Assembly (NCBI GenBank): GCA_902801515.1
Contig: CADCII010000026.1
Coordinates: 1-46,010 of the forward strand
DNA from: an uncultured Lachnospiraceae bacterium
GTDB taxonomy: Bacteria; Bacillota; Clostridia; Lachnospirales; Lachnospiraceae
Direction of reading: 5' to 3'
DNA: 46,010 bases
The position numbers and the translations under genes are program-made. The notes beneath the pieces were generated by a model, which saw nothing but the letters and a program-made list of their open reading frames with translations, was not told where the DNA came from and did no database searches. Positions within the stretch are counted from its first letter, which is position 1. Every line of letters starts with the position of its first letter. This document shows positions 1-46,010 of the stretch, in pieces.

Positions 1-100
1 ATCCCAAGACCCCTTAGAGAGAATGAGGTAGATAGGACAGAGGTGGAAGTGCAGTAATGTATGGAGCTGACTGTTACTAATCGGTCGTAAGCTTGTCCTG
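1..100 (+). rRNA. 23S ribosomal RNA, 3' end (partial)
   Basis: The first ~100 bases match the conserved 3' end of 23S rRNA: a GATAGGACAGAGGTGGAAGTG-type stretch followed by GGAGCTGACTGTTACTAATCGG. The gene begins outside the window. The exact 3' end (about 98-101) is estimated from similarity to other bacteria. The 69 bases between it and the first tRNA are too short for a 5S gene. Confidence 0.9.
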
Positions 101-169
101 GGTATAGGTTCAAAAAGATGTTGAAGGATTAGATTTTCGTGTGCGGTTTTCAAGGTATAAACCTTGTAA

Positions 170-243
170 GGCCCAGTGGCTCAGTTGGTTAGAGCGCCGC
201 CCTGTCACGGCGGAGGCCGTCGGTTCGAGTCCGATCTGGGTCG
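170..243 (+). tRNA. tRNA-Asp (GTC)
   Basis: A 74-nt cloverleaf with acceptor stem GGCCCAG/CTGGGTC (one G-U pair), anticodon GTC at 204-206 and T arm GTCGG-TTCGAGT-CCGAT. No CCA is encoded. It is the first of five closely spaced tRNAs after the 23S gene and probably matures from the rRNA transcript. Confidence 0.95.
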
Positions 244-272
244 TTCGATGATATATAAGGGCTATTAAATAT

Positions 273-345
273 GCCGATGTGGCTCAATTGGCAGAGCAGC
301 TGATTTGTAATCAGCAGGTTATCGGTTCGAGTCCGATCATCGGCT
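273..345 (+). tRNA. tRNA-Thr (TGT)
   Basis: A 73-nt cloverleaf with acceptor GCCGATG/CATCGGC, anticodon stem GCTGA/TCAGC around loop TTTGTAA giving anticodon TGT (306-308), and T arm ATCGG-TTCGAGT-CCGAT. All stems pair fully. No encoded CCA. Confidence 0.95.
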
Positions 346-353
346 TTATATAT

Positions 354-435
354 GGGTGGTTTCCCGAGTGGCCAAAGGGGACAGACTGTAAATCTGCTGG
401 CAACGCCTTCGGTGGTTCGAATCCACCACCACCCA
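354..435 (+). tRNA. tRNA-Tyr (GTA)
   Basis: An 82-nt class II tRNA with a long variable arm, acceptor GGGTGGT/ACCACCC, anticodon GTA and T arm GGTGG-TTCGAAT-CCACC. No encoded CCA. Confidence 0.95.
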
Positions 436-446
436 TTTTTTAATAT

Positions 447-520
447 CGCGGGGTAGAGCAGTCTGGAAGCTCGTCGGGCTCATAACCCGGAGGTCGTAGG
501 TTCAAATCCTTCCCCCGCAA
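447..520 (+). tRNA. initiator tRNA-fMet (CAT)
   Basis: A 74-nt tRNA with anticodon CAT at 481-483. It has the two initiator hallmarks: an unpaired C1-A72 end of the acceptor stem and three G-C pairs at the base of the anticodon stem (GGG/CCC). The T stem GTAGG/CCTTC contains a U50-U64 mismatch. No encoded CCA. Confidence 0.93.
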
Positions 521-532
521 CTTTTTATATAT

Positions 533-605
533 GCCCCGGTAGCTCAGTTGGTAGAGCGGAGGACTGAAAATCCTTATGTCGGCGGTTCGATTCCACCCCT
601 GGGCA
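533..605 (+). tRNA. tRNA-Phe (GAA), with two stem mismatches
   Basis: A 73-nt cloverleaf with anticodon GAA in loop CTGAAAA and a normal D arm. The acceptor stem GCCCCGG/CCTGGGC has a C5-U68 mismatch and the T stem GGCGG/CCACC a C51-A63 mismatch, so two of four helices are imperfect. It may still be functional, may be decaying, or may carry sequence errors. No encoded CCA. Confidence 0.85.
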
Positions 606-610
606 GAACA

Positions 611-646
611 AAGCACTCCTGTAAAACGCAGGGGTGCTTTTATTTT
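611..646 (+). terminator. rho-independent terminator of the rRNA-tRNA operon
   Basis: Stem AAGCACTCCTG (611-621) with CAGGGGTGCTT (629-639), one G-U pair, followed by the T-rich run TTTTATTTTA. It begins six bases after the last tRNA. Confidence 0.9.
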
Positions 647-689
647 ACCGGAACACACAGATCCCTGATCACTATGCTCCAACAGGATT

Positions 690-730
690 AAAAAACGCCA
701 GACTCAGAAAAAGGAGTCTGGCGTCATTTT
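690..730 (-). terminator. rho-independent terminator for the phosphorylase gene
   Basis: Perfect 11-bp stem ACGCCAGACTC/GAGTCTGGCGT (695-705 with 714-724). On the minus strand it is followed by six T residues, 30 bases after the deoD stop codon. Confidence 0.9.
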
Positions 731-756
731 TATCTGGGTGTTTTGAAATACAGGAT

Positions 757-1488
757 TTACACGCGGATCGCGGTCTTGAGGGCGATCTCCATCATTTCGT
801 GGAAGCTTTCACGGATCTCCTGCGGATTCAGGTGGTCTCCGGTGAAAACATGATCGGAGATCTGGAACATTGCCAGTGCCTTCTTGTGGAGGCGCATCGC
901 TGTCAGATACAGACCCGCAGATTCCATTTCCACGGCAAGGATGCCGAGATTTTTGGCTTTCTCATTTATCTTCATATCCGGATCCGGATAATAGAAATAA
1001 TCGGAAGAGAGAACACTGCCGATAGAAGTCTTTACATTCATTTCATCAGCGATATTGGCTGCGTCGCGAAGCATCTCCCAGGTTGCGCACGGTGCTACAT
1101 GGCCGGGCATTGCCAGACAGTCTGAATATGCGGAGTTGGTGGTGGCGGTCATTGCGAGAACCAGGTCACGGACCTTAACATCGTCGGCAATCGCGCCGGC
1201 GGAACCGATCCGGATGATCGCTTCTACACCGAAGAAGCTGAACAGCTCCGTGGCATACAGCGTGATGGAAGGGATTCCCATGCCGCTTCCCATGACAGAC
1301 ACTTCTTTGCCTTCATACAGACCTGTGTAGCCGTACATTCCGCGAACATCGTTAAACAGAACCGGATTCTCCAGATAATGCTCAGCAACATACTTTGCAC
1401 GGAGCGGATCACCCGGCATCAGCACACATTTCGCAACGTGTGTACCGTCTTTGACTTCGATGCACTGTGATGGTGATGTCTGACCCAT
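757..1488 (-). CDS. deoD: purine nucleoside phosphorylase, DeoD type
   Basis: A cytosolic nucleoside phosphorylase that cleaves purine (deoxy)ribonucleosides with phosphate to free base and (deoxy)ribose-1-phosphate, in purine salvage. The 243 residues are the usual DeoD length. Visible motifs are the phosphate-binding MPGDPLRAKY (24-33), GSAGAI (95-100), VEMES (186-190) for ribose/base contacts, and SDH (211-213), whose Asp protonates the purine. A longer frame opens at 1578, but the ATG at 1488 has an ideal AGGAGGT nine bases upstream and matches the family N terminus. A terminator lies just downstream. Confidence 0.93.
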   Translation of the reverse strand: MGQTSPSQCIEVKDGTHVAKCVLMPGDPLRAKYVAEHYLENPVLFNDVRGMYGYTGLYEGKEVSVMGSGMGIPSITLYATELFSFFGVEAIIRIGSAGAIADDVKVRDLVLAMTATTNSAYSDCLAMPGHVAPCATWEMLRDAANIADEMNVKTSIGSVLSSDYFYYPDPDMKINEKAKNLGILAVEMESAGLYLTAMRLHKKALAMFQISDHVFTGDHLNPQEIRESFHEMMEIALKTAIRV

Positions 1489-1555
1489 AATAAGATACCT
1501 CCTGTGAATCATTTCATAATTATAATTAAAAAGTTCTGATCGGAATAATTTGTTT

Positions 1556-1819
1556 TCACTCCTTAACAGAATTCTCAATTGCTTCCTTCAGCGCTTTGGA
1601 CAGCTGATCTGCGCAGCTGGTGCGTCTGGGGCCGCAGGTATTGCCCTCGAGAATCTCAGCGATGCGGGATGCAGGCTGGCCTTCCACCAGTTTGGATACA
1701 GCCTTCAGGTTGCCGTCGCAGCCCCCGTCAAAATGCAGGCCGCGGATACACTTCTGCTCATCAAGATCAAAGTGGATCCATGAGGAACAGACGCCTCTTG
1801 TCTTATAATCAATATGCAT
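1556..1819 (-). CDS. TSCPD domain protein (TIGR03905-like)
   Basis: An 87-residue protein of the small stand-alone TSCPD family, related to the C-terminal domain of B12-dependent ribonucleotide reductases. Features are a conserved CSSWIHFDLD start, a GGCDGNLKAVSKLVEGQ core and the defining TSCADQL segment near residue 68. Four cysteines suggest metal binding or redox chemistry, but the role is not established in the family. A GGAGGT ribosome binding site precedes the ATG. It lies between deoD and a small conserved gene on the same strand, with a palindromic repeat directly upstream. Confidence 0.85.
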   Translation of the reverse strand: MHIDYKTRGVCSSWIHFDLDEQKCIRGLHFDGGCDGNLKAVSKLVEGQPASRIAEILEGNTCGPRRTSCADQLSKALKEAIENSVKE

Positions 1820-1833
1820 AGTAACCTCCGTGT

Positions 1834-1858
1834 TGAACGAGTGACAGGCACTTGTTCA
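1834..1858. repeat. palindromic repeat, copy 1
   Basis: A 25-bp imperfect palindrome with core GAGTGACAGGCACTTG flanked by TGAAC and GTTCA. It fills the gap between the stop of the gene at 1866-2132 and the ribosome binding site of the TSCPD gene. Confidence 0.85.
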
Positions 1859-1865
1859 TGCTTGC

Positions 1866-2132
1866 CTAGTCTTCTTCCAGTACCTGGAATTCCAGGTAAT
1901 CGAATTCAATCTCTTCGCCGACAAAACAATCCTGCGTAAAGCGGCAGCGTGAGTGCTTCTTAAAGTCGCGGATCGTGGATTCCAGCCACTGCGGATGTGT
2001 GAGATCAAATGCAGAACAGATCTCATCAAGGGCGTGGAATACTTTGTGTGTCCGGGTATCCGTAGAGTAATCCTCTACGGTATAGTCGCGGAGCATGTGG
2101 TTATTTTTCCATTCTCTGGCCCAGAAAGTCAT
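1866..2132 (-). CDS. conserved hypothetical protein
   Basis: An 88-residue acidic protein starting MTFWAREWKNN, with a DTRTHKVFHALDEICSAFDL segment and ending in FDYLEFQVLEED. I recall similar uncharacterised proteins from Lachnospiraceae (inference, not searched). No signal peptide, membrane segment or known catalytic motif is visible. The frame could begin at 2207, but the ATG at 2132 has AGGAA about eight bases upstream, and the longer version would translate a palindromic repeat. The gene is bracketed by repeat copies: one just after its stop, two just before its start. Confidence 0.75.
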   Translation of the reverse strand: MTFWAREWKNNHMLRDYTVEDYSTDTRTHKVFHALDEICSAFDLTHPQWLESTIRDFKKHSRCRFTQDCFVGEEIEFDYLEFQVLEED

Positions 2133-2160
2133 GTGTCGGTTCCTGTAATCTGTTTTGCCT

Positions 2161-2214
2161 TGCACGAGTGACAGGCACTTGTTCATTCCTGCACGAGTGA
2201 CAGGCACTTGTTCA
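2161..2214. repeat. palindromic repeat, copies 2 and 3 (tandem)
   Basis: Two identical 25-bp copies (2161-2185 and 2190-2214) of the element with core GAGTGACAGGCACTTG, in direct orientation with a 4-bp spacer. Bases 2212-2214 of copy 3 are the TGA stop codon of the serine hydrolase gene on the minus strand. Confidence 0.85.
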
Positions 2215-3636
2215 ATTTTCGAAATAGCTGTAGATGAGCTGTGATACTTTGACGACGTTTTCGTTGGCTGTGTTTTCGTCGGTCCAGCCGTGCGACAGTA
2301 CTACCAGGATGTAGTCGGCGGAGGGGCCGTAGATTACTGCGGCGTCGTTGGCGGTGTCGCTGGTTTCGCCGGATTTGTTGCCTACTTCTACGCCTTCGGG
2401 GACTCCGCGCGGAATTTTGAACCGGGTTGCCTGTTCGAGCATCATCTGTTCGATCTCGTTGCAGACTTTCCTGGATATGAACTGACGGTCGTATATGTCT
2501 GCCAGCAGCTGTCCTACGTCTCTTGCCCTCACCATGTTCTGGTGGTTTTCATCGAGTGTTGCCGCGGGATCCTGGAAGCCATTGTATATGACTGTCTCAG
2601 GTGTGTATCCGTGGCTGAGGATGAAGTCGTTGACTTTGCTTACGCCTGCGGCAAGGTCTCCGTTCCCGAGTATTTCCAGCAGACGGTTGGATGATTCGTT
2701 GCTGGAGTTTATGATCATATTGCGCAGGAGATAAACGGTGTCTTCATTTCTGGGCACAGTCCCGGCGGCGAATGCTTCGTAGACGGTTTCCATAATGAAG
2801 AGTTTCATGACGCTTGCTGAATTCAGGGGCTTGTCGTTCATGACCATGGTCTGGCCGTTCGACAGATTCTGTACGTAGACAGACCATTCGCCTTCGAATT
2901 CCGATACCAGCTGTTTTGTCTGGTCATAAAGTCTGTGCATATCCTTCGCCAGCACAGGGAGCGGATAGGAGCGAAGCAGGCGGTAATCGTACAGGTTGAG
3001 CCGCGCAATGTTTGTGCCCCGCATCTCAGGTACGGTAAACATGCCGTGTCCCGGACCCGGCAGTGTGGATCCTTCCGCGTCTTCCGGAGATGCCTCACCT
3101 TCGGAGGGGTTCTCTGTCTCCGGCGCCGGCTGCTCAGCCGTGCTGCCGTCATCTGCAAGAAGAGCGCTGCCGACTTCGACCGGCCACACTTCTGTTATGG
3201 CTTCTGTTTCCTCGATCAGTTCGGACTCAGTTTCTTCCACGAATTCTGTTTCGGGTTCATCCTCGAGGAGATATTCTGATTCTCCGGTCAGCAGGAACTG
3301 GGTGTGATTCAGTGTGCTGTGGACGGATTCTACCTGCTGTTCATGCAGGATGGACTGTGCCGCTGCTTCCACCTGGGCACGGATCTGACGTGCGGCCTTC
3401 AGGGGATCCGCACAGACGGGTATATTCATTGCCAAAGTCTCAACGTCCGGTGAGTCCGGAGGTATGGAGACAATTTCCGAAGCTGCCGTCAGATCCACAG
3501 ATGGGAGTGTGTCCTGGGGAAATGAGATTCCTTCAGCAGAAACAGCGCTGTCATCGGGTGATGTTTCGGCAGCCGGTACATTCATCCCTGTCAGCGCGGT
3601 CATGATCGATAATCCAAATAATAAATGTTTCTTCAT
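2212..3636 (-). CDS. secreted serine hydrolase with class A beta-lactamase-like domain
   Basis: An exported protein of 474 residues. Residues 1-23 are a Sec signal peptide (MKKHLLFGLSIMTALTG...AA). Residues ~120-200 form an acidic, low-complexity E/T/P-rich linker. Residues ~235-474 carry a penicillin-recognising fold: SxxK as SVMK (275-278), an SDN-like SSN (311-313) and KSG (421-423) in place of KTG. It is probably a cell-wall-linked hydrolase or PBP-like enzyme rather than a proven beta-lactamase: the Asp of SDN is Ser. The start is uncertain: ATG 3636 fits the signal peptide but lacks a clear ribosome binding site; GTG 3663 is possible. The stop codon lies inside a palindromic repeat. Confidence 0.8.
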   Translation of the reverse strand: MKKHLLFGLSIMTALTGMNVPAAETSPDDSAVSAEGISFPQDTLPSVDLTAASEIVSIPPDSPDVETLAMNIPVCADPLKAARQIRAQVEAAAQSILHEQQVESVHSTLNHTQFLLTGESEYLLEDEPETEFVEETESELIEETEAITEVWPVEVGSALLADDGSTAEQPAPETENPSEGEASPEDAEGSTLPGPGHGMFTVPEMRGTNIARLNLYDYRLLRSYPLPVLAKDMHRLYDQTKQLVSEFEGEWSVYVQNLSNGQTMVMNDKPLNSASVMKLFIMETVYEAFAAGTVPRNEDTVYLLRNMIINSSNESSNRLLEILGNGDLAAGVSKVNDFILSHGYTPETVIYNGFQDPAATLDENHQNMVRARDVGQLLADIYDRQFISRKVCNEIEQMMLEQATRFKIPRGVPEGVEVGNKSGETSDTANDAAVIYGPSADYILVVLSHGWTDENTANENVVKVSQLIYSYFEN

Positions 3637-3945
3637 GTGGGTTATCATATCATGAAGAGACACGGTTTTCCATAGCAGGAATCAGGTATCCATGGTATGA
3701 TTATAGAAGTTGTTCTTCAGATATGGGCATACCCCATAAAAGAGGAGTGCCCCGGGAACGGTTTCCCGATCCCGAGGCTATTATGAAAAAATATCATATG
3801 TCTTTTAATCGATTGATTCTCGCTCGAACTTGTATAAATAAGTTAGCATCGATATATGAACAAACATAAGATGAAATGTAAACAAGTCGTGAACATTTTC
3901 GCATTTGCTGCAGAATGACAGAAAAACACTAGAGGAGACAAGCAT
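3637..3945. other. divergent intergenic region with possible promoters and a hairpin
   Basis: No gene is visible in these 309 bases. On the minus strand a TATAAT (3700-3705) lies about 65 bases before the hydrolase gene, without a good -35. A GC-rich hairpin at 3751-3775 (GCCCCGGGA with TCCCGAGGC, one mismatch) looks like a decayed terminator. The plus half is AT-rich with TATAAA near 3832, a possible weak promoter for the pyrophosphatase gene. Confidence 0.4.
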
Positions 3946-5709
3946 ATGGCTGAAAAGCGTACGGTTTATATTGTTGGTCATAAGAACCCGGACACGGATT
4001 CGATCTGTTCCGCGATCTCTTACGCATACCTGAAGACGCAGACGCAGGAGAAGCGCAGGAAACTGCTGAAGATGGCGGAAGACCCGCAGACAGAAAAGAC
4101 GATGAAAGAAGCGGCTCCGGAGCCTGAAGATGAGAAGGATATCCTGGGTCTCGACAATCAGTTTGTTGCATGCCGGGCCGGAGCGCTTTCCGCTGAGACC
4201 CAGTACGTACTCGACAGATTTCATTTTCAGCAGCCAAGGTACCTGGAGAATATCGGAACCCGTGTGAAAGATATGGAGATCCGCAAGACGCCTGGCGTTG
4301 ACGGCAAGATCTCGGTCAAGGATGCATGGGAACTGATGAAGACCCAGAATGTATTCACGCTGCCGATCATTGACAGTGAGAATCATCTGAAAGGCCTGGT
4401 CACAACCAATGATATCGCCAAGTCTTACATGGATGAAAATGATCCGGCCATCGTGTCTGTCGCAAAGACGCCTTACGTGAATATCCTGAAGACTCTGGAA
4501 GCGACCATGGTCGTTGGAGATCCAAACGCGAACTTTGAGCATGGTAAGGTCGTTGTCGCGGCTGCCAACCCCGATGTCATGGAGAATTATATTGAGTCAA
4601 ATGACTGTGTCATCCTGGGTAACCGCTACGAGTCCCAGCTGATGGCAATCCTTGCAGGCGCCGGGTGCATCATAGTCTGCCTGGAGGATTCGGTCTCCAA
4701 GACGATCCAGCATATGGCGCAGGAGCACGGGACCACGATCCTGGTGACAAAACTTGACACATACAATGTCGCCAGGCTGATCAATCAGTCTATGCCGATC
4801 GACTTCTTCATGAGATCAGACCGGCTGATGACATTTGAAATGAATGACTATACGGATGTGATCCAGGAATCGATGCTGAAGAAACGCTACCGGGACTTCC
4901 CGATCCTGGACAAGAACGGAGTCTACATCGGCACGATCTCCCGCCGGAACCTGCTGGGTGTACGCAAGAGAGCGCTGATCCTGGTGGACCACAATGAGAT
5001 CGGTCAGGCGGTCGATAATGTGGAGAATGCGGAGATCCTGGAGATCATAGATCACCACCGCCTCGGTTCGCTTGAGACCGTGAATCCGGTTTATTTCCGA
5101 AATGAACCTGTGGGATGTACAGCGACGATCGTCTGGCAGATGTTCCACGAGAAAGACATCGAGATACCGGAAAATATCGCCGGCCTGCTGTGCAGCGCGA
5201 TCCTGTCGGATACGCTGGCGTTCCGGTCACCGACCTGCACGATGCTGGACAGGCTTGCGGCAAAAGAGCTGGCTGCGACTGCGGGAATTGATCCCGAAAA
5301 GCATGCGAAGGCTATGTTCACAGCGGGCTCCAAACTCAGGGAGAAGACGCCGGAAGAGATCTTCTATAACGACTTCAAGACATTTGACAATGACGGCACG
5401 ATCATGGGGATCGGACAGGTCACTTCCATGAGCCAGGAAGAGCTGGACGAGATCAAAGACCGGATGATGCCGTTTATCGAGAAGAAATACAAGGAAAAAG
5501 GCCTGGATATGGCACTGTTCATGCTCACGAACATTATCGATGAGAGTACGACGATGCTGTGCTACGGCGACGATGTGGACGATATCATGCACAGTGCTTT
5601 CGGCGTCCGTGTGAAAGACAATATAGCGGTCATGAAGGGGATCGTCTCCAGAAAGAAGCAGGTCGTCCCGAGTATGATGGATGCCCTGAACTGCGACCAG
5701 GAACTGTAA
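3946..5709 (+). CDS. ppaC: manganese-dependent inorganic pyrophosphatase with CBS and DRTGG domains
   Basis: A family II (DHH) pyrophosphatase hydrolysing PPi to two phosphates, with nucleotide-regulated inserts. The DHH domain is split: metal ligands in GHKNPDTDS (11-19), then VDHNE (348-352), DHH (369-371) and SDTLAF (421-426). The DHHA2 part ends with the substrate-binding SRKKQ (568-572). Between the first motif and the rest lie CBS1 (~108-165), a DRTGG domain (~180-285) and CBS2 (~285-335), the layout of clostridial CBS-PPases activated or inhibited by adenine nucleotides. At 587 residues it is slightly longer than the ~550 typical, because of a Lys/Glu-rich insert at 34-66. GAGGAG lies 10 bases before the ATG. 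It is followed after 39 bases by a flavin reductase-like gene. Confidence 0.92.
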   Translation: MAEKRTVYIVGHKNPDTDSICSAISYAYLKTQTQEKRRKLLKMAEDPQTEKTMKEAAPEPEDEKDILGLDNQFVACRAGALSAETQYVLDRFHFQQPRYLENIGTRVKDMEIRKTPGVDGKISVKDAWELMKTQNVFTLPIIDSENHLKGLVTTNDIAKSYMDENDPAIVSVAKTPYVNILKTLEATMVVGDPNANFEHGKVVVAAANPDVMENYIESNDCVILGNRYESQLMAILAGAGCIIVCLEDSVSKTIQHMAQEHGTTILVTKLDTYNVARLINQSMPIDFFMRSDRLMTFEMNDYTDVIQESMLKKRYRDFPILDKNGVYIGTISRRNLLGVRKRALILVDHNEIGQAVDNVENAEILEIIDHHRLGSLETVNPVYFRNEPVGCTATIVWQMFHEKDIEIPENIAGLLCSAILSDTLAFRSPTCTMLDRLAAKELAATAGIDPEKHAKAMFTAGSKLREKTPEEIFYNDFKTFDNDGTIMGIGQVTSMSQEELDEIKDRMMPFIEKKYKEKGLDMALFMLTNIIDESTTMLCYGDDVDDIMHSAFGVRVKDNIAVMKGIVSRKKQVVPSMMDALNCDQEL

Positions 5710-5748
5710 CCGGCGTTCTGGCAGAAAAATAAACTGGGGAATTATCAT

Positions 5749-6321
5749 ATGGAACAGAAAGAAGTCTGGCGCCCCGGCAATATGCTGTATCCGCTTCCGG
5801 TGGTCATGGTCAGCTGCGCAAGTAAGGGGCAGAGGCCGAATATTATCACGCTTGCCTGGGCGGGAACGGTCTGCTCGAGCCCTGCAATGGTCTCCATCTC
5901 GGTGCGCCCGGAGCGCTATTCACACAGCATCATTGAGGAGAGCGGAGAGTTTGTCATTAACCTGGTTACTGAGAAGCTGATCCGCAGTTGTGACTGGTGC
6001 GGAGTGAAATCCGGAAGGGACGTGGACAAGTTTAAGTTCTGTCATCTGACGGCCCGGCCGGCAGAGAAGCTTGAGGATGCGCCTCTGATCGAGGAGAGCC
6101 CGGTCAATATAGAATGCAGGGTCACCCAGAAGATTCCGCTGGGATCCCACGACATGTTTCTTGCCGAGGTCGTGTCTGTGGACATAGACCCTTCCTATAT
6201 GGATGAAAAAGGAAAGTTTGAGCTGAACCGTACAGGGCTGGTCACCTATTCCCACGGAGAATACTTTACGCTGGGCAGGAAAGTGGGATCATTTGGCTAC
6301 AGCGTCAGAAAGAAGAAATAA
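5749..6321 (+). CDS. flavin reductase-like (flavoredoxin-type) FMN-binding protein
   Basis: A 190-residue protein of the flavin reductase-like split-barrel family, expected to bind FMN. Family features: MLYPLPVVMVSC near the N terminus, NIITLAWAGTVCSSPAMVSISVRP (the second FMN-contact strand), and FVINLVT. Relatives called flavoredoxins pass electrons between reduced carriers and acceptors, but the acceptor here is unknown. Nothing suggests a membrane location. It sits 39 bases after ppaC and 19 bases before an L,D-transpeptidase, consistent with one operon, though the three functions are not obviously linked. Confidence 0.82.
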   Translation: MEQKEVWRPGNMLYPLPVVMVSCASKGQRPNIITLAWAGTVCSSPAMVSISVRPERYSHSIIEESGEFVINLVTEKLIRSCDWCGVKSGRDVDKFKFCHLTARPAEKLEDAPLIEESPVNIECRVTQKIPLGSHDMFLAEVVSVDIDPSYMDEKGKFELNRTGLVTYSHGEYFTLGRKVGSFGYSVRKKK

Positions 6322-6340
6322 CAAGAGAAAGAAATAAAGA

Positions 6341-7291
6341 ATGTATCATTTACCGACTATTAACAAAACTGGATTAAGCAGGACAAACCGCCGTTTCCGG
6401 AGGCTGATTTTCGCCGCTGCGGCGGTATTGCTGTGTCTTCGATCTCCTGTGAATGTCCATGCAGCGGAACTTGCAGATCTCATTGAGGAAGAGTCAGATT
6501 CAGAATGGGCTGCGGACAGTGTGGTTCCGGAAGACGGCCTGGCTGGGATCAACGGAATCGTGAGCGAGACTGAGACAGGGTCCGTGAGCGAGACAGAGGC
6601 AGAAGCGGCGGAGACAGAGTTCAGGAAGGATACTGTCCCGGACGATAACGCGCGAGGCGGCATCCGGATAAGCCCCGGCCGTATCATCCGCCGCATCTGT
6701 GAATACTGCAGGGGGCTGGACGGCAGGTGGGAGGACCAGGAAGATACGACATGGTCGATCCAGGTGAACCTGACGACAAATACCGTCACAGTGTATCGCG
6801 GGAAAGTCGCGGTCAAAGCATTTGCCTGCGCAGCAGGGCTGAGAGAGGGATCGACGCCCGTCGGAAACTTCCAGCTGAAGGATAAACTGCGGTGGCACGA
6901 GCTGGTAGGACCATCCTGGGGACAGTGGTGTTCGCATATCACGGGTGACATCCTGTTTCACACACTTCCGTACTACAGCAACAGTGACAACTTCACGCTG
7001 CGCCCGGAGGAATACAATCAGCTCGGAGAAAACTCATCCCACGGCTGCATACGCCTGGCAGCGACCGACGCGAAATATCTTTATGACAACTGCCCGGTGG
7101 GAACAGGAGTAACAGTCTTCAACGGAACCGTTGAAGATGATCCCCTGGGCAAGCCGATGCCGCTGTTTGCGGGGAACTGGACAGGGGTGTATGATCCGAC
7201 AGACATCACGATCGCCCAGGAAGGCCGGACCTCTGACTGGATGTGGGAGATCTGGAGCAAACCGATGAAAAAGTTTTTCAAACTGAAATAA
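6341..7291 (+). CDS. L,D-transpeptidase (YkuD family), secreted
   Basis: A 316-residue exported enzyme predicted to make 3-3 cross-links in peptidoglycan or attach proteins to it. Residues 18-42 form a signal sequence after a basic N terminus, ending VHAAE. Residues 44-100 are an acidic E/T/S-rich linker. The YkuD domain runs from ~137 to 263, starting WSIQVNLTTNTVTVY, with active-site SHGCIR (233-238), Cys236 being the nucleophile. It overlaps no neighbour and lies 19 bases after the flavin reductase gene. A head-to-head pair of palindromic repeats follows 17 bases downstream. Confidence 0.9.
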   Translation: MYHLPTINKTGLSRTNRRFRRLIFAAAAVLLCLRSPVNVHAAELADLIEEESDSEWAADSVVPEDGLAGINGIVSETETGSVSETEAEAAETEFRKDTVPDDNARGGIRISPGRIIRRICEYCRGLDGRWEDQEDTTWSIQVNLTTNTVTVYRGKVAVKAFACAAGLREGSTPVGNFQLKDKLRWHELVGPSWGQWCSHITGDILFHTLPYYSNSDNFTLRPEEYNQLGENSSHGCIRLAATDAKYLYDNCPVGTGVTVFNGTVEDDPLGKPMPLFAGNWTGVYDPTDITIAQEGRTSDWMWEIWSKPMKKFFKLK

Positions 7292-7308
7292 AGGTGAACA
7301 AGAACATG

Positions 7309-7358
7309 TGAACAAGTGCCTGTCACTCGTTCATGAACGAGTGACAGGCACTTGTCTG
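7309..7358. repeat. palindromic repeat, copies 4 and 5 (head to head)
   Basis: Two copies in opposite orientation abut at 7333/7334, giving 22-bp arms (ACAAGTGCCTGTCACTCGTT plus CA, and its exact complement) with no spacer. A partial third unit (TGAACAAGAAC) precedes at 7294. There is no T-run, so this is not a typical terminator. The downstream end runs into the leader of gpsA. Confidence 0.85.
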
Positions 7359-7375
7359 AGATGGGAGATACATAT

Positions 7376-8386
7376 ATGTCAAAAATTGGAGTTCTTGGCG
7401 CCGGTACCTGGGGTATGGCGCTGACGAGGATGCTGGCAAATGAAGGTCACGAGACGATGGTGTGGTCGGCTCTTGAGCAGGAGGTCGATACATACAGTTC
7501 GACCCGCAGACAGCCGAATCTGCCGGGGATGGTCATCCCGGATTCGGTTCTGTTCACGAAGGATATTGCAGAGGTCTGCAAGGGAAAGGATATTCTTCTG
7601 TTTGCCGTCCCGTCGGTGTTTGTCCGCTCGACCGCGAAGGCGGCTGCGCCGTTTATTCCGGACGGCCAGATCATAGTGGACGTTGCAAAGGGCATAGAGC
7701 CGAAGAGTCTGATGACGATGACGCAGGTCATTGAAGATGAGCTGAAAGATAAGAGTGTCCGTCTGGTGGCGCTGTCCGGGCCGACCCATGCAGAAGAGGT
7801 CGCGAAGGATCTTCCGACTACGATCGTTGCGGCGAGCAAAGATGAGGAAGCGGCTAAGATCGTACAGCATGCTTTCATGAATGACGTTATGAGAGTCTAT
7901 ACCAATGAAGATGTGCTGGGCGTTGAACTGTGCGGCGCCATGAAGAATATCATCGCGCTTGCGAGCGGCGCGGCTCTGGGCCTTGGATATGGCGACAATA
8001 CGAAGGCTGCCCTGATCACGAGGGGCATGCATGAGATCACGCTGCTTGGAATGGCAATGGGCTGCGACGTGAGGACGTTTTACGGACTTGCAGGGATCGG
8101 CGACCTGATCGTTACGGCGACATCCGAGCATTCAAGAAATAACCGCTGCGGCCATCTGATCGGCCAGGGCGTAAAGCCGGAAGATGCGGTGAAACAGGTC
8201 GGAATGGTGGTAGAGGGCATCAATGCCATCCCCGCGGCGCTGGAGCTGCAGCAGAAGTACGGAATCGACATGCCGCTGGTAGACGGGATCGATGCCGTTG
8301 TCAACCACGGAGCAGATCCGAAGGAAACCGTCCGTGCGCTGATGACAAGGGCACCCCGGTCTGAGCTGGATTACAGGAAGTCCTGA
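7376..8386 (+). CDS. gpsA: NAD(P)-dependent glycerol-3-phosphate dehydrogenase
   Basis: Reduces dihydroxyacetone phosphate to sn-glycerol-3-phosphate for phospholipid synthesis. It has 336 residues, the normal length. The N terminus MSKIGVLGAGTWGMAL carries the Rossmann GxGxWG motif (8-13). The substrate-domain stretch GVELCGAMKNIIALASGAA contains the catalytic Lys, and GLAGIGDLIVTATSEHSRN with the following R/G-rich region is a family signature. The frame opens upstream at 7352, but that leader would encode repeat sequence; GGGAGA before the ATG at 7376 supports this start. Confidence 0.95.
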   Translation: MSKIGVLGAGTWGMALTRMLANEGHETMVWSALEQEVDTYSSTRRQPNLPGMVIPDSVLFTKDIAEVCKGKDILLFAVPSVFVRSTAKAAAPFIPDGQIIVDVAKGIEPKSLMTMTQVIEDELKDKSVRLVALSGPTHAEEVAKDLPTTIVAASKDEEAAKIVQHAFMNDVMRVYTNEDVLGVELCGAMKNIIALASGAALGLGYGDNTKAALITRGMHEITLLGMAMGCDVRTFYGLAGIGDLIVTATSEHSRNNRCGHLIGQGVKPEDAVKQVGMVVEGINAIPAALELQQKYGIDMPLVDGIDAVVNHGADPKETVRALMTRAPRSELDYRKS

Positions 8387-8396
8387 GATATTGAGG

Positions 8397-8425
8397 TTGA
8401 CTTTGTGAGGGGAACTGGAGATAAT
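8397..8425 (+). promoter_or_regulatory. sigma-70-type promoter for the antiporter gene
   Basis: TTGACT (8397-8402) and GATAAT (8420-8425) separated by exactly 17 bases, 65 bases before the start codon of the NhaC-type gene. Confidence 0.7.
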
Positions 8426-8489
8426 AGGTAATGTGCTTTATCGAAGTGAAGCGTTGATAGAGCAAAGTCCTAAACAAGGAGGAGTGAGT

Positions 8490-10145
8490 ATGAAAAAAAT
8501 AAAAGGAAGAAGGAGAGCTCTTGCGCTGCTGGTACTGGCACTGTTTGCCGTCCTGTGCATGGCTGTCCCGGCACTGGCAGAGGAAGGTGAATCGTTCGCG
8601 GATACCGTCGCGAATACGTCGCACTATTACAACACGTTCTGGGCGCTGGTCCCGTCGCTGGTTGCGATCATCCTGGCGTTGATCACGAAAGAGGTTTATT
8701 CCTCTCTGTTTATCGGAATCGTGTTCGGTGCGATCCTTGCAGCGAACGGAAACTTTGAGATGACGCTGAATACCGTATTTACCAACGGTATCGTTGCCTC
8801 TGTCGCAAATTCATACAACGTCGGTATCCTGGTCTTCCTGGTCATTCTCGGAGCGATCGTCGCCATGATGAACAAGGCCGGCGGTTCAGCCGCATTCGGC
8901 CGCTGGGCACAGGTTCATATCAAGAGCAGAAGAGGCGCGCAGCTCGCGACGACCGTGCTTGGCTGCCTGATCTTTATCGATGACTATTTCAACTGCCTGA
9001 CTGTCGGCTCCGTTATGAGACCGGTCACAGACCGTCATAAGATCTCCAGGGCAAAGCTTGCATATCTGATCGACGCGACAGCAGCTCCTGTCTGTATCAT
9101 CGCCCCGATCTCATCCTGGGCTGCGGCAGTCTCAGGTTTCGTAGAGGACGGAAGCGGACTGGCTCTGTTTATCCGCACGATCCCGTACAATTTCTACGCG
9201 CTGCTCACCATTGTCATGATGCTGACGCTGACTGCCAAGGATATTGAATTCGGTCCGATGGCAAAATACGAGAAAAATGCGAAGAAGGGTGATCTGTTCT
9301 CCGGCGCAAACCCGTATGAAGGTGTGAAGGATGATGTTCCGGAAGGAAAGGGCAGGGTCATCGATCTTGTACTTCCGATCCTGGTACTTGTAACCTGCTG
9401 CGTAATCGGAATGATCTATACCGGCGGATTCTTCAGCGGAGCAGACTTTATCACCGCATTCTCCGATTCTGACGCGTCCGTAGGTCTGATGCTCGGATCT
9501 GCATTCGGACTGCTGTTCGCCATCATTTACTATGTGGCGCGCAAGTCTTTCAGTTTCCGCGAAGCAATGAACTGTGTCCCGGAAGGCTTCAAGGCCATGG
9601 TCCCTGCTATCATGATCCTTATCTTTGCATGGAGCCTTAACGGCATCACTTCTTACCTTGGAGCTGACCTCTATGTAGCAGGCCTGATCGAGAATTCCGC
9701 CAAAGGACTGCAGATGTTCCTGCCGGCGGTAATCTTCCTGATCGGCTGCGGACTCAGCTTTGCGACCGGTACCAGCTGGGGAACCTTCGGTATCCTGATC
9801 CCGATCGTTCTGAGAGCATTCCCGTGGTCTGCGGGAAATCCGATCTCCATCGTCTGCGTGGCAGCCTGCATGGCCGGCGCAGTCTGCGGCGATCACTGCA
9901 GCCCGATCTCTGATACAACGATCATGTCATCTGCAGGCGCGCAGTGTGAGCACGTGAACCACGTATCGACACAGCTGCCCTATGCGTTAACCGCAGCTGC
10001 AGTATCTGCAGTAGGATACCTGCTGGCAGGAATCTTCGCAGTAAAGAACATCCCGCCGGTAGTGGCGCTCCCATTTGCCATCCTGTTCATAATCATCGTG
10101 GTTATGGCGCTCGGAAAGAATACGGACAACGCAGCCGAAGTCTGA
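8490..10145 (+). CDS. Na+/H+ antiporter, NhaC family
   Basis: A multi-pass inner membrane protein of 551 residues, with about a dozen hydrophobic segments, of the NhaC family that exchanges Na+ (sometimes malate/lactate, arginine/ornithine or other pairs) against protons. Characteristic segments are FIDDYFNCLTVGSVMRPVTD, SRAKLAYLIDATAAPVCIIAPISSW (read as two halves), and near the C terminus TGTSWGTFGILIPIV and GDHCSPISDTT. An N-terminal hydrophobic stretch ending ALAEEG resembles a signal sequence, seen in some family members. The ATG at 8490 has AGGAGG eight bases upstream; an earlier in-frame start at 8433 lies inside the leader. Its own promoter and terminator make it monocistronic. The exact substrate cannot be told from sequence. 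Confidence 0.88.
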   Translation: MKKIKGRRRALALLVLALFAVLCMAVPALAEEGESFADTVANTSHYYNTFWALVPSLVAIILALITKEVYSSLFIGIVFGAILAANGNFEMTLNTVFTNGIVASVANSYNVGILVFLVILGAIVAMMNKAGGSAAFGRWAQVHIKSRRGAQLATTVLGCLIFIDDYFNCLTVGSVMRPVTDRHKISRAKLAYLIDATAAPVCIIAPISSWAAAVSGFVEDGSGLALFIRTIPYNFYALLTIVMMLTLTAKDIEFGPMAKYEKNAKKGDLFSGANPYEGVKDDVPEGKGRVIDLVLPILVLVTCCVIGMIYTGGFFSGADFITAFSDSDASVGLMLGSAFGLLFAIIYYVARKSFSFREAMNCVPEGFKAMVPAIMILIFAWSLNGITSYLGADLYVAGLIENSAKGLQMFLPAVIFLIGCGLSFATGTSWGTFGILIPIVLRAFPWSAGNPISIVCVAACMAGAVCGDHCSPISDTTIMSSAGAQCEHVNHVSTQLPYALTAAAVSAVGYLLAGIFAVKNIPPVVALPFAILFIIIVVMALGKNTDNAAEV

Positions 10146-10202
10146 TGAGAGGCAAGAACCGCACGCGGCAATCCCGCCAGACGGATAACTGAAAGAACAA
10201 AG

Positions 10203-10246
10203 AAAAGACTGTCCTGTGGAAATGAACTCCGCAGGGCAGTCTTTTT
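10203..10246 (+). terminator. rho-independent terminator after the antiporter gene
   Basis: Stem AAAGACTGTCCTG/CAGGGCAGTCTTT (10204-10216 with 10232-10244), one T-G pair, ending in five T. Confidence 0.9.
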
Positions 10247-10366
10247 GCTTGCATTTTGGCCGGAAGATGGTATGATAGTCCTATCTGAAATACAACATAT
10301 CAATATTCATTTCTACATAACATATTATAAGTGATATTCAGCCTTAATCACACAGAGGACCCTTCT

Positions 10367-10939
10367 ATGATCCATCCATTCCTGTCTGCCCAGCTGACAC
10401 TTCTTGTCTTTGTCTCTGTCTGCGCTCTGTCAGATTACCTGACGGGCCGGATCCCTAACAGACTGATCCTGTGCGGCCTGCTGTGCGCAGCCGTCGCCCG
10501 GGCCGGGACACTCCCCGACAATGCAGATTCTCTGCTGCCTTGCCTGAGCGATATGGCATCAGGCTTCCTGCTTCCGTACCTGCTGCTTGGAGCTCTGGTT
10601 TTCCTGAAGATGCTCGGAGCGGGGGATGTAAAACTGCTCTCGGTGATCGGCCTGCAGCTTGGGCGGCGCGGGAGCCTGGCTATGATGTGGTACTCCCTGC
10701 TCATGGCGGCAGGCATGTCAGCTGTCCTTGTAATGAGAAGAGGCAATCTCGCTCAGCGGCTGGAATATCTGTACCGGTATATAGGACAGGCGGCAGTGAG
10801 CGGAAAGCCCGGATCCTACAGAGACCCGTCGGCAGGCTATACAGAATCCGGAGAATTCGCGTTTGCGGTCCCGGTTTTCCTGGCGCTGGTCGTATACATC
10901 TCAGTGGGAGTGACCCCCGCCTCTATAGGCGGTGGGTAA
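10367..10939 (+). CDS. A24 family prepilin peptidase (TadV/CpaA-like)
   Basis: A membrane aspartic peptidase that removes the leader of type IV/Flp prepilins at the cytoplasmic face. It is the short form without the N-terminal methylase domain (190 residues, about six hydrophobic segments). The two catalytic Asp are visible: D23 in SDYLTGRIPN and D87 in GAGDVKLLS. The ATG at 10367 has GAGG eight bases upstream; a GTG at 10331 is less likely. The last ~10 codons (VTPASIGGG) lie in a hairpin resembling stem 1 of the structured element at 21276, so the C terminus may be replaced by repeat sequence. A TadZ/CpaE-like gene follows, but no pilin or secretion ATPase. Confidence 0.82.
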   Translation: MIHPFLSAQLTLLVFVSVCALSDYLTGRIPNRLILCGLLCAAVARAGTLPDNADSLLPCLSDMASGFLLPYLLLGALVFLKMLGAGDVKLLSVIGLQLGRRGSLAMMWYSLLMAAGMSAVLVMRRGNLAQRLEYLYRYIGQAAVSGKPGSYRDPSAGYTESGEFAFAVPVFLALVVYISVGVTPASIGGG

Positions 10940-10941
10940 CT
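10909..10941 (+). repeat. hairpin resembling stem 1 of the structured element, at the peptidase stop codon
   Basis: AGTGACCCCCGCC-TCTATA-GGCGGTGGGTAACT folds with one bulge and one mismatch. The apical CCCCGCC, six-base loop and GGCGG closely match the tip of stem 1 at 21290-21310 (loop TCTGTA). The rest of the element is not found downstream, so this looks like a remnant. Confidence 0.45.
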
Positions 10942-11056
10942 GGCAGACTTGAAGACCGGAACGGCCGGCTGGTGATGAAGAAGGGCGTGCTGGCCGGGTA
11001 TGTGAACCGAATCGGGCGTTAAAAACCGATTAAAAATATAGAAAGGGGATGTTGCT

Positions 11057-12064
11057 ATGAAGAAGAAAAGAGTATTCGCGATCTGCGACCTGGAGGAAGC
11101 CTATGTTGTCAGGCTGGCGGATTATCTGAATTCAAAAGGAATGCTGCCCTACCAGGTGCTGGCGTTTACGAGCCTGGAGAGCCTTAGCCGGTATGCACAG
11201 GACAATGAGATCGAGATCCTGCTGATCTCGACGGACGCCATGACGGACGAGGTCCGGGAAATGAATGTCCGGCGGGTGATCATTCTGTCTGACGGCGAAG
11301 AGCCAGGACTTGACCGGGAGGAGGCTGTCATCCGGAAATACCAGGATTCTGACAGTATTGCCAGGCAGGTTATGAGTTTCGCGGGAGAGACAAAGGCGGT
11401 GGAACTGCCTGAGAACTGCAGGATCCTTGCTGTCTGGTCGCCTGTCGCGCGCTGCGGCAAGACGCTGTTTGCACTTACACTGGCGCAGACGGCAAGTGAG
11501 GAGGGAAGGACTCTGTACCTGAATCTGGAGGATTACAGTGGGTTTGAGCCGCTGTTCAGGACTACATACCGGTCAGATACTGCAGATCTTATATATGCGT
11601 CCAGAGACAGGACACAGAACCTGGCGGTGCTGCTGGAATCCGCAGTACAGACTTTCGGCAGTCTGGATATTGTGCCTCCGGCATTTTTCCCGGATGATAT
11701 CCGGAATATCCGTCCCGCTGAATGGCTGGAGTTCATAACGGCTGCCGCAGCAGCAGGAGATTACAGGACGATCGTCCTGGATATCGGCACTCAGATGCAG
11801 GATGTGACGGACCTGCTGGAGAGATGCACAAGATGCTATGTTCCCATCCTGACTGATCCCATGTCACGCGCGAAGGTCAGCCAGTTCGACAGGAACATGA
11901 ACGCTCTGGGCAAGGAAGTACTGCTCTCGTCAATGGTCCGGATCTATCTGCCGGAGGTGACGGTCCGAAGCAGCGGTGCGGCGCTCCTGGACGATCTTGC
12001 ATACGGCAAGATGGGACAGTTTGCACGCAGGCTGCTGGATGAAGAAGCGCAGAGAGCGGCATAA
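11057..12064 (+). CDS. TadZ/CpaE-like pilus assembly localisation ATPase
   Basis: A 335-residue protein of the TadZ/CpaE type: an N-terminal receiver-like domain (~5-110, with ILLISTD at 54-60 but no clear phospho-acceptor Asp cluster) and a C-terminal MinD/ParA-like P-loop domain. The P-loop is atypical, SPVARCGKT (128-136), and a Walker B-like IVLDIG is at 239-244. Relatives position Flp/Tad pilus machinery at the cell pole. GAAAGGGG precedes the ATG. It follows the prepilin peptidase by 117 bases, supporting a Tad link, but TadA, TadB, TadC and a Flp pilin are absent from the window. Confidence 0.72.
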   Translation: MKKKRVFAICDLEEAYVVRLADYLNSKGMLPYQVLAFTSLESLSRYAQDNEIEILLISTDAMTDEVREMNVRRVIILSDGEEPGLDREEAVIRKYQDSDSIARQVMSFAGETKAVELPENCRILAVWSPVARCGKTLFALTLAQTASEEGRTLYLNLEDYSGFEPLFRTTYRSDTADLIYASRDRTQNLAVLLESAVQTFGSLDIVPPAFFPDDIRNIRPAEWLEFITAAAAAGDYRTIVLDIGTQMQDVTDLLERCTRCYVPILTDPMSRAKVSQFDRNMNALGKEVLLSSMVRIYLPEVTVRSSGAALLDDLAYGKMGQFARRLLDEEAQRAA

Positions 12065-12068
12065 AATA

Positions 12069-12101
12069 TCCGGCCGAAGCCACAGGGTGGTTTCAGCCGG
12101 T
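12069..12101. terminator. hairpin between converging genes
   Basis: CCGGCCGAAGCCAC / GTGGTTTCAGCCGG folds with two mismatches, and a short CCGGG/CCCGG stem with a T-rich tail follows at 12117-12150. Both lie between the ends of the TadZ-like gene (plus) and murG (minus) and may serve as a shared terminator. The T-runs are weak. Confidence 0.45.
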
Positions 12102-12147
12102 AGGATTTACGTATTTCCGGGTAAGTTTTCCCGGTTTCATTTATTCT

Positions 12148-13215
12148 TTACGCGTTTCCGGTTATGAGCCCCATGATGATGTCGATGGCGGAACTCTGGG
12201 AACTCTTTTCCATAGCTGACCTGTAGGTTTCCCTGTCAGCATTCAGCTGACGGAGAGAACGCAGCAGACTTTCGGGGGTCAGGTCTTCCTCTTTGAGAAC
12301 CATGCTGTATCCCTGCTTCTTGTAAGAATCCGCATTCAGGATCTGATCGCCGCGGCTTGCTGCTGCGGAGAGCGGGATCAGGAGGTTCGGTTTGCGCAGT
12401 GCCAGGAGCTCGCAGATAGAGTTTGCCCCGGCTCTGGACAGTACAAGGTCAGCAAGCGCAAAGAGGTCTTTGAGTTCATCCTGGATATATTCAAACTGGA
12501 CATATCCCTCACGACCATCCAGAGAGGAATCCAGATTCCCCTTGCCGCACAGATGGATGATCCGGAATTCTTTCAAAAGTTCGTCAAGGTCACTGCGAAG
12601 AGCGTTGTTGATCGCGACCGAGCCCTGGCTGCCCCCGATGACAAGAAGGGTCGGTTTGCTGCTGTTCTCCCAGTGAAGAAGCTCCAGCGCTTTCCCGCGC
12701 TCTCCGGTCAGGAGTTCCTGGCGGATCGGAGAACCGGACAGGACAGCTTTACCTTCCGGCAGATATTTGAGGGTCTCCGGAAATGAACAGCACACTTTGT
12801 CTGCTGCGGGGATCGCCAGACGGTTGGCAAGTCCGGGCGTCATATCTGATTCATGGATGATCGTGCGGATATGAAGTGCGGAAGCCGCACGCACGACAGG
12901 AACGCTGACGAATCCGCCCTTTGAGAACACAACATCCGGCTTAAGGCGGGACAGGATCTTCTTAGCCTGGGCGTAGCCATGGATCACACGGAGGGGATCC
13001 GAAAAGTTCTTCCAGTCAAAATATCTGCGCAGCTTGCCGGAATCAATGCCATAATAAGGAATATTCTGTTCTTTGATCAGCCTCTCTTCGATCCCGTTGT
13101 AGGAACCGATGTACCAGATCTCATATCCGGCCGCTTTCAGAGAAGGAAGCAGTGCGATATTCGGTGTGACATGTCCGGCAGTTCCGCCGCCGGTCAGAAC
13201 AATCTTTTTCGACAT
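12148..13215 (-). CDS. murG: UDP-GlcNAc:undecaprenyl-pyrophosphoryl-MurNAc-pentapeptide transferase
   Basis: The GT28 glycosyltransferase that converts lipid I to lipid II at the cytoplasmic face of the membrane, the last intracellular step of peptidoglycan synthesis. The 355 residues are the normal length. Motifs: LTGGGTAGHVTPN (N-terminal acceptor G-loop), FSKGGFVSVPV, IIHESDMTPGLANRL, VIGGSQGSVAINN (second G-loop) and LSRAGANSICELLALRKPNLLIP (UDP-GlcNAc site). Its 5' end is unusual: 71 bp covering the leader and first 15 codons are duplicated just upstream, producing a second ATG in another frame (see 13171-13313). It is isolated from other division or wall genes in this window. Confidence 0.95.
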   Translation of the reverse strand: MSKKIVLTGGGTAGHVTPNIALLPSLKAAGYEIWYIGSYNGIEERLIKEQNIPYYGIDSGKLRRYFDWKNFSDPLRVIHGYAQAKKILSRLKPDVVFSKGGFVSVPVVRAASALHIRTIIHESDMTPGLANRLAIPAADKVCCSFPETLKYLPEGKAVLSGSPIRQELLTGERGKALELLHWENSSKPTLLVIGGSQGSVAINNALRSDLDELLKEFRIIHLCGKGNLDSSLDGREGYVQFEYIQDELKDLFALADLVLSRAGANSICELLALRKPNLLIPLSAAASRGDQILNADSYKKQGYSMVLKEEDLTPESLLRSLRQLNADRETYRSAMEKSSQSSAIDIIMGLITGNA

Positions 13216-13313
13216 AAGGTCAGGTTCTCCATTCTTTCAAAATGTCCGGCAGTTCCGCCGCCGGTCAGAACAATCTTTTTCGACATAAGGTCAGGTTCTC
13301 CATTCTTTCAAAA
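13171..13313. repeat. 71-bp perfect tandem duplication over the murG start
   Basis: Bases 13171-13241 are repeated without change at 13242-13312. The unit contains the murG leader, the start codon and the first 15 codons. 71 is not a multiple of three, so the extra start is out of frame. Confidence 0.95.
13194..13286 (-). other. decoy upstream ORF created by the murG duplication
   Basis: The duplicated copy has the same leader and ATG (13286) as murG, then reads the first 15 MurG residues, MSKKIVLTGGGTAGH, shifts out of frame and stops after 30 codons at 13194. It overlaps the true start (13215) by 22 bases. If translated it could reduce murG expression or act by translational coupling. Existence is seen directly; translation is inferred. 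Confidence 0.6.
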
Positions 13314-13337
13314 GGTTTTTTAGCGGTACATTCACTA

Positions 13338-13365
13338 ATCTTACGCGATTTTCCGCGAAAATCAA
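13338..13365 (-). promoter_or_regulatory. murG promoter with inverted repeat in the spacer
   Basis: On the minus strand TTGATT (13360-13365) and TAAGAT (13338-13343) are 16 bases apart. A perfect inverted repeat GATTTTC-CGC-GAAAATC (13347-13363) overlaps the spacer and -35, a plausible operator. Confidence 0.55.
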
Positions 13366-13376
13366 GTTATGTGTAG

Positions 13377-13410
13377 TGAAAAAGACTGCGGTCAAAAAGC
13401 CGCAGTCTTC
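13377..13410 (-). terminator. terminator of the broken small gene
   Basis: Perfect 10-bp stem AAGACTGCGG/CCGCAGTCTT (13382-13391 with 13400-13409). On the minus strand it ends in CTTTTTC, 20 bases after the stop of the pseudogene and before the murG promoter. Confidence 0.8.
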
Positions 13411-13428
13411 TTCTCTCTGACACTTGTG

Positions 13429-13787
13429 CTATTCATTTGCGGGAGATGCGAGAGCAGAATAATGTTTCAGCCTCACCCGCATCTGGAGGTAACGCCACAT
13501 CTTAAGAGGGTCGACAAGAAAATGCTTGATTCGGAATCCGTACAGGACTGTGAAATAAATCCGGTGGTTGATGCACCACTGGCAGAGTGTCTCGCTGTTC
13601 ATCGCTGGCAGAGTGTCTCGCTGTTCATCGGACAGGTTTTCATATTCTGATCGAGAATTCTGAACGCCATCGCATCCCGCTCTGAATATTCCGCCGCGAC
13701 GATCGGATAGTCCAAATCTTTGATGTAAAAGTGAAGACCTCGCAGGCCTTCTTCACGGAACCCCAGGACTTTGTTGACAGCTTCCAT
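13429..13787 (-). pseudogene. small gene interrupted by a 26-bp tandem duplication
   Basis: ATG 13787 has a near-perfect AAGGAGG five bases upstream. The reading frame runs to codon 60 (…MNSETLCQ) and then stops because 26 bp are duplicated (13579-13604 = 13605-13630). Removing one copy restores a 110-codon frame continuing WCINHRIYFTVLYGFRIKHF and ending at a TAG (13429-13431) with a terminator just after. The restored protein begins MEAVNKVLGFREEGLRGLHF, has a basic C-terminal half with several aromatic residues and no recognised domain. The strong ribosome binding site, restored frame and terminator argue it was a real gene until recently, or that it toggles by slippage. Confidence 0.7.
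13579..13630. repeat. 26-bp perfect tandem duplication
   Basis: The unit beginning CTGGCAGAGTGTCTCGCTG and ending TTCATCG occurs twice head to tail with no mismatch, shifting the reading frame of the small gene on the minus strand. Confidence 0.95.
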
Positions 13788-14187
13788 GATCCTCCTTCCA
13801 CGGAGATCATGCACGGACCTACCTCCCCCACCCGATATTTGGAGTCGGTGCATATCCGTTCGTTGAGAAACATCCATCCTACAGTTATAAAGTCAGTGTA
13901 GCATTAAAACTGGGCAGTGCCTATAGCATGCCGGCTGTTTTGCGAAAATTCTCTGAAATGACCAAAAATGACAGACATTTCTGTCGTTATACACAGAAGA
14001 AGCGCTTGAATTTATAGAAACCTCAGTTGGATTCTGTCTGCGGATACGATAATATAGACAGGATTGATGGTGCACATATGCCTGATAATCCCTGGCCGGC
14101 TTTTGACCGGCGGATCATAATAGTCATAATATATGAACAGAATGCCTGCAGAAGAGTACACTGCAGATTAAAATATCAGGGGGAATT
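13788..14187. other. 400-bp intergenic region with a likely plus-strand promoter
   Basis: No coding sequence is convincing here. A plus-strand promoter TTGACC (14103-14108) / CATAAT (14125-14130), 16-base spacer, lies 58 bases before the DUF218 gene. The remaining sequence upstream is AT-rich with no clear repeat or RNA. Confidence 0.5.
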
Positions 14188-15630
14188 ATGAAAAGACTTG
14201 CATGGCAGAGCGGCCTGCTCGTGGTGGCTGCAATACTGATCTGTGTTTTCTGCCGTCTGCAGAATAATACGTACACAGCCCGTATTCCGCTGACCGGTCC
14301 GGAAGCCGAATCCGCCGGATCAGCGAAGCTGCGCATGGTCCCGGAAGAGGGAGACGAGAACAATACCGGTTCGATTATTTTTGAAGAGCCAAGGCCGGAG
14401 GATAAGTACGCCGAGGTACGGATGAAGCCCGGGCAGAGAGGCTATGTCTGGGCACAGATGCAGAATGAATCCGGAGAAACCCTGTCCTACAGCAGGTATC
14501 ATGTCAGCATGTTTGGAACGGTCTATGACTACAGCACCGGCGGATTTACCGGAGACTCGGTCGTAATGGTCGTGATGGCAATCTTCTGCCTTGCGGAAAG
14601 CCTTCTGCTGCTGCTTGCGTTCTTGAGAGCGAAAGGTCCTTCCTTCTATGCCTATTCCACGATCCATACCGCCGGTTTTTCTCTGTTCATGCTGCTGACG
14701 GGGATCACGATCCTGTCCGGGACGATCCGCCACCTGACCGATCCGGCAGATTACCCCATGCTGTACGTGTATGAACTGGTTATCACGGCCAGCTACCATT
14801 TTATACGGATGGCACTTCCGCTCATTCTGCTTTTCGCAGCATCCATGACCATCAGCAATATTGCTCTGCTGCGGCATGAGAGCAGGCGGCTGAGAAATGT
14901 GCTGGGAATTCTTATCAGTCTCTTTATGGCAGCAGGAGCGGCACTGGCACTGTGGATGTACAGTCTGAACTTCTCCGGTTCAGAGACAGAGTACTGGGTC
15001 CGGATGACAGTGATGACTGTCTATGCGACAGTATATGTTTATTTTGAATGCATGCTGATCGGAGCCGTCATCTGCGGAGTGATCGCTGCAAAGCATATTC
15101 CGGAAGGAGACTGCGGCTATATCATTATTCTGGGATGTGGATTCAGAAAGGACGGCAGTCTGCCGCCGCTGCTGAAGGGACGTGTATTCTGGAAACAGCA
15201 GAAAGAAAAAGGGGTGAATGCAATTCTCATCCCGTCCGGCGGTCAGGGACGGGATGAGACTATGGCAGAAGCGGAGGCGATGCACCGCTATCTTGCCTCG
15301 CAGAATATTCCTGAGGAGAGTATCCTTCTGGAAAATAAGTCCGCCAACACGTATCAGAATATGGAATTTTCCAAAAAACTGATCGAAGAGAATGGGGCAG
15401 GCTCAAAAGTGGTGTTTTCCACGACCAATTATCATGTGTTCCGGAGCGGCGTGTGGGCGTCTCTCGCAGGCCTGAAGGCAGAAGGAATCGGGAGCCGCAC
15501 AAAATGGTGGTTCTGGCCGAACGCGTTTATGCGTGAGTGCGTCGGCCTTCTTGTAAACCGCTGGAAGCAGGAACTTCTGTTCCTGGTACTGCTGAACGCA
15601 CTGTTCGGCGTACTTGCGATTATGTTGTAA
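14188..15630 (+). CDS. membrane protein with C-terminal DUF218 (YdcF/SanA/ElyC) domain
   Basis: A 480-residue membrane protein. Residues 7-22 form a first anchor, 30-120 an extracytoplasmic segment rich in Glu and Ser, and about six further membrane helices lie between 124 and 300. The DUF218 domain occupies ~308-455: YIIILGCGFRKDGSLPPLL, ILIPSGGQGRDETMAEAEAM (split over 347-365), LENKSANTYQNMEFSKKLI and VVFSTTNYHVFRSG. DUF218 proteins such as ElyC and SanA affect envelope integrity, but their reaction is unknown. A last hydrophobic helix is at 462-478. GGGGGA precedes the ATG. The gene converges with glnA. Confidence 0.85.
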   Translation: MKRLAWQSGLLVVAAILICVFCRLQNNTYTARIPLTGPEAESAGSAKLRMVPEEGDENNTGSIIFEEPRPEDKYAEVRMKPGQRGYVWAQMQNESGETLSYSRYHVSMFGTVYDYSTGGFTGDSVVMVVMAIFCLAESLLLLLAFLRAKGPSFYAYSTIHTAGFSLFMLLTGITILSGTIRHLTDPADYPMLYVYELVITASYHFIRMALPLILLFAASMTISNIALLRHESRRLRNVLGILISLFMAAGAALALWMYSLNFSGSETEYWVRMTVMTVYATVYVYFECMLIGAVICGVIAAKHIPEGDCGYIIILGCGFRKDGSLPPLLKGRVFWKQQKEKGVNAILIPSGGQGRDETMAEAEAMHRYLASQNIPEESILLENKSANTYQNMEFSKKLIEENGAGSKVVFSTTNYHVFRSGVWASLAGLKAEGIGSRTKWWFWPNAFMRECVGLLVNRWKQELLFLVLLNALFGVLAIML

Positions 15631-15657
15631 GACAGTCGCAGAATATGCATTTTGGAC

Positions 15658-15697
15658 CGCAGTACTGCGTGATTGAATTACGTGACGCAGTACTGCG
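15658..15697. repeat. two identical 12-bp palindromes between converging genes
   Basis: CGCAGTACTGCG occurs at 15658-15669 and 15686-15697, 28 bp apart centre to centre. Each is a perfect palindrome. They lie between the stops of the DUF218 gene and glnA. They could be operator-like protein sites or form transcript hairpins; there is no strong T-run. Confidence 0.7.
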
Positions 15698-15733
15698 TAA
15701 ATTTATTACAGGCTGCCGCATTGCAGGAATTGA

Positions 15734-17146
15734 TTACAGGTCGTAGTACAGGGAGAATTCCGCGGGGTTCGGCATCTGGTGCACGAACTTGTAATCCGCG
15801 CGCTTGGTCGCTATGTGCTGGTCGATCAGACGCTGCGGGAATACTCCGCCGGCGGTCAGGTAAGCGTCAAGTGCTGCGGACAGGCTGGTGGGAAGTCCGG
15901 TAAGCTTTGCCTTTTCTTCATCCGACAGATTGTAGAGGTTGAAATCATAGGGGCCCCATCCTGCCTTGTGAGGATCGATCTTCTTCTGGATACCGTCCAG
16001 ACCTGCCATCAGGATAGCCGCGCAGGCGTAGTAGGGATTGCAGGTGGCATCCGGGTTGCGCAGCTCAAAACGCTTTACATCCGGAGACTTGGCGTATGCC
16101 GGGATGCGGATGACGGCACTGCGGTTTGCCATGGCGTAGCCGATGGTGACAGGCGCTTCGTATCCGGGAACCAGTCTCTTGTAGGAATTGGAGGACGGGT
16201 TCGTGATGGCGCACAGAGAGCCTGCATGTGTGAGCAGGCCGCCGATGAACCACATGGCCGTATCGCTCAGCTGGGCGTAGTTATTTTCATCGTAGAAAAT
16301 GGGCTGGCCGTCTTTGCGAAGGAGCATATGGATATGCATGCCGCTGCCTGCCTCTCCGGAGACCGGTTTCGGCATCAGAGTCGCCGTGCAGCCATTCCTG
16401 GCTGCTTCATTTTTAATGACATACTTGGCAGCCATGGTATTGTCGGCAAGGGTGAGCATGTCGCCCAGCTGGACTTCGATCTCCATCTGTCCGCATCCGC
16501 CGACTTCATGGTGATGATACTTGACGTCGATGCCCCAGTCCTTCATATTCAGGCACATCTTGCTGCGAAGGTCATTCATGATATCCATCGGAAGGGACAT
16601 ATGATAACCGGCGCCGTTGCGGATCTGATAGCCGTTGTTGCTGTTCTCGCTGTTTGATTCCCACTCCGCCTGGCGGGTGTGGATCGAGAAGCCGGCATTG
16701 TAAGGTTTGGTGGAATAGCGGACCTCATCAAAGATGTAGAATTCATATTCCGGACCGATCAGCATCTCATCGGCAATTCCCAGTTCTTTCATATAGGAAA
16801 GCGCGCGTTTTGCGACGTTGCGCGGATACTGGTCGAAGGGCCTGTTTTCCGGACGGTCAATGACCATGACGTCTCCGATCATCGAAAGTGTTTTGACTTC
16901 TGCGTAGGTGTCGATCACGGCGGAGTCCAGGACCGGAACAAAGACCATGTCACTGTTTTCAACCGGAGCGTAGCCATAGTTGGAGCCGTCAAATCCTATT
17001 CCGCTTACCATGGTATCTTCGGTCAGGCGCTCTGCCGGGATCGTCAGGTGACGCCATCTGCCATCGATATCCGTCAGCTTGAAATCGATCATCCTGACAT
17101 CGTTGTCCTTACACATTTTCAAAACATCTTTTAAACTCTTCCCCAT
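15734..17146 (-). CDS. glnA: glutamine synthetase, type I
   Basis: Makes glutamine from glutamate, ammonia and ATP; a cytosolic dodecamer. The 470 residues match the GSI length. Visible are the N-terminal beta-grasp domain (~10-100, with FDGSNYGYAPVENSDM), GPEYEFYIFDE, the metal/ATP segments HHHEVGGCGQMEIEVQ and KPVSGEAGSGMHIHM, NPSSNSYKRLVPGYEAP and RIPAYAKSPDVKRFELR. A NLYNLSDEEK stretch resembles the adenylylation-loop region of GSI-beta enzymes, but control by adenylylation is not proven. AGAGGT precedes the ATG. It has a good promoter and a ~107-base leader, and lies divergently next to a NitT/TauT-type importer, which may also concern nitrogen supply. Confidence 0.95.
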   Translation of the reverse strand: MGKSLKDVLKMCKDNDVRMIDFKLTDIDGRWRHLTIPAERLTEDTMVSGIGFDGSNYGYAPVENSDMVFVPVLDSAVIDTYAEVKTLSMIGDVMVIDRPENRPFDQYPRNVAKRALSYMKELGIADEMLIGPEYEFYIFDEVRYSTKPYNAGFSIHTRQAEWESNSENSNNGYQIRNGAGYHMSLPMDIMNDLRSKMCLNMKDWGIDVKYHHHEVGGCGQMEIEVQLGDMLTLADNTMAAKYVIKNEAARNGCTATLMPKPVSGEAGSGMHIHMLLRKDGQPIFYDENNYAQLSDTAMWFIGGLLTHAGSLCAITNPSSNSYKRLVPGYEAPVTIGYAMANRSAVIRIPAYAKSPDVKRFELRNPDATCNPYYACAAILMAGLDGIQKKIDPHKAGWGPYDFNLYNLSDEEKAKLTGLPTSLSAALDAYLTAGGVFPQRLIDQHIATKRADYKFVHQMPNPAEFSLYYDL

Positions 17147-17259
17147 ATGATACCTCTTCTGAATACAACATGAAAAACATACCGGCTCAGGCAGCAGGGA
17201 CGGCAGCGGTCATACCGAATACATGAGTACAGCCATACTTCCTGAGCATGAACAAACTG

Positions 17260-17288
17260 ATTATAAAACGAATGATTTTCGTCGGCAA
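17260..17288 (-). promoter_or_regulatory. glnA promoter
   Basis: On the minus strand TTGCCG (17283-17288) and a perfect TATAAT (17260-17265) are 17 bases apart. The predicted ~107-base leader contains a long-range stem GCTCAGG/CCTGAGC. Confidence 0.7.
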
Positions 17289-17366
17289 TGATAAGTTGTG
17301 CCCACAGAACTTTATTCAGGAGGTTAGCTGGTCTGCGAACTGTAACCACGGCAGCCGGTACCTAAA

Positions 17367-17395
17367 TTGACATATCCCCATATTTACTGTATCAT
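17367..17395 (+). promoter_or_regulatory. promoter of the NitT/TauT-type ABC operon
   Basis: A perfect TTGACA (17367-17372) and TATCAT (17390-17395) with a 17-base spacer, 42 bases before the first gene. The short leader contains a repeated GCGATGCG. No TPP-type riboswitch is visible. Confidence 0.75.
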
Positions 17396-17437
17396 AGCAT
17401 CACTGCGATGCGCTAAAGCGATGCGGATCCTGCAGAA

Positions 17438-18259
17438 ATGATAAAGGAAGCGGTGTCTGCGGTGAATACTGGGAAGAAAAAGAAGATTGTTGAAGGAGTG
17501 CAGTATAAGCTGTTATCACTGCTCTGTTTTGTGCTGATCATCGGATTCTGGTGTGTGGCGAGTTACGGACATCTTGTGCAGGAGGTGTTCCTTCCGTCAC
17601 CGACTGCGGTCATCTCGAAGCTGTTTGCCATGGCGGCGGACGGCTCGCTGTTGGCGCACTGCAAAGCGTCGACTGCCCGTGTCATGATCGGCTGGATCTG
17701 GTCCGTTATCGTTGCGCTGCCGATGGGTATGCTGATGGCCAATTCGAAGAGGTTCAGTGCCTTTGTGCAGCCGATCATTGAGTTTGCGCGTTATCTTCCG
17801 GTCGTTGCGCTGGTTCCGCTGACGCTGCTGTACCTGGGGATCGAGGAATCGCAGAAATATACGATCATTTTCCTGGGAACCTTCTTCCAGCTGGTGCTGA
17901 TGGTGGTGGATACGGTATCCAATGTGGACGTCAATATGATCAACGCCGCAAAGACGCTTGGCGCGAAGCGTTTCCAGATCTACAAGGAAGTAATCTTTCC
18001 GGCCGCGCTGCCGGGACTTATCGATGATTTCCGGCTGACGATCGGATGGGCCTGGACATACCTTGTGGTTGCTGAGATGGTCGCGGCAAGCAACGGCCTG
18101 GGATTCATGATTCTCCGCTCGCAGAGATACCTCGCGACGGATACGATTTTTGCCGGCCTGATCATGATCGGCCTGATCGGCCTTGTCACGGACTGGATCT
18201 TCCGCATCATCAACAGGATCGCGGCACCGTGGCAGGAGAGACTGGGCGACAGCAAGTGA
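17438..18259 (+). CDS. ABC transporter permease (SsuC/TauC/NrtB type)
   Basis: The membrane subunit of a NitT/TauT-family importer; 273 residues with about six helices. The start VEGVQYKLLSLLCFVLIIG leads into the first helix, and PSPTAVISKLF is typical of the family. The EAA coupling loop is visible as NAAKTLGAKRFQIYKEVIFP (~168-187), followed by ALPGLIDDFRLTIGWAWTYLV. First gene of a permease-ATPase-binding protein operon. The ribosome binding site is weak (GGAT) and no better start exists. The substrate (sulfonate, nitrate, cyanate, pyrimidine precursor or other) cannot be fixed by sequence alone. Confidence 0.88.
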   Translation: MIKEAVSAVNTGKKKKIVEGVQYKLLSLLCFVLIIGFWCVASYGHLVQEVFLPSPTAVISKLFAMAADGSLLAHCKASTARVMIGWIWSVIVALPMGMLMANSKRFSAFVQPIIEFARYLPVVALVPLTLLYLGIEESQKYTIIFLGTFFQLVLMVVDTVSNVDVNMINAAKTLGAKRFQIYKEVIFPAALPGLIDDFRLTIGWAWTYLVVAEMVAASNGLGFMILRSQRYLATDTIFAGLIMIGLIGLVTDWIFRIINRIAAPWQERLGDSK

Positions 18260-18276
18260 CGGGAGCAGGAGCAGTT

Positions 18277-19080
18277 ATGGCATCTGATAATAATAAAAAT
18301 GAGATCCGGCTGCAGGTGCGCAGTCTGGGCAAGGTGTTCGGGGAAGGCGACCTTGCGGTCACAGCTCTGAAGGATGTGAACCTTGAGATCCGGGATTCGG
18401 AATTTGTTATGATCGTCGGGCCTTCGGGCTGCGGCAAGACGACTCTGATCAATATCATAGGCGGTCTTGAGACGCAGACTTCGGGAGAAGTCCTGCTGGA
18501 CGGCCTGCCCATCAGCGGCGCGGGAGCGGACCGCGGCATGGTCTTCCAGGGGTACAGTTTATTTCCCTGGCTGACGGTGCAGAAGAATGTGGAATTCGGC
18601 CTGAAGATGAAAAACATACCGTCTTCCGAGCGTGCCGCGGCTGCGCGAAAGTACATCAGCCTGGTCGGTCTGGAAGGGTTTGAAAATGCACTGCCCAAGA
18701 TGCTTTCCGGGGGCATGAAGCAGAGAGTCGCCATCGCCAGGACTCTGGCAAATGAGCCGGAGATCCTTCTTATGGACGAGCCGTTCGGGGCACTGGATGC
18801 CCAGACGAGGGTCGTCATGCAGGAGCTGCTTGCGAAGATCCGGACGGAGACGAACACAACGATCCTGTTCATTACGCATGACATCGATGAGGCGGTGCTG
18901 CTGGGGGACCGGGTCTATGTGATGAGCCGGCGGCCGGGATCGGTCAGGGATGTGCTGGACGTGAACCTTCCGGGAGTGCGCAGTCACAACTCTCTGGTGC
19001 TGCCTGAGTTTCTGGAGATCAAGAAAAAGATCATGGATATGCTGTGGCAGGAGAGCAATGACGCTGCAATGGGCAGATGA
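18277..19080 (+). CDS. ABC transporter ATP-binding protein (SsuB/TauB type)
   Basis: The ATPase subunit of the same importer, 267 residues. It has Walker A GPSGCGKTT, Q-loop VFQGYSLFPWLTV, signature LSGGMKQRVAIAR, Walker B ILLMDEPFGALD and the H-loop ILFITHDIDEAVLL. FPW after the Q-loop is typical of NitT/TauT ATPases. The frame opens at 18229 inside the permease gene, but the ATG at 18277 has GGAG nearby and follows the permease stop by 17 bases. Confidence 0.93.
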   Translation: MASDNNKNEIRLQVRSLGKVFGEGDLAVTALKDVNLEIRDSEFVMIVGPSGCGKTTLINIIGGLETQTSGEVLLDGLPISGAGADRGMVFQGYSLFPWLTVQKNVEFGLKMKNIPSSERAAAARKYISLVGLEGFENALPKMLSGGMKQRVAIARTLANEPEILLMDEPFGALDAQTRVVMQELLAKIRTETNTTILFITHDIDEAVLLGDRVYVMSRRPGSVRDVLDVNLPGVRSHNSLVLPEFLEIKKKIMDMLWQESNDAAMGR

Positions 19081-19168
19081 CAGCCAGAAAATGAAGAACA
19101 GGAGCCGGATTCATTTCCGGATAACACTGTAGCAAAACGAATCAGGAAACAAAAAGAGGAGGGTTGAA

Positions 19169-20149
19169 ATGAAAAAATCTCTGAAAAAGGCACTGCTTCC
19201 GGCAGCTCTGTCGGCAGCGCTTCTGCTTGGCACAGCCAGCGTATCTGCTGCTGAGACCGAGGACGTCACCATGGCGTTCTGCACCTGGACCGGATATGCG
19301 CCGATGTTCATCGCCCAGGAGATGGGGTACTTCGAGGACGCCGGCATCAACATGAATATTGAGATCATTGAAGATGAGTCTACCTACGCGGCGCTTCTCG
19401 TGCAGGGAAGTGTCCAGTTCCTCGCTACCGCGCAGGACCCGAACATCAAGATGTTTGCCAATGGTGCGCCCGCGCGCTATGTTCTGGCAATGGATGAGTC
19501 CTGTGGAGCGGACGGTCTGGTGACGACGGCGGACGTACAGTCCCTGGACGATCTTGCCGGCAAGACGCTGGCGCTGGATACCGCAGCTTCTTCCTATTAT
19601 TTCTTCCTGACGGCACTGGAAGACGCCAGCAGCCTGAGCGAAGAGGACATCACTCTGGTAGAGATGTCAGATACTACAGAAGCCGGCCTTGCTTTCATGG
19701 GCGGACAGGTAGACGCCGCGATCATGTGGGAGCCGGAGCTGTCCGAAGCACTTGATACCGTGGAAGGTGCCCACGCACTGGTCACCAGCGCAGACTATCC
19801 GGAAACGATCATGGATTCTCTGGTCGTGACGGAAGCTTATGCGCAGGAACATCCTGAGATTGTGGAAGCCGTGTCAGAAGCATGGTACAAGGCTGTTGAT
19901 TACATGAAAGAGAATCCGGAAGAAGCCTATGAGATGATGGCGGGCGGATTCGAAGAGGTCACTGCGGAAGATATCGCAGGTGAAGTGGAAGGCCTGGTAT
20001 TCTTCGGCAGAGAAGAAAATGAAGAGCTTAACAACAGTGAGGCGGAGCGTTCCATCATGGCGATCAGCCAGGATATGGCGGATTTCTGGATGGAAAAAGG
20101 CGAGTGTGAGACAAATGACCTGACGGAGTTCTTCTCACTTCTCGGATGA
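19169..20149 (+). CDS. ABC transporter substrate-binding protein (NMT1/SsuA-like)
   Basis: The extracellular receptor of the importer, 326 residues. Residues 1-27 are a signal peptide ending SVSA-AETED. The mature part starts VTMAFCTWTGYAPMFIAQEM, the typical NMT1/SsuA strand-helix, and contains GQVDAAIMWEPEL, the family's hinge segment. It has no lipobox Cys, unusual for a single-membrane bacterium because the protein would not be lipid-anchored. An AGGAGG ribosome binding site precedes the ATG, and a strong terminator closes the operon. Confidence 0.88.
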   Translation: MKKSLKKALLPAALSAALLLGTASVSAAETEDVTMAFCTWTGYAPMFIAQEMGYFEDAGINMNIEIIEDESTYAALLVQGSVQFLATAQDPNIKMFANGAPARYVLAMDESCGADGLVTTADVQSLDDLAGKTLALDTAASSYYFFLTALEDASSLSEEDITLVEMSDTTEAGLAFMGGQVDAAIMWEPELSEALDTVEGAHALVTSADYPETIMDSLVVTEAYAQEHPEIVEAVSEAWYKAVDYMKENPEEAYEMMAGGFEEVTAEDIAGEVEGLVFFGREENEELNNSEAERSIMAISQDMADFWMEKGECETNDLTEFFSLLG

Positions 20150-20180
20150 TCGGCTGAAACAGCATAACAGAATAGTGGAA

Positions 20181-20220
20181 CAGGGGTCCCTTTCATTTGA
20201 AAAGGACCCCTGTATATTTT
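20181..20220 (+). terminator. terminator of the NitT/TauT-type operon
   Basis: CAGGGGTCCCTTT pairs with AAAAGGACCCCTG (one mismatch), followed by TATATTTT, 31 bases after the stop codon. Confidence 0.85.
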
Positions 20221-20241
20221 GGACTTATTAAGTAAAGAAGG

Positions 20242-21123
20242 TCAGCTGCCGCGGCCCGTCATCTCGCTGGCCATGGCTGAGCCGAGGATAAGGATGGCCC
20301 CCAGAACGGTCAGCCCGGTCAGAGGTTCGTGGAGCAGCCCGGCGGACAGCAGGACTGCCGTGACCGGATCGATATAGCTGAGCAGCGCGGCAGTCTGCGC
20401 CGGAAGATGTTCAATCGCACCGAAATATATGGCGTACGCGATCCCGGTATGCAGGATCCCGACCGTGATCAGGGCGGCAGCCTGTCCCGGTTCCAGGTGA
20501 TAATTCTTCAAAGTCCCGGCAGCGATCATATACGGGATCATGACAATGGCGGCACAGGAAAGCTGGATAATGGTTTTTTCATAGACCGGTACACCGGTTA
20601 TTTTTTTGTTCAGAAGAACGACGCACGCGTACAGCGCGGCGGCGCCCAGTCCCAGCAGGATCCCTCTGAAGCTTCCGGTATTCTGCCCTGCATCGTTCAG
20701 GATCCCGGACACGAAGACCATTCCGGTCAGAGAGACGATCACACAGATACATTTGCGGACCGTGAAGCGTTCTTTCAGAAGCAGCGGGGAGACAAGGATA
20801 ACGATTACAGGCTGCATGTAGTAACACAGAGTAGCGACCGCGACACTGGTATAATTGTATGCTTCAAACAGCAGGATCCAGTTCAGGCCGATCATGGCGC
20901 CCGTGAGCGCAAGGAGCCACTTGTATTTTCCGGCAGAACGGATATCAAATGTCCTGCCGGTCACTTTCAGGACAATCAGAAGGAATACACTTCCCATGAC
21001 ACCTCTGGCGAAGGCGAGAGTTTCCGACGGCAGGGGAATATACCTGCGGAAGATACCGATGGTTCCGAAAATGACCATCGATGCAACGATGGCGGCGACG
21101 GACAGTTTCTGATTTTCTTTCAT
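20242..21123 (-). CDS. EamA/DMT superfamily transporter
   Basis: A 293-residue membrane protein with ten predicted helices in two EamA halves (~6-140 and ~152-287). Family cues: MVIFGTIGIFRRYIPLPSETLAFARG in the first half, and HTGIAYAIYFGAIEHLPAQ with LSYIDPVTAVLLS in the second. DMT proteins export metabolites or amino acids; the substrate is not predictable. The ribosome binding site is poor. No same-strand neighbour is close, so it is probably monocistronic. Confidence 0.88.
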   Translation of the reverse strand: MKENQKLSVAAIVASMVIFGTIGIFRRYIPLPSETLAFARGVMGSVFLLIVLKVTGRTFDIRSAGKYKWLLALTGAMIGLNWILLFEAYNYTSVAVATLCYYMQPVIVILVSPLLLKERFTVRKCICVIVSLTGMVFVSGILNDAGQNTGSFRGILLGLGAAALYACVVLLNKKITGVPVYEKTIIQLSCAAIVMIPYMIAAGTLKNYHLEPGQAAALITVGILHTGIAYAIYFGAIEHLPAQTAALLSYIDPVTAVLLSAGLLHEPLTGLTVLGAILILGSAMASEMTGRGS

Positions 21124-21233
21124 AACAAAATACAGTCTTTCTGAAAAATAAAACCGGTACCGGAGCCGGCAGACCGGAGATCATCCCCAGTATACATAAA
21201 CGAAAGATGCAGGGCAATCCTGAAAATATGCCA

Positions 21234-21262
21234 TTGATTTATGCAATGCAAAGATATATACT
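21234..21262 (+). promoter_or_regulatory. promoter of the HTH-GNAT gene
   Basis: TTGATT (21234-21239) and TATACT (21257-21262), 17-base spacer. The expected transcript start (~21269) is just ahead of the structured element, so that element would form almost the whole 5' leader. Confidence 0.65.
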
Positions 21263-21275
21263 ATATGCATTACGG

Positions 21276-21413
21276 CCTCAGTAGGGTGTCCCCGCCTCTG
21301 TAGGCGGGGGACACCCTACTGAGGTGTAGCCTCCGGCGGATGCCACGACCGCGCAGTGGAAGGCCGCTAAAGCGGCCGCGCGGTCGGGCGCAAGTACGCC
21401 GATGGCGTACTTG
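21276..21413 (+). ncRNA. three-stem structured element, copy A
   Basis: Stem 1 (21276-21296 with 21303-21324): 21 bp, one bulge, loop TCTGTA. An invariant linker GCCTCCGGCGGAT (21329-21341) follows. Stem 2: CGACCGCGC/GCGCGGTCG (9 bp) with a one-sided bulge AGTGGAA and an inner stem GGCCGCT/AGCGGCC. Stem 3: CAAGTACGCC-GAT-GGCGTACTTG (10 bp). A second copy at 27155-27269 has the same layout with compensatory changes. It ends six bases before the AGGAGG of the next gene. The family is not one I can name; it may be a leader RNA or a mobile REP-like element. Confidence 0.7.
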
Positions 21414-21430
21414 AAAATAGGAGGGGCGCA

Positions 21431-22465
21431 ATGATGAAAAAAGAAGAAAAACCGAGGGAAGAGATGCCGGGAGAAAAGGATCAGAGAAAAGAGAAACAGC
21501 GGGAGCTGATAGAGATTCGCAGGCTGACCGGTATGAACCGGAAGGAATTCGCGCTGGAATATGATATTCCTTATCAGACCATAACGGACTGGGAACTGGG
21601 ACACCGCAGGGTTCCGAAGTATTTTCTCAGGCTGCTTCGGTATAAGGTGATGCTGGAGGAGGGCAGAAGATTTGACGCTGTGTCTCCCGCACAGGCAGCA
21701 GGGATGAAGGAAGTGAGGCGGCAGATGTCGCTTGACTACTGCTGCAGTCTGAAAGATCTGGAAGAGGGGAGCGGGAATCTTTTTACGGAATATCATCCTA
21801 TGGAAGGAAGACGCCGGTTTAATGAGAAGGAAGAAACGTTCCTGAAGATTGCGTCTTTCAAAGGGCGGCTGCTGTTTACCGGAAGGCCGGATATTATCCG
21901 GGAGCTGCAGGGCAGGTATGCTCAGACTGAAGCTGCCTGGTTTATGGAACCGGGGAATATGCGGGAACTGAATGAACTGACCGGACGCTACGGATACCGT
22001 ATCTCACATCTGCACCCGTTCTATGTGGCATTTGAACAGACGCCAGCCGTATATGATCAGTATGAGGTCCGGCTCCTGGAGAGAGCGGATATCGAGGAGT
22101 TCCGCGGCGACAGCCGCTTCACCAACGCGTTTTCATTTCAGCCGGCTGCTCCGGACGAGATAGGGATATCCGCCTCAAAGGACGGCAGGATCCTTGCCAT
22201 GGCAGGAGCCAGCGGCGACAGTCCGCTGATGTGGCAGATCGGGATCGACGTTGTTCCGGAGGCAAGGGGGCTGCATCTGGGCAGGCTGCTGGTCACACTG
22301 CTGAAGAATGAGATCCTGAAGAGAGGCCGTATACCTTATTACGGGACCGCATTTTCTCATATTCTGTCCCAGAACATTGCGATAGACAGTGGTTTTCGTG
22401 CCTGCTGGACGGAGCTTGTCGCGTCAAAAACGGGGGATTTCACTGAAAATCAGCATTCAGAATAA
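21431..22465 (+). CDS. HTH-XRE / GNAT acetyltransferase fusion protein
   Basis: A 344-residue fusion. After a charged N terminus, an XRE-type helix-turn-helix occupies ~24-73 (RLTGMNRKEFALEYDIPYQT, then WELGHRRVPKYFLRLLRYKV). A GNAT domain follows: FTEYHPMEGRRRF near 118, and the acetyl-CoA motif ARGLHLGRLL at 278-287, then AIDSGFRACW. It may be a DNA-bound regulator that acetylates a small molecule or protein, or an acetyltransferase with a partner-binding HTH. The AGGAGG lies seven bases before the ATG, immediately after the structured element; a second ATG follows at 21434. The target is unknown. Confidence 0.82.
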   Translation: MMKKEEKPREEMPGEKDQRKEKQRELIEIRRLTGMNRKEFALEYDIPYQTITDWELGHRRVPKYFLRLLRYKVMLEEGRRFDAVSPAQAAGMKEVRRQMSLDYCCSLKDLEEGSGNLFTEYHPMEGRRRFNEKEETFLKIASFKGRLLFTGRPDIIRELQGRYAQTEAAWFMEPGNMRELNELTGRYGYRISHLHPFYVAFEQTPAVYDQYEVRLLERADIEEFRGDSRFTNAFSFQPAAPDEIGISASKDGRILAMAGASGDSPLMWQIGIDVVPEARGLHLGRLLVTLLKNEILKRGRIPYYGTAFSHILSQNIAIDSGFRACWTELVASKTGDFTENQHSE

Positions 22466-22553
22466 GAATTAAGATATTTTTAGGTGAGATATTTTGAATT
22501 TCGTGGTAAACTAGCGTGGGGAGTTATGAATACAGAAAAGGGGTGATTCTCAA

Positions 22554-23408
22554 TTGAAGAGAGTACGGTTGCTGCTGCTTCTGCTTGTGATCATCATAGT
22601 GCTGCCGTCATACTGCGGCGCTGCCGGTGTGGATGATCCCGTGACCAGGAAGGCTGCGAAGTTCGGTTCGGTCAAGGTGTCCGGGACGGAAACCGTCGCA
22701 CGGCGCGCGATCAGAAAATCACACGGCAAGAAGGTGAACCTGTCCGCCTGGGGGCTGGACGGGGCTCTTGACTATGTGCACGGAATGTACTATATGGCCA
22801 AGGTCAAGACGACATATGAGGCCAAGTCCGCAGATTCTGTGAAGAGCAAGGTCAAGGTTAAAAAGGGGCAGAAGGTCGTTATCCTCTATTATCCACGCCG
22901 CAACGGCAAAGCTGTCTGCCGCCTGAAAAACAGGCGGACCGTCTATATTCCGGTCAAAAAATTCAAAGTACTCTATTATATCTATAATTCCTCCACGGCC
23001 TACACTGATGCGCAGATTGAAGAGTGGGTGGCTTCCAGACACATTACCAGCAAGACAAAATATATGTTCGTGGCGTCCAAGTTCAATCAGCACGGATGGA
23101 TCCTGACAAAGGTCTCAGGGAAATGGATATGCAAGTATGTCCTGAATATCACGACCGGGGCCTATACCGGCGGCGGTCTTCCGAACGACTGTTATTCTCT
23201 CAACAGCTGTTCGATCCAGACGCACTATATCCATAAGAAAGACATGGGGAGAGGCATCAGTTATGCTTCAAAAGCCGGCGGCAATCAGATTCATTACAGG
23301 AAAAATGTTCTGTATCCGTCCACTCACGGCTGTATCGCAATGAGGCATACGGATTATAATTTCGTATATTGGTATCTTCCATACAAGACAAGGGTAGTAC
23401 TGTTCTAA
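22554..23408 (+). CDS. L,D-transpeptidase (YkuD family), second copy
   Basis: A 284-residue exported YkuD enzyme, starting at a TTG with AAGGGGTGA seven bases upstream. Residues 1-23 are a signal peptide (RLLLLLLVIIIVL). The region 35-150 is Lys/Val-rich without a recognised domain. The catalytic domain is C-terminal with THGCIAM (257-263), Cys260 as nucleophile; the final YLPYKTRVVLF closes the fold. It is divergent from the copy at 6341. It stands first in a run of three exported or leader-bearing proteins, suggesting a cell-surface role. Confidence 0.82.
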   Translation: MKRVRLLLLLLVIIIVLPSYCGAAGVDDPVTRKAAKFGSVKVSGTETVARRAIRKSHGKKVNLSAWGLDGALDYVHGMYYMAKVKTTYEAKSADSVKSKVKVKKGQKVVILYYPRRNGKAVCRLKNRRTVYIPVKKFKVLYYIYNSSTAYTDAQIEEWVASRHITSKTKYMFVASKFNQHGWILTKVSGKWICKYVLNITTGAYTGGGLPNDCYSLNSCSIQTHYIHKKDMGRGISYASKAGGNQIHYRKNVLYPSTHGCIAMRHTDYNFVYWYLPYKTRVVLF

Positions 23409-23436
23409 AAAACAGATAATTAAAGGGGTGTATATA

Positions 23437-24705
23437 ATGATTAGAAAAACTTACAGAAAAATCGCAGTTATTATGCTCGCGTCAGTTATGATGTGCGCTT
23501 CTGTCTCCGCGGGTCAGGAGACGGGAAATATCCTGCAGGCAGCAGATGAGGGCAGCCCACAGGAACCGGAGACCCAGCCGCCGCAGCCGGAAACGCAGCC
23601 GCCGCAGCCGGAGACCCAGCCGCCGCAGCCGGAAACGCAGCCGCCGCAGCCGGAGACGCCTCCACAGACCGAAGCGCCCGCACCGCAGACGGAAGCGCCT
23701 GCACCGCAGACGGAGACGTCCGCGCCTGAAACAGCTTCCGGATCAGATGACGGCTCAGAGACACAGAATCATTCAACAGCGATCCCGAAGGATCCGACAG
23801 AAAAGAAACTGAAACAGGATATCGTCGATGCCCATGAAGATGAGGAAGGCTTTTCCGTAAGTATTAACGGCGGAGAGTCCGTAGTGATCGAGCCGGATAA
23901 GAATTTCCGCACGGTCGTCGACGCCATCACCGGAGGAAGTTTCGGATACAAGATGGACTATGTCCGTCCGGGAACCGGTCTGAGAGAACCGATCGAGATC
24001 GAAGAAGACGGGACGATCAAGAGCATCTTCGCCAAGGTAAATACCATGCCGGGAACTGCCTGCGATATCGTGCTGTATATCAATAACGGCAATTCACTGT
24101 GGCTGAATATGAAAGTTCAGGGAACGCTTGAAGACAACGATGCGGAGATCGTGTTCAAGTCTTTGTCCGATGTAAAGCCCTGCACCGTATCGTATGACGC
24201 GAACGGAGGCAGCCTTACGGATTCCATCAGCATAGTGAGACGGAAGGGCGAATGGTACAGTCATTTTGATATGAAGGCGTCAAAGGATGGAGAGAGCTTC
24301 TGCGGATGGTTTGACGGGCCTGGTGATGACGCGAAGAGAATCTTTCCGACAGATACCGTAGAAAAGGACATTACCCTGTATGCACATTACAGTCCGTACG
24401 GTGTGCAGGTCGTTGCCTTTGATTTCGGATTCTCTACTGCGGGCGACAACGGCAGCCTAATACATCATCTGATCATCCCGAAGAAGGAAGACGGCACGTA
24501 TGATGTTACCGATTATCCAGTCTTTGAACATGACGGAAAAGTAATCGGCGGATGGATCGATGAGGCCGGCAATCCGGCAGGTTTGACCGGTATGAGCGGA
24601 GACAGGACTCTGCGTGCGGACTGGAAAGATCCTTCCGAGATCCAGCCCAAAGAGCCGGAAGCCGGGACCGTGACCGAGACAGAAGCGGCCGCTGAAGAAG
24701 GCTGA
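23437..24705 (+). CDS. secreted protein with Pro-rich repeats and InlB/Flg_new-type B-repeats
   Basis: A 422-residue surface or secreted protein. Residues 1-28 are a signal peptide. Residues ~42-100 are low-complexity: PETQPPQ repeated at least four times, then EAPAPQT units, typical of a wall-spanning linker. Two Listeria-Bacteroides-type repeats follow: CTVSYDANGGSLTDS…FCGWFDGPG…ITLYAHY, and a second near the C terminus (VIGGWIDEAGNPAG…TLRADW). No LPXTG or second membrane segment is seen. GTG at 23428 overlaps the ribosome binding site AAAGGGGTG, so ATG 23437 is preferred. Confidence 0.8.
   Translation: MIRKTYRKIAVIMLASVMMCASVSAGQETGNILQAADEGSPQEPETQPPQPETQPPQPETQPPQPETQPPQPETPPQTEAPAPQTEAPAPQTETSAPETASGSDDGSETQNHSTAIPKDPTEKKLKQDIVDAHEDEEGFSVSINGGESVVIEPDKNFRTVVDAITGGSFGYKMDYVRPGTGLREPIEIEEDGTIKSIFAKVNTMPGTACDIVLYINNGNSLWLNMKVQGTLEDNDAEIVFKSLSDVKPCTVSYDANGGSLTDSISIVRRKGEWYSHFDMKASKDGESFCGWFDGPGDDAKRIFPTDTVEKDITLYAHYSPYGVQVVAFDFGFSTAGDNGSLIHHLIIPKKEDGTYDVTDYPVFEHDGKVIGGWIDEAGNPAGLTGMSGDRTLRADWKDPSEIQPKEPEAGTVTETEAAAEEG
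23566..23655 (+). repeat. 21-bp in-frame tandem repeats (PETQPPQ)
   Basis: Units beginning CCGGAGACCCAGCCGCCGCAG-like, at 23566, 23587, 23608 and 23629, alternate GAGACC and GAAACG. They keep frame, so copy number can vary without breaking the gene. Confidence 0.85.
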
Positions 24706-24858
24706 AAGATATATTGTTAATTCCCGGAAAAAGAGAATTTAATCTGGCAGGAAAGATCCTGGTCACCCGGGTGAATTCTTCTGTGGATTCTTCTTTGAAC
24801 GTCCGTATATTAATAATGTCTGGAACAGATAAGTATCCGGCGGAAAGGGAAGGTTATC

Positions 24859-25161
24859 ATGGCAGATTTTGAGAAGCTCAATGAGCGGGAACTTGAAAAT
24901 GCAGCAGGCGGACAGTCCGGAGCTGGTGTTTACAAGAGGGTAACACACCTGAAGGCAGAGTATCTGCCGGTCCGCAATGCCCCTGTGGAGGATCCCGCTA
25001 ACGAGATCAAGGGCACACAGCTTAGAAATGGAGATGTCGTGCTGATCACCGGCGCAACTGTGCGGGGAACTACTGCCGGCGGCGGCAAAGCAGCCTATGT
25101 GTGGGTATTTGTGCCGAGGACAGGCGCTTCCGGATATGTGAATACTGAATTTCTGGCATAA
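24859..25161 (+). CDS. double-glycine leader protein with SH3-like domain
   Basis: A 100-residue protein whose first 18 residues, MADFEKLNERELENAAGG, match a bacteriocin-type double-glycine leader (ELxxxxGG). Such leaders are cut and exported by peptidase-containing ABC transporters. The remaining 82 residues look like a bacterial SH3 domain: YLPVRNAPVEDPANEIKGTQ, LRNGDVVLITG, and WVFVPRTGASGYVNTEFLA, often wall-binding. No transporter or modification enzyme is nearby, so export would depend on a distant system. GGGAAGG precedes the ATG. It could be a wall-targeted antimicrobial, a signalling peptide or a structural protein; function not established. Confidence 0.72.
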   Translation: MADFEKLNERELENAAGGQSGAGVYKRVTHLKAEYLPVRNAPVEDPANEIKGTQLRNGDVVLITGATVRGTTAGGGKAAYVWVFVPRTGASGYVNTEFLA

Positions 25162-25165
25162 GCAG

Positions 25166-25190
25166 CAGGCCGCCGCGGCGGCCTGTTTTT
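25166..25190 (+). terminator. terminator of the double-glycine leader gene
   Basis: A 20-bp self-complementary sequence CAGGCCGCCGCGGCGGCCTG followed by five T, four bases after the stop codon. The stop of the converging YolD gene abuts the T-run. Confidence 0.88.
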
Positions 25191-25612
25191 CATATCCCGG
25201 CTTTTCCGGCATCTGTTCTCTTATCGATACTGAGAATATCGGCGATCGGGACAGCGGTATTGCGCACACGCAGGGTCTTCAGTTCATAGCTGATCCCGGT
25301 CAGAAGTCCGCTCTGGGTGATGTATGTACCGATGCGGCCGCGCGGCGTGAGACGGAACGCATAGTAGGTTACTGTCACAAAGTCGCCATTTCTCAGACTC
25401 AGGAGCTTTTCGTTGAGAAGATGCGCTTCATCGTCGGAAAGTTCGATACGGTCTTCATTTTTCAGTTCTTTTTCTTCCAGCGTTTCGTACAGTCCTTCCA
25501 GAGCATTGAACGGAAGGAAGATCTTTGCCCGGCTGCTTTTATCCATGTGCGGGCGGTGATTCTGCTTGTCGTAGTTGGTCCATGTAACACGGTCATCGCC
25601 CGAGCTTGCCAT
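25190..25612 (-). CDS. YolD-like family protein, partner of Y-family polymerase
   Basis: A 140-residue protein of the YolD type, found next to UmuC/DinB-like polymerases in Firmicutes and thought to assist or regulate them in the SOS response. Features: SRAKIFLPFNALEGLYETLEE near residue 27 and the C-terminal SH3-like barrel VTVTYYAFRLTPRGRIGTYI…IADILSID. The ATG at 25612 has GGAG nine bases upstream and lies four bases after the polymerase stop codon; an earlier ATG at 25627 is less supported. Cotranscribed with the polymerase under the LexA box. Confidence 0.8.
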   Translation of the reverse strand: MASSGDDRVTWTNYDKQNHRPHMDKSSRAKIFLPFNALEGLYETLEEKELKNEDRIELSDDEAHLLNEKLLSLRNGDFVTVTYYAFRLTPRGRIGTYITQSGLLTGISYELKTLRVRNTAVPIADILSIDKRTDAGKAGI

Positions 25613-25616
25613 AGTA

Positions 25617-27122
25617 TCACACTCCATTCTGCCCGGCGGGTGGTTTGTTACCCGCCCGGGAGGCTCTTTCAGACCGGCGCAGGTCTTTACCGGCTTTGTG
25701 GCCTCCGATCTGGCAGTTTCTCTCCATCATGGTGCCGGCACTCAGGAGATTCATTCCTTTTAACACTGCATTTTTTCCATAGCGGCTCTTCAGTGACAGG
25801 ACACTGCCCTGCAGTTTTCTTCCTGAGATCTGGCGATCCAGATCTCTTTCCGGATCTGACAGCATCTCCCCCTTTTCATCAAACAGCGAGAACTGGTAAC
25901 CGACATTACCTTCCCCGCAGATCGGACAGGAGAGCCCGATCCTGCGGACCGGGGCATCCTGCCGGGTCGTTCTGAGGTACGCTTCTGCGACAAGGGGACG
26001 CCAGATCTCGTCAGAAGAGGTGTGGTGCCGGGAATGTACGGTGCTTCCGGTATAAAACGCGGGCAGTCCGTCCTGGTCTCTGAAAGTATGGCTGTATGAG
26101 ACGAAGAACGTAATCGTATCTGTCAGAACGTGCCGGTCCGCCATCTGCAGACAGAGCTGGTCCGTCATCTCTTTTATGATGACATGCGCCTCCTCAAATG
26201 AATAATCCCGCAGAAGAACCTGTCCCAGGGAGAGGGAGCGCCCTTTGGGGCGATACCCCCTGATATCCTTCATGCCGACGGTTTCAACGCCGAAGGAATG
26301 GTCGATCAGGATCTCTGCGTCAATGCCGAAGGTTTTGTAGAGCAGGTCATCATTGATCATGGCGGCTCTGGAGATATCATGCATGGTAAAAAGACCCATG
26401 GAGGCGAGCCGCCTTGACTTTCCCCGCGCGATCATCCAGAAGTCGGTGAGAGGGCGATGGTCCCAGAGCAGCTCCCGGTAGCGGTCTTCATCCAGAATCC
26501 CGATAAAATCAGGGGCTTTCTTGGCGGTGATATCGAGAGCGATCTTGGCAAGATAGAGATTGGTTCCGATCCCGCAGGTGGAGCGAATCCCTGTGCGGTC
26601 CAGCACGGCATTCATTATCTCTGTGCCAAGCTGTTTTGGCGACATCTCATACAGATCCAGGTAGTCTGTCACATCGATGAAAGCTTCATCGCAGGAGTAG
26701 ACATGGATATCCTCTTTGGAGAAATACTGCAGGTATACCCCGTAGATCTCCGCGGAGCACTCTTCGTAATGCGCCATCTGCGGCGGCGCCGTGATGTAGT
26801 CAATGGTTTTCGGGATCTCGAAGATCCTCGCCCGGTTTTTGACGCCAAGCTTCTTGAGCGCAGGGGAAACAGCCAGGCAGATCGTCCCTTCACCGCGGGA
26901 AGGATCCGCTACGACAAGTTTTGCCGTCATGGGATCCAGACCCCTTTCCACACATTCCACAGAGGCATAGAAACTCTTCAGGTCGATGATGATATAGACC
27001 CTGTGCGTTTCATCATGTTCCCAGAACCTGGTCGGATCCCCGTAAACAGATGTATTTTTAGTCAAAATTGCACGGTTGTCACAGGCGGCATGCAGAGATG
27101 CCGGTTCATTTGCAGAAAGCAT
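25617..27122 (-). CDS. Y-family DNA polymerase (UmuC/DinB-like), error-prone
   Basis: A translesion polymerase of 501 residues. The palm motif YIIIDLKSFYASVECVER (43-60) carries the first metal Asp (47), and SCDEAFIDVTDYL (144-156) the catalytic Asp-Glu pair (146-147). The helix-hairpin-helix and little-finger regions follow (IRSTCGIGTNLYLAKIALDI; KGRSLSLGQVLLRDYSFEEA). A C-terminal CPICGEG suggests a small metal-binding element. The extra ~40 N-terminal residues before the palm are longer than usual; ATG 27122 has AAGGGGTGA upstream and is retained. It is followed four bases later by its YolD partner. Transcription is predicted to be LexA-repressed. Confidence 0.88.
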   Translation of the reverse strand: MLSANEPASLHAACDNRAILTKNTSVYGDPTRFWEHDETHRVYIIIDLKSFYASVECVERGLDPMTAKLVVADPSRGEGTICLAVSPALKKLGVKNRARIFEIPKTIDYITAPPQMAHYEECSAEIYGVYLQYFSKEDIHVYSCDEAFIDVTDYLDLYEMSPKQLGTEIMNAVLDRTGIRSTCGIGTNLYLAKIALDITAKKAPDFIGILDEDRYRELLWDHRPLTDFWMIARGKSRRLASMGLFTMHDISRAAMINDDLLYKTFGIDAEILIDHSFGVETVGMKDIRGYRPKGRSLSLGQVLLRDYSFEEAHVIIKEMTDQLCLQMADRHVLTDTITFFVSYSHTFRDQDGLPAFYTGSTVHSRHHTSSDEIWRPLVAEAYLRTTRQDAPVRRIGLSCPICGEGNVGYQFSLFDEKGEMLSDPERDLDRQISGRKLQGSVLSLKSRYGKNAVLKGMNLLSAGTMMERNCQIGGHKAGKDLRRSERASRAGNKPPAGQNGV

Positions 27123-27154
27123 GAAGTCTCACCCCTTTCGCACACCCCGTTTTC

Positions 27155-27269
27155 AACTCAGTCGGGGAGTCCCCCGACTGAGTTAAAGCCTCCGGCGGAT
27201 CGCAGCCGCGCTCAGAGGAAGGTGCTTCGCACCGAGCGCGGCGCGGCAAGAACGCCGTTGGCGTTCTTG
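27155..27269. ncRNA. three-stem structured element, copy B
   Basis: Stem 1: AACTCAGTCGGGG-AGTC-CCCCGACTGAGTT (13 bp). Linker AAAGCCTCCGGCGGAT is shared with copy A. Stem 2: GCCGCGCTC/GAGCGCGGC (9 bp) with bulge AGAGGAA and inner GGTGC-TTC-GCACC. Stem 3: CAAGAACGCC-GTT-GGCGTTCTTG (10 bp). Described on the plus strand to match copy A. The polymerase promoter would transcribe it as the reverse complement, from the first bases of the message to ~33 bases before the start codon. Confidence 0.7.
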
Positions 27270-27270
27270 A

Positions 27271-27304
27271 ATTATACTTTAAAACAGAACATATGTTCTG
27301 TCAA
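27271..27304 (-). promoter_or_regulatory. SOS promoter with LexA box
   Basis: The 18-bp perfect palindrome ACAGAACATATGTTCTGT (27284-27301) contains GAAC-ATAT-GTTC, the Bacillus-type LexA (DinR) operator. It fills the spacer of a minus-strand promoter: TTGACA (27299-27304) with TAAAGT (27276-27281), 17 bases apart; a TATAAT also lies at 27271-27276. It drives the polymerase-YolD pair. Confidence 0.85.
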
Positions 27305-27376
27305 GCGGCGGCATAAAAGCCGGCTGTTCAGCCGGCTCTGCATAATGCTTTTATTTTCGCCTCTTATTTCTGCCTT

Positions 27377-27766
27377 TTATTTCTGAATGATCTCAATCTC
27401 GACACCGTTCGGGTCTGTAATGAGCATGGTACTGCACTGCAGATTTTCGACCCAGCCCGGTTCCTTGCGGATGGGAACGCCTGCAGCGCGGCAGTCTGCC
27501 GCGAAACCTTCCAGGTCGTCTGTCTCAAGGCAGAAGTGTCTGTATGTGCACAGATCCGTCTCCGAGATGTCAGCCGTTTTCTGCTCAGTCAGATAGTTGA
27601 TCAGTTCGAGCCGGGTGTCCGGAGTCAGCTGGTAGTAGGTAAGGGTATGGTCACCCATATCAACGAAGCCGGCTTCGGGAAGTTTGAAAACGTCAGCAAA
27701 GAAGGCTTTGGTTTTTTCGAGATCCTTAACATTGATGGTAATATGATTAATAGCTAATATTTTCAT
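27377..27766 (-). CDS. VOC superfamily (glyoxalase-like) protein
   Basis: A 129-residue vicinal-oxygen-chelate protein: start MKILAINHITINVKDLEKTK with the first metal-ligand His (8), FFADVFKLPEAGF, and the closing LITDPNGVEIEIIQ with the final Glu. VOC proteins include glyoxalases, dioxygenases and resistance proteins; the reaction here is unknown. Length and single-domain form match glyoxalase I-like proteins. ATG 27766 has AAGGAGA seven bases upstream; the frame opens earlier at 27805. Its 3' end faces the LexA promoter of the polymerase. Confidence 0.82.
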   Translation of the reverse strand: MKILAINHITINVKDLEKTKAFFADVFKLPEAGFVDMGDHTLTYYQLTPDTRLELINYLTEQKTADISETDLCTYRHFCLETDDLEGFAADCRAAGVPIRKEPGWVENLQCSTMLITDPNGVEIEIIQK

Positions 27767-27781
27767 GACAGTCTCCTTGTG

Positions 27782-27875
27782 AATTGACAGACGAATCTGT
27801 CTCAATTATGATTTGAGTACTCTCGGACAGTGTCAGATGGTCGGGAGTATTCTGAAATATTTGCATAAGCATAGT
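27782..27875. promoter_or_regulatory. inverted repeats in the VOC/PFK divergent region
   Basis: GACAGA-CGAA-TCTGTC (27786-27801) is a perfect inverted repeat, and a larger imperfect one pairs GAGTACTCTCGG with TCGGGAGTATTC about 25 bases further on. Both lie between the divergent VOC and PFK-like genes and may be operators. No confident -35/-10 pair was found. Confidence 0.4.
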
Positions 27876-27954
27876 ATAGGCTTTCCGGGTAAGGCTTTCA
27901 ACTGTATGAAAGGCGGTTTTGAGTGCCGGGATGAATCGGGATGAGGTGACAGGA

Positions 27955-29151
27955 TTGCAAAAGGAAACAGCCGGATCGAATCTCTTATATCTTCAGTCCG
28001 GAGGACCGACTGCGGTGATCAACGCTACGGCATATGGTGTGATCGCTGAGAGTGAACACAGTCTCCCGGAGGGGGCAAAACTGTTCGTAGCACGGCATGG
28101 GATCATGGGCGTTATCCGGGGAGACCTTCTGGAGATACGCAGAGAGAAGAAGGAACTTCTCCGCCTTCGGAAGACACCGTCGATGGCGTTTGGGTCGACC
28201 CGGTACGAACTTTGCAGCGATGAAGATTACAGGTGTGTGGAAGAGACGATTCGCCGTTATGAGATAGGGCATATTCTGATCAACGGGGGAAATGGTTCTG
28301 CCGCCGCGGCGCTGCGTCTGCAGCACAGACTGGATGCGGACGGAGTGAACTGCGCTGTTCTGGTGATTCCGAAGACGGTGGACAATGATGTGGCCGGAAT
28401 CGATCACGCACCGGGGTTTCCGTCCGCCGCGCGGCATGTCGTCATCTCCGTCTCGGAACTGATCCGCGACATGTGGTCCTATGAGACCGACCTGATCATG
28501 GCGGTAGAAGTCATGGGGCGCAACACTGGCTTTCTTGCGGCAGCTTCGCTGGCGGCAGGAGAGACCGGACCGGCGCCGGATCTGATCTACGTTCCGGAGA
28601 GAACCTTTGATCCGGAGCGGTTTGTCCGTGATGTCCGGGAGGTTGTTTCCCGGAAAGGGAAGTGCTTTGCAGTGATTCCGGAAGGGGTGAAAACTGCGTC
28701 GGGAAAGTATCTCTTTGAGGATACGACGGTCAACAAGGGAAAGGATCCTTCCATAAATATGGGAGGGATCACCGGTTATCTGAGTACACTTCTGCGGAAA
28801 CATTTCACATGTAAGATCCGGTGTATTGATCTGGGACTGATGCAGAGATGCGCGGCACATGACGCTTCACCGGTCGATCGGGAAGAGGCAGAGCAGCTCG
28901 GGCGGATGGCGGTACGGCTTGCGGCAGGAGGACACCGGGAGGAGATGCTGACGATCCGTCGAAGACCCGGGGAGGAGCCGTATGCACCGGAATATGGAGT
29001 GATGCCGCTTGCAGAAACCGCAGGCCTGTCAGCTGTCCTTCCGGAGGAGTACATCGGGGATGATGAACATTCGGTCAGGGAGAGTTATCTGCAATATATC
29101 CTTCCGCTGCTGGGAGAGCTTCCTGCGGCGGCAGAGATGATAGAAATGTGA
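27955..29151 (+). CDS. 6-phosphofructokinase family protein (PFK-A fold, hybrid signature)
   Basis: A 398-residue kinase of the PFK family, expected to phosphorylate a ketose-6-phosphate at C1. Motifs: LLYLQSGGPTAVINA (10-24), INGGNGS (109-115), PKTVDND (139-145) and EVMGRNTG. The Lys of PKTVDND is typical of pyrophosphate-dependent enzymes, while Gly after Asn in GGNGS is the ATP-type residue at the donor site and Asn replaces the usual Asp, so donor choice is unclear. Start codon is ambiguous: TTG 27955 has GAGGTG six bases upstream and leaves the usual short N terminus; ATG 27931 is the alternative. It is followed by an aldolase and a sugar kinase, so it may act on a sugar other than fructose. 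Confidence 0.85.
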   Translation: MQKETAGSNLLYLQSGGPTAVINATAYGVIAESEHSLPEGAKLFVARHGIMGVIRGDLLEIRREKKELLRLRKTPSMAFGSTRYELCSDEDYRCVEETIRRYEIGHILINGGNGSAAAALRLQHRLDADGVNCAVLVIPKTVDNDVAGIDHAPGFPSAARHVVISVSELIRDMWSYETDLIMAVEVMGRNTGFLAAASLAAGETGPAPDLIYVPERTFDPERFVRDVREVVSRKGKCFAVIPEGVKTASGKYLFEDTTVNKGKDPSINMGGITGYLSTLLRKHFTCKIRCIDLGLMQRCAAHDASPVDREEAEQLGRMAVRLAAGGHREEMLTIRRRPGEEPYAPEYGVMPLAETAGLSAVLPEEYIGDDEHSVRESYLQYILPLLGELPAAAEMIEM

Positions 29152-29249
29152 GTCGCCGGATTTCCCCGGATTTGCCGTCGGCAGATTTGAACAGGCGATA
29201 TGAACCATCATGGCGGAGCTATGTTCTGCAGGAAAAGGAGGAAAGAGGA

Positions 29250-30239
29250 ATGAACTACAGTTATAAAGACCTGGGGCTTGTCAATACGGCGGAAATGTTC
29301 CGGAAAGCATATGAGGGCGGTTACACGGTCCCGGCGTTTAATTTTATCTCGATCGAGCAGCTGAATGCGATCATGGACGCGGTTATTGAGAAAAACTCTC
29401 CGGTGATCCTCCTTGCGTCTCCGAATCTTCACAGGCAGCTGGGGCATGAGATGATCGCGCGGATCGTACAGTCCGGAGTGGACAGGATCACCCACGAAGG
29501 TCTTAAGATTCCGGTTGCTCTGCATCTGGACCACGGAATGACCCGTGAGCAGTGTGTGCTGGCGGTGGAGAACGGTTTCTCATCCATCATGATCGATGGC
29601 AGCGCGAAACCCTTCGAAGAGAATATAGCGCTTACAAAAGAGGTGTCAGAGTATGCGCACGGGCTGGACGTCACGGTAGAAGCGGAGCTTGGAATTCTGT
29701 CCGGAGAGGAAGAAGGAGGCAGCGCGGGGGCAGGAGAAGCCCCCTGTGAGAGCAAGTATACGGATCCTCTGCGCGCGGAGGAGTTCATCCGCCGTTCAGG
29801 CTGCGACAGCCTTGCGGTCTCTGTGGGAACTTGCCACGGTCTTGTGAAAATGAAGCCGGGTCCGGACGGAAAACTGCCGGGACTGCGGTTTGACATCCTG
29901 GAGCATATCCGGGAGAACTGTCCGGGATTTCCGCTGGTCCTGCACGGAGCGTCCAATATCGCGCCGGAGTATGTGGAGATGATAAATGAGCACGGCGGCC
30001 ATATCGAACAGACGGCAGGAATCCCGGATGACCAGGTCCGCCTTGCAGCTGCGACGAATGTGTGCAAGGTAAATATCGCGACAGACGGATGGATCTGTGC
30101 GCTGGCTCATACCAGGAGGATCCTGGACGAGAATCCCGGAGCTATTGACAGCCGCGTCTTTACTTTAAAGACAAGGCCGCTGCTCAAGGAGCTCTATCTG
30201 CACAAGATCGATATCATGGGAAGTGAGAACAAAGCCTGA
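29250..30239 (+). CDS. class II fructose-bisphosphate aldolase-like protein
   Basis: A 329-residue zinc-dependent aldolase, predicted to cleave a ketose-1,6-bisphosphate to dihydroxyacetone phosphate and glyceraldehyde-3-phosphate. Catalytic and zinc residues are in place: LHLDHG (D94, H95), EAELG (144-148), GTCHGLVK (H196), LHGASN (H232) and KVNIATD (N275). It is longer than typical enzymes, with a Gly/Glu-rich insert at ~151-166. ATG 29250 has AGGAGG upstream; an earlier frame start overlaps the PFK gene. Clustered with PFK-like and ROK kinases, it may serve a sugar other than fructose. Confidence 0.87.
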   Translation: MNYSYKDLGLVNTAEMFRKAYEGGYTVPAFNFISIEQLNAIMDAVIEKNSPVILLASPNLHRQLGHEMIARIVQSGVDRITHEGLKIPVALHLDHGMTREQCVLAVENGFSSIMIDGSAKPFEENIALTKEVSEYAHGLDVTVEAELGILSGEEEGGSAGAGEAPCESKYTDPLRAEEFIRRSGCDSLAVSVGTCHGLVKMKPGPDGKLPGLRFDILEHIRENCPGFPLVLHGASNIAPEYVEMINEHGGHIEQTAGIPDDQVRLAAATNVCKVNIATDGWICALAHTRRILDENPGAIDSRVFTLKTRPLLKELYLHKIDIMGSENKA

Positions 30240-30303
30240 AGATCTGATGCACCGGAAGCGGGAACAAAGCCGGAGACTTTGGAGCAGGGGAAGGAGAATG
30301 CAG

Positions 30304-31200
30304 ATGGGAGAGGCATATTACCTGGGGATCGAGGCCGGAGGGACACATCTTCGGATCGCTGCGGTGGAGCGTACTCTCAAGGTCTGTTCCTTTAAGAAGA
30401 TACGAAGTGAAGAACTCTCCGACGCCGGGGATAAGGCTGCTTATCTGGAGAGCCTGATGGTGCCTTATTTCCGGGAAATGGGCAGAGAGAACTGCCGCTG
30501 TGTCTGTCTGTCGCTTGCGTCTCTGATGGACAGGGACCGGACGGTATGCTTTAACTCGCCGAATATCCGGGGGTTCGATAATCTGCCGCTTAAGTCCCTG
30601 CTGGAGGAGCAAATTCATATTCCGGTCGAGATGGAGCGGGATGCGAACACGGAACTTCTCTATGAGATACGCCGGCTGAATCTTCCGCGGGAAGGGATTG
30701 TTGCAGGCGTATACATCGGGACCGGCCTGGGCAATGCAGTCTGCATAGACGGCAGGGCTTACCGCGGTGCGACCGGTTCTGCCTGCGAACTGGGACATAT
30801 TCCTGTGGCGGGACTGACAGAAGACTGCGGATGCGGCAAGAAGGGCTGCATAGAACTTAAGGCAAGCGGCAGGAATCTGCAGCGGATCGCCGAGGACCTT
30901 CACTGCCCGGTGGGAGAAGTCTTTATAAGATATGCCGAGGATGAAAAGGTACAGGAATTCATCACCATGACTGCCCTTGCCATTGCGACAGAGGTAACGA
31001 TCCTGGATCCTGTCTGTGTAGTGCTCGGGGGAGGCGTTGTCGGGATGCCCGGATTCCCGCTGAAAACATTGACAGAGCGGGTAAAAGAAAATCTCCGGGT
31101 GCCCGATCCGAGAGCTTCGTTTAAACTGGAGCTTTCGTCCGGGGATCCGGAGGCAGGTGTCGTCGGTGCGGTGATCAATGCGGTCACGCTCGGACGGTAA
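30304..31200 (+). CDS. ROK family sugar kinase, D-allose kinase (AlsK)-like
   Basis: A 298-residue ROK kinase. EAGGTHLR (10-17) binds ATP phosphate, MERDANTEL holds the catalytic Asp, GTGLGNAV follows, and the zinc/ROK motif is CELGHIPVAGLTEDCGCGKK then GCIE. By memory, the C-terminal VLGGGVVGMPGFPLKTL and the SPN segment resemble E. coli AlsK more than glucokinases, hence the allose-kinase suggestion (inference). ATG 30304 is spaced seven bases from AAGGAG; ATG 30298 is too close to it. Third gene of the PFK-aldolase-kinase run. Confidence 0.8.
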   Translation: MGEAYYLGIEAGGTHLRIAAVERTLKVCSFKKIRSEELSDAGDKAAYLESLMVPYFREMGRENCRCVCLSLASLMDRDRTVCFNSPNIRGFDNLPLKSLLEEQIHIPVEMERDANTELLYEIRRLNLPREGIVAGVYIGTGLGNAVCIDGRAYRGATGSACELGHIPVAGLTEDCGCGKKGCIELKASGRNLQRIAEDLHCPVGEVFIRYAEDEKVQEFITMTALAIATEVTILDPVCVVLGGGVVGMPGFPLKTLTERVKENLRVPDPRASFKLELSSGDPEAGVVGAVINAVTLGR

Positions 31201-31227
31201 ATAACATATACAGATTCCGGTCAGCGG

Positions 31228-31644
31228 TCAGAACGGAATCATTCCGGTCAGGGACCGGACGGTTTTGGCAGAGGGCAGATCTTCCATGGACTGGGCCTCA
31301 TTTTCACAGATCGCGACAGCGATCAGCGTCTTTTTTGTTTCGGAACTGAGTCCATGCGGCGTTTTCCGTTCGTACCACGCACGGATAGCGCCGTTTCTGT
31401 ATGCAATTTCATTTTCCGGATGATCCGCGACAGATTCCAGCATACTCTGCCGCAGGACAAGAAGCTGGAAATGTTCATCCCGTATGCTGCGCTTGTTCGG
31501 GAACAGTTCCCTCAGCAGGGCGAGTTCCCATTCTTTCTGGGTCTCGGGACCGAAGGGGTATACAGCCGCTTCAAACTGCTCCTGCTTGCGTTTGCGCTGC
31601 TCGGGAGATTCAAATCTGAACCAGGATTCAATTCCAAGTCTCAT
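31228..31644 (-). CDS. conserved hypothetical protein, coupled to ROK regulator
   Basis: A 138-residue soluble protein beginning MRLGIESWFRFESPEQRKRK, followed by EQFEAAVYPFGPETQKEWEL and an Asn/Lys/Arg-rich middle. No known domain recognised. It overlaps the ROK regulator stop by four bases (ATGA), so the two are translationally coupled and likely act together. It has no signal peptide or membrane helix. Role unknown. Confidence 0.7.
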   Translation of the reverse strand: MRLGIESWFRFESPEQRKRKQEQFEAAVYPFGPETQKEWELALLRELFPNKRSIRDEHFQLLVLRQSMLESVADHPENEIAYRNGAIRAWYERKTPHGLSSETKKTLIAVAICENEAQSMEDLPSAKTVRSLTGMIPF

Positions 31645-32858
31645 TTCACATATTCCTCCTGCGCGGGGGCAAAATAATCTGACGGGTGATCGAAGATATC
31701 TTCGATCGCTTTCAGCGCAGCGCCATGGGCAAAGGAATCCTTCGCGACAAGGCTTTTCTCGATTATTGTATTCTCAAACAGTTCAGGAATACAGCGGTCT
31801 TTTACGCACTTCCGGATCTGTTCAACCATCAGGTCCGGCATCACATGAGTCATCTCGTCTCCGAGGATGATCACATCCGGGTTGAAGGAATTGATCAGGT
31901 TGACGATTCCGACAGAAAGGCGGTCGCAGAGCGTCAGGAACAGGTCCATTACCGTCTGGTTGCCGCTCTTAAGCAGTGCGGCGCAGTCCCGGAAACTTAA
32001 CGGCGCTGCCGGACGCAGGGCCTCATTGACCGCTTTTGTGAAACTGGTGGAAGAGCAGTAATTCTCCAGGCACCCGCGGTTGCCGCAGGTACACTGCGGG
32101 CCGTCGTAGCAGATGCTGGTATGTCCGATCTCACCTGCCATACCGAGCCTTCCGCGGACAAGCGTGCCGGAATCGAGGATGCCGGCGCCCACGCCCTGGC
32201 CGACTGCGATATAGATCAGCACCTGGCTGCTGTAGAATTCCGGATTGAGCCAGTACTGGGCAAGGGCTCCGCAGTTTGCGTCCTGTTCCACGAAGACAGG
32301 GATATTCAGCCGCTCCCTAAGACGTCCGCTCAGCGGAATATTGCTCCATCCGGTAGTCCCTGTCATCAGAGCAATACGGTTATTGATGGAACTGTAAGGC
32401 CCCGGGACCGCGATCCCGCAGGCAAGGATCCTGCGCGGAGCGTTTTCACGGATCATCTCTTCCGCGGCGCTGCACAGCTGAGAGAAGGTTTCGTCAGCGT
32501 TCTGATTATCCGGTATATCATATTGCCGCGTTGAATGCTGGATCGCGGAGAGATTGAAGATGCTGAGTACGAAATGCGTCCGGGCAAGACGTATGCTCAG
32601 GATTCCGAAATCATCATTATTAAGAGAGATTCCTATAGAGCGGCGGCCTTTGCTGCCGGTCAGAAATCCGGTTTCCTGGACGAGACCCCAGCGAATGAAC
32701 TCGGCAGTAATATTAGTGATCGTAGACTGCTTAAGCCCCGTCTGTCTGGCGAGCTCGACTCTCGGGCAGACACCGGCTCTGCAGAGAAGCCGGAGAAGTA
32801 CCGTACGGTTGTTATCAATGATATCAGACTGATTGAATCCAAGACCTTCACGACCCAT
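31641..32858 (-). CDS. ROK family transcriptional regulator (NagC/XylR-like)
   Basis: A 405-residue repressor. Residues ~15-70 are a winged helix-turn-helix (LARQTGLKQSTITNITAEFI), and the rest a ROK sugar-binding domain with CGIAVPGPYSSIN, VEQDANCGALA and the zinc motif GEIGHTSICYDGPQCTCGNR then GCLE. The protein sits divergently from the sugar ABC operon and likely controls it in response to a sugar or sugar phosphate. GGGGTGGGA precedes the ATG. It is cotranscribed with the small downstream gene. Candidate operators occur in the intergenic region. Confidence 0.87.
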   Translation of the reverse strand: MGREGLGFNQSDIIDNNRTVLLRLLCRAGVCPRVELARQTGLKQSTITNITAEFIRWGLVQETGFLTGSKGRRSIGISLNNDDFGILSIRLARTHFVLSIFNLSAIQHSTRQYDIPDNQNADETFSQLCSAAEEMIRENAPRRILACGIAVPGPYSSINNRIALMTGTTGWSNIPLSGRLRERLNIPVFVEQDANCGALAQYWLNPEFYSSQVLIYIAVGQGVGAGILDSGTLVRGRLGMAGEIGHTSICYDGPQCTCGNRGCLENYCSSTSFTKAVNEALRPAAPLSFRDCAALLKSGNQTVMDLFLTLCDRLSVGIVNLINSFNPDVIILGDEMTHVMPDLMVEQIRKCVKDRCIPELFENTIIEKSLVAKDSFAHGAALKAIEDIFDHPSDYFAPAQEEYVK

Positions 32859-32898
32859 AATCCCACCCCGGCAGTGTCTTTGTGTAATGGATGTTTAC

Positions 32899-33200
32899 GA
32901 AAACGATTAACTGAGCAAATCAATTAAATCGATGAATTAATAAGCTGAAAAAACGAGTAATTTTCATAAAGTATATAATGATGAAAGGGCAGTGTCAAGG
33001 CAGGCCGGAAGACCGGAAATGCCGCAGAATATCAGGGAAAGTGCCGGTTTTCAGCGGAAAAACGGCGCAAATCGGGAGGAGGAGAAGGGGTTTCCTGACG
33101 GTTTGGCATATTTCACAAAAACGAGGCTGCAATTGTGGTTATTTTGCCGATTTGACAATGTATATAAAACCGGACTAGAATGAAACGTAATCAATTAATC
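32899..33200. promoter_or_regulatory. divergent control region with repeated operator-like sites
   Basis: AATCAATTAAATC (32918-32930) and AATCAATTAATC (33189-33200) are near-identical; the second overlaps the expected transcript start of the transporter operon. A cre-like CGAAAACGATTAA (32899-32911) resembles TGAAAACGCTTAA near the deoR gene (41048-41060). The middle of the region (32940-33150) shows no gene or clear structure. Confidence 0.5.
33152..33181 (+). promoter_or_regulatory. promoter of the sugar ABC operon
   Basis: A perfect TTGACA (33152-33157) and TAGAAT (33176-33181) with an 18-base spacer, 104 bases before the binding-protein gene. Confidence 0.75.
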
Positions 33201-33285
33201 CAATGAACGAATACTTCTGCGCCGCGGGCACAGTTGTAGATAAAAAACACTAACCGGTTTCATCACATTTTTAAGGAGGAGCAAC

Positions 33286-34365
33286 ATGAAGAAAACACTG
33301 TTGGCACTTCTGACTGCCGGCGCACTGGCGGTCACGGCACTTTGCGGCACAGCATTTGCAGCTGAGACTGAGGGAGACGTAGCGCTTCCGGAAAACATTG
33401 GTGAGTATCATCTTGGCATCTGCGTCCTTTCTCTGGACAATGAGTATTGGGCACAGGAAGCAGCAGCAGCACAGCTGGCAGCAGAAGCTTACGGCGTAGA
33501 GTCTGAGGTTCTTACCTGCAACGCTGACCCGAACGTGCAGCTTCAGGGCATGAAGGATTTCATCGCACAGTATGGCGACAAGGCCTGCTTCGTTGTTGAC
33601 CCGGCTACCACTGCTAACACAGCAAGCATCGCTGAGCTCTGCGAAGAGTCCGGAAACTATGTAACGATCCTTGCTCACAGAGCTGAAGGACTGTTCCCGA
33701 AGGATTATCCGCATTTCGTAGTTTCTCTGATGCTGGATGACCTTGCAAACGGCGCTAAGACTGCAGGCGCTCTGATGGATGCGATCGGCGGCGAAGGCCA
33801 GGTCGTTGAGATCACCGGCCTCCTTGGTGATGACTCTGCTACCAACCGTCACGCAGCATTCGAGGCTGCTAAGGAAGATTATCCGGATGTCGAGGTTGTT
33901 GACAGCCAGACCGCTTCCTGGGATCAGGCACAGGCTATGGCTCTGACCGAGACCTGGCTGGTTCAGTATCCGGATCTGAAGGGTATCTTCACCTCTGGTG
34001 ATGCAATGGCCCTCGGCGCAATCGAGGCTATGGCAAACGCAGGCGTTTCCCTTCCGATCGTTGGCTGCGACGGAACCAAGGCAGCTCTGGAAGCAATCCA
34101 GGCAGGCACCATGACCGCTACCATCCTGAACGACGCATACAACATCGCTGGCTACGGCGCAGCTTATGCAATCCAGGCAGCATGCGGCATGCTGGATCCG
34201 ACCACCATCCCGGATGATGAGAGACTGATCTTCGCAGGCACCCAGCTGGTTACCTCTGAGAACGTTGACGAGATCTACGAAGGCTGGATCGTAAACGGCA
34301 ACCCGGGTTATGACTACTTCGATCTTGGATTCACAGTAGACCACTATCAGGATCCGTCCAAATAA
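33286..34365 (+). CDS. sugar ABC transporter substrate-binding protein (Peripla_BP_4 type)
   Basis: A 359-residue extracellular receptor of the ribose/allose/galactose family. Residues 1-25 are a signal peptide ending TAFA-AET. The mature protein has two alpha/beta lobes: HLGICVLSLDNEYWAQEAAA, GMKDFIAQYGDKACFVVDPA, then GIFTSGDAMALGAIEAMANA and VGCDGTKAALEAIQAGT. As with the other binding protein, no lipobox Cys is seen (TALCG has Leu before Cys). An AAGGAGG precedes the ATG. Codon use is the most biased in the window, consistent with high expression. The sugar is unknown; neighbours suggest a hexose such as allose or a ketohexose. Confidence 0.88.
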   Translation: MKKTLLALLTAGALAVTALCGTAFAAETEGDVALPENIGEYHLGICVLSLDNEYWAQEAAAAQLAAEAYGVESEVLTCNADPNVQLQGMKDFIAQYGDKACFVVDPATTANTASIAELCEESGNYVTILAHRAEGLFPKDYPHFVVSLMLDDLANGAKTAGALMDAIGGEGQVVEITGLLGDDSATNRHAAFEAAKEDYPDVEVVDSQTASWDQAQAMALTETWLVQYPDLKGIFTSGDAMALGAIEAMANAGVSLPIVGCDGTKAALEAIQAGTMTATILNDAYNIAGYGAAYAIQAACGMLDPTTIPDDERLIFAGTQLVTSENVDEIYEGWIVNGNPGYDYFDLGFTVDHYQDPSK

Positions 34366-34394
34366 TTCGGACAGAAAAACAGGACACAGATAAG

Positions 34395-34449
34395 GACCTG
34401 CCTCGGCTGAGGCGGTCTGAAGGATGCGGGCTTGCCGTCAGGCAAGCCC
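34395..34449 (+). other. two intercistronic hairpins after the binding-protein gene
   Basis: GACC-T-GCCTC/GAGGC-GGTC (34395-34417) and GGGCTTGCC-GTCA-GGCAAGCCC (34428-34449) lie in the 199-base gap between binding-protein and permease genes. Neither has a T-run, so they fit mRNA processing or stabilisation that raises binding protein over membrane subunits. Confidence 0.6.
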
Positions 34450-34564
34450 ACATTTGAGATATGATGACTGTAACGGAACTGCAGACAGGCAGCACGGTGA
34501 GTATGCGCCGGTAAGGCGCCTGGCCGGAGCTGTCTGAATACAGGCCCGCATGCGAGGACAGAAT

Positions 34565-35590
34565 ATGAATAATAAATGGGAAGCGTCCATGGAGACGTTA
34601 TCTGTCGGTGAACAGTTTGCCGAGAAGGTCAAAGATAATGCGAAAAAGGACCGCATCAGACGTATGATGCCGATCATTCTTCTGGTTGTCATGACAGCGA
34701 TCGGTGCGATCACCCAGAAGAATTTCTTCAGCGCAAGGAACCTGGTCAACATTCTGTACCAGATGTCTATCCCGCTTGTAATCTCGGTCAGCCTGATGTT
34801 TGTCCTCCTTCTCGGAAGCATCGATCTTTCTATTGAAGGTGTTATGGGCTTTGCCGGATCATTTACGGCGTTTCTTGTACAGAACAGAACCAACAGTAAC
34901 AATTTCGGAATCTTCGGTATCCTTATCGTTCTTGTGATCTGTACCTGTGTGGGTGCTCTTACAGGCTTTATCCATACGAAGGGAAGGATCGCGTCATTCA
35001 TCACCACATACGCAGTAGGTCAGGTTATGACCGGCGTTGCAGTTCTGGTTTATAATTCCACACCGATCGCGGTAACAGAGCCGGCTTTTGTAACGATCTC
35101 CCAGGGACGTCTGTTCGGAATTCCGTACCTGACACTGATGTCCTTCGCGATCTTTGCGATCGGAGCGATCATTTTGAATTTCACAGCATTCGGACGTGCT
35201 GTTTATGCGATCGGCGATAATGAGACAGCTGCAGCATCTACCGGAATCAATGTTACGCTGACCAAGATCAAGGTGTTTGCACTCTCTGCACTGATGGCAA
35301 GTGCCGCCGGTATCCTTATGTGTATCCGCCTGAAACTTGGCCAGTCCAGTATCGGCCTGAATCAGATGTTCCCTGTTGTCACGGCTATCGTCCTCGGCGG
35401 TGGCTCGCTGTACGGCGGCAAGGGCGGCGCGCTCAGTGCTTTCGTCGGTGTTCTGGTCTATACAGAGCTTACGAACTGGCTGACACTGATGGGCGTTGAC
35501 ACATATCTGCGCGGCGTTATCCAGGGTGTCATTATCATTGTTGCCGTCACGCTTACCATCGAGCGTACGCGTAAGACGATTTCCAAATAA
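34565..35590 (+). CDS. sugar ABC transporter permease 1 (RbsC/AlsC-like)
   Basis: A 341-residue membrane protein of the BPD_transp_2 family with eight to ten helices. Family cues: NFFSARNLVNILYQMSIPLV, GSIDLSIEGVMGFAG, GRAVYAIGDNETAAASTGIN and GGGSLYGGKGGALSAFVGVL. GAGGA precedes the ATG at 34565; the frame also opens at 34550. It is paired with a second, different permease (37144), indicating a heterodimeric channel, unlike E. coli AlsC or RbsC, which act alone. Confidence 0.88.
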   Translation: MNNKWEASMETLSVGEQFAEKVKDNAKKDRIRRMMPIILLVVMTAIGAITQKNFFSARNLVNILYQMSIPLVISVSLMFVLLLGSIDLSIEGVMGFAGSFTAFLVQNRTNSNNFGIFGILIVLVICTCVGALTGFIHTKGRIASFITTYAVGQVMTGVAVLVYNSTPIAVTEPAFVTISQGRLFGIPYLTLMSFAIFAIGAIILNFTAFGRAVYAIGDNETAAASTGINVTLTKIKVFALSALMASAAGILMCIRLKLGQSSIGLNQMFPVVTAIVLGGGSLYGGKGGALSAFVGVLVYTELTNWLTLMGVDTYLRGVIQGVIIIVAVTLTIERTRKTISK

Positions 35591-35604
35591 GACGGGAGGA
35601 GAAT

Positions 35605-37128
35605 ATGGCAGGACAACTGTTATTTAAAGCGAATGGCGTAGGCAAAACCTACGGACTGAATACCGTTCTCCGCGACATTGATATGGAAATCTACAGCGGT
35701 GAGGTCATAGGCCTGATCGGCGAGAACGGCGCAGGTAAGTCAACACTGATGAAATTGATCGCAGGCGTCACCAAACCATCCATGGGCTCCATGGAACTGC
35801 AGGGACAGCCGTATTCCGTGAACTCGATCCTTGAGGCAAATAAGCACGGTATCGGCATGGTGTTCCAGGAGCAGTCCCTGGTCGCGAACCTGACGATCTC
35901 CCAGAATATCTATCTCGGGCGTGAGAAGAAGTACGCTACGCTTGGCTTCGTTAACTGGGCGAAGATGAATGCGGACGCGAAGAAGGCGCTGGAGCGTATA
36001 GGTATCGATCTGGACGTAACGAAGAAAGTCCGTGATATTGACTTTGCAATGAGGCAGATGGTCGAGATCGCCAAGGTTCTCGACGTTGTTACCGAGACGG
36101 CAAACGGACATGCGATCATCCTTCTGGATGAGCCGACTACGGTCCTTTCTGATGATGAGATCAAGGCTCTGTTTGAGCAGGTCCGCAAGATGAAGGAAGC
36201 CGGCAACGCCGTCATCTTCATTTCCCACAGACTGGATGAGGTCCTGGAGATTACCGACCGGATCTATGTCTTTAAAGACGGTGAAGAGACCGGTGTGTTC
36301 CCGACAGAGGGAGCAGATACCAATATCCTGTATGAGCGCATGGTCGGCCGTGTGGCAACCGGCGAGTTCTATATTGAGAACAGACAGACCGTCGCGACGG
36401 ACGAGGTCGTGCTGCAGGTCAAGGACCTGAGCGTATTCGGTGCTTTCAACCACGTATCATTCGACCTGCATAAAGGTGAAGTGCTTGGCCTGTGCGGCGT
36501 GGAAGGCTCCGGCAAGGAGGATGTCTGTGCTGTTCTGATCGGCGATGTCGAACCGACTTCCGGCAAGGTCATCATCGGAGGGAAAGAGAGAACGTTCAAG
36601 AATCCTTATCAGGCGCGGCACGCCGGAATCCTGTCGGTCCCGAAGGAGCGCCGTGACGAGGGTATGATCGGTATTCTTTCCATCGAGAACAACATAGTAA
36701 TCTCTCATATGGAAGCACTGCAGAATGGATTTATCCTTTCCGGCAAGAAGACAGAGGGCATCGCCAATGAGTGGGTCAAAAAGGCCGGTGTGAAGTGCGT
36801 GGGTATCAAGCAGCACATCAACCAGCTGTCCGGCGGTAATGCGCAGAAGGTCATCTTCGCGCGCGCTCTTGAGAGTAACTGCCCGGTGCTGATCCTGAAC
36901 CATCCGACCCGAGGCGTGGACGTGGGCTCCAAGGAGGAGATCTACACTCTGATCCGCGAAATGACAGAAGCAGGCAATTCAATCATCGTGATCGGTGATA
37001 CGCTGGATGAGTGCATCGGCCTTTCCAGCCGCATCATCGTCCTGAAGGATGGACTCGTAACCGCCGAGTTTGACTGCCCTGTCGGAAACAAGCCGACACA
37101 GATGGACATCGTCCAGACAATGATGTAA
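35605..37128 (+). CDS. sugar ABC transporter ATP-binding protein with two NBDs, asymmetric
   Basis: A 507-residue RbsA/MglA-type ATPase. NBD1: Walker A GENGAGKST (39-47), Q-loop VFQEQSLV, Walker B IILLDEP (171-177) and H208, but the signature is degenerate (DFAMR, 146-150, instead of LSVGQ-like). NBD2: P-loop GVEGSGKED (298-306), intact signature LSGGN (408-412), but Walker B reads LILNHP (429-434), Asn-His for the usual Asp-Glu, and the H-loop position is GD. Thus one composite site is complete and the other degenerate on both faces. GGAGGAG precedes the ATG. Third gene of the sugar operon. Confidence 0.9.
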   Translation: MAGQLLFKANGVGKTYGLNTVLRDIDMEIYSGEVIGLIGENGAGKSTLMKLIAGVTKPSMGSMELQGQPYSVNSILEANKHGIGMVFQEQSLVANLTISQNIYLGREKKYATLGFVNWAKMNADAKKALERIGIDLDVTKKVRDIDFAMRQMVEIAKVLDVVTETANGHAIILLDEPTTVLSDDEIKALFEQVRKMKEAGNAVIFISHRLDEVLEITDRIYVFKDGEETGVFPTEGADTNILYERMVGRVATGEFYIENRQTVATDEVVLQVKDLSVFGAFNHVSFDLHKGEVLGLCGVEGSGKEDVCAVLIGDVEPTSGKVIIGGKERTFKNPYQARHAGILSVPKERRDEGMIGILSIENNIVISHMEALQNGFILSGKKTEGIANEWVKKAGVKCVGIKQHINQLSGGNAQKVIFARALESNCPVLILNHPTRGVDVGSKEEIYTLIREMTEAGNSIIVIGDTLDECIGLSSRIIVLKDGLVTAEFDCPVGNKPTQMDIVQTMM

Positions 37129-37143
37129 AGGCGGGAGGTTATC

Positions 37144-38106
37144 ATGGCAGCAGAAAAAAGTAAGTTTTCATTTCAGAGTATAAGCAAGTACATGTATCTG
37201 CTCAGCATCGTGGTCGTTTTCGCGATCTTCACGATCCTGCAGCCGAACTTTATCAGCCTTTATTCGATCCAGAATATGTGCGGCGAGATCGCGCCGAGAC
37301 TGATCATGGCCTGCGGCCTGACCTTCGTCATCTTTACCGGCGGCATCGACCTTGGTGCGGGTTATATGGTCTCTGCGACCTGCGTCCTGACCGGACTCTA
37401 TCTTCCCAAGGTAGGCAACTGGATCATCATCCTTGTCGCACTGGCCGGTCTGTGCATGGGTACCCTGAACGGCATTATCACAACCAAACTGAAATTGCCG
37501 TCCTTCATCGTTACGCTCTGCACCCAGAACTTCTGGAATTATATCGCGCTGTCACTGTGCCCGGACGGTTCTGTAATCGTTCCTATGACGATGAGAGATG
37601 TTACAGCATGGATGACCTATCCGATCCTTGGGATCCCGGCAACCTTCTGGTTCTCCCTGATCGGTCTCGCGGCGCTGTTTGTATTCCAGCAGTACACGAA
37701 GAACGGTCGTGCGATCTACTCCGTCGGCGCGAACGCTCAGGCAGCAAGAGTCGCAGGCGTTAACATTGACTCCGCGCAGATCTCCGCATTTGCAGTCAGC
37801 GGCCTTTGCTGCGGCCTTGCGGGAATCATGTACGCCTACAAGCTCAGAGCAGCTAACCCGACTGTCGGTTCTACGCTGCAGCTGTCCTCGCTGGCAGCAG
37901 TCGCGCTGGGCGGCACTGCAATGGCAGGCGGATTCGGTTCCGTTACACGTACACTGTGCGGCGTTATCACCATCACAGCAGTGACTTCCGGACTGAATAT
38001 CCTGAGCGTCAACCCGCTGTGGCAGAACATCATCATCGGTATCATCCTGATCGTCGCAGTTATCCTGAACTCCGACAACGGAGACAGGAACCTGGTTATC
38101 AAGTAA
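37144..38106 (+). CDS. sugar ABC transporter permease 2 (RbsC-like)
   Basis: A 320-residue BPD_transp_2 permease with about eight to ten helices: FISLYSIQNMCGEIAPRLIM, FTGGIDLGAGYMVS, NGRAIYSVGANAQAARVAGV and ALGGTAMAGGFGSVTRTLCG. It differs clearly from permease 1. GGGAGG precedes the ATG and it begins 15 bases after the ATPase gene. Last gene of the operon, followed by a terminator. Confidence 0.88.
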   Translation: MAAEKSKFSFQSISKYMYLLSIVVVFAIFTILQPNFISLYSIQNMCGEIAPRLIMACGLTFVIFTGGIDLGAGYMVSATCVLTGLYLPKVGNWIIILVALAGLCMGTLNGIITTKLKLPSFIVTLCTQNFWNYIALSLCPDGSVIVPMTMRDVTAWMTYPILGIPATFWFSLIGLAALFVFQQYTKNGRAIYSVGANAQAARVAGVNIDSAQISAFAVSGLCCGLAGIMYAYKLRAANPTVGSTLQLSSLAAVALGGTAMAGGFGSVTRTLCGVITITAVTSGLNILSVNPLWQNIIIGIILIVAVILNSDNGDRNLVIK

Positions 38107-38167
38107 TGATGCCGGGTATGCATCCGATACAGGAAGGATATCTGTAAGTAAGTATCAGGTATTACAG

Positions 38168-38221
38168 CCAGACAGCCGGCTCCATGCAGTTCACGGAACC
38201 GGCTGTTTTACGGCTGTCTGG
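38168..38221 (+). terminator. terminator of the sugar ABC operon with an alternative stem
   Basis: CAGCCGG (38173-38179) pairs with CCGGCTG (38199-38205) followed by TTTTA. The same 5' bases can instead form CCAGACAGCCG (38168-38178) with CGGCTGTCTGG (38211-38221), a longer and mutually exclusive stem. Confidence 0.65.
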
Positions 38222-38245
38222 CGTAAATGAATCAAGGGTAGAATA

Positions 38246-38286
38246 AAGGGCCGCAGCCCTGGAGATTGTCTCCGGGATGCGGCCTT
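38246..38286 (-). terminator. hairpin terminating the aldolase-DhaLK operon
   Basis: AAGGGCCGCAGCCCTGGAGA pairs with TCTCCGGGATGCGGCCTT (two mismatches), 37 bases after the aldolase stop on the minus strand. The T-run is short (CCCTTTATTC). Confidence 0.6.
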
Positions 38287-38323
38287 TAGGTGTTTTATAT
38301 CAATTCTTTCTTCTGAGAACAGA

Positions 38324-39163
38324 TCAGAACTTGCTCAGCTCCATCTTCTTCTCAAGATAGTTCATCAGGACGCCCTGCAGATAGGTCGGGAAGTCAAGGA
38401 TCCAACCCTTGTTCTGGCTGGTGTATTCGCCCATGGTCTTGAGATACAGATCCAGGAACTCGGTTCCTACGTTGAACTTGTTGATACCGTTGGTGAATGC
38501 TTCTGCCAGCTGATCATCCGGGATTCCGCTGCCGCCGTGAAGTACGAGCGGAGCATCCGTTGCAGCGTTGATCTCAGCCAGACGGCCGATCTGCAGATGC
38601 GGAGTCTCTTTGTAGAAACCATGCGCGCTGCCGATTGCTACTGCCAGAGAGGTGCAGCCGCTGCGCTCGATGAAGTCTGCAGCAACTTCCGGCTGGGTGT
38701 ACAGATCCAGGTTGCCCTGATCAGACTGTGCTGCCATACCTACGTGGCCAAGCTCTGCCTCGACTGCAACGCCGAATGCATTGGCGACATCGACGACCTT
38801 TCTGGTGTTGGCGATGTTCTCTTCGACCGGAAGCATGGATCCGTCATACATGACGCAGGAGAATCCTGCGCGGATTGCGCGGATGATGTAATTGAAGTCA
38901 TAGCAGTGATCCAGGTGCATTGCGACCGGAGTCTTAACGGTAGCTGCGACATCCTTGACTGCAGCTGCGAATCCTTCCGGATCGATCCATCTGTTCAGGG
39001 TGTGATGTTCCGGATACAGCATAACCAGAACCGGCTTGTTTACATTCTCTGCTGCGTGGCATACGGAGTAGATCGTATTGTAGTCGATGCAGTTAAATGC
39101 GATAACGGAAGTGTTTTTGTCAGAAGCCATCTGAAGGATATCTTTTACGGGTACAAGTGACAT
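38324..39163 (-). CDS. class II aldolase, second copy (ketose-bisphosphate aldolase family)
   Basis: A 279-residue zinc aldolase of the fructose/tagatose-bisphosphate family. Ligands and catalytic residues are present: MHLDHCYD (D85, H86), EAELGHVG (135-142), GSAHGFYK (H181), LHGGSG (H209) and KFNVGTE (N231). It is close in fold to the aldolase at 29250 but distinct in sequence and without its insert. ATG 39163 has AAAGGAGA upstream; an earlier in-frame start lies at 39205. Last of the DhaK-DhaL-aldolase operon, so its substrate may be a phosphorylated ketose made by that pair. Confidence 0.87.
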   Translation of the reverse strand: MSLVPVKDILQMASDKNTSVIAFNCIDYNTIYSVCHAAENVNKPVLVMLYPEHHTLNRWIDPEGFAAAVKDVAATVKTPVAMHLDHCYDFNYIIRAIRAGFSCVMYDGSMLPVEENIANTRKVVDVANAFGVAVEAELGHVGMAAQSDQGNLDLYTQPEVAADFIERSGCTSLAVAIGSAHGFYKETPHLQIGRLAEINAATDAPLVLHGGSGIPDDQLAEAFTNGINKFNVGTEFLDLYLKTMGEYTSQNKGWILDFPTYLQGVLMNYLEKKMELSKF

Positions 39164-39250
39164 GGTGGTTCTCCTTTCTGGTGTAAATGAGTGATATAAG
39201 ATCATTCCCTGACTGCCTGTATACAGAAACAGGTCTGTTTCGGGAAAGAA

Positions 39251-39883
39251 TCAGCTGAAATAATCTGAAAGCGCCCGGAAGATCAGGCTGGTCGAAACTG
39301 CGCCGGAGTCAGGATGTCCGACTGTGCGGTCCCTGAAGTTCTTGGAGCGCCCCATACGGGACTGCATGGGTTTGGTCGCTTCTGCGCCGCGCTCTGCGCC
39401 TTCGGCACCTGCGAGGAAAAATGCATGCACATCTGCATTTTCTTCAGCTGCTTTCAGCAGGGAGTCCCTCGCCTCGGCAAGAGCGTCATACATGGTCTTG
39501 GCGCCGCGGTCAACTTTGCCGCGGACAGAGATTGCTTTTGTGCCAAGATCGATATATTCGGCAAAGTCCTGCACCGTGATGGGATCTTTGTCCTTCACAG
39601 CGCTTAATCCGCCGATAAACATGGTTCCGAAGATCACACCTGATGTGCCGCCCATGACCTTGATCAGCATCAGGCCGGATTCTTTCAGAAGCGTGAATGT
39701 GTCAGAGAACTGCTGCCCCTGCAGAAGAGTGCGAAGAGCGGAGAATCCGGTCTTCATTCCGATACCGTGATCGCCGTCTCCGATGATGGTATCCAGCTCG
39801 GTCAGCATGCCTTCCGCGTCGATGATCACATCACAGACATGAAGCAGCGCCTCCTGAAGCTGTGCGGTTGTTATTGTATTCAT
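39251..39883 (-). CDS. dhaL: dihydroxyacetone kinase subunit L (DhaL)
   Basis: The nucleotide-binding DhaL/DAK2 domain protein, 210 residues, all-helical. The Mg-ADP site Asp cluster is intact in IIGDGDHGIGM (34-44), and GGTSGVIFGTMF and GHPDSGAVSTSL follow (the last varies from the common DPGA). It should transfer phosphate to a substrate held by DhaK, either from ATP or, in PTS-type systems, from DhaM. No DhaM is in the window. GGAGGTGA precedes the ATG. Between DhaK and an aldolase. Confidence 0.88.
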   Translation of the reverse strand: MNTITTAQLQEALLHVCDVIIDAEGMLTELDTIIGDGDHGIGMKTGFSALRTLLQGQQFSDTFTLLKESGLMLIKVMGGTSGVIFGTMFIGGLSAVKDKDPITVQDFAEYIDLGTKAISVRGKVDRGAKTMYDALAEARDSLLKAAEENADVHAFFLAGAEGAERGAEATKPMQSRMGRSKNFRDRTVGHPDSGAVSTSLIFRALSDYFS

Positions 39884-39930
39884 TTCCGTTCACCTCCGTA
39901 AGTCAAGCGGCAGTTCGCCTTCTGACAGTG

Positions 39931-40899
39931 TCAGAATATATATGCGGTCGTACAGCACTGTTCCTGCAGATATTTTGTCAGGTCGTTCGGGCAGCACAGC
40001 ATGGAGACTCCGAAGCCGTAATAGTTGTAATGACGGCTGTAATTGCCCGGAGACACGCGGCGGATCGGTATGCGATTCTGTGAGTACTTCAGCATTGCGT
40101 TGGCGAAGATGTAAGTATCTTCGTAATTCGCATTGAACGGACGGTTGACCAGCATATAGATGGTCTCATCTTCCTTCGGGGAAAGATCCTTCAGAAGGAA
40201 CTCATATACTTTCTCGGCAGCATAGTCCAAGGAGAACTGGTCGGAGTAAATAACACGGGCAGGTTCTCCGGAGATCCCGCGCCCGAGCTCGATCAGGCGG
40301 TTCTCCTCGTCGAAGGAGACATTCATGCTGGACGTCCGGCTGCGGACTGTGTTGATAACAGAGGTAAGTGTTTCAAGATCCGCGCCTTCGCGTGCCATCA
40401 GGGCAGCGATGCGGATGCCGAAATGCTGTCCCAACAGGCCGGTCCGCTCTTCACGCGGCGCAGTCGGATCTACCGAGAGGCAGTCATCATTGTACGGAAT
40501 CAGAGTGCTCTTCAGGCCATCGATCTCCATCAGTTCTTTTGCAAGATCATTGTTGAGGCAGTCGCCCATGAAATTGTTATAGATGAGGAGATAGCCTTTA
40601 TCAGAATTGATATACTTCGCGGCTTCATAGATATCATATGCGCTCGGTGCGGCAAACTTGCCTCCGATCACGCTGGCATCTGCCATGCCGTCGCAGGTAA
40701 CCATGGAGTCCGGGAACGGAGCTCCGAAGCCGCCGGCACTGACGATCAGGTTGACCCTGCTGCTGTCGAGCGGGATGCGTACCAGAGCCCGGTTGTTGAA
40801 GGAGCCGGGTACACAGGCGACGCGGTCAGAATGAATAGCAGCCATTGCATCGGTAAAATCCCGGGAGACAGTATCAGAATTACAAAGATTTGTTATCAT
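39931..40899 (-). CDS. divergent DhaK-like protein lacking catalytic histidines
   Basis: A 322-residue DAK1-fold protein. The general fold is clear: VNLIVSAGGFGAPFPDSM (49-66) replaces the usual SGGGSGHEPxH, NNFMGD (108-113) keeps the Gly-Asp, and LGRGISGEPARV replaces GxGIHGEPG. Thus the acid/base His (E. coli His56) is Ala60 and the His that covalently binds dihydroxyacetone (His218) is Ser210; the Lys of KNYTGD is Asn. It cannot use the standard covalent mechanism. It may recognise another ketose or aldehyde, or be a regulator. AAGGAGAG precedes the ATG. First in an operon with dhaL and an aldolase. Confidence 0.82.
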   Translation of the reverse strand: MITNLCNSDTVSRDFTDAMAAIHSDRVACVPGSFNNRALVRIPLDSSRVNLIVSAGGFGAPFPDSMVTCDGMADASVIGGKFAAPSAYDIYEAAKYINSDKGYLLIYNNFMGDCLNNDLAKELMEIDGLKSTLIPYNDDCLSVDPTAPREERTGLLGQHFGIRIAALMAREGADLETLTSVINTVRSRTSSMNVSFDEENRLIELGRGISGEPARVIYSDQFSLDYAAEKVYEFLLKDLSPKEDETIYMLVNRPFNANYEDTYIFANAMLKYSQNRIPIRRVSPGNYSRHYNYYGFGVSMLCCPNDLTKYLQEQCCTTAYIF

Positions 40900-40981
40900 A
40901 TTCTTGCTCTCCTTGAAGGCTCAGCGCTATCTGTGATGTCAGTCTCAGAAAACCGGTTCACCCAAGATTCCTGATATAAAC

Positions 40982-41010
40982 ATAATAGCATCAGCAGAGG
41001 GGCTCGTCAA
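40982..41010 (-). promoter_or_regulatory. promoter of the DhaK-DhaL-aldolase operon
   Basis: On the minus strand TTGACG (41005-41010) and TATTAT (40982-40987), 17-base spacer, 83 bases before the first start codon. Confidence 0.75.
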
Positions 41011-41022
41011 TATCAAAAACAA

Positions 41023-41060
41023 GAAAACGTAAACATAAATAATAAAATGAAAACGCTTAA
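41023..41060. promoter_or_regulatory. operator or cre-like sites between divergent promoters
   Basis: GAAAACGTAAAC (41023-41034) and GAAAACGCTTAA (41049-41060) lie between the two divergent promoters, 26 bp apart. They resemble catabolite-control (cre) half sites, but could equally be sites for the adjacent DeoR protein. Confidence 0.45.
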
Positions 41061-41064
41061 GTTG

Positions 41065-41093
41065 TTGACATTATAGGGGATTTGGGGTAATCT
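41065..41093 (+). promoter_or_regulatory. promoter of the deoR-family gene
   Basis: A perfect TTGACA (41065-41070) and TAATCT (41088-41093), 17-base spacer, 52 bases before the start codon. Confidence 0.7.
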
Positions 41094-41145
41094 GGTTTTG
41101 TATAAACGACCTTGCGAAAGCAAACGAAAGAAGGGTGGGAAGGTC

Positions 41146-41916
41146 ATGTTTACAACGGAAAGGCAGAAACTGATAGAAGCATATATTCTGGAGCATGGTT
41201 CGGTTACGGTTCAGGAACTGAGTGATAAGTTTCAGGTTTCGAGTGTAACCGTAAGAAAAGACCTGAGTGAACTGGAAAAAAGCGCCTCTATACAGAGGAT
41301 GCACGGCGGTGCAGTCCCGAGATATAAATCCGCGCAGGAAGATCATTTTCAGACACTGACAGACCGCTGCAGAGAAGAAAAATACGCGATCGGGAAAAAG
41401 GCGCTTTCACTGGTGGAGAACGGCGATACCATAATGCTGGACGCATCCACTACAGGCCAGGTCTTCGCCTCGGTCCTTGCCGACGCAGGGCTGACAGGCC
41501 TTACCGTGATCACGACATCTGTATTTACTGCGCAGACTCTCATGGCAGGCGGAATAAGGGTTATTACGGTCGGCGGAGAGATGAATCTCAACATCGGAGC
41601 GGCGGAAGGACCTATTGCGACCGGCCAGATCAGTGACCTGCATGCGGACAAAGGATTTATCGGCGTGAATGGTATCGACAGGCAGTTCGGGTTTTCTGTA
41701 GACAGTCTGCAGGAAGCAGCGATCAAGCGCAGTATCTGCACCAGTTCACGGAGGACTTTCGTTCTTGCAGACTATACGAAATTCAACCGCAGATATATGT
41801 CGAAGATATACGGGATCGAAGACGGCGCAATACGCGGACTGATCACAGACCGGCAGCATGAAAACATTGACTATGGTTTTCTGAAGAACAAGATAAAACT
41901 GATCTTTGCGGACTGA
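41146..41916 (+). CDS. DeoR family transcriptional regulator
   Basis: A 256-residue sugar-phosphate-sensing repressor. The N-terminal winged helix-turn-helix (~1-57) includes LIEAYILEHGSVTVQELSDK and VSSVTVRKDLSELEKSASI, followed by RMHGGAV. The C-terminal sensor domain (~75-230) has ENGDTIMLDASTTGQVFAS and ADKGFIGVNGID. Divergent from the DhaK operon, so it probably controls that operon and itself; the inducer may be a triose or ketose phosphate. GGGAAGG precedes ATG 41146; an upstream frame start at 41098 lies near the promoter. Confidence 0.88.
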   Translation: MFTTERQKLIEAYILEHGSVTVQELSDKFQVSSVTVRKDLSELEKSASIQRMHGGAVPRYKSAQEDHFQTLTDRCREEKYAIGKKALSLVENGDTIMLDASTTGQVFASVLADAGLTGLTVITTSVFTAQTLMAGGIRVITVGGEMNLNIGAAEGPIATGQISDLHADKGFIGVNGIDRQFGFSVDSLQEAAIKRSICTSSRRTFVLADYTKFNRRYMSKIYGIEDGAIRGLITDRQHENIDYGFLKNKIKLIFAD

Positions 41917-41942
41917 ACCCGGCGGCCGGGCGGAACGTTTCA

Positions 41943-42015
41943 TTTTCAGAAAGACCGAAAGTGATTATTTTCGGAAAGACCAAAGGGCTTTATTTTCAGG
42001 AAGGACAAAAAGCTC
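41943..42015 (+). repeat. three degenerate 25-bp direct repeats
   Basis: TTTTC(A/G)G(A/G)AAG(A/G)(C)C(A)AA-like units begin at 41943, 41968 and 41993, spaced exactly 25 bp. They lie just after the deoR stop and before a strong hairpin. Function unknown; possibly protein-binding iterons. Confidence 0.6.
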
Positions 42016-42057
42016 CGGAAGAGAGCGGATGGCACCTTTATCCACTCTCTTCCGGAG
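42008..42057 (-). terminator. strong terminator, best oriented for the small ORF
   Basis: CTCCGGAAGAGAG-C-GGAT pairs with ATCC-A-CTCTCTTCCGGAG (17 bp, one mismatch). On the minus strand it ends in GCTTTTTG; on the plus strand the tail is TTTACTC, weaker. It can serve both the small minus-strand gene and deoR. Confidence 0.8.
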
Positions 42058-42112
42058 TTTACTCTTACTTAAAATATAATTGTCTTACCTGAACGATGTT
42101 TGTCAGATTATC

Positions 42113-42172
42113 TCAAACCCTGTGGGCATAGGTTTCGTACAGGCAGTGGAAAAAAACGCTGATCTTCTTCAT
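42113..42172 (-). CDS. candidate 19-residue peptide gene
   Basis: An ORF of 20 codons reading MKKISVFFHCLYETYAHRV. Its ATG has AGGAGGG seven bases upstream, and a strong terminator follows ~55 bases after the stop, so it has the parts of an independent small gene. A hairpin (GGCGCTACCAT with ATGGCAGCGCC, 42282-42314) lies upstream. A basic N terminus, aromatic core and one Cys are visible; no family recognised. It could be a small membrane or signalling peptide, or a leader. No clear promoter was found. Confidence 0.45.
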   Translation of the reverse strand: MKKISVFFHCLYETYAHRV

Positions 42173-42359
42173 AATGAATCCCTCCTTTTATTATTCTTTT
42201 TCTTTGTGTTGAGGTCTTCGTGTTTCTTTCTGATTACGGTATAGCTCGTTTTCCGGCTATAGTAAAATACACGTTTTATTGGCGCTACCATATCTTTTTT
42301 GTATGGCAGCGCCGGATCCGGACCGGATACTTTCCTGTAAAAGAAAACCTGTTTTGAGA

Positions 42360-42380
42360 CATGTGCAGACATGGTATAAT
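42360..42380 (+). promoter_or_regulatory. extended -10 promoter for the NTPase-CYTH gene
   Basis: TGGTATAAT: a perfect TATAAT (42375-42380) preceded by TG at the extended -10 position. The -35 region is weak (TTGAGA at a 15-base spacing, from 42354). Start codon 58 bases downstream. Confidence 0.6.
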
Positions 42381-42438
42381 GAAATACACGGAGATTGATT
42401 GCTGAACAGATATTAACGGAAAGATAAGGAGTCTCTTG

Positions 42439-43548
42439 ATGGAAATCCGCAAGATCGTCATAACCGGCGGCCCGTGTGCCGGTAAAACAACAGCACTCAG
42501 CTGGATACAGAATTCATTTACCAAAAAAGGATACCGGGTCCTGTTTGTACCGGAAACGGCGACGGAGCTGATCTCAGGAGGCGTTGCGCCGTGGACCTGC
42601 GGCTCCAACATGGATTACCAGAAGGGGCAGGTCCGTCTGCAGCTGGTAAAGGAGGACATCTTCCTGAAAGCGGCTCAGACGATGCCGGCAGACCGTATAC
42701 TGATCGTCTGCGACCGGGGAGCCCTGGATAACCGTGCATACATGAATGACGAGGAATGGGCACAGGTACTGGATGCGCTTCATGTGGATGAAGTCAGCCT
42801 GCGGGACAGCTATGACGCCGTCTTTCATCTCGTCACTGCAGCGCGCGGGGCGGAGGACGCCTACACCCTTTCGAACAATGCCGCCCGCACGGAGAGCGTG
42901 GAGCAGGCGCGCGAACTGGATGATAAGCTGATCGCGGCATGGACCGGTCATCCGCACCTGCGGATCATCGACAACGCGACGGATTTTCAGAAGAAACTGG
43001 AGCGCCTGCTGTCAGAGATCTCCTCATTTCTCGGAGAACCTGAACCGATGGAGATCGAGCGCAAGTATCTTATCAGGTATCCGGACATCGCCTGGCTGGA
43101 ATCGCTGCCGAAGTGCGAGAAGGTGGACATCCTCCAGACATACCTGGTCAGCCCGGATGACCGCCAGATCCGCGTGCGCAAGCGGGGAAGCGACGGTCAC
43201 TATATATATTATCGCTCAGAAAAACGGCATGTCACGCCATACCGGCGCGTCGCTGTCGAGAAGCGCCTGACAGAGGCGGAATACCTGGAAATGCTGGGAA
43301 GCGCAGATCCTGCGACCCGCACGATCAAAAAGACCCGGTATTGCCTTGCGGACAACAATGCTTATTTTGAGATCGATATCTACCCGGAGTGGAAGAAGCA
43401 GGCAGTCCTGGAGATCGAGCTTGAAAGCAGCGAGGAAGCGGTCCACATTCCGGAAGGAATCCAGGTGATCCGCGAAGTGACGGGAGATAAACGCTACAGC
43501 AACTTCGCACTCGCGCACGAGATGGTGCTGGAAGACGACATAGAATAA
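42439..43548 (+). CDS. P-loop NTPase (AAA_28) fused to CYTH domain
   Basis: A 369-residue fusion. N-terminal P-loop domain (~1-195): Walker A GGPCAGKTT (10-18), VLFVPETATELI, and CDRGALDNRAYMN (91-103), typical of AAA_28 kinases-like NTPases. C-terminal CYTH domain (~203-365): MEIERKYLI with the ExExK-like signature (205-209), RQIRVRKRG, EKRLTEAEYLEM, FEIDIYPEW and LEIELES, forming a triphosphate tunnel. The same order occurs in eukaryotic TTD14-type proteins (from memory). It may hydrolyse or transfer a triphosphate or nucleotide; substrate unknown. AAGGAG lies eight bases before the ATG. Confidence 0.85.
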   Translation: MEIRKIVITGGPCAGKTTALSWIQNSFTKKGYRVLFVPETATELISGGVAPWTCGSNMDYQKGQVRLQLVKEDIFLKAAQTMPADRILIVCDRGALDNRAYMNDEEWAQVLDALHVDEVSLRDSYDAVFHLVTAARGAEDAYTLSNNAARTESVEQARELDDKLIAAWTGHPHLRIIDNATDFQKKLERLLSEISSFLGEPEPMEIERKYLIRYPDIAWLESLPKCEKVDILQTYLVSPDDRQIRVRKRGSDGHYIYYRSEKRHVTPYRRVAVEKRLTEAEYLEMLGSADPATRTIKKTRYCLADNNAYFEIDIYPEWKKQAVLEIELESSEEAVHIPEGIQVIREVTGDKRYSNFALAHEMVLEDDIE

Positions 43549-43550
43549 CG

Positions 43551-43595
43551 GAACAGTAAGTGCCTGGCATTTGCACAAGTGCCTGTCACTCATCA
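43551..43595. repeat. palindromic repeat, copies 6 and 7
   Basis: A degenerate copy (43551-43574, core AAGTGCCTGGCATTTG) and a better one (43572-43595, TGCACAAGTGCCTGTCACTC) in the minus-oriented sense, directly after the NTPase-CYTH stop codon. Confidence 0.75.
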
Positions 43596-43753
43596 TAAAA
43601 AAATCTTAAAATTACTGCGTGGATTCGTGTAAGCCGTTCGTATATAGATATGTCAGGAACAAAAACCTGATACAGCATACAAAACAACCGGCAGGTGACC
43701 GGTAAACACATATAAGGCGGGCTGTCAGAATACAGCAGTAAAGGAGATTGATT

Positions 43754-43996
43754 ATGAAGGTTTACAATGTTGAAGATACTAACAGATTCTTTGAAGTTCT
43801 TTCTGAGTGCAAAGGCGATGTTGAGGTCGTTGCCAAGGACGGCAGAACGATTCCGATGAATGATAAAGATGTTGTCAAGGTTCTTGAAGCAGCTTATACT
43901 GGTATGATGATTCCGGAGATGGAGCTCAGATTCTCCAGCCCGGCGGACAGCCAGCGGGTTCTGTGCTTCCTGGCAAATACGAAAGCTGCAGCATAA
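43754..43996 (+). CDS. conserved small hypothetical protein
   Basis: An 80-residue acidic protein: MKVYNVEDTNRFFEVLSECK, then GDVEVVAKDGRTI and SSPADSQRVLCFL. I recall similar small proteins from Lachnospiraceae (inference). No signal, membrane helix or catalytic motif. AAGGAG lies seven bases before the ATG and a strong terminator follows, so it is monocistronic and probably well expressed. The ~205-base gap upstream holds two palindromic repeats and no clear promoter. Confidence 0.78.
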   Translation: MKVYNVEDTNRFFEVLSECKGDVEVVAKDGRTIPMNDKDVVKVLEAAYTGMMIPEMELRFSSPADSQRVLCFLANTKAAA

Positions 43997-44015
43997 TTAA
44001 TAATCTTATGAAATA

Positions 44016-44052
44016 AAAGATCCGGGCGATTGGATGGCCCGGATCTTTTTTG
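44016..44052 (+). terminator. terminator of the small conserved gene
   Basis: Perfect 12-bp stem AAAGATCCGGGC/GCCCGGATCTTT followed by further T residues, 19 bases after the stop. Confidence 0.92.
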
Positions 44053-44122
44053 TGTTGGCTGGTTTTTCATGATGGGCTCATGGGCTCATTTCCGGAATAT
44101 ATACCGGAGCTGTATCCTGGAT

Positions 44123-44770
44123 TTATTTACCCGATTTATTTCCCAGGAATACGGCGGTAAGGCTGTGATCAAACAACTGAATCACGGGTCCGAGCCCGAA
44201 TGCGGTGGCTAGTGTACCGATTCCGAGCACGCCGCCGGTCAGGAAACAGACAAGTGCGCAGCCGGCGTCCGCGAGGACTCTCCACAGGAAAAAGGGAGTA
44301 TTTTTGATACGTTTTGTCAGGATCAGCGGCAGGGCGTCATATGGTGCGACGCCGAGGTCGGCCTGCTGGTACATTGAAAGTCCGAGAGAGCATATGGCAA
44401 GGCCGATCAGTAATATCAAAAGCCGGAGCGGCAGTCCTTCAGGCGCCGGTAAGTATTTCCTGTAGATGGCGTAGAAGAAAGACACGACATAGGCAAGGCC
44501 GAATGCGTTTGCAATAGTACCCGGGCCAAGAAGCGCCCTTCCCCACAGCAGCTGGATTATGAAGAACCCGATGTTGACCAGTATCTGGAGAGTCGGATAG
44601 GGAATGCCCAGAAAATCAGCCAGAGCAAGGTTCATACCACTGTAGGGGTCGGTTCCCAGTGCGGCAAGACGGAAGGTGGCGATCCCCCAGCCGGTCAGCA
44701 CCACGCCGAGCAGCATTACGATGACCCGGCGTATGCTTATATTATTCAGGTAATCCCGGAATTTATACAT
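44123..44770 (-). CDS. YczE/YitT-like integral membrane protein
   Basis: A 215-residue membrane protein with about five to six helices and an internal duplication: LAALGTDPYSGMNLAL with ADLGVAPYDALPLIL, and GPGTIANAFGLAYVV with GIGTLATAFGLGPVI. This pattern is typical of YczE-like proteins of unknown function, some near transport or resistance genes. GAGGTG precedes the ATG. It converges with the small conserved gene. Confidence 0.82.
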   Translation of the reverse strand: MYKFRDYLNNISIRRVIVMLLGVVLTGWGIATFRLAALGTDPYSGMNLALADFLGIPYPTLQILVNIGFFIIQLLWGRALLGPGTIANAFGLAYVVSFFYAIYRKYLPAPEGLPLRLLILLIGLAICSLGLSMYQQADLGVAPYDALPLILTKRIKNTPFFLWRVLADAGCALVCFLTGGVLGIGTLATAFGLGPVIQLFDHSLTAVFLGNKSGK

Positions 44771-44913
44771 ATCAAAAGCACCTCAATCTCATAAGTCAAT
44801 TGCGGATTTCTTTAGAATATCCGCATGTTTGCACATATTTTTGCAAATCATTACATATCGCGAGATAATTATATATGCGCACACATTATTCATCAACCGT
44901 AAACAAGTGATTT

Positions 44914-44938
44914 TGAACAAGTGACAGGCACCTGTCCA
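44914..44938. repeat. palindromic repeat, copy 8
   Basis: TGAACAAGTGACAGGCACCT then GTCCA, 25 bp, with three changes from the commonest version. It lies 66 bases upstream of the metallophosphoesterase start and overlaps an open frame there. Confidence 0.8.
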
Positions 44939-45004
44939 ATTATCATATATAGTGATATTCTGTTGGTGTGGGTTTCAACTGACTGGATGGTGCGGAGATA
45001 TGCT

Positions 45005-45688
45005 ATGAGTGGTAAGATCGGTATTCTTTCGGATACGCATGGATTGCTTCGGGATGAGGTGATCCGGGTTCTTGAGGGTTGTGACGTCATTCTGCATGGT
45101 GGTGATATCAACCGTCAGGAGATTCTGGATGAGCTTGAGAAAATCGCTCCGGTCTATGTTGTAAGGGGCAATAATGATAAGGAATGGGCAGAGCGGCTGC
45201 CAATGTTCCTGGACATTGAGATACTCGGACTGCATATCTGTATGACCCATAAGAAAAAGGATCTGCCGAAAGATCTTGAGAGTTATGATCTTGTGGTCTG
45301 CGGACACAGTCACAAGTATGAGCAGAAGCAGACCGGAAGTACGCTGCTTATCAATCCGGGAAGCTGCGGACCCCGCAGGTTCAACCAGGATATTACACTT
45401 GCTATATTGACGATTTCGGAAGACAGTGGACTGAAGGTTGAGAGAATTGATATCCCGCATCCGCAGGAAAATGTAAAAAAGGTATCTGGAGGCATGAGTA
45501 AAGTGGCCTCCGTAGACATGAAAAAGACCGTCTCCAGAGTAATGAAGGAAGTGGAGCGGGGAAAGAGCGTTCCGGAGATTGCGTCCAGGCTTGGTCTGGA
45601 TGAAGAACTTGCCGAACAGATCTGCCGGCTTTACCTGACGCATCCCGGAGTTACAGCAGATCAGATTCTGACGAAGATGGGACTATGA
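45005..45688 (+). CDS. YfcE/MJ0936-type metallophosphoesterase with C-terminal extension
   Basis: A 227-residue calcineurin-like phosphoesterase. Metal-site motifs: GILSDTHG (D9, H11), LHGGDIN (D34), VRGNND (N57/58), MTHKK (H) and CGHSHKYEQ, followed by NPGSCGPRR. Relatives hydrolyse phosphodiesters such as bis-pNPP in vitro; natural substrates are unknown. Unlike typical members of ~160-180 residues, it has a ~60-residue helical C terminus (MKKTVSRVMKEVERGKSVPE, then IASRLGLDEELAEQICRLYL) that looks like a helix-turn-helix. ATG 45005 has GGAG eight bases upstream. Palindromic repeats flank the gene; the downstream one supplies its TGA stop. Confidence 0.87.
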   Translation: MSGKIGILSDTHGLLRDEVIRVLEGCDVILHGGDINRQEILDELEKIAPVYVVRGNNDKEWAERLPMFLDIEILGLHICMTHKKKDLPKDLESYDLVVCGHSHKYEQKQTGSTLLINPGSCGPRRFNQDITLAILTISEDSGLKVERIDIPHPQENVKKVSGGMSKVASVDMKKTVSRVMKEVERGKSVPEIASRLGLDEELAEQICRLYLTHPGVTADQILTKMGL

Positions 45689-45710
45689 ACGAGTGACAGG
45701 CACTTGTTCA
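45686..45710. repeat. palindromic repeat, copy 9
   Basis: Perfect match to copy 1 (core GAGTGACAGGCACTTG). Its first three bases are the stop codon of the metallophosphoesterase. Confidence 0.85.
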
Positions 45711-45727
45711 TAATGGGTGTTGGTGGA

Positions 45728-46010
45728 ATGGATGATTTATATGTAAGACTTGAAAAACAGATTCCGGCGCTGAGGCTGCAGATCCAGCAGCTCTATCAGT
45801 CGTTTGACGGGAAGTTTCATCTTCACGGTGCGTCGGTTCCGATTACTTTCGGAATGGAGGAGGATGTGCTGGGTTCCTATACGCCGGCGGGCGGTGATGA
45901 GGAGGAGCACTTCCATTTTTCGCTGCGGTATGCTGCAAGCTACGAGGAGAGGCCGGTTTCCAATGAGGACAGGCTGGATATCTTCCGGCATGAGTACGCC
46001 CATTATATGC
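45728..46010 (+). CDS. putative zinc peptidase-like protein with HExxH (partial)
   Basis: The frame runs off the window: MDDLYVRLEKQIPALRLQIQ…FDGKFHLHGASVPITFG…DIFRHEYAHYM. HEYAH is an HExxH zinc-binding motif, as in SprT-like and other metallopeptidases. About 94 residues are visible. An in-frame ATG at 45713 is possible; ATG 45728 follows a weak GGTGG. The domain family cannot be settled without the rest. Confidence 0.6.
   Translation, partial: MDDLYVRLEKQIPALRLQIQQLYQSFDGKFHLHGASVPITFGMEEDVLGSYTPAGGDEEEHFHFSLRYAASYEERPVSNEDRLDIFRHEYAHYM

Follow-up and report, generated by a model that had tools for sequence, protein, structure and literature searches.

A short, non-coding mobile element with a conserved hairpin fold, dispersed in gut Lachnospiraceae and Bacillales

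PATEs, as described in PMC3119063, lack terminal repeats and target duplications, carry palindromes near their termini and also occur in core-deleted forms. Elements of the IS200/IS605 type are, according to PMC6006769, delimited by a conserved tetranucleotide target at the left end and by the final tetranucleotide at the right end; their ends form hairpins, they insert into the lagging strand and, in IS608, the guide sequence is placed 5′ of the subterminal hairpin. We analyzed a 46,010-nt stretch of DNA of an uncultured Lachnospiraceae bacterium (contig CADCII010000026.1; hereafter the window), in which a first-pass annotation had noticed a repeated three-stem structure, possibly a structured RNA or a REP/MITE-like mobile element. 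Both copies are present as it had placed them, at positions 21276-21413 and 27155-27269, and their parts follow the order described: P1 hairpin, GCCTCCGGCGGAT linker, P2 and P3. P2 is composed of 4 bp, a single-A bulge, 9 bp, a one-sided AGNGGAA bulge and an inner hairpin, and P3 (10 bp) adjoins it without a spacer. The parts and the neighbouring promoter-like sites are as follows:

21234..21262, plus strand: promoter-like site TTGATT-17-TATACT, just upstream of copy 1 (consensus scan)
21276..21324, plus strand: P1 hairpin of copy 1, hairpin B kept and inner repeat deleted (fold; comparison with full-length copies; absent in G018)
21329..21341, plus strand: linker of copy 1, mini-hairpin GCC-TCC-GGC and GGAT
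21341..21390, plus strand: P2 of copy 1, with 4 bp, A bulge, 9 bp, AGTGGAA bulge (21355-21361) and inner hairpin (21362-21377) (fold, covariation)
21391..21413, plus strand: P3 terminal hairpin of copy 1, element end CTTG(A) (fold, comparison with G018, covariation)
27152-27155: left flank TTCA of copy 2
27155..27184, plus strand: P1 hairpin of copy 2, core-deleted form (fold; comparison with full-length copies; absent in G018)
27188..27200, plus strand: linker of copy 2, mini-hairpin and GGAT
27200..27246, plus strand: P2 of copy 2, with 4 bp, A bulge, 9 bp, AGAGGAA bulge (27214-27220) and inner hairpin (27221-27233) (fold, covariation)
27247..27269, plus strand: P3 terminal hairpin of copy 2, element end CTTGA(A) (fold, comparison with G018, covariation)
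27276..27304, minus strand: promoter-like site TTGACA-17-TAAAGT, reading towards the gene of an impB/mucB-family polymerase

The window copies are core-deleted forms (115-138 nt vs about 190 nt for the complete element). The difference in stem 1 between them, recorded at first pass, is real, and comparison with full-length copies explains it, because P1 is the remnant of a larger 5′ domain. The promoter-like site upstream of copy 1 is largely conserved in an alignment with G018, a relative with an empty site. Copy 2 is located between the minus-strand promoter-like site, which includes a sequence that we take to be LexA-box-like (GAACATATGTTC, 27287-27298), and the start of the polymerase gene.

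Further copies, on which the first-pass annotation had made its proposal depend, were readily found: the covariance model gave 13 matches in the genome of origin at E values up to 1, and 11 at E values up to 0.01. The element was detected in 15 of 61 genomes (including that of origin), and neither phages and plasmids (one of the searches used the exact pattern) nor E. coli yielded a match. In Siminovitchia, copies occur in G061 and G063-G066, while G067 gave no match at E values up to 1e-20. All 40 scored candidates of Siminovitchia terrae are 94-100% identical and, with 613 first-look candidates, we estimate the copy number in this species to be in the hundreds; the near identity of the Siminovitchia copies suggests recent activity. 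In the full-length form, the CTTCATTCAG and GCATTT anchors are 187 nt apart in 22 of the 25 copies parsed (five more could not be parsed). The family is short, non-coding, dispersed and mostly intergenic mobile DNA, whose hosts are gut Lachnospiraceae and Bacillales.

The ends of the element were defined using 50 distinct S. terrae insertions, drawn from 61 matches longer than 120 nt and aligned to within 4 bases of both ends. These share TTAAC on the left (98-100% per base), preceded by T in 84%, and ATTTGAT on the right (96-100% per base), with no strong conservation beyond. The Siminovitchia element is bounded by [T]TTAA, the short, T-rich left target, and TTTGAT, with neither terminal inverted repeat nor target duplication. 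The left target of the Lachnospiraceae copies inspected is mainly of the TTCA or TTTA type. The right end is not universal, since 115 of 161 copies show TTGA(A/T) or TTTGA, a count that may include a probable chance match (L224, see below).

Both window copies are missing from the orthologous sites of the congener G018, the second site being less clean, and this genome contains no copy at E values up to 0.01. One Siminovitchia copy has a clean empty site in G066 and G064, exact to within one A. The evidence for empty sites and against duplication comes from these three loci; three further Siminovitchia copies gave uninterpretable alignments. A second site of G066, at first taken to be empty, was found to contain a P3 remnant. 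In tandem gene pairs, 37 copies are oriented with the genes and 6 against them (p = 1.6e-6; L224 may be among these as well), and in S. terrae the respective numbers are 19 and 2.

Of the first-pass suggestion of a REP/MITE-like mobile element, the mobility holds, as testified by dispersed copies, empty sites and fixed ends. The element does not qualify as a classical MITE, i.e. a derivative of a DDE transposon, because terminal inverted repeats are absent and no target duplication was seen, nor is it a REP as described. It has the following characters of a PATE, or non-autonomous IS200/IS605 derivative: (i) no terminal inverted repeats, (ii) a length too short for a transposase gene, (iii) palindromes near both ends, (iv) a precise empty site with no target duplication (three loci) and (v) a fixed left target and right terminal sequence.

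The fold of both window copies is far more stable than expected from composition, with MFE z-scores of -9.74 (copy 1) and -6.89 (copy 2) and none of 200 shuffles equally stable in either case. On its own, the 13-mer linker carries little weight in the window, as 27 of 100 shuffles equalled its 3 matches (2 mismatches allowed); combined with the bulge pattern it occurs at 7 places in the genome of origin, vs none for a reversed-pattern control. Six copies of this genome show double-sided changes at 11 of 27 pairs (95.7% of cells paired vs 76.8% when shuffled). The stem covariation claimed at first pass was borne out by 110 distinct rows from 15 genomes (115 rows minus duplicates), with double changes at 27 of 27 pairs and 94.5% of cells paired vs 64.4% when shuffled, although this alignment was fitted by the model, and hence favours the structure of the model, and its E limit of 0.5 admits some weak rows. 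A further covariation alignment was reduced from 108 to 91 rows once duplicates had been dropped.

The linker, described earlier as invariant, itself folds into a small hairpin, the outer pair of which covaries (GCC-TCC-GGC in 38 rows and CCC-TCC-GGG in 12, with 33 of the 110 rows unparsed). The hairpins are kept by compensatory change, and most unpaired core bases are conserved. In the 110 rows, most of the latter reach 77-99%, vs 38-70% for many stem positions, figures that are inflated because the rows were found by a model which scores sequence too. A U-G pair is retained in 81 of the 97 rows having both bases, while neighbouring pairs swap freely. These unpaired bases and the U-G pair would fit an RNA, but also single-stranded DNA that folds and is bound by a transposase.

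The former possibility corresponds to a mobile structured RNA, transcribed and folded, whose core (the mini-hairpin, GGAT, the AGNGGAAG bulge and possibly a UCC-GGA pseudoknot) would be bound by a protein or RNP that moves or uses the RNA, as in a bacterial SINE or a guide RNA. Besides the core conservation and the U-G pair, it would account for the promoter-like sites directly upstream of both window copies and for the co-directionality of most copies with genes. However, outside the U-G pair, G-U and A-C mismatches are about equally frequent in the 110 rows (83 vs 74), as expected if individual copies decay neutrally, the folds of the two strands of a full-length copy are about equally stable (-72.2 kcal/mol for the minus strand vs -70.9 for the plus strand), and the neighbouring promoter would yield the antisense strand of copy 2. 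Moreover, the element stayed below cut-off in Rfam at both gathering and relaxed thresholds, and the first-pass annotation had likewise named no family; P1 gives weak matches to microRNA families, far under their cut-offs. On balance, we regard a mobile RNA as unlikely. A tRNA-like interpretation of a T-arm-like hairpin was discarded, as ARAGORN finds no tRNA in L390.

The leader position of the window copies might also indicate a cis-regulatory RNA or attenuator of the host, maintained by selection at each site. The patchy presence, the empty sites in congeners and the neutral ratio of mismatches make this barely credible; no recurrent class of neighbouring gene was noticed on inspection either.

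Several copies appear 5′-truncated right behind a stop codon with the 3′ end intact, as would be produced if the RNA of the element were retrotransposed by target-primed reverse transcription, in a group II intron-like or LINE-like manner. The copies of G033 were seen, by eye, in T-runs behind terminator-like hairpins, where group IIC introns insert. This idea is disfavoured by the losses of the two ends among 97 pattern-found copies (104 minus contig-end copies and duplicates, and including L224, probably a chance pattern match): 80 keep both P1 and P3, P1 alone is missing from 6, which is no commoner than the loss of P3 alone (8), and both are missing from 3. No intron-like domain was noticed, and retrotransposition appears improbable.

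No transposase tracks the element, and co-occurrence with Y1 genes is poor: among the draft genomes of the genus, several of them incomplete, G001, G002, G008, G010 and G016 carry copies but no Y1 match, G000 carries copies and a Y1 match that is a 26-residue fragment only, and G005 and G018 have Y1 matches but no copy. An IS terminus that could explain the pairing, the counter-explanation raised at first pass, was sought, and no IS end of the same structure occurred among the loci fetched. Nor did the Y1 and TnpB loci retrieved reveal an autonomous element with these ends. Intact Y1 loci gave no match to R1, which was matched by one interrupted Y1 locus (L386) and by 4 TnpB loci; all five lie in copy-dense S. 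terrae, and by our estimate the copy density there predicts about as many. Candidates for a longer, autonomous form with this 5′ end were rejected, as the partial matches to it in L348 and L223 had the look of degenerate or core-deleted copies. A further partial 5′ match lies at the edge of locus L365.

The TnpB loci also bear on a possible origin of the element as a remnant of the guide (omega) RNA of an IS605/IS1341 element. In Siminovitchia, hairpin B of full-length copies is similar to the hairpin located behind TnpB genes, the left flank TTTAA resembles a TAM, and TnpB is present in 6 of 13 searched genomes. Nevertheless, a TnpB guide RNA is not supported, because several copy-bearing genomes (G000, G001, G002, G010, G028 and G033) have no TnpB (PF07282) match; the P2-P3 core is missing at the TnpB right ends inspected, and no overlap with the 3′ end of tnpB was seen at the loci checked. 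Such an origin is very improbable.

RAYT-like Y1 genes (by our reading; frames of 189-283 aa) are present in G028, G033 and G061, all bearing the element, and that of G028 is preceded, a few hundred bases upstream, by what appears by eye to be a degenerate 5′ domain (L387). Mobilization of a REP-like element by a RAYT-type (TnpA_REP-like) gene is nonetheless quite improbable and such a partner only weakly supported: other repeats lie immediately next to the three genes, R1 sees no 3′ domain there, and BLAST with seven 5′ domains missed the degenerate stretch, its weak hits in L387 falling elsewhere, among the locus's own repeats. No element match was obtained in G022, although it has Y1 frames (235 and 256 aa). 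The element is also not a GTAG-headed palindrome of 20-50 nt flanking a RAYT gene, as REPs are defined in PMC8266576.

While the mobility of the element is an observation, we infer the enzyme: the element is probably a non-autonomous, non-coding, PATE-like one that travels as single-stranded DNA by means of a Y1 (IS200/IS605-type) transposase. Its top strand, when on the lagging-strand template, would become single-stranded in the course of replication and fold. The Y1 (HUH) transposase, supplied in trans, would bind the hairpins, presumably recognizing the conserved core (the CCTCCGG hairpin, GGAT and the AGNGGAAG bulge of P2), and may make one cut behind the left target and another behind the terminal TTGA(T/A); the freed strand would be re-inserted at another T-rich target. 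Target choice may use pairing of the left flank with the 3′ foot of P1, as is suggested by the pairs TTTA-TAAA and TTCA-TGAG, obtained for few copies; the TCAA flank and TTAAAG foot of the most frequent Lachnospiraceae type (7 of 8) pair with a mismatch. Inserted copies would then mostly decay neutrally. A doubtful alternative is that the element stands for a new class of bacterial mobile elements and that this folded RNA or single strand of ~190 nt, with its conserved unpaired core and hundreds of copies in distant Firmicutes, finds its target via its own 3′ foot but is moved by an enzyme other than the known Y1, DDE and RT types.

The element represents an apparently unnamed, high-copy family with exact ends. 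Since the similar Siminovitchia copies suggest recent activity, which enzyme moves it and what its inner fold does are open to direct testing. It also calls for caution in surveys of structured RNAs, as a transposon can yield strong covariation and conserved loops.

The element resembles bcr1-bcr3 of the Bacillus cereus group (PMC3446304), compared by description, i.e. intergenic MITE-like repeats of Bacillales which end up in UTRs. It shares with REP/BIME sequences and their RAYT (TnpA_REP; PMC8266576) a high copy number, extragenic location and hairpins with irregular stems, but it has several hairpins in about 190 nt (vs 20-50 nt) and neither a GTAG head nor a directly flanked RAYT gene. 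As in IS200/IS605 elements (IS608, ISDra2; PMC6006769), there is a left target, a conserved right terminal oligonucleotide and hairpin ends, and the orientation is as expected from lagging-strand insertion; unlike these, it contains no tnpA or tnpB and its hairpin and guide geometry is different, since, compared with IS608, the hairpins extend to the extreme termini and the suspected guide is located 3′ of P1. With the PATEs of Haloquadratum (PMC3119063), it has in common the short, non-coding sequence, the absence of terminal inverted repeats and target duplication, near-end palindromes, a short left targeting oligonucleotide, core-deleted derivatives and movement without an obvious intact tnpA. 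It differs from them in that no related IS605 was found among the loci fetched and its palindromes reach the very ends. Its conserved inner fold exceeds what the descriptions of PATEs or REPs include: unlike in PATEs, the interior is a conserved, covarying fold common to Lachnospiraceae and Bacillales.

The two window copies of the element are built of the same parts in the same order, including the linker and the one-sided AGNGGAA bulge, as claimed in the first-pass annotation:

21234-21262, promoter-like sequence TTGATT-17-TATACT; copy 1 begins 13 bases downstream
21276-21413, forward strand, copy 1: P1, linker GCCTCCGGCGGAT, P2, P3
27155-27269, forward strand, copy 2: P1, linker GCCTCCGGCGGAT, P2, P3

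In both copies P2 is compound (4 bp, one bulged A, 9 bp, the AGNGGAA bulge and an inner hairpin) and is followed, with no spacer, by P3, a 10-bp hairpin. Each copy folds far more stably than its 200 shuffles (z of -9.74 for copy 1 and -6.89 for copy 2). The annotation could name no Rfam family, and in our search none reached its cut-off at either copy.

The 3′ end of copy 1 lies just upstream of the likely ribosome-binding site of a gene at 21431, whose product has a helix-turn-helix as judged by eye; its one Pfam match, to GNAT, is below threshold. Copy 2 is located antisense, between a promoter-like TTGACA-17-TAAAGT, at which there is a palindrome that we take to resemble a LexA box, and a gene of an impB/mucB-family DNA polymerase. 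If the promoter-like sites function, both copies would be transcribed within a 5′ UTR. Positions 1-605 of the window hold the terminal part of a 23S rRNA gene and, after it, five tRNA genes.

The linker 13-mer by itself is unremarkable inside the window; the linker plus bulge pattern occurs 7 times in the source genome, compared with 0 for the reversed control. The proposed check, a covariance model and a search for more copies, yielded both further copies and further hosts: the model (R1), built on six copies of the source genome, matches 13 places there (E up to 1) and gave matches in 15 of 61 genomes, the source included (E up to 0.01), with 62 in one of them (G028). A pattern scan of a public genome collection revealed at least 114 stretches. 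Among the 80 listed, 11 are from Bacillales (Siminovitchia terrae, Sporosarcina, Bacillus, Fredinandcohnia and one Bacillales MAG), one (L224) is a probable chance match, and the others, for the most part MAGs, are recorded as Lachnospiraceae, Eubacterium, Clostridiales or Faecalicatena. Within 398 phylum-wide genomes the window's own was the sole match, a weak negative, with 11 candidates scored per genome and a stricter E limit at which the source genome itself gives 9 places rather than 13. Searches of plasmids, phages, E. coli and, by exact pattern, viral contigs gave no match; within what was searched, the element is patchy and chromosomal.

The annotation had also proposed covarying stems under selection for structure, and the covariation is borne out. 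In 110 distinct rows (of 115), aligned by the model and thus leaning to its structure, 94.5% of paired cells are complementary versus 64.4% after shuffling, double-sided changes occur at 27 of 27 pairs, and the covariation score is 0.607 versus 0.149; shifting the partner by 1-3 columns abolishes the signal. The picture was the same in the 91 distinct rows of another set, but as some of these were found by a pattern fixing unpaired bases, conservation was judged on the 110 rows alone. In CCTCCGG, GGAT, the bulged A and AGNGGAAG (N excepted), conservation is 77-99% at most bases; at stem positions it is 38-70% in many cases and 84-97% in others, all figures inflated by the sequence scoring of R1. 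The linker forms a mini-hairpin with a covarying outer pair (GCC/GGC in 38 and CCC/GGG in 12 of 110 rows; 33 rows were unparsed and the remainder are mostly imperfect). A U-G pair kept in 81 of 97 rows leaves room for an RNA role; outside this pair, however, G-U pairs are about as frequent as A-C mismatches (83 vs 74), which argues against an RNA maintained in place.

The complete element was delimited in S. terrae, where 613 candidates emerged at first look and each of the 40 that were scored matches at 94-100%. One 19.9-kb stretch holds 7 copies by match ranges, and the fetched loci suggest an estimated several hundred copies per genome. In 50 distinct insertions the left side reads [T]TTAAC and the right side ATTTGAT, with no strong conservation outside them. 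A larger 5′ domain is present: P1 encloses a hairpin resembling a T-arm (GGGGTTCAAACCCC) and a further one, hairpin B, and part of the 5′ arm of P1 occurs a second time. By comparison, copy 1 of the window retains hairpin B and copy 2 only the P1 arms; the two differ in "stem 1" because each lost different parts of this domain. In the predicted RNA fold, TTTAA of the left flank and TTAAA of the P1 foot form base pairs, and in Lachnospiraceae foot and flank covary in part (TTGAG/TCAA in 4 of 7, ATAAACG/TTAT in 8 of 8; TTAAAG with TCAA, one mismatch, in 7 of 8). Within these bases the start of the element is fixed solely by the few empty sites. Two additional modules were observed: a TCTCGCCTCCGGCTCGGTCGGTGCTAAACGC...GGCACGCAGCACC type, nested in or beside copies at varying places (L087, C54:5015-5148; L085, L072, L122, L131), which by eye seems to be a small mobile hairpin element in its own right, and a ~55-nt GTCCACGACGTCCAGTGGACG...GATCGACCGAAGCGGAGCGGAGA type within the 5′ strand of P2 (L088, L089, L318, L319).

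The element moves, as the "mobile element" guess had it: copies are dispersed, and empty sites were found at three loci. The congener G018, which has no R1 match (E up to 0.01), carries GCATTAT-AAAAATGG at the copy 1 site and also lacks copy 2, whose flanks align less cleanly there. A Siminovitchia site filled in G061 is empty in G066 (GAAATCTGCA-AAGAA) and G064 (GAAATCTGTA-AGAA). No target duplication beyond one possible A is visible at the three loci; other sites tried were unreadable.

With genes taken as heuristic ORFs, 74 of 80 copies of the non-Bacillales set lie outside any spanning ORF of 100 aa, and within tandem gene pairs 37 copies are co-directional and 6 opposed (p = 1.6e-6); the S. 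terrae counts are 19 and 2. Copies of genome G033 (L077, L135-L143) sit in T-runs, several with T-runs on both sides, mostly directly 3′ of a terminator-like hairpin. Two copies lie within conserved operons recognized from translations, between atpA and the ATP synthase gene that follows it (L155, Sporosarcina) and between mraZ and rsmH (L171, Fredinandcohnia). Beyond the observed dispersal, ends, target, orientation and fold, we infer, as the most likely mechanism, that the element would be excised as a single strand by a Y1 transposase, with the P1 foot acting as target guide, and that the top strand would insert into the lagging-strand template. Since Firmicute genes are mostly oriented along replication, co-directionality is also expected from such insertion.

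Against this reading, no transposase tracks the element in Y1 and TnpB searches of the genomes. In G028, G033 and G061 the immediate neighbours of the RAYT-like Y1 genes are other repeats; such genes at L387, L384, L276 and L388 have distinct repeats of their own (GGGGACGGAGACAGGTTCC and ACATGTCCCAAACCGAAATGG among them). The G028 gene is preceded, at a distance of a few hundred bases, by a degenerate stretch that resembles the 5′ domain by eye and was not reported by BLAST (L387, ~930-1060, reverse strand). The IS200-type Y1 locus of G061 has no end in common with the element, save a TTTTGAT resemblance seen by eye. Of the TnpB and Y1 loci, R1 matches five, all from S. terrae (four TnpB, one an interrupted Y1), which is about the number estimated from copy density. 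At L348, a hairpin nearly identical to Siminovitchia hairpin B (CAGAAGACTCCCACTTC...GTAAGTGGGAGATGAATGC) adjoins a tnpB-like stretch, a possible hint of IS605 ancestry.

Among the matches listed in non-subscription literature on repeats of Lachnospiraceae and Bacillus and on PATEs, none describes the element, and the two papers that contain a piece of the core sequence are, by title and abstract, about unrelated subjects. Thousands of candidate gut RNAs have been reported (PMC8040213), and the element may be one of these. Its combined features agree with the PATE description (PMC3119063), except that the inner fold with conserved loops exceeds what a PATE requires. By the features tested it is PATE-like; its membership is unproven, since the Y1 and TnpB loci inspected yielded no cognate IS. 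In hairpin and guide geometry it is unlike IS608, and the likeness to IS200/IS605 elements, as their biology is described in PMC6006769, lies in the fixed left target, fixed right end, hairpin ends, orientation and lack of duplication.
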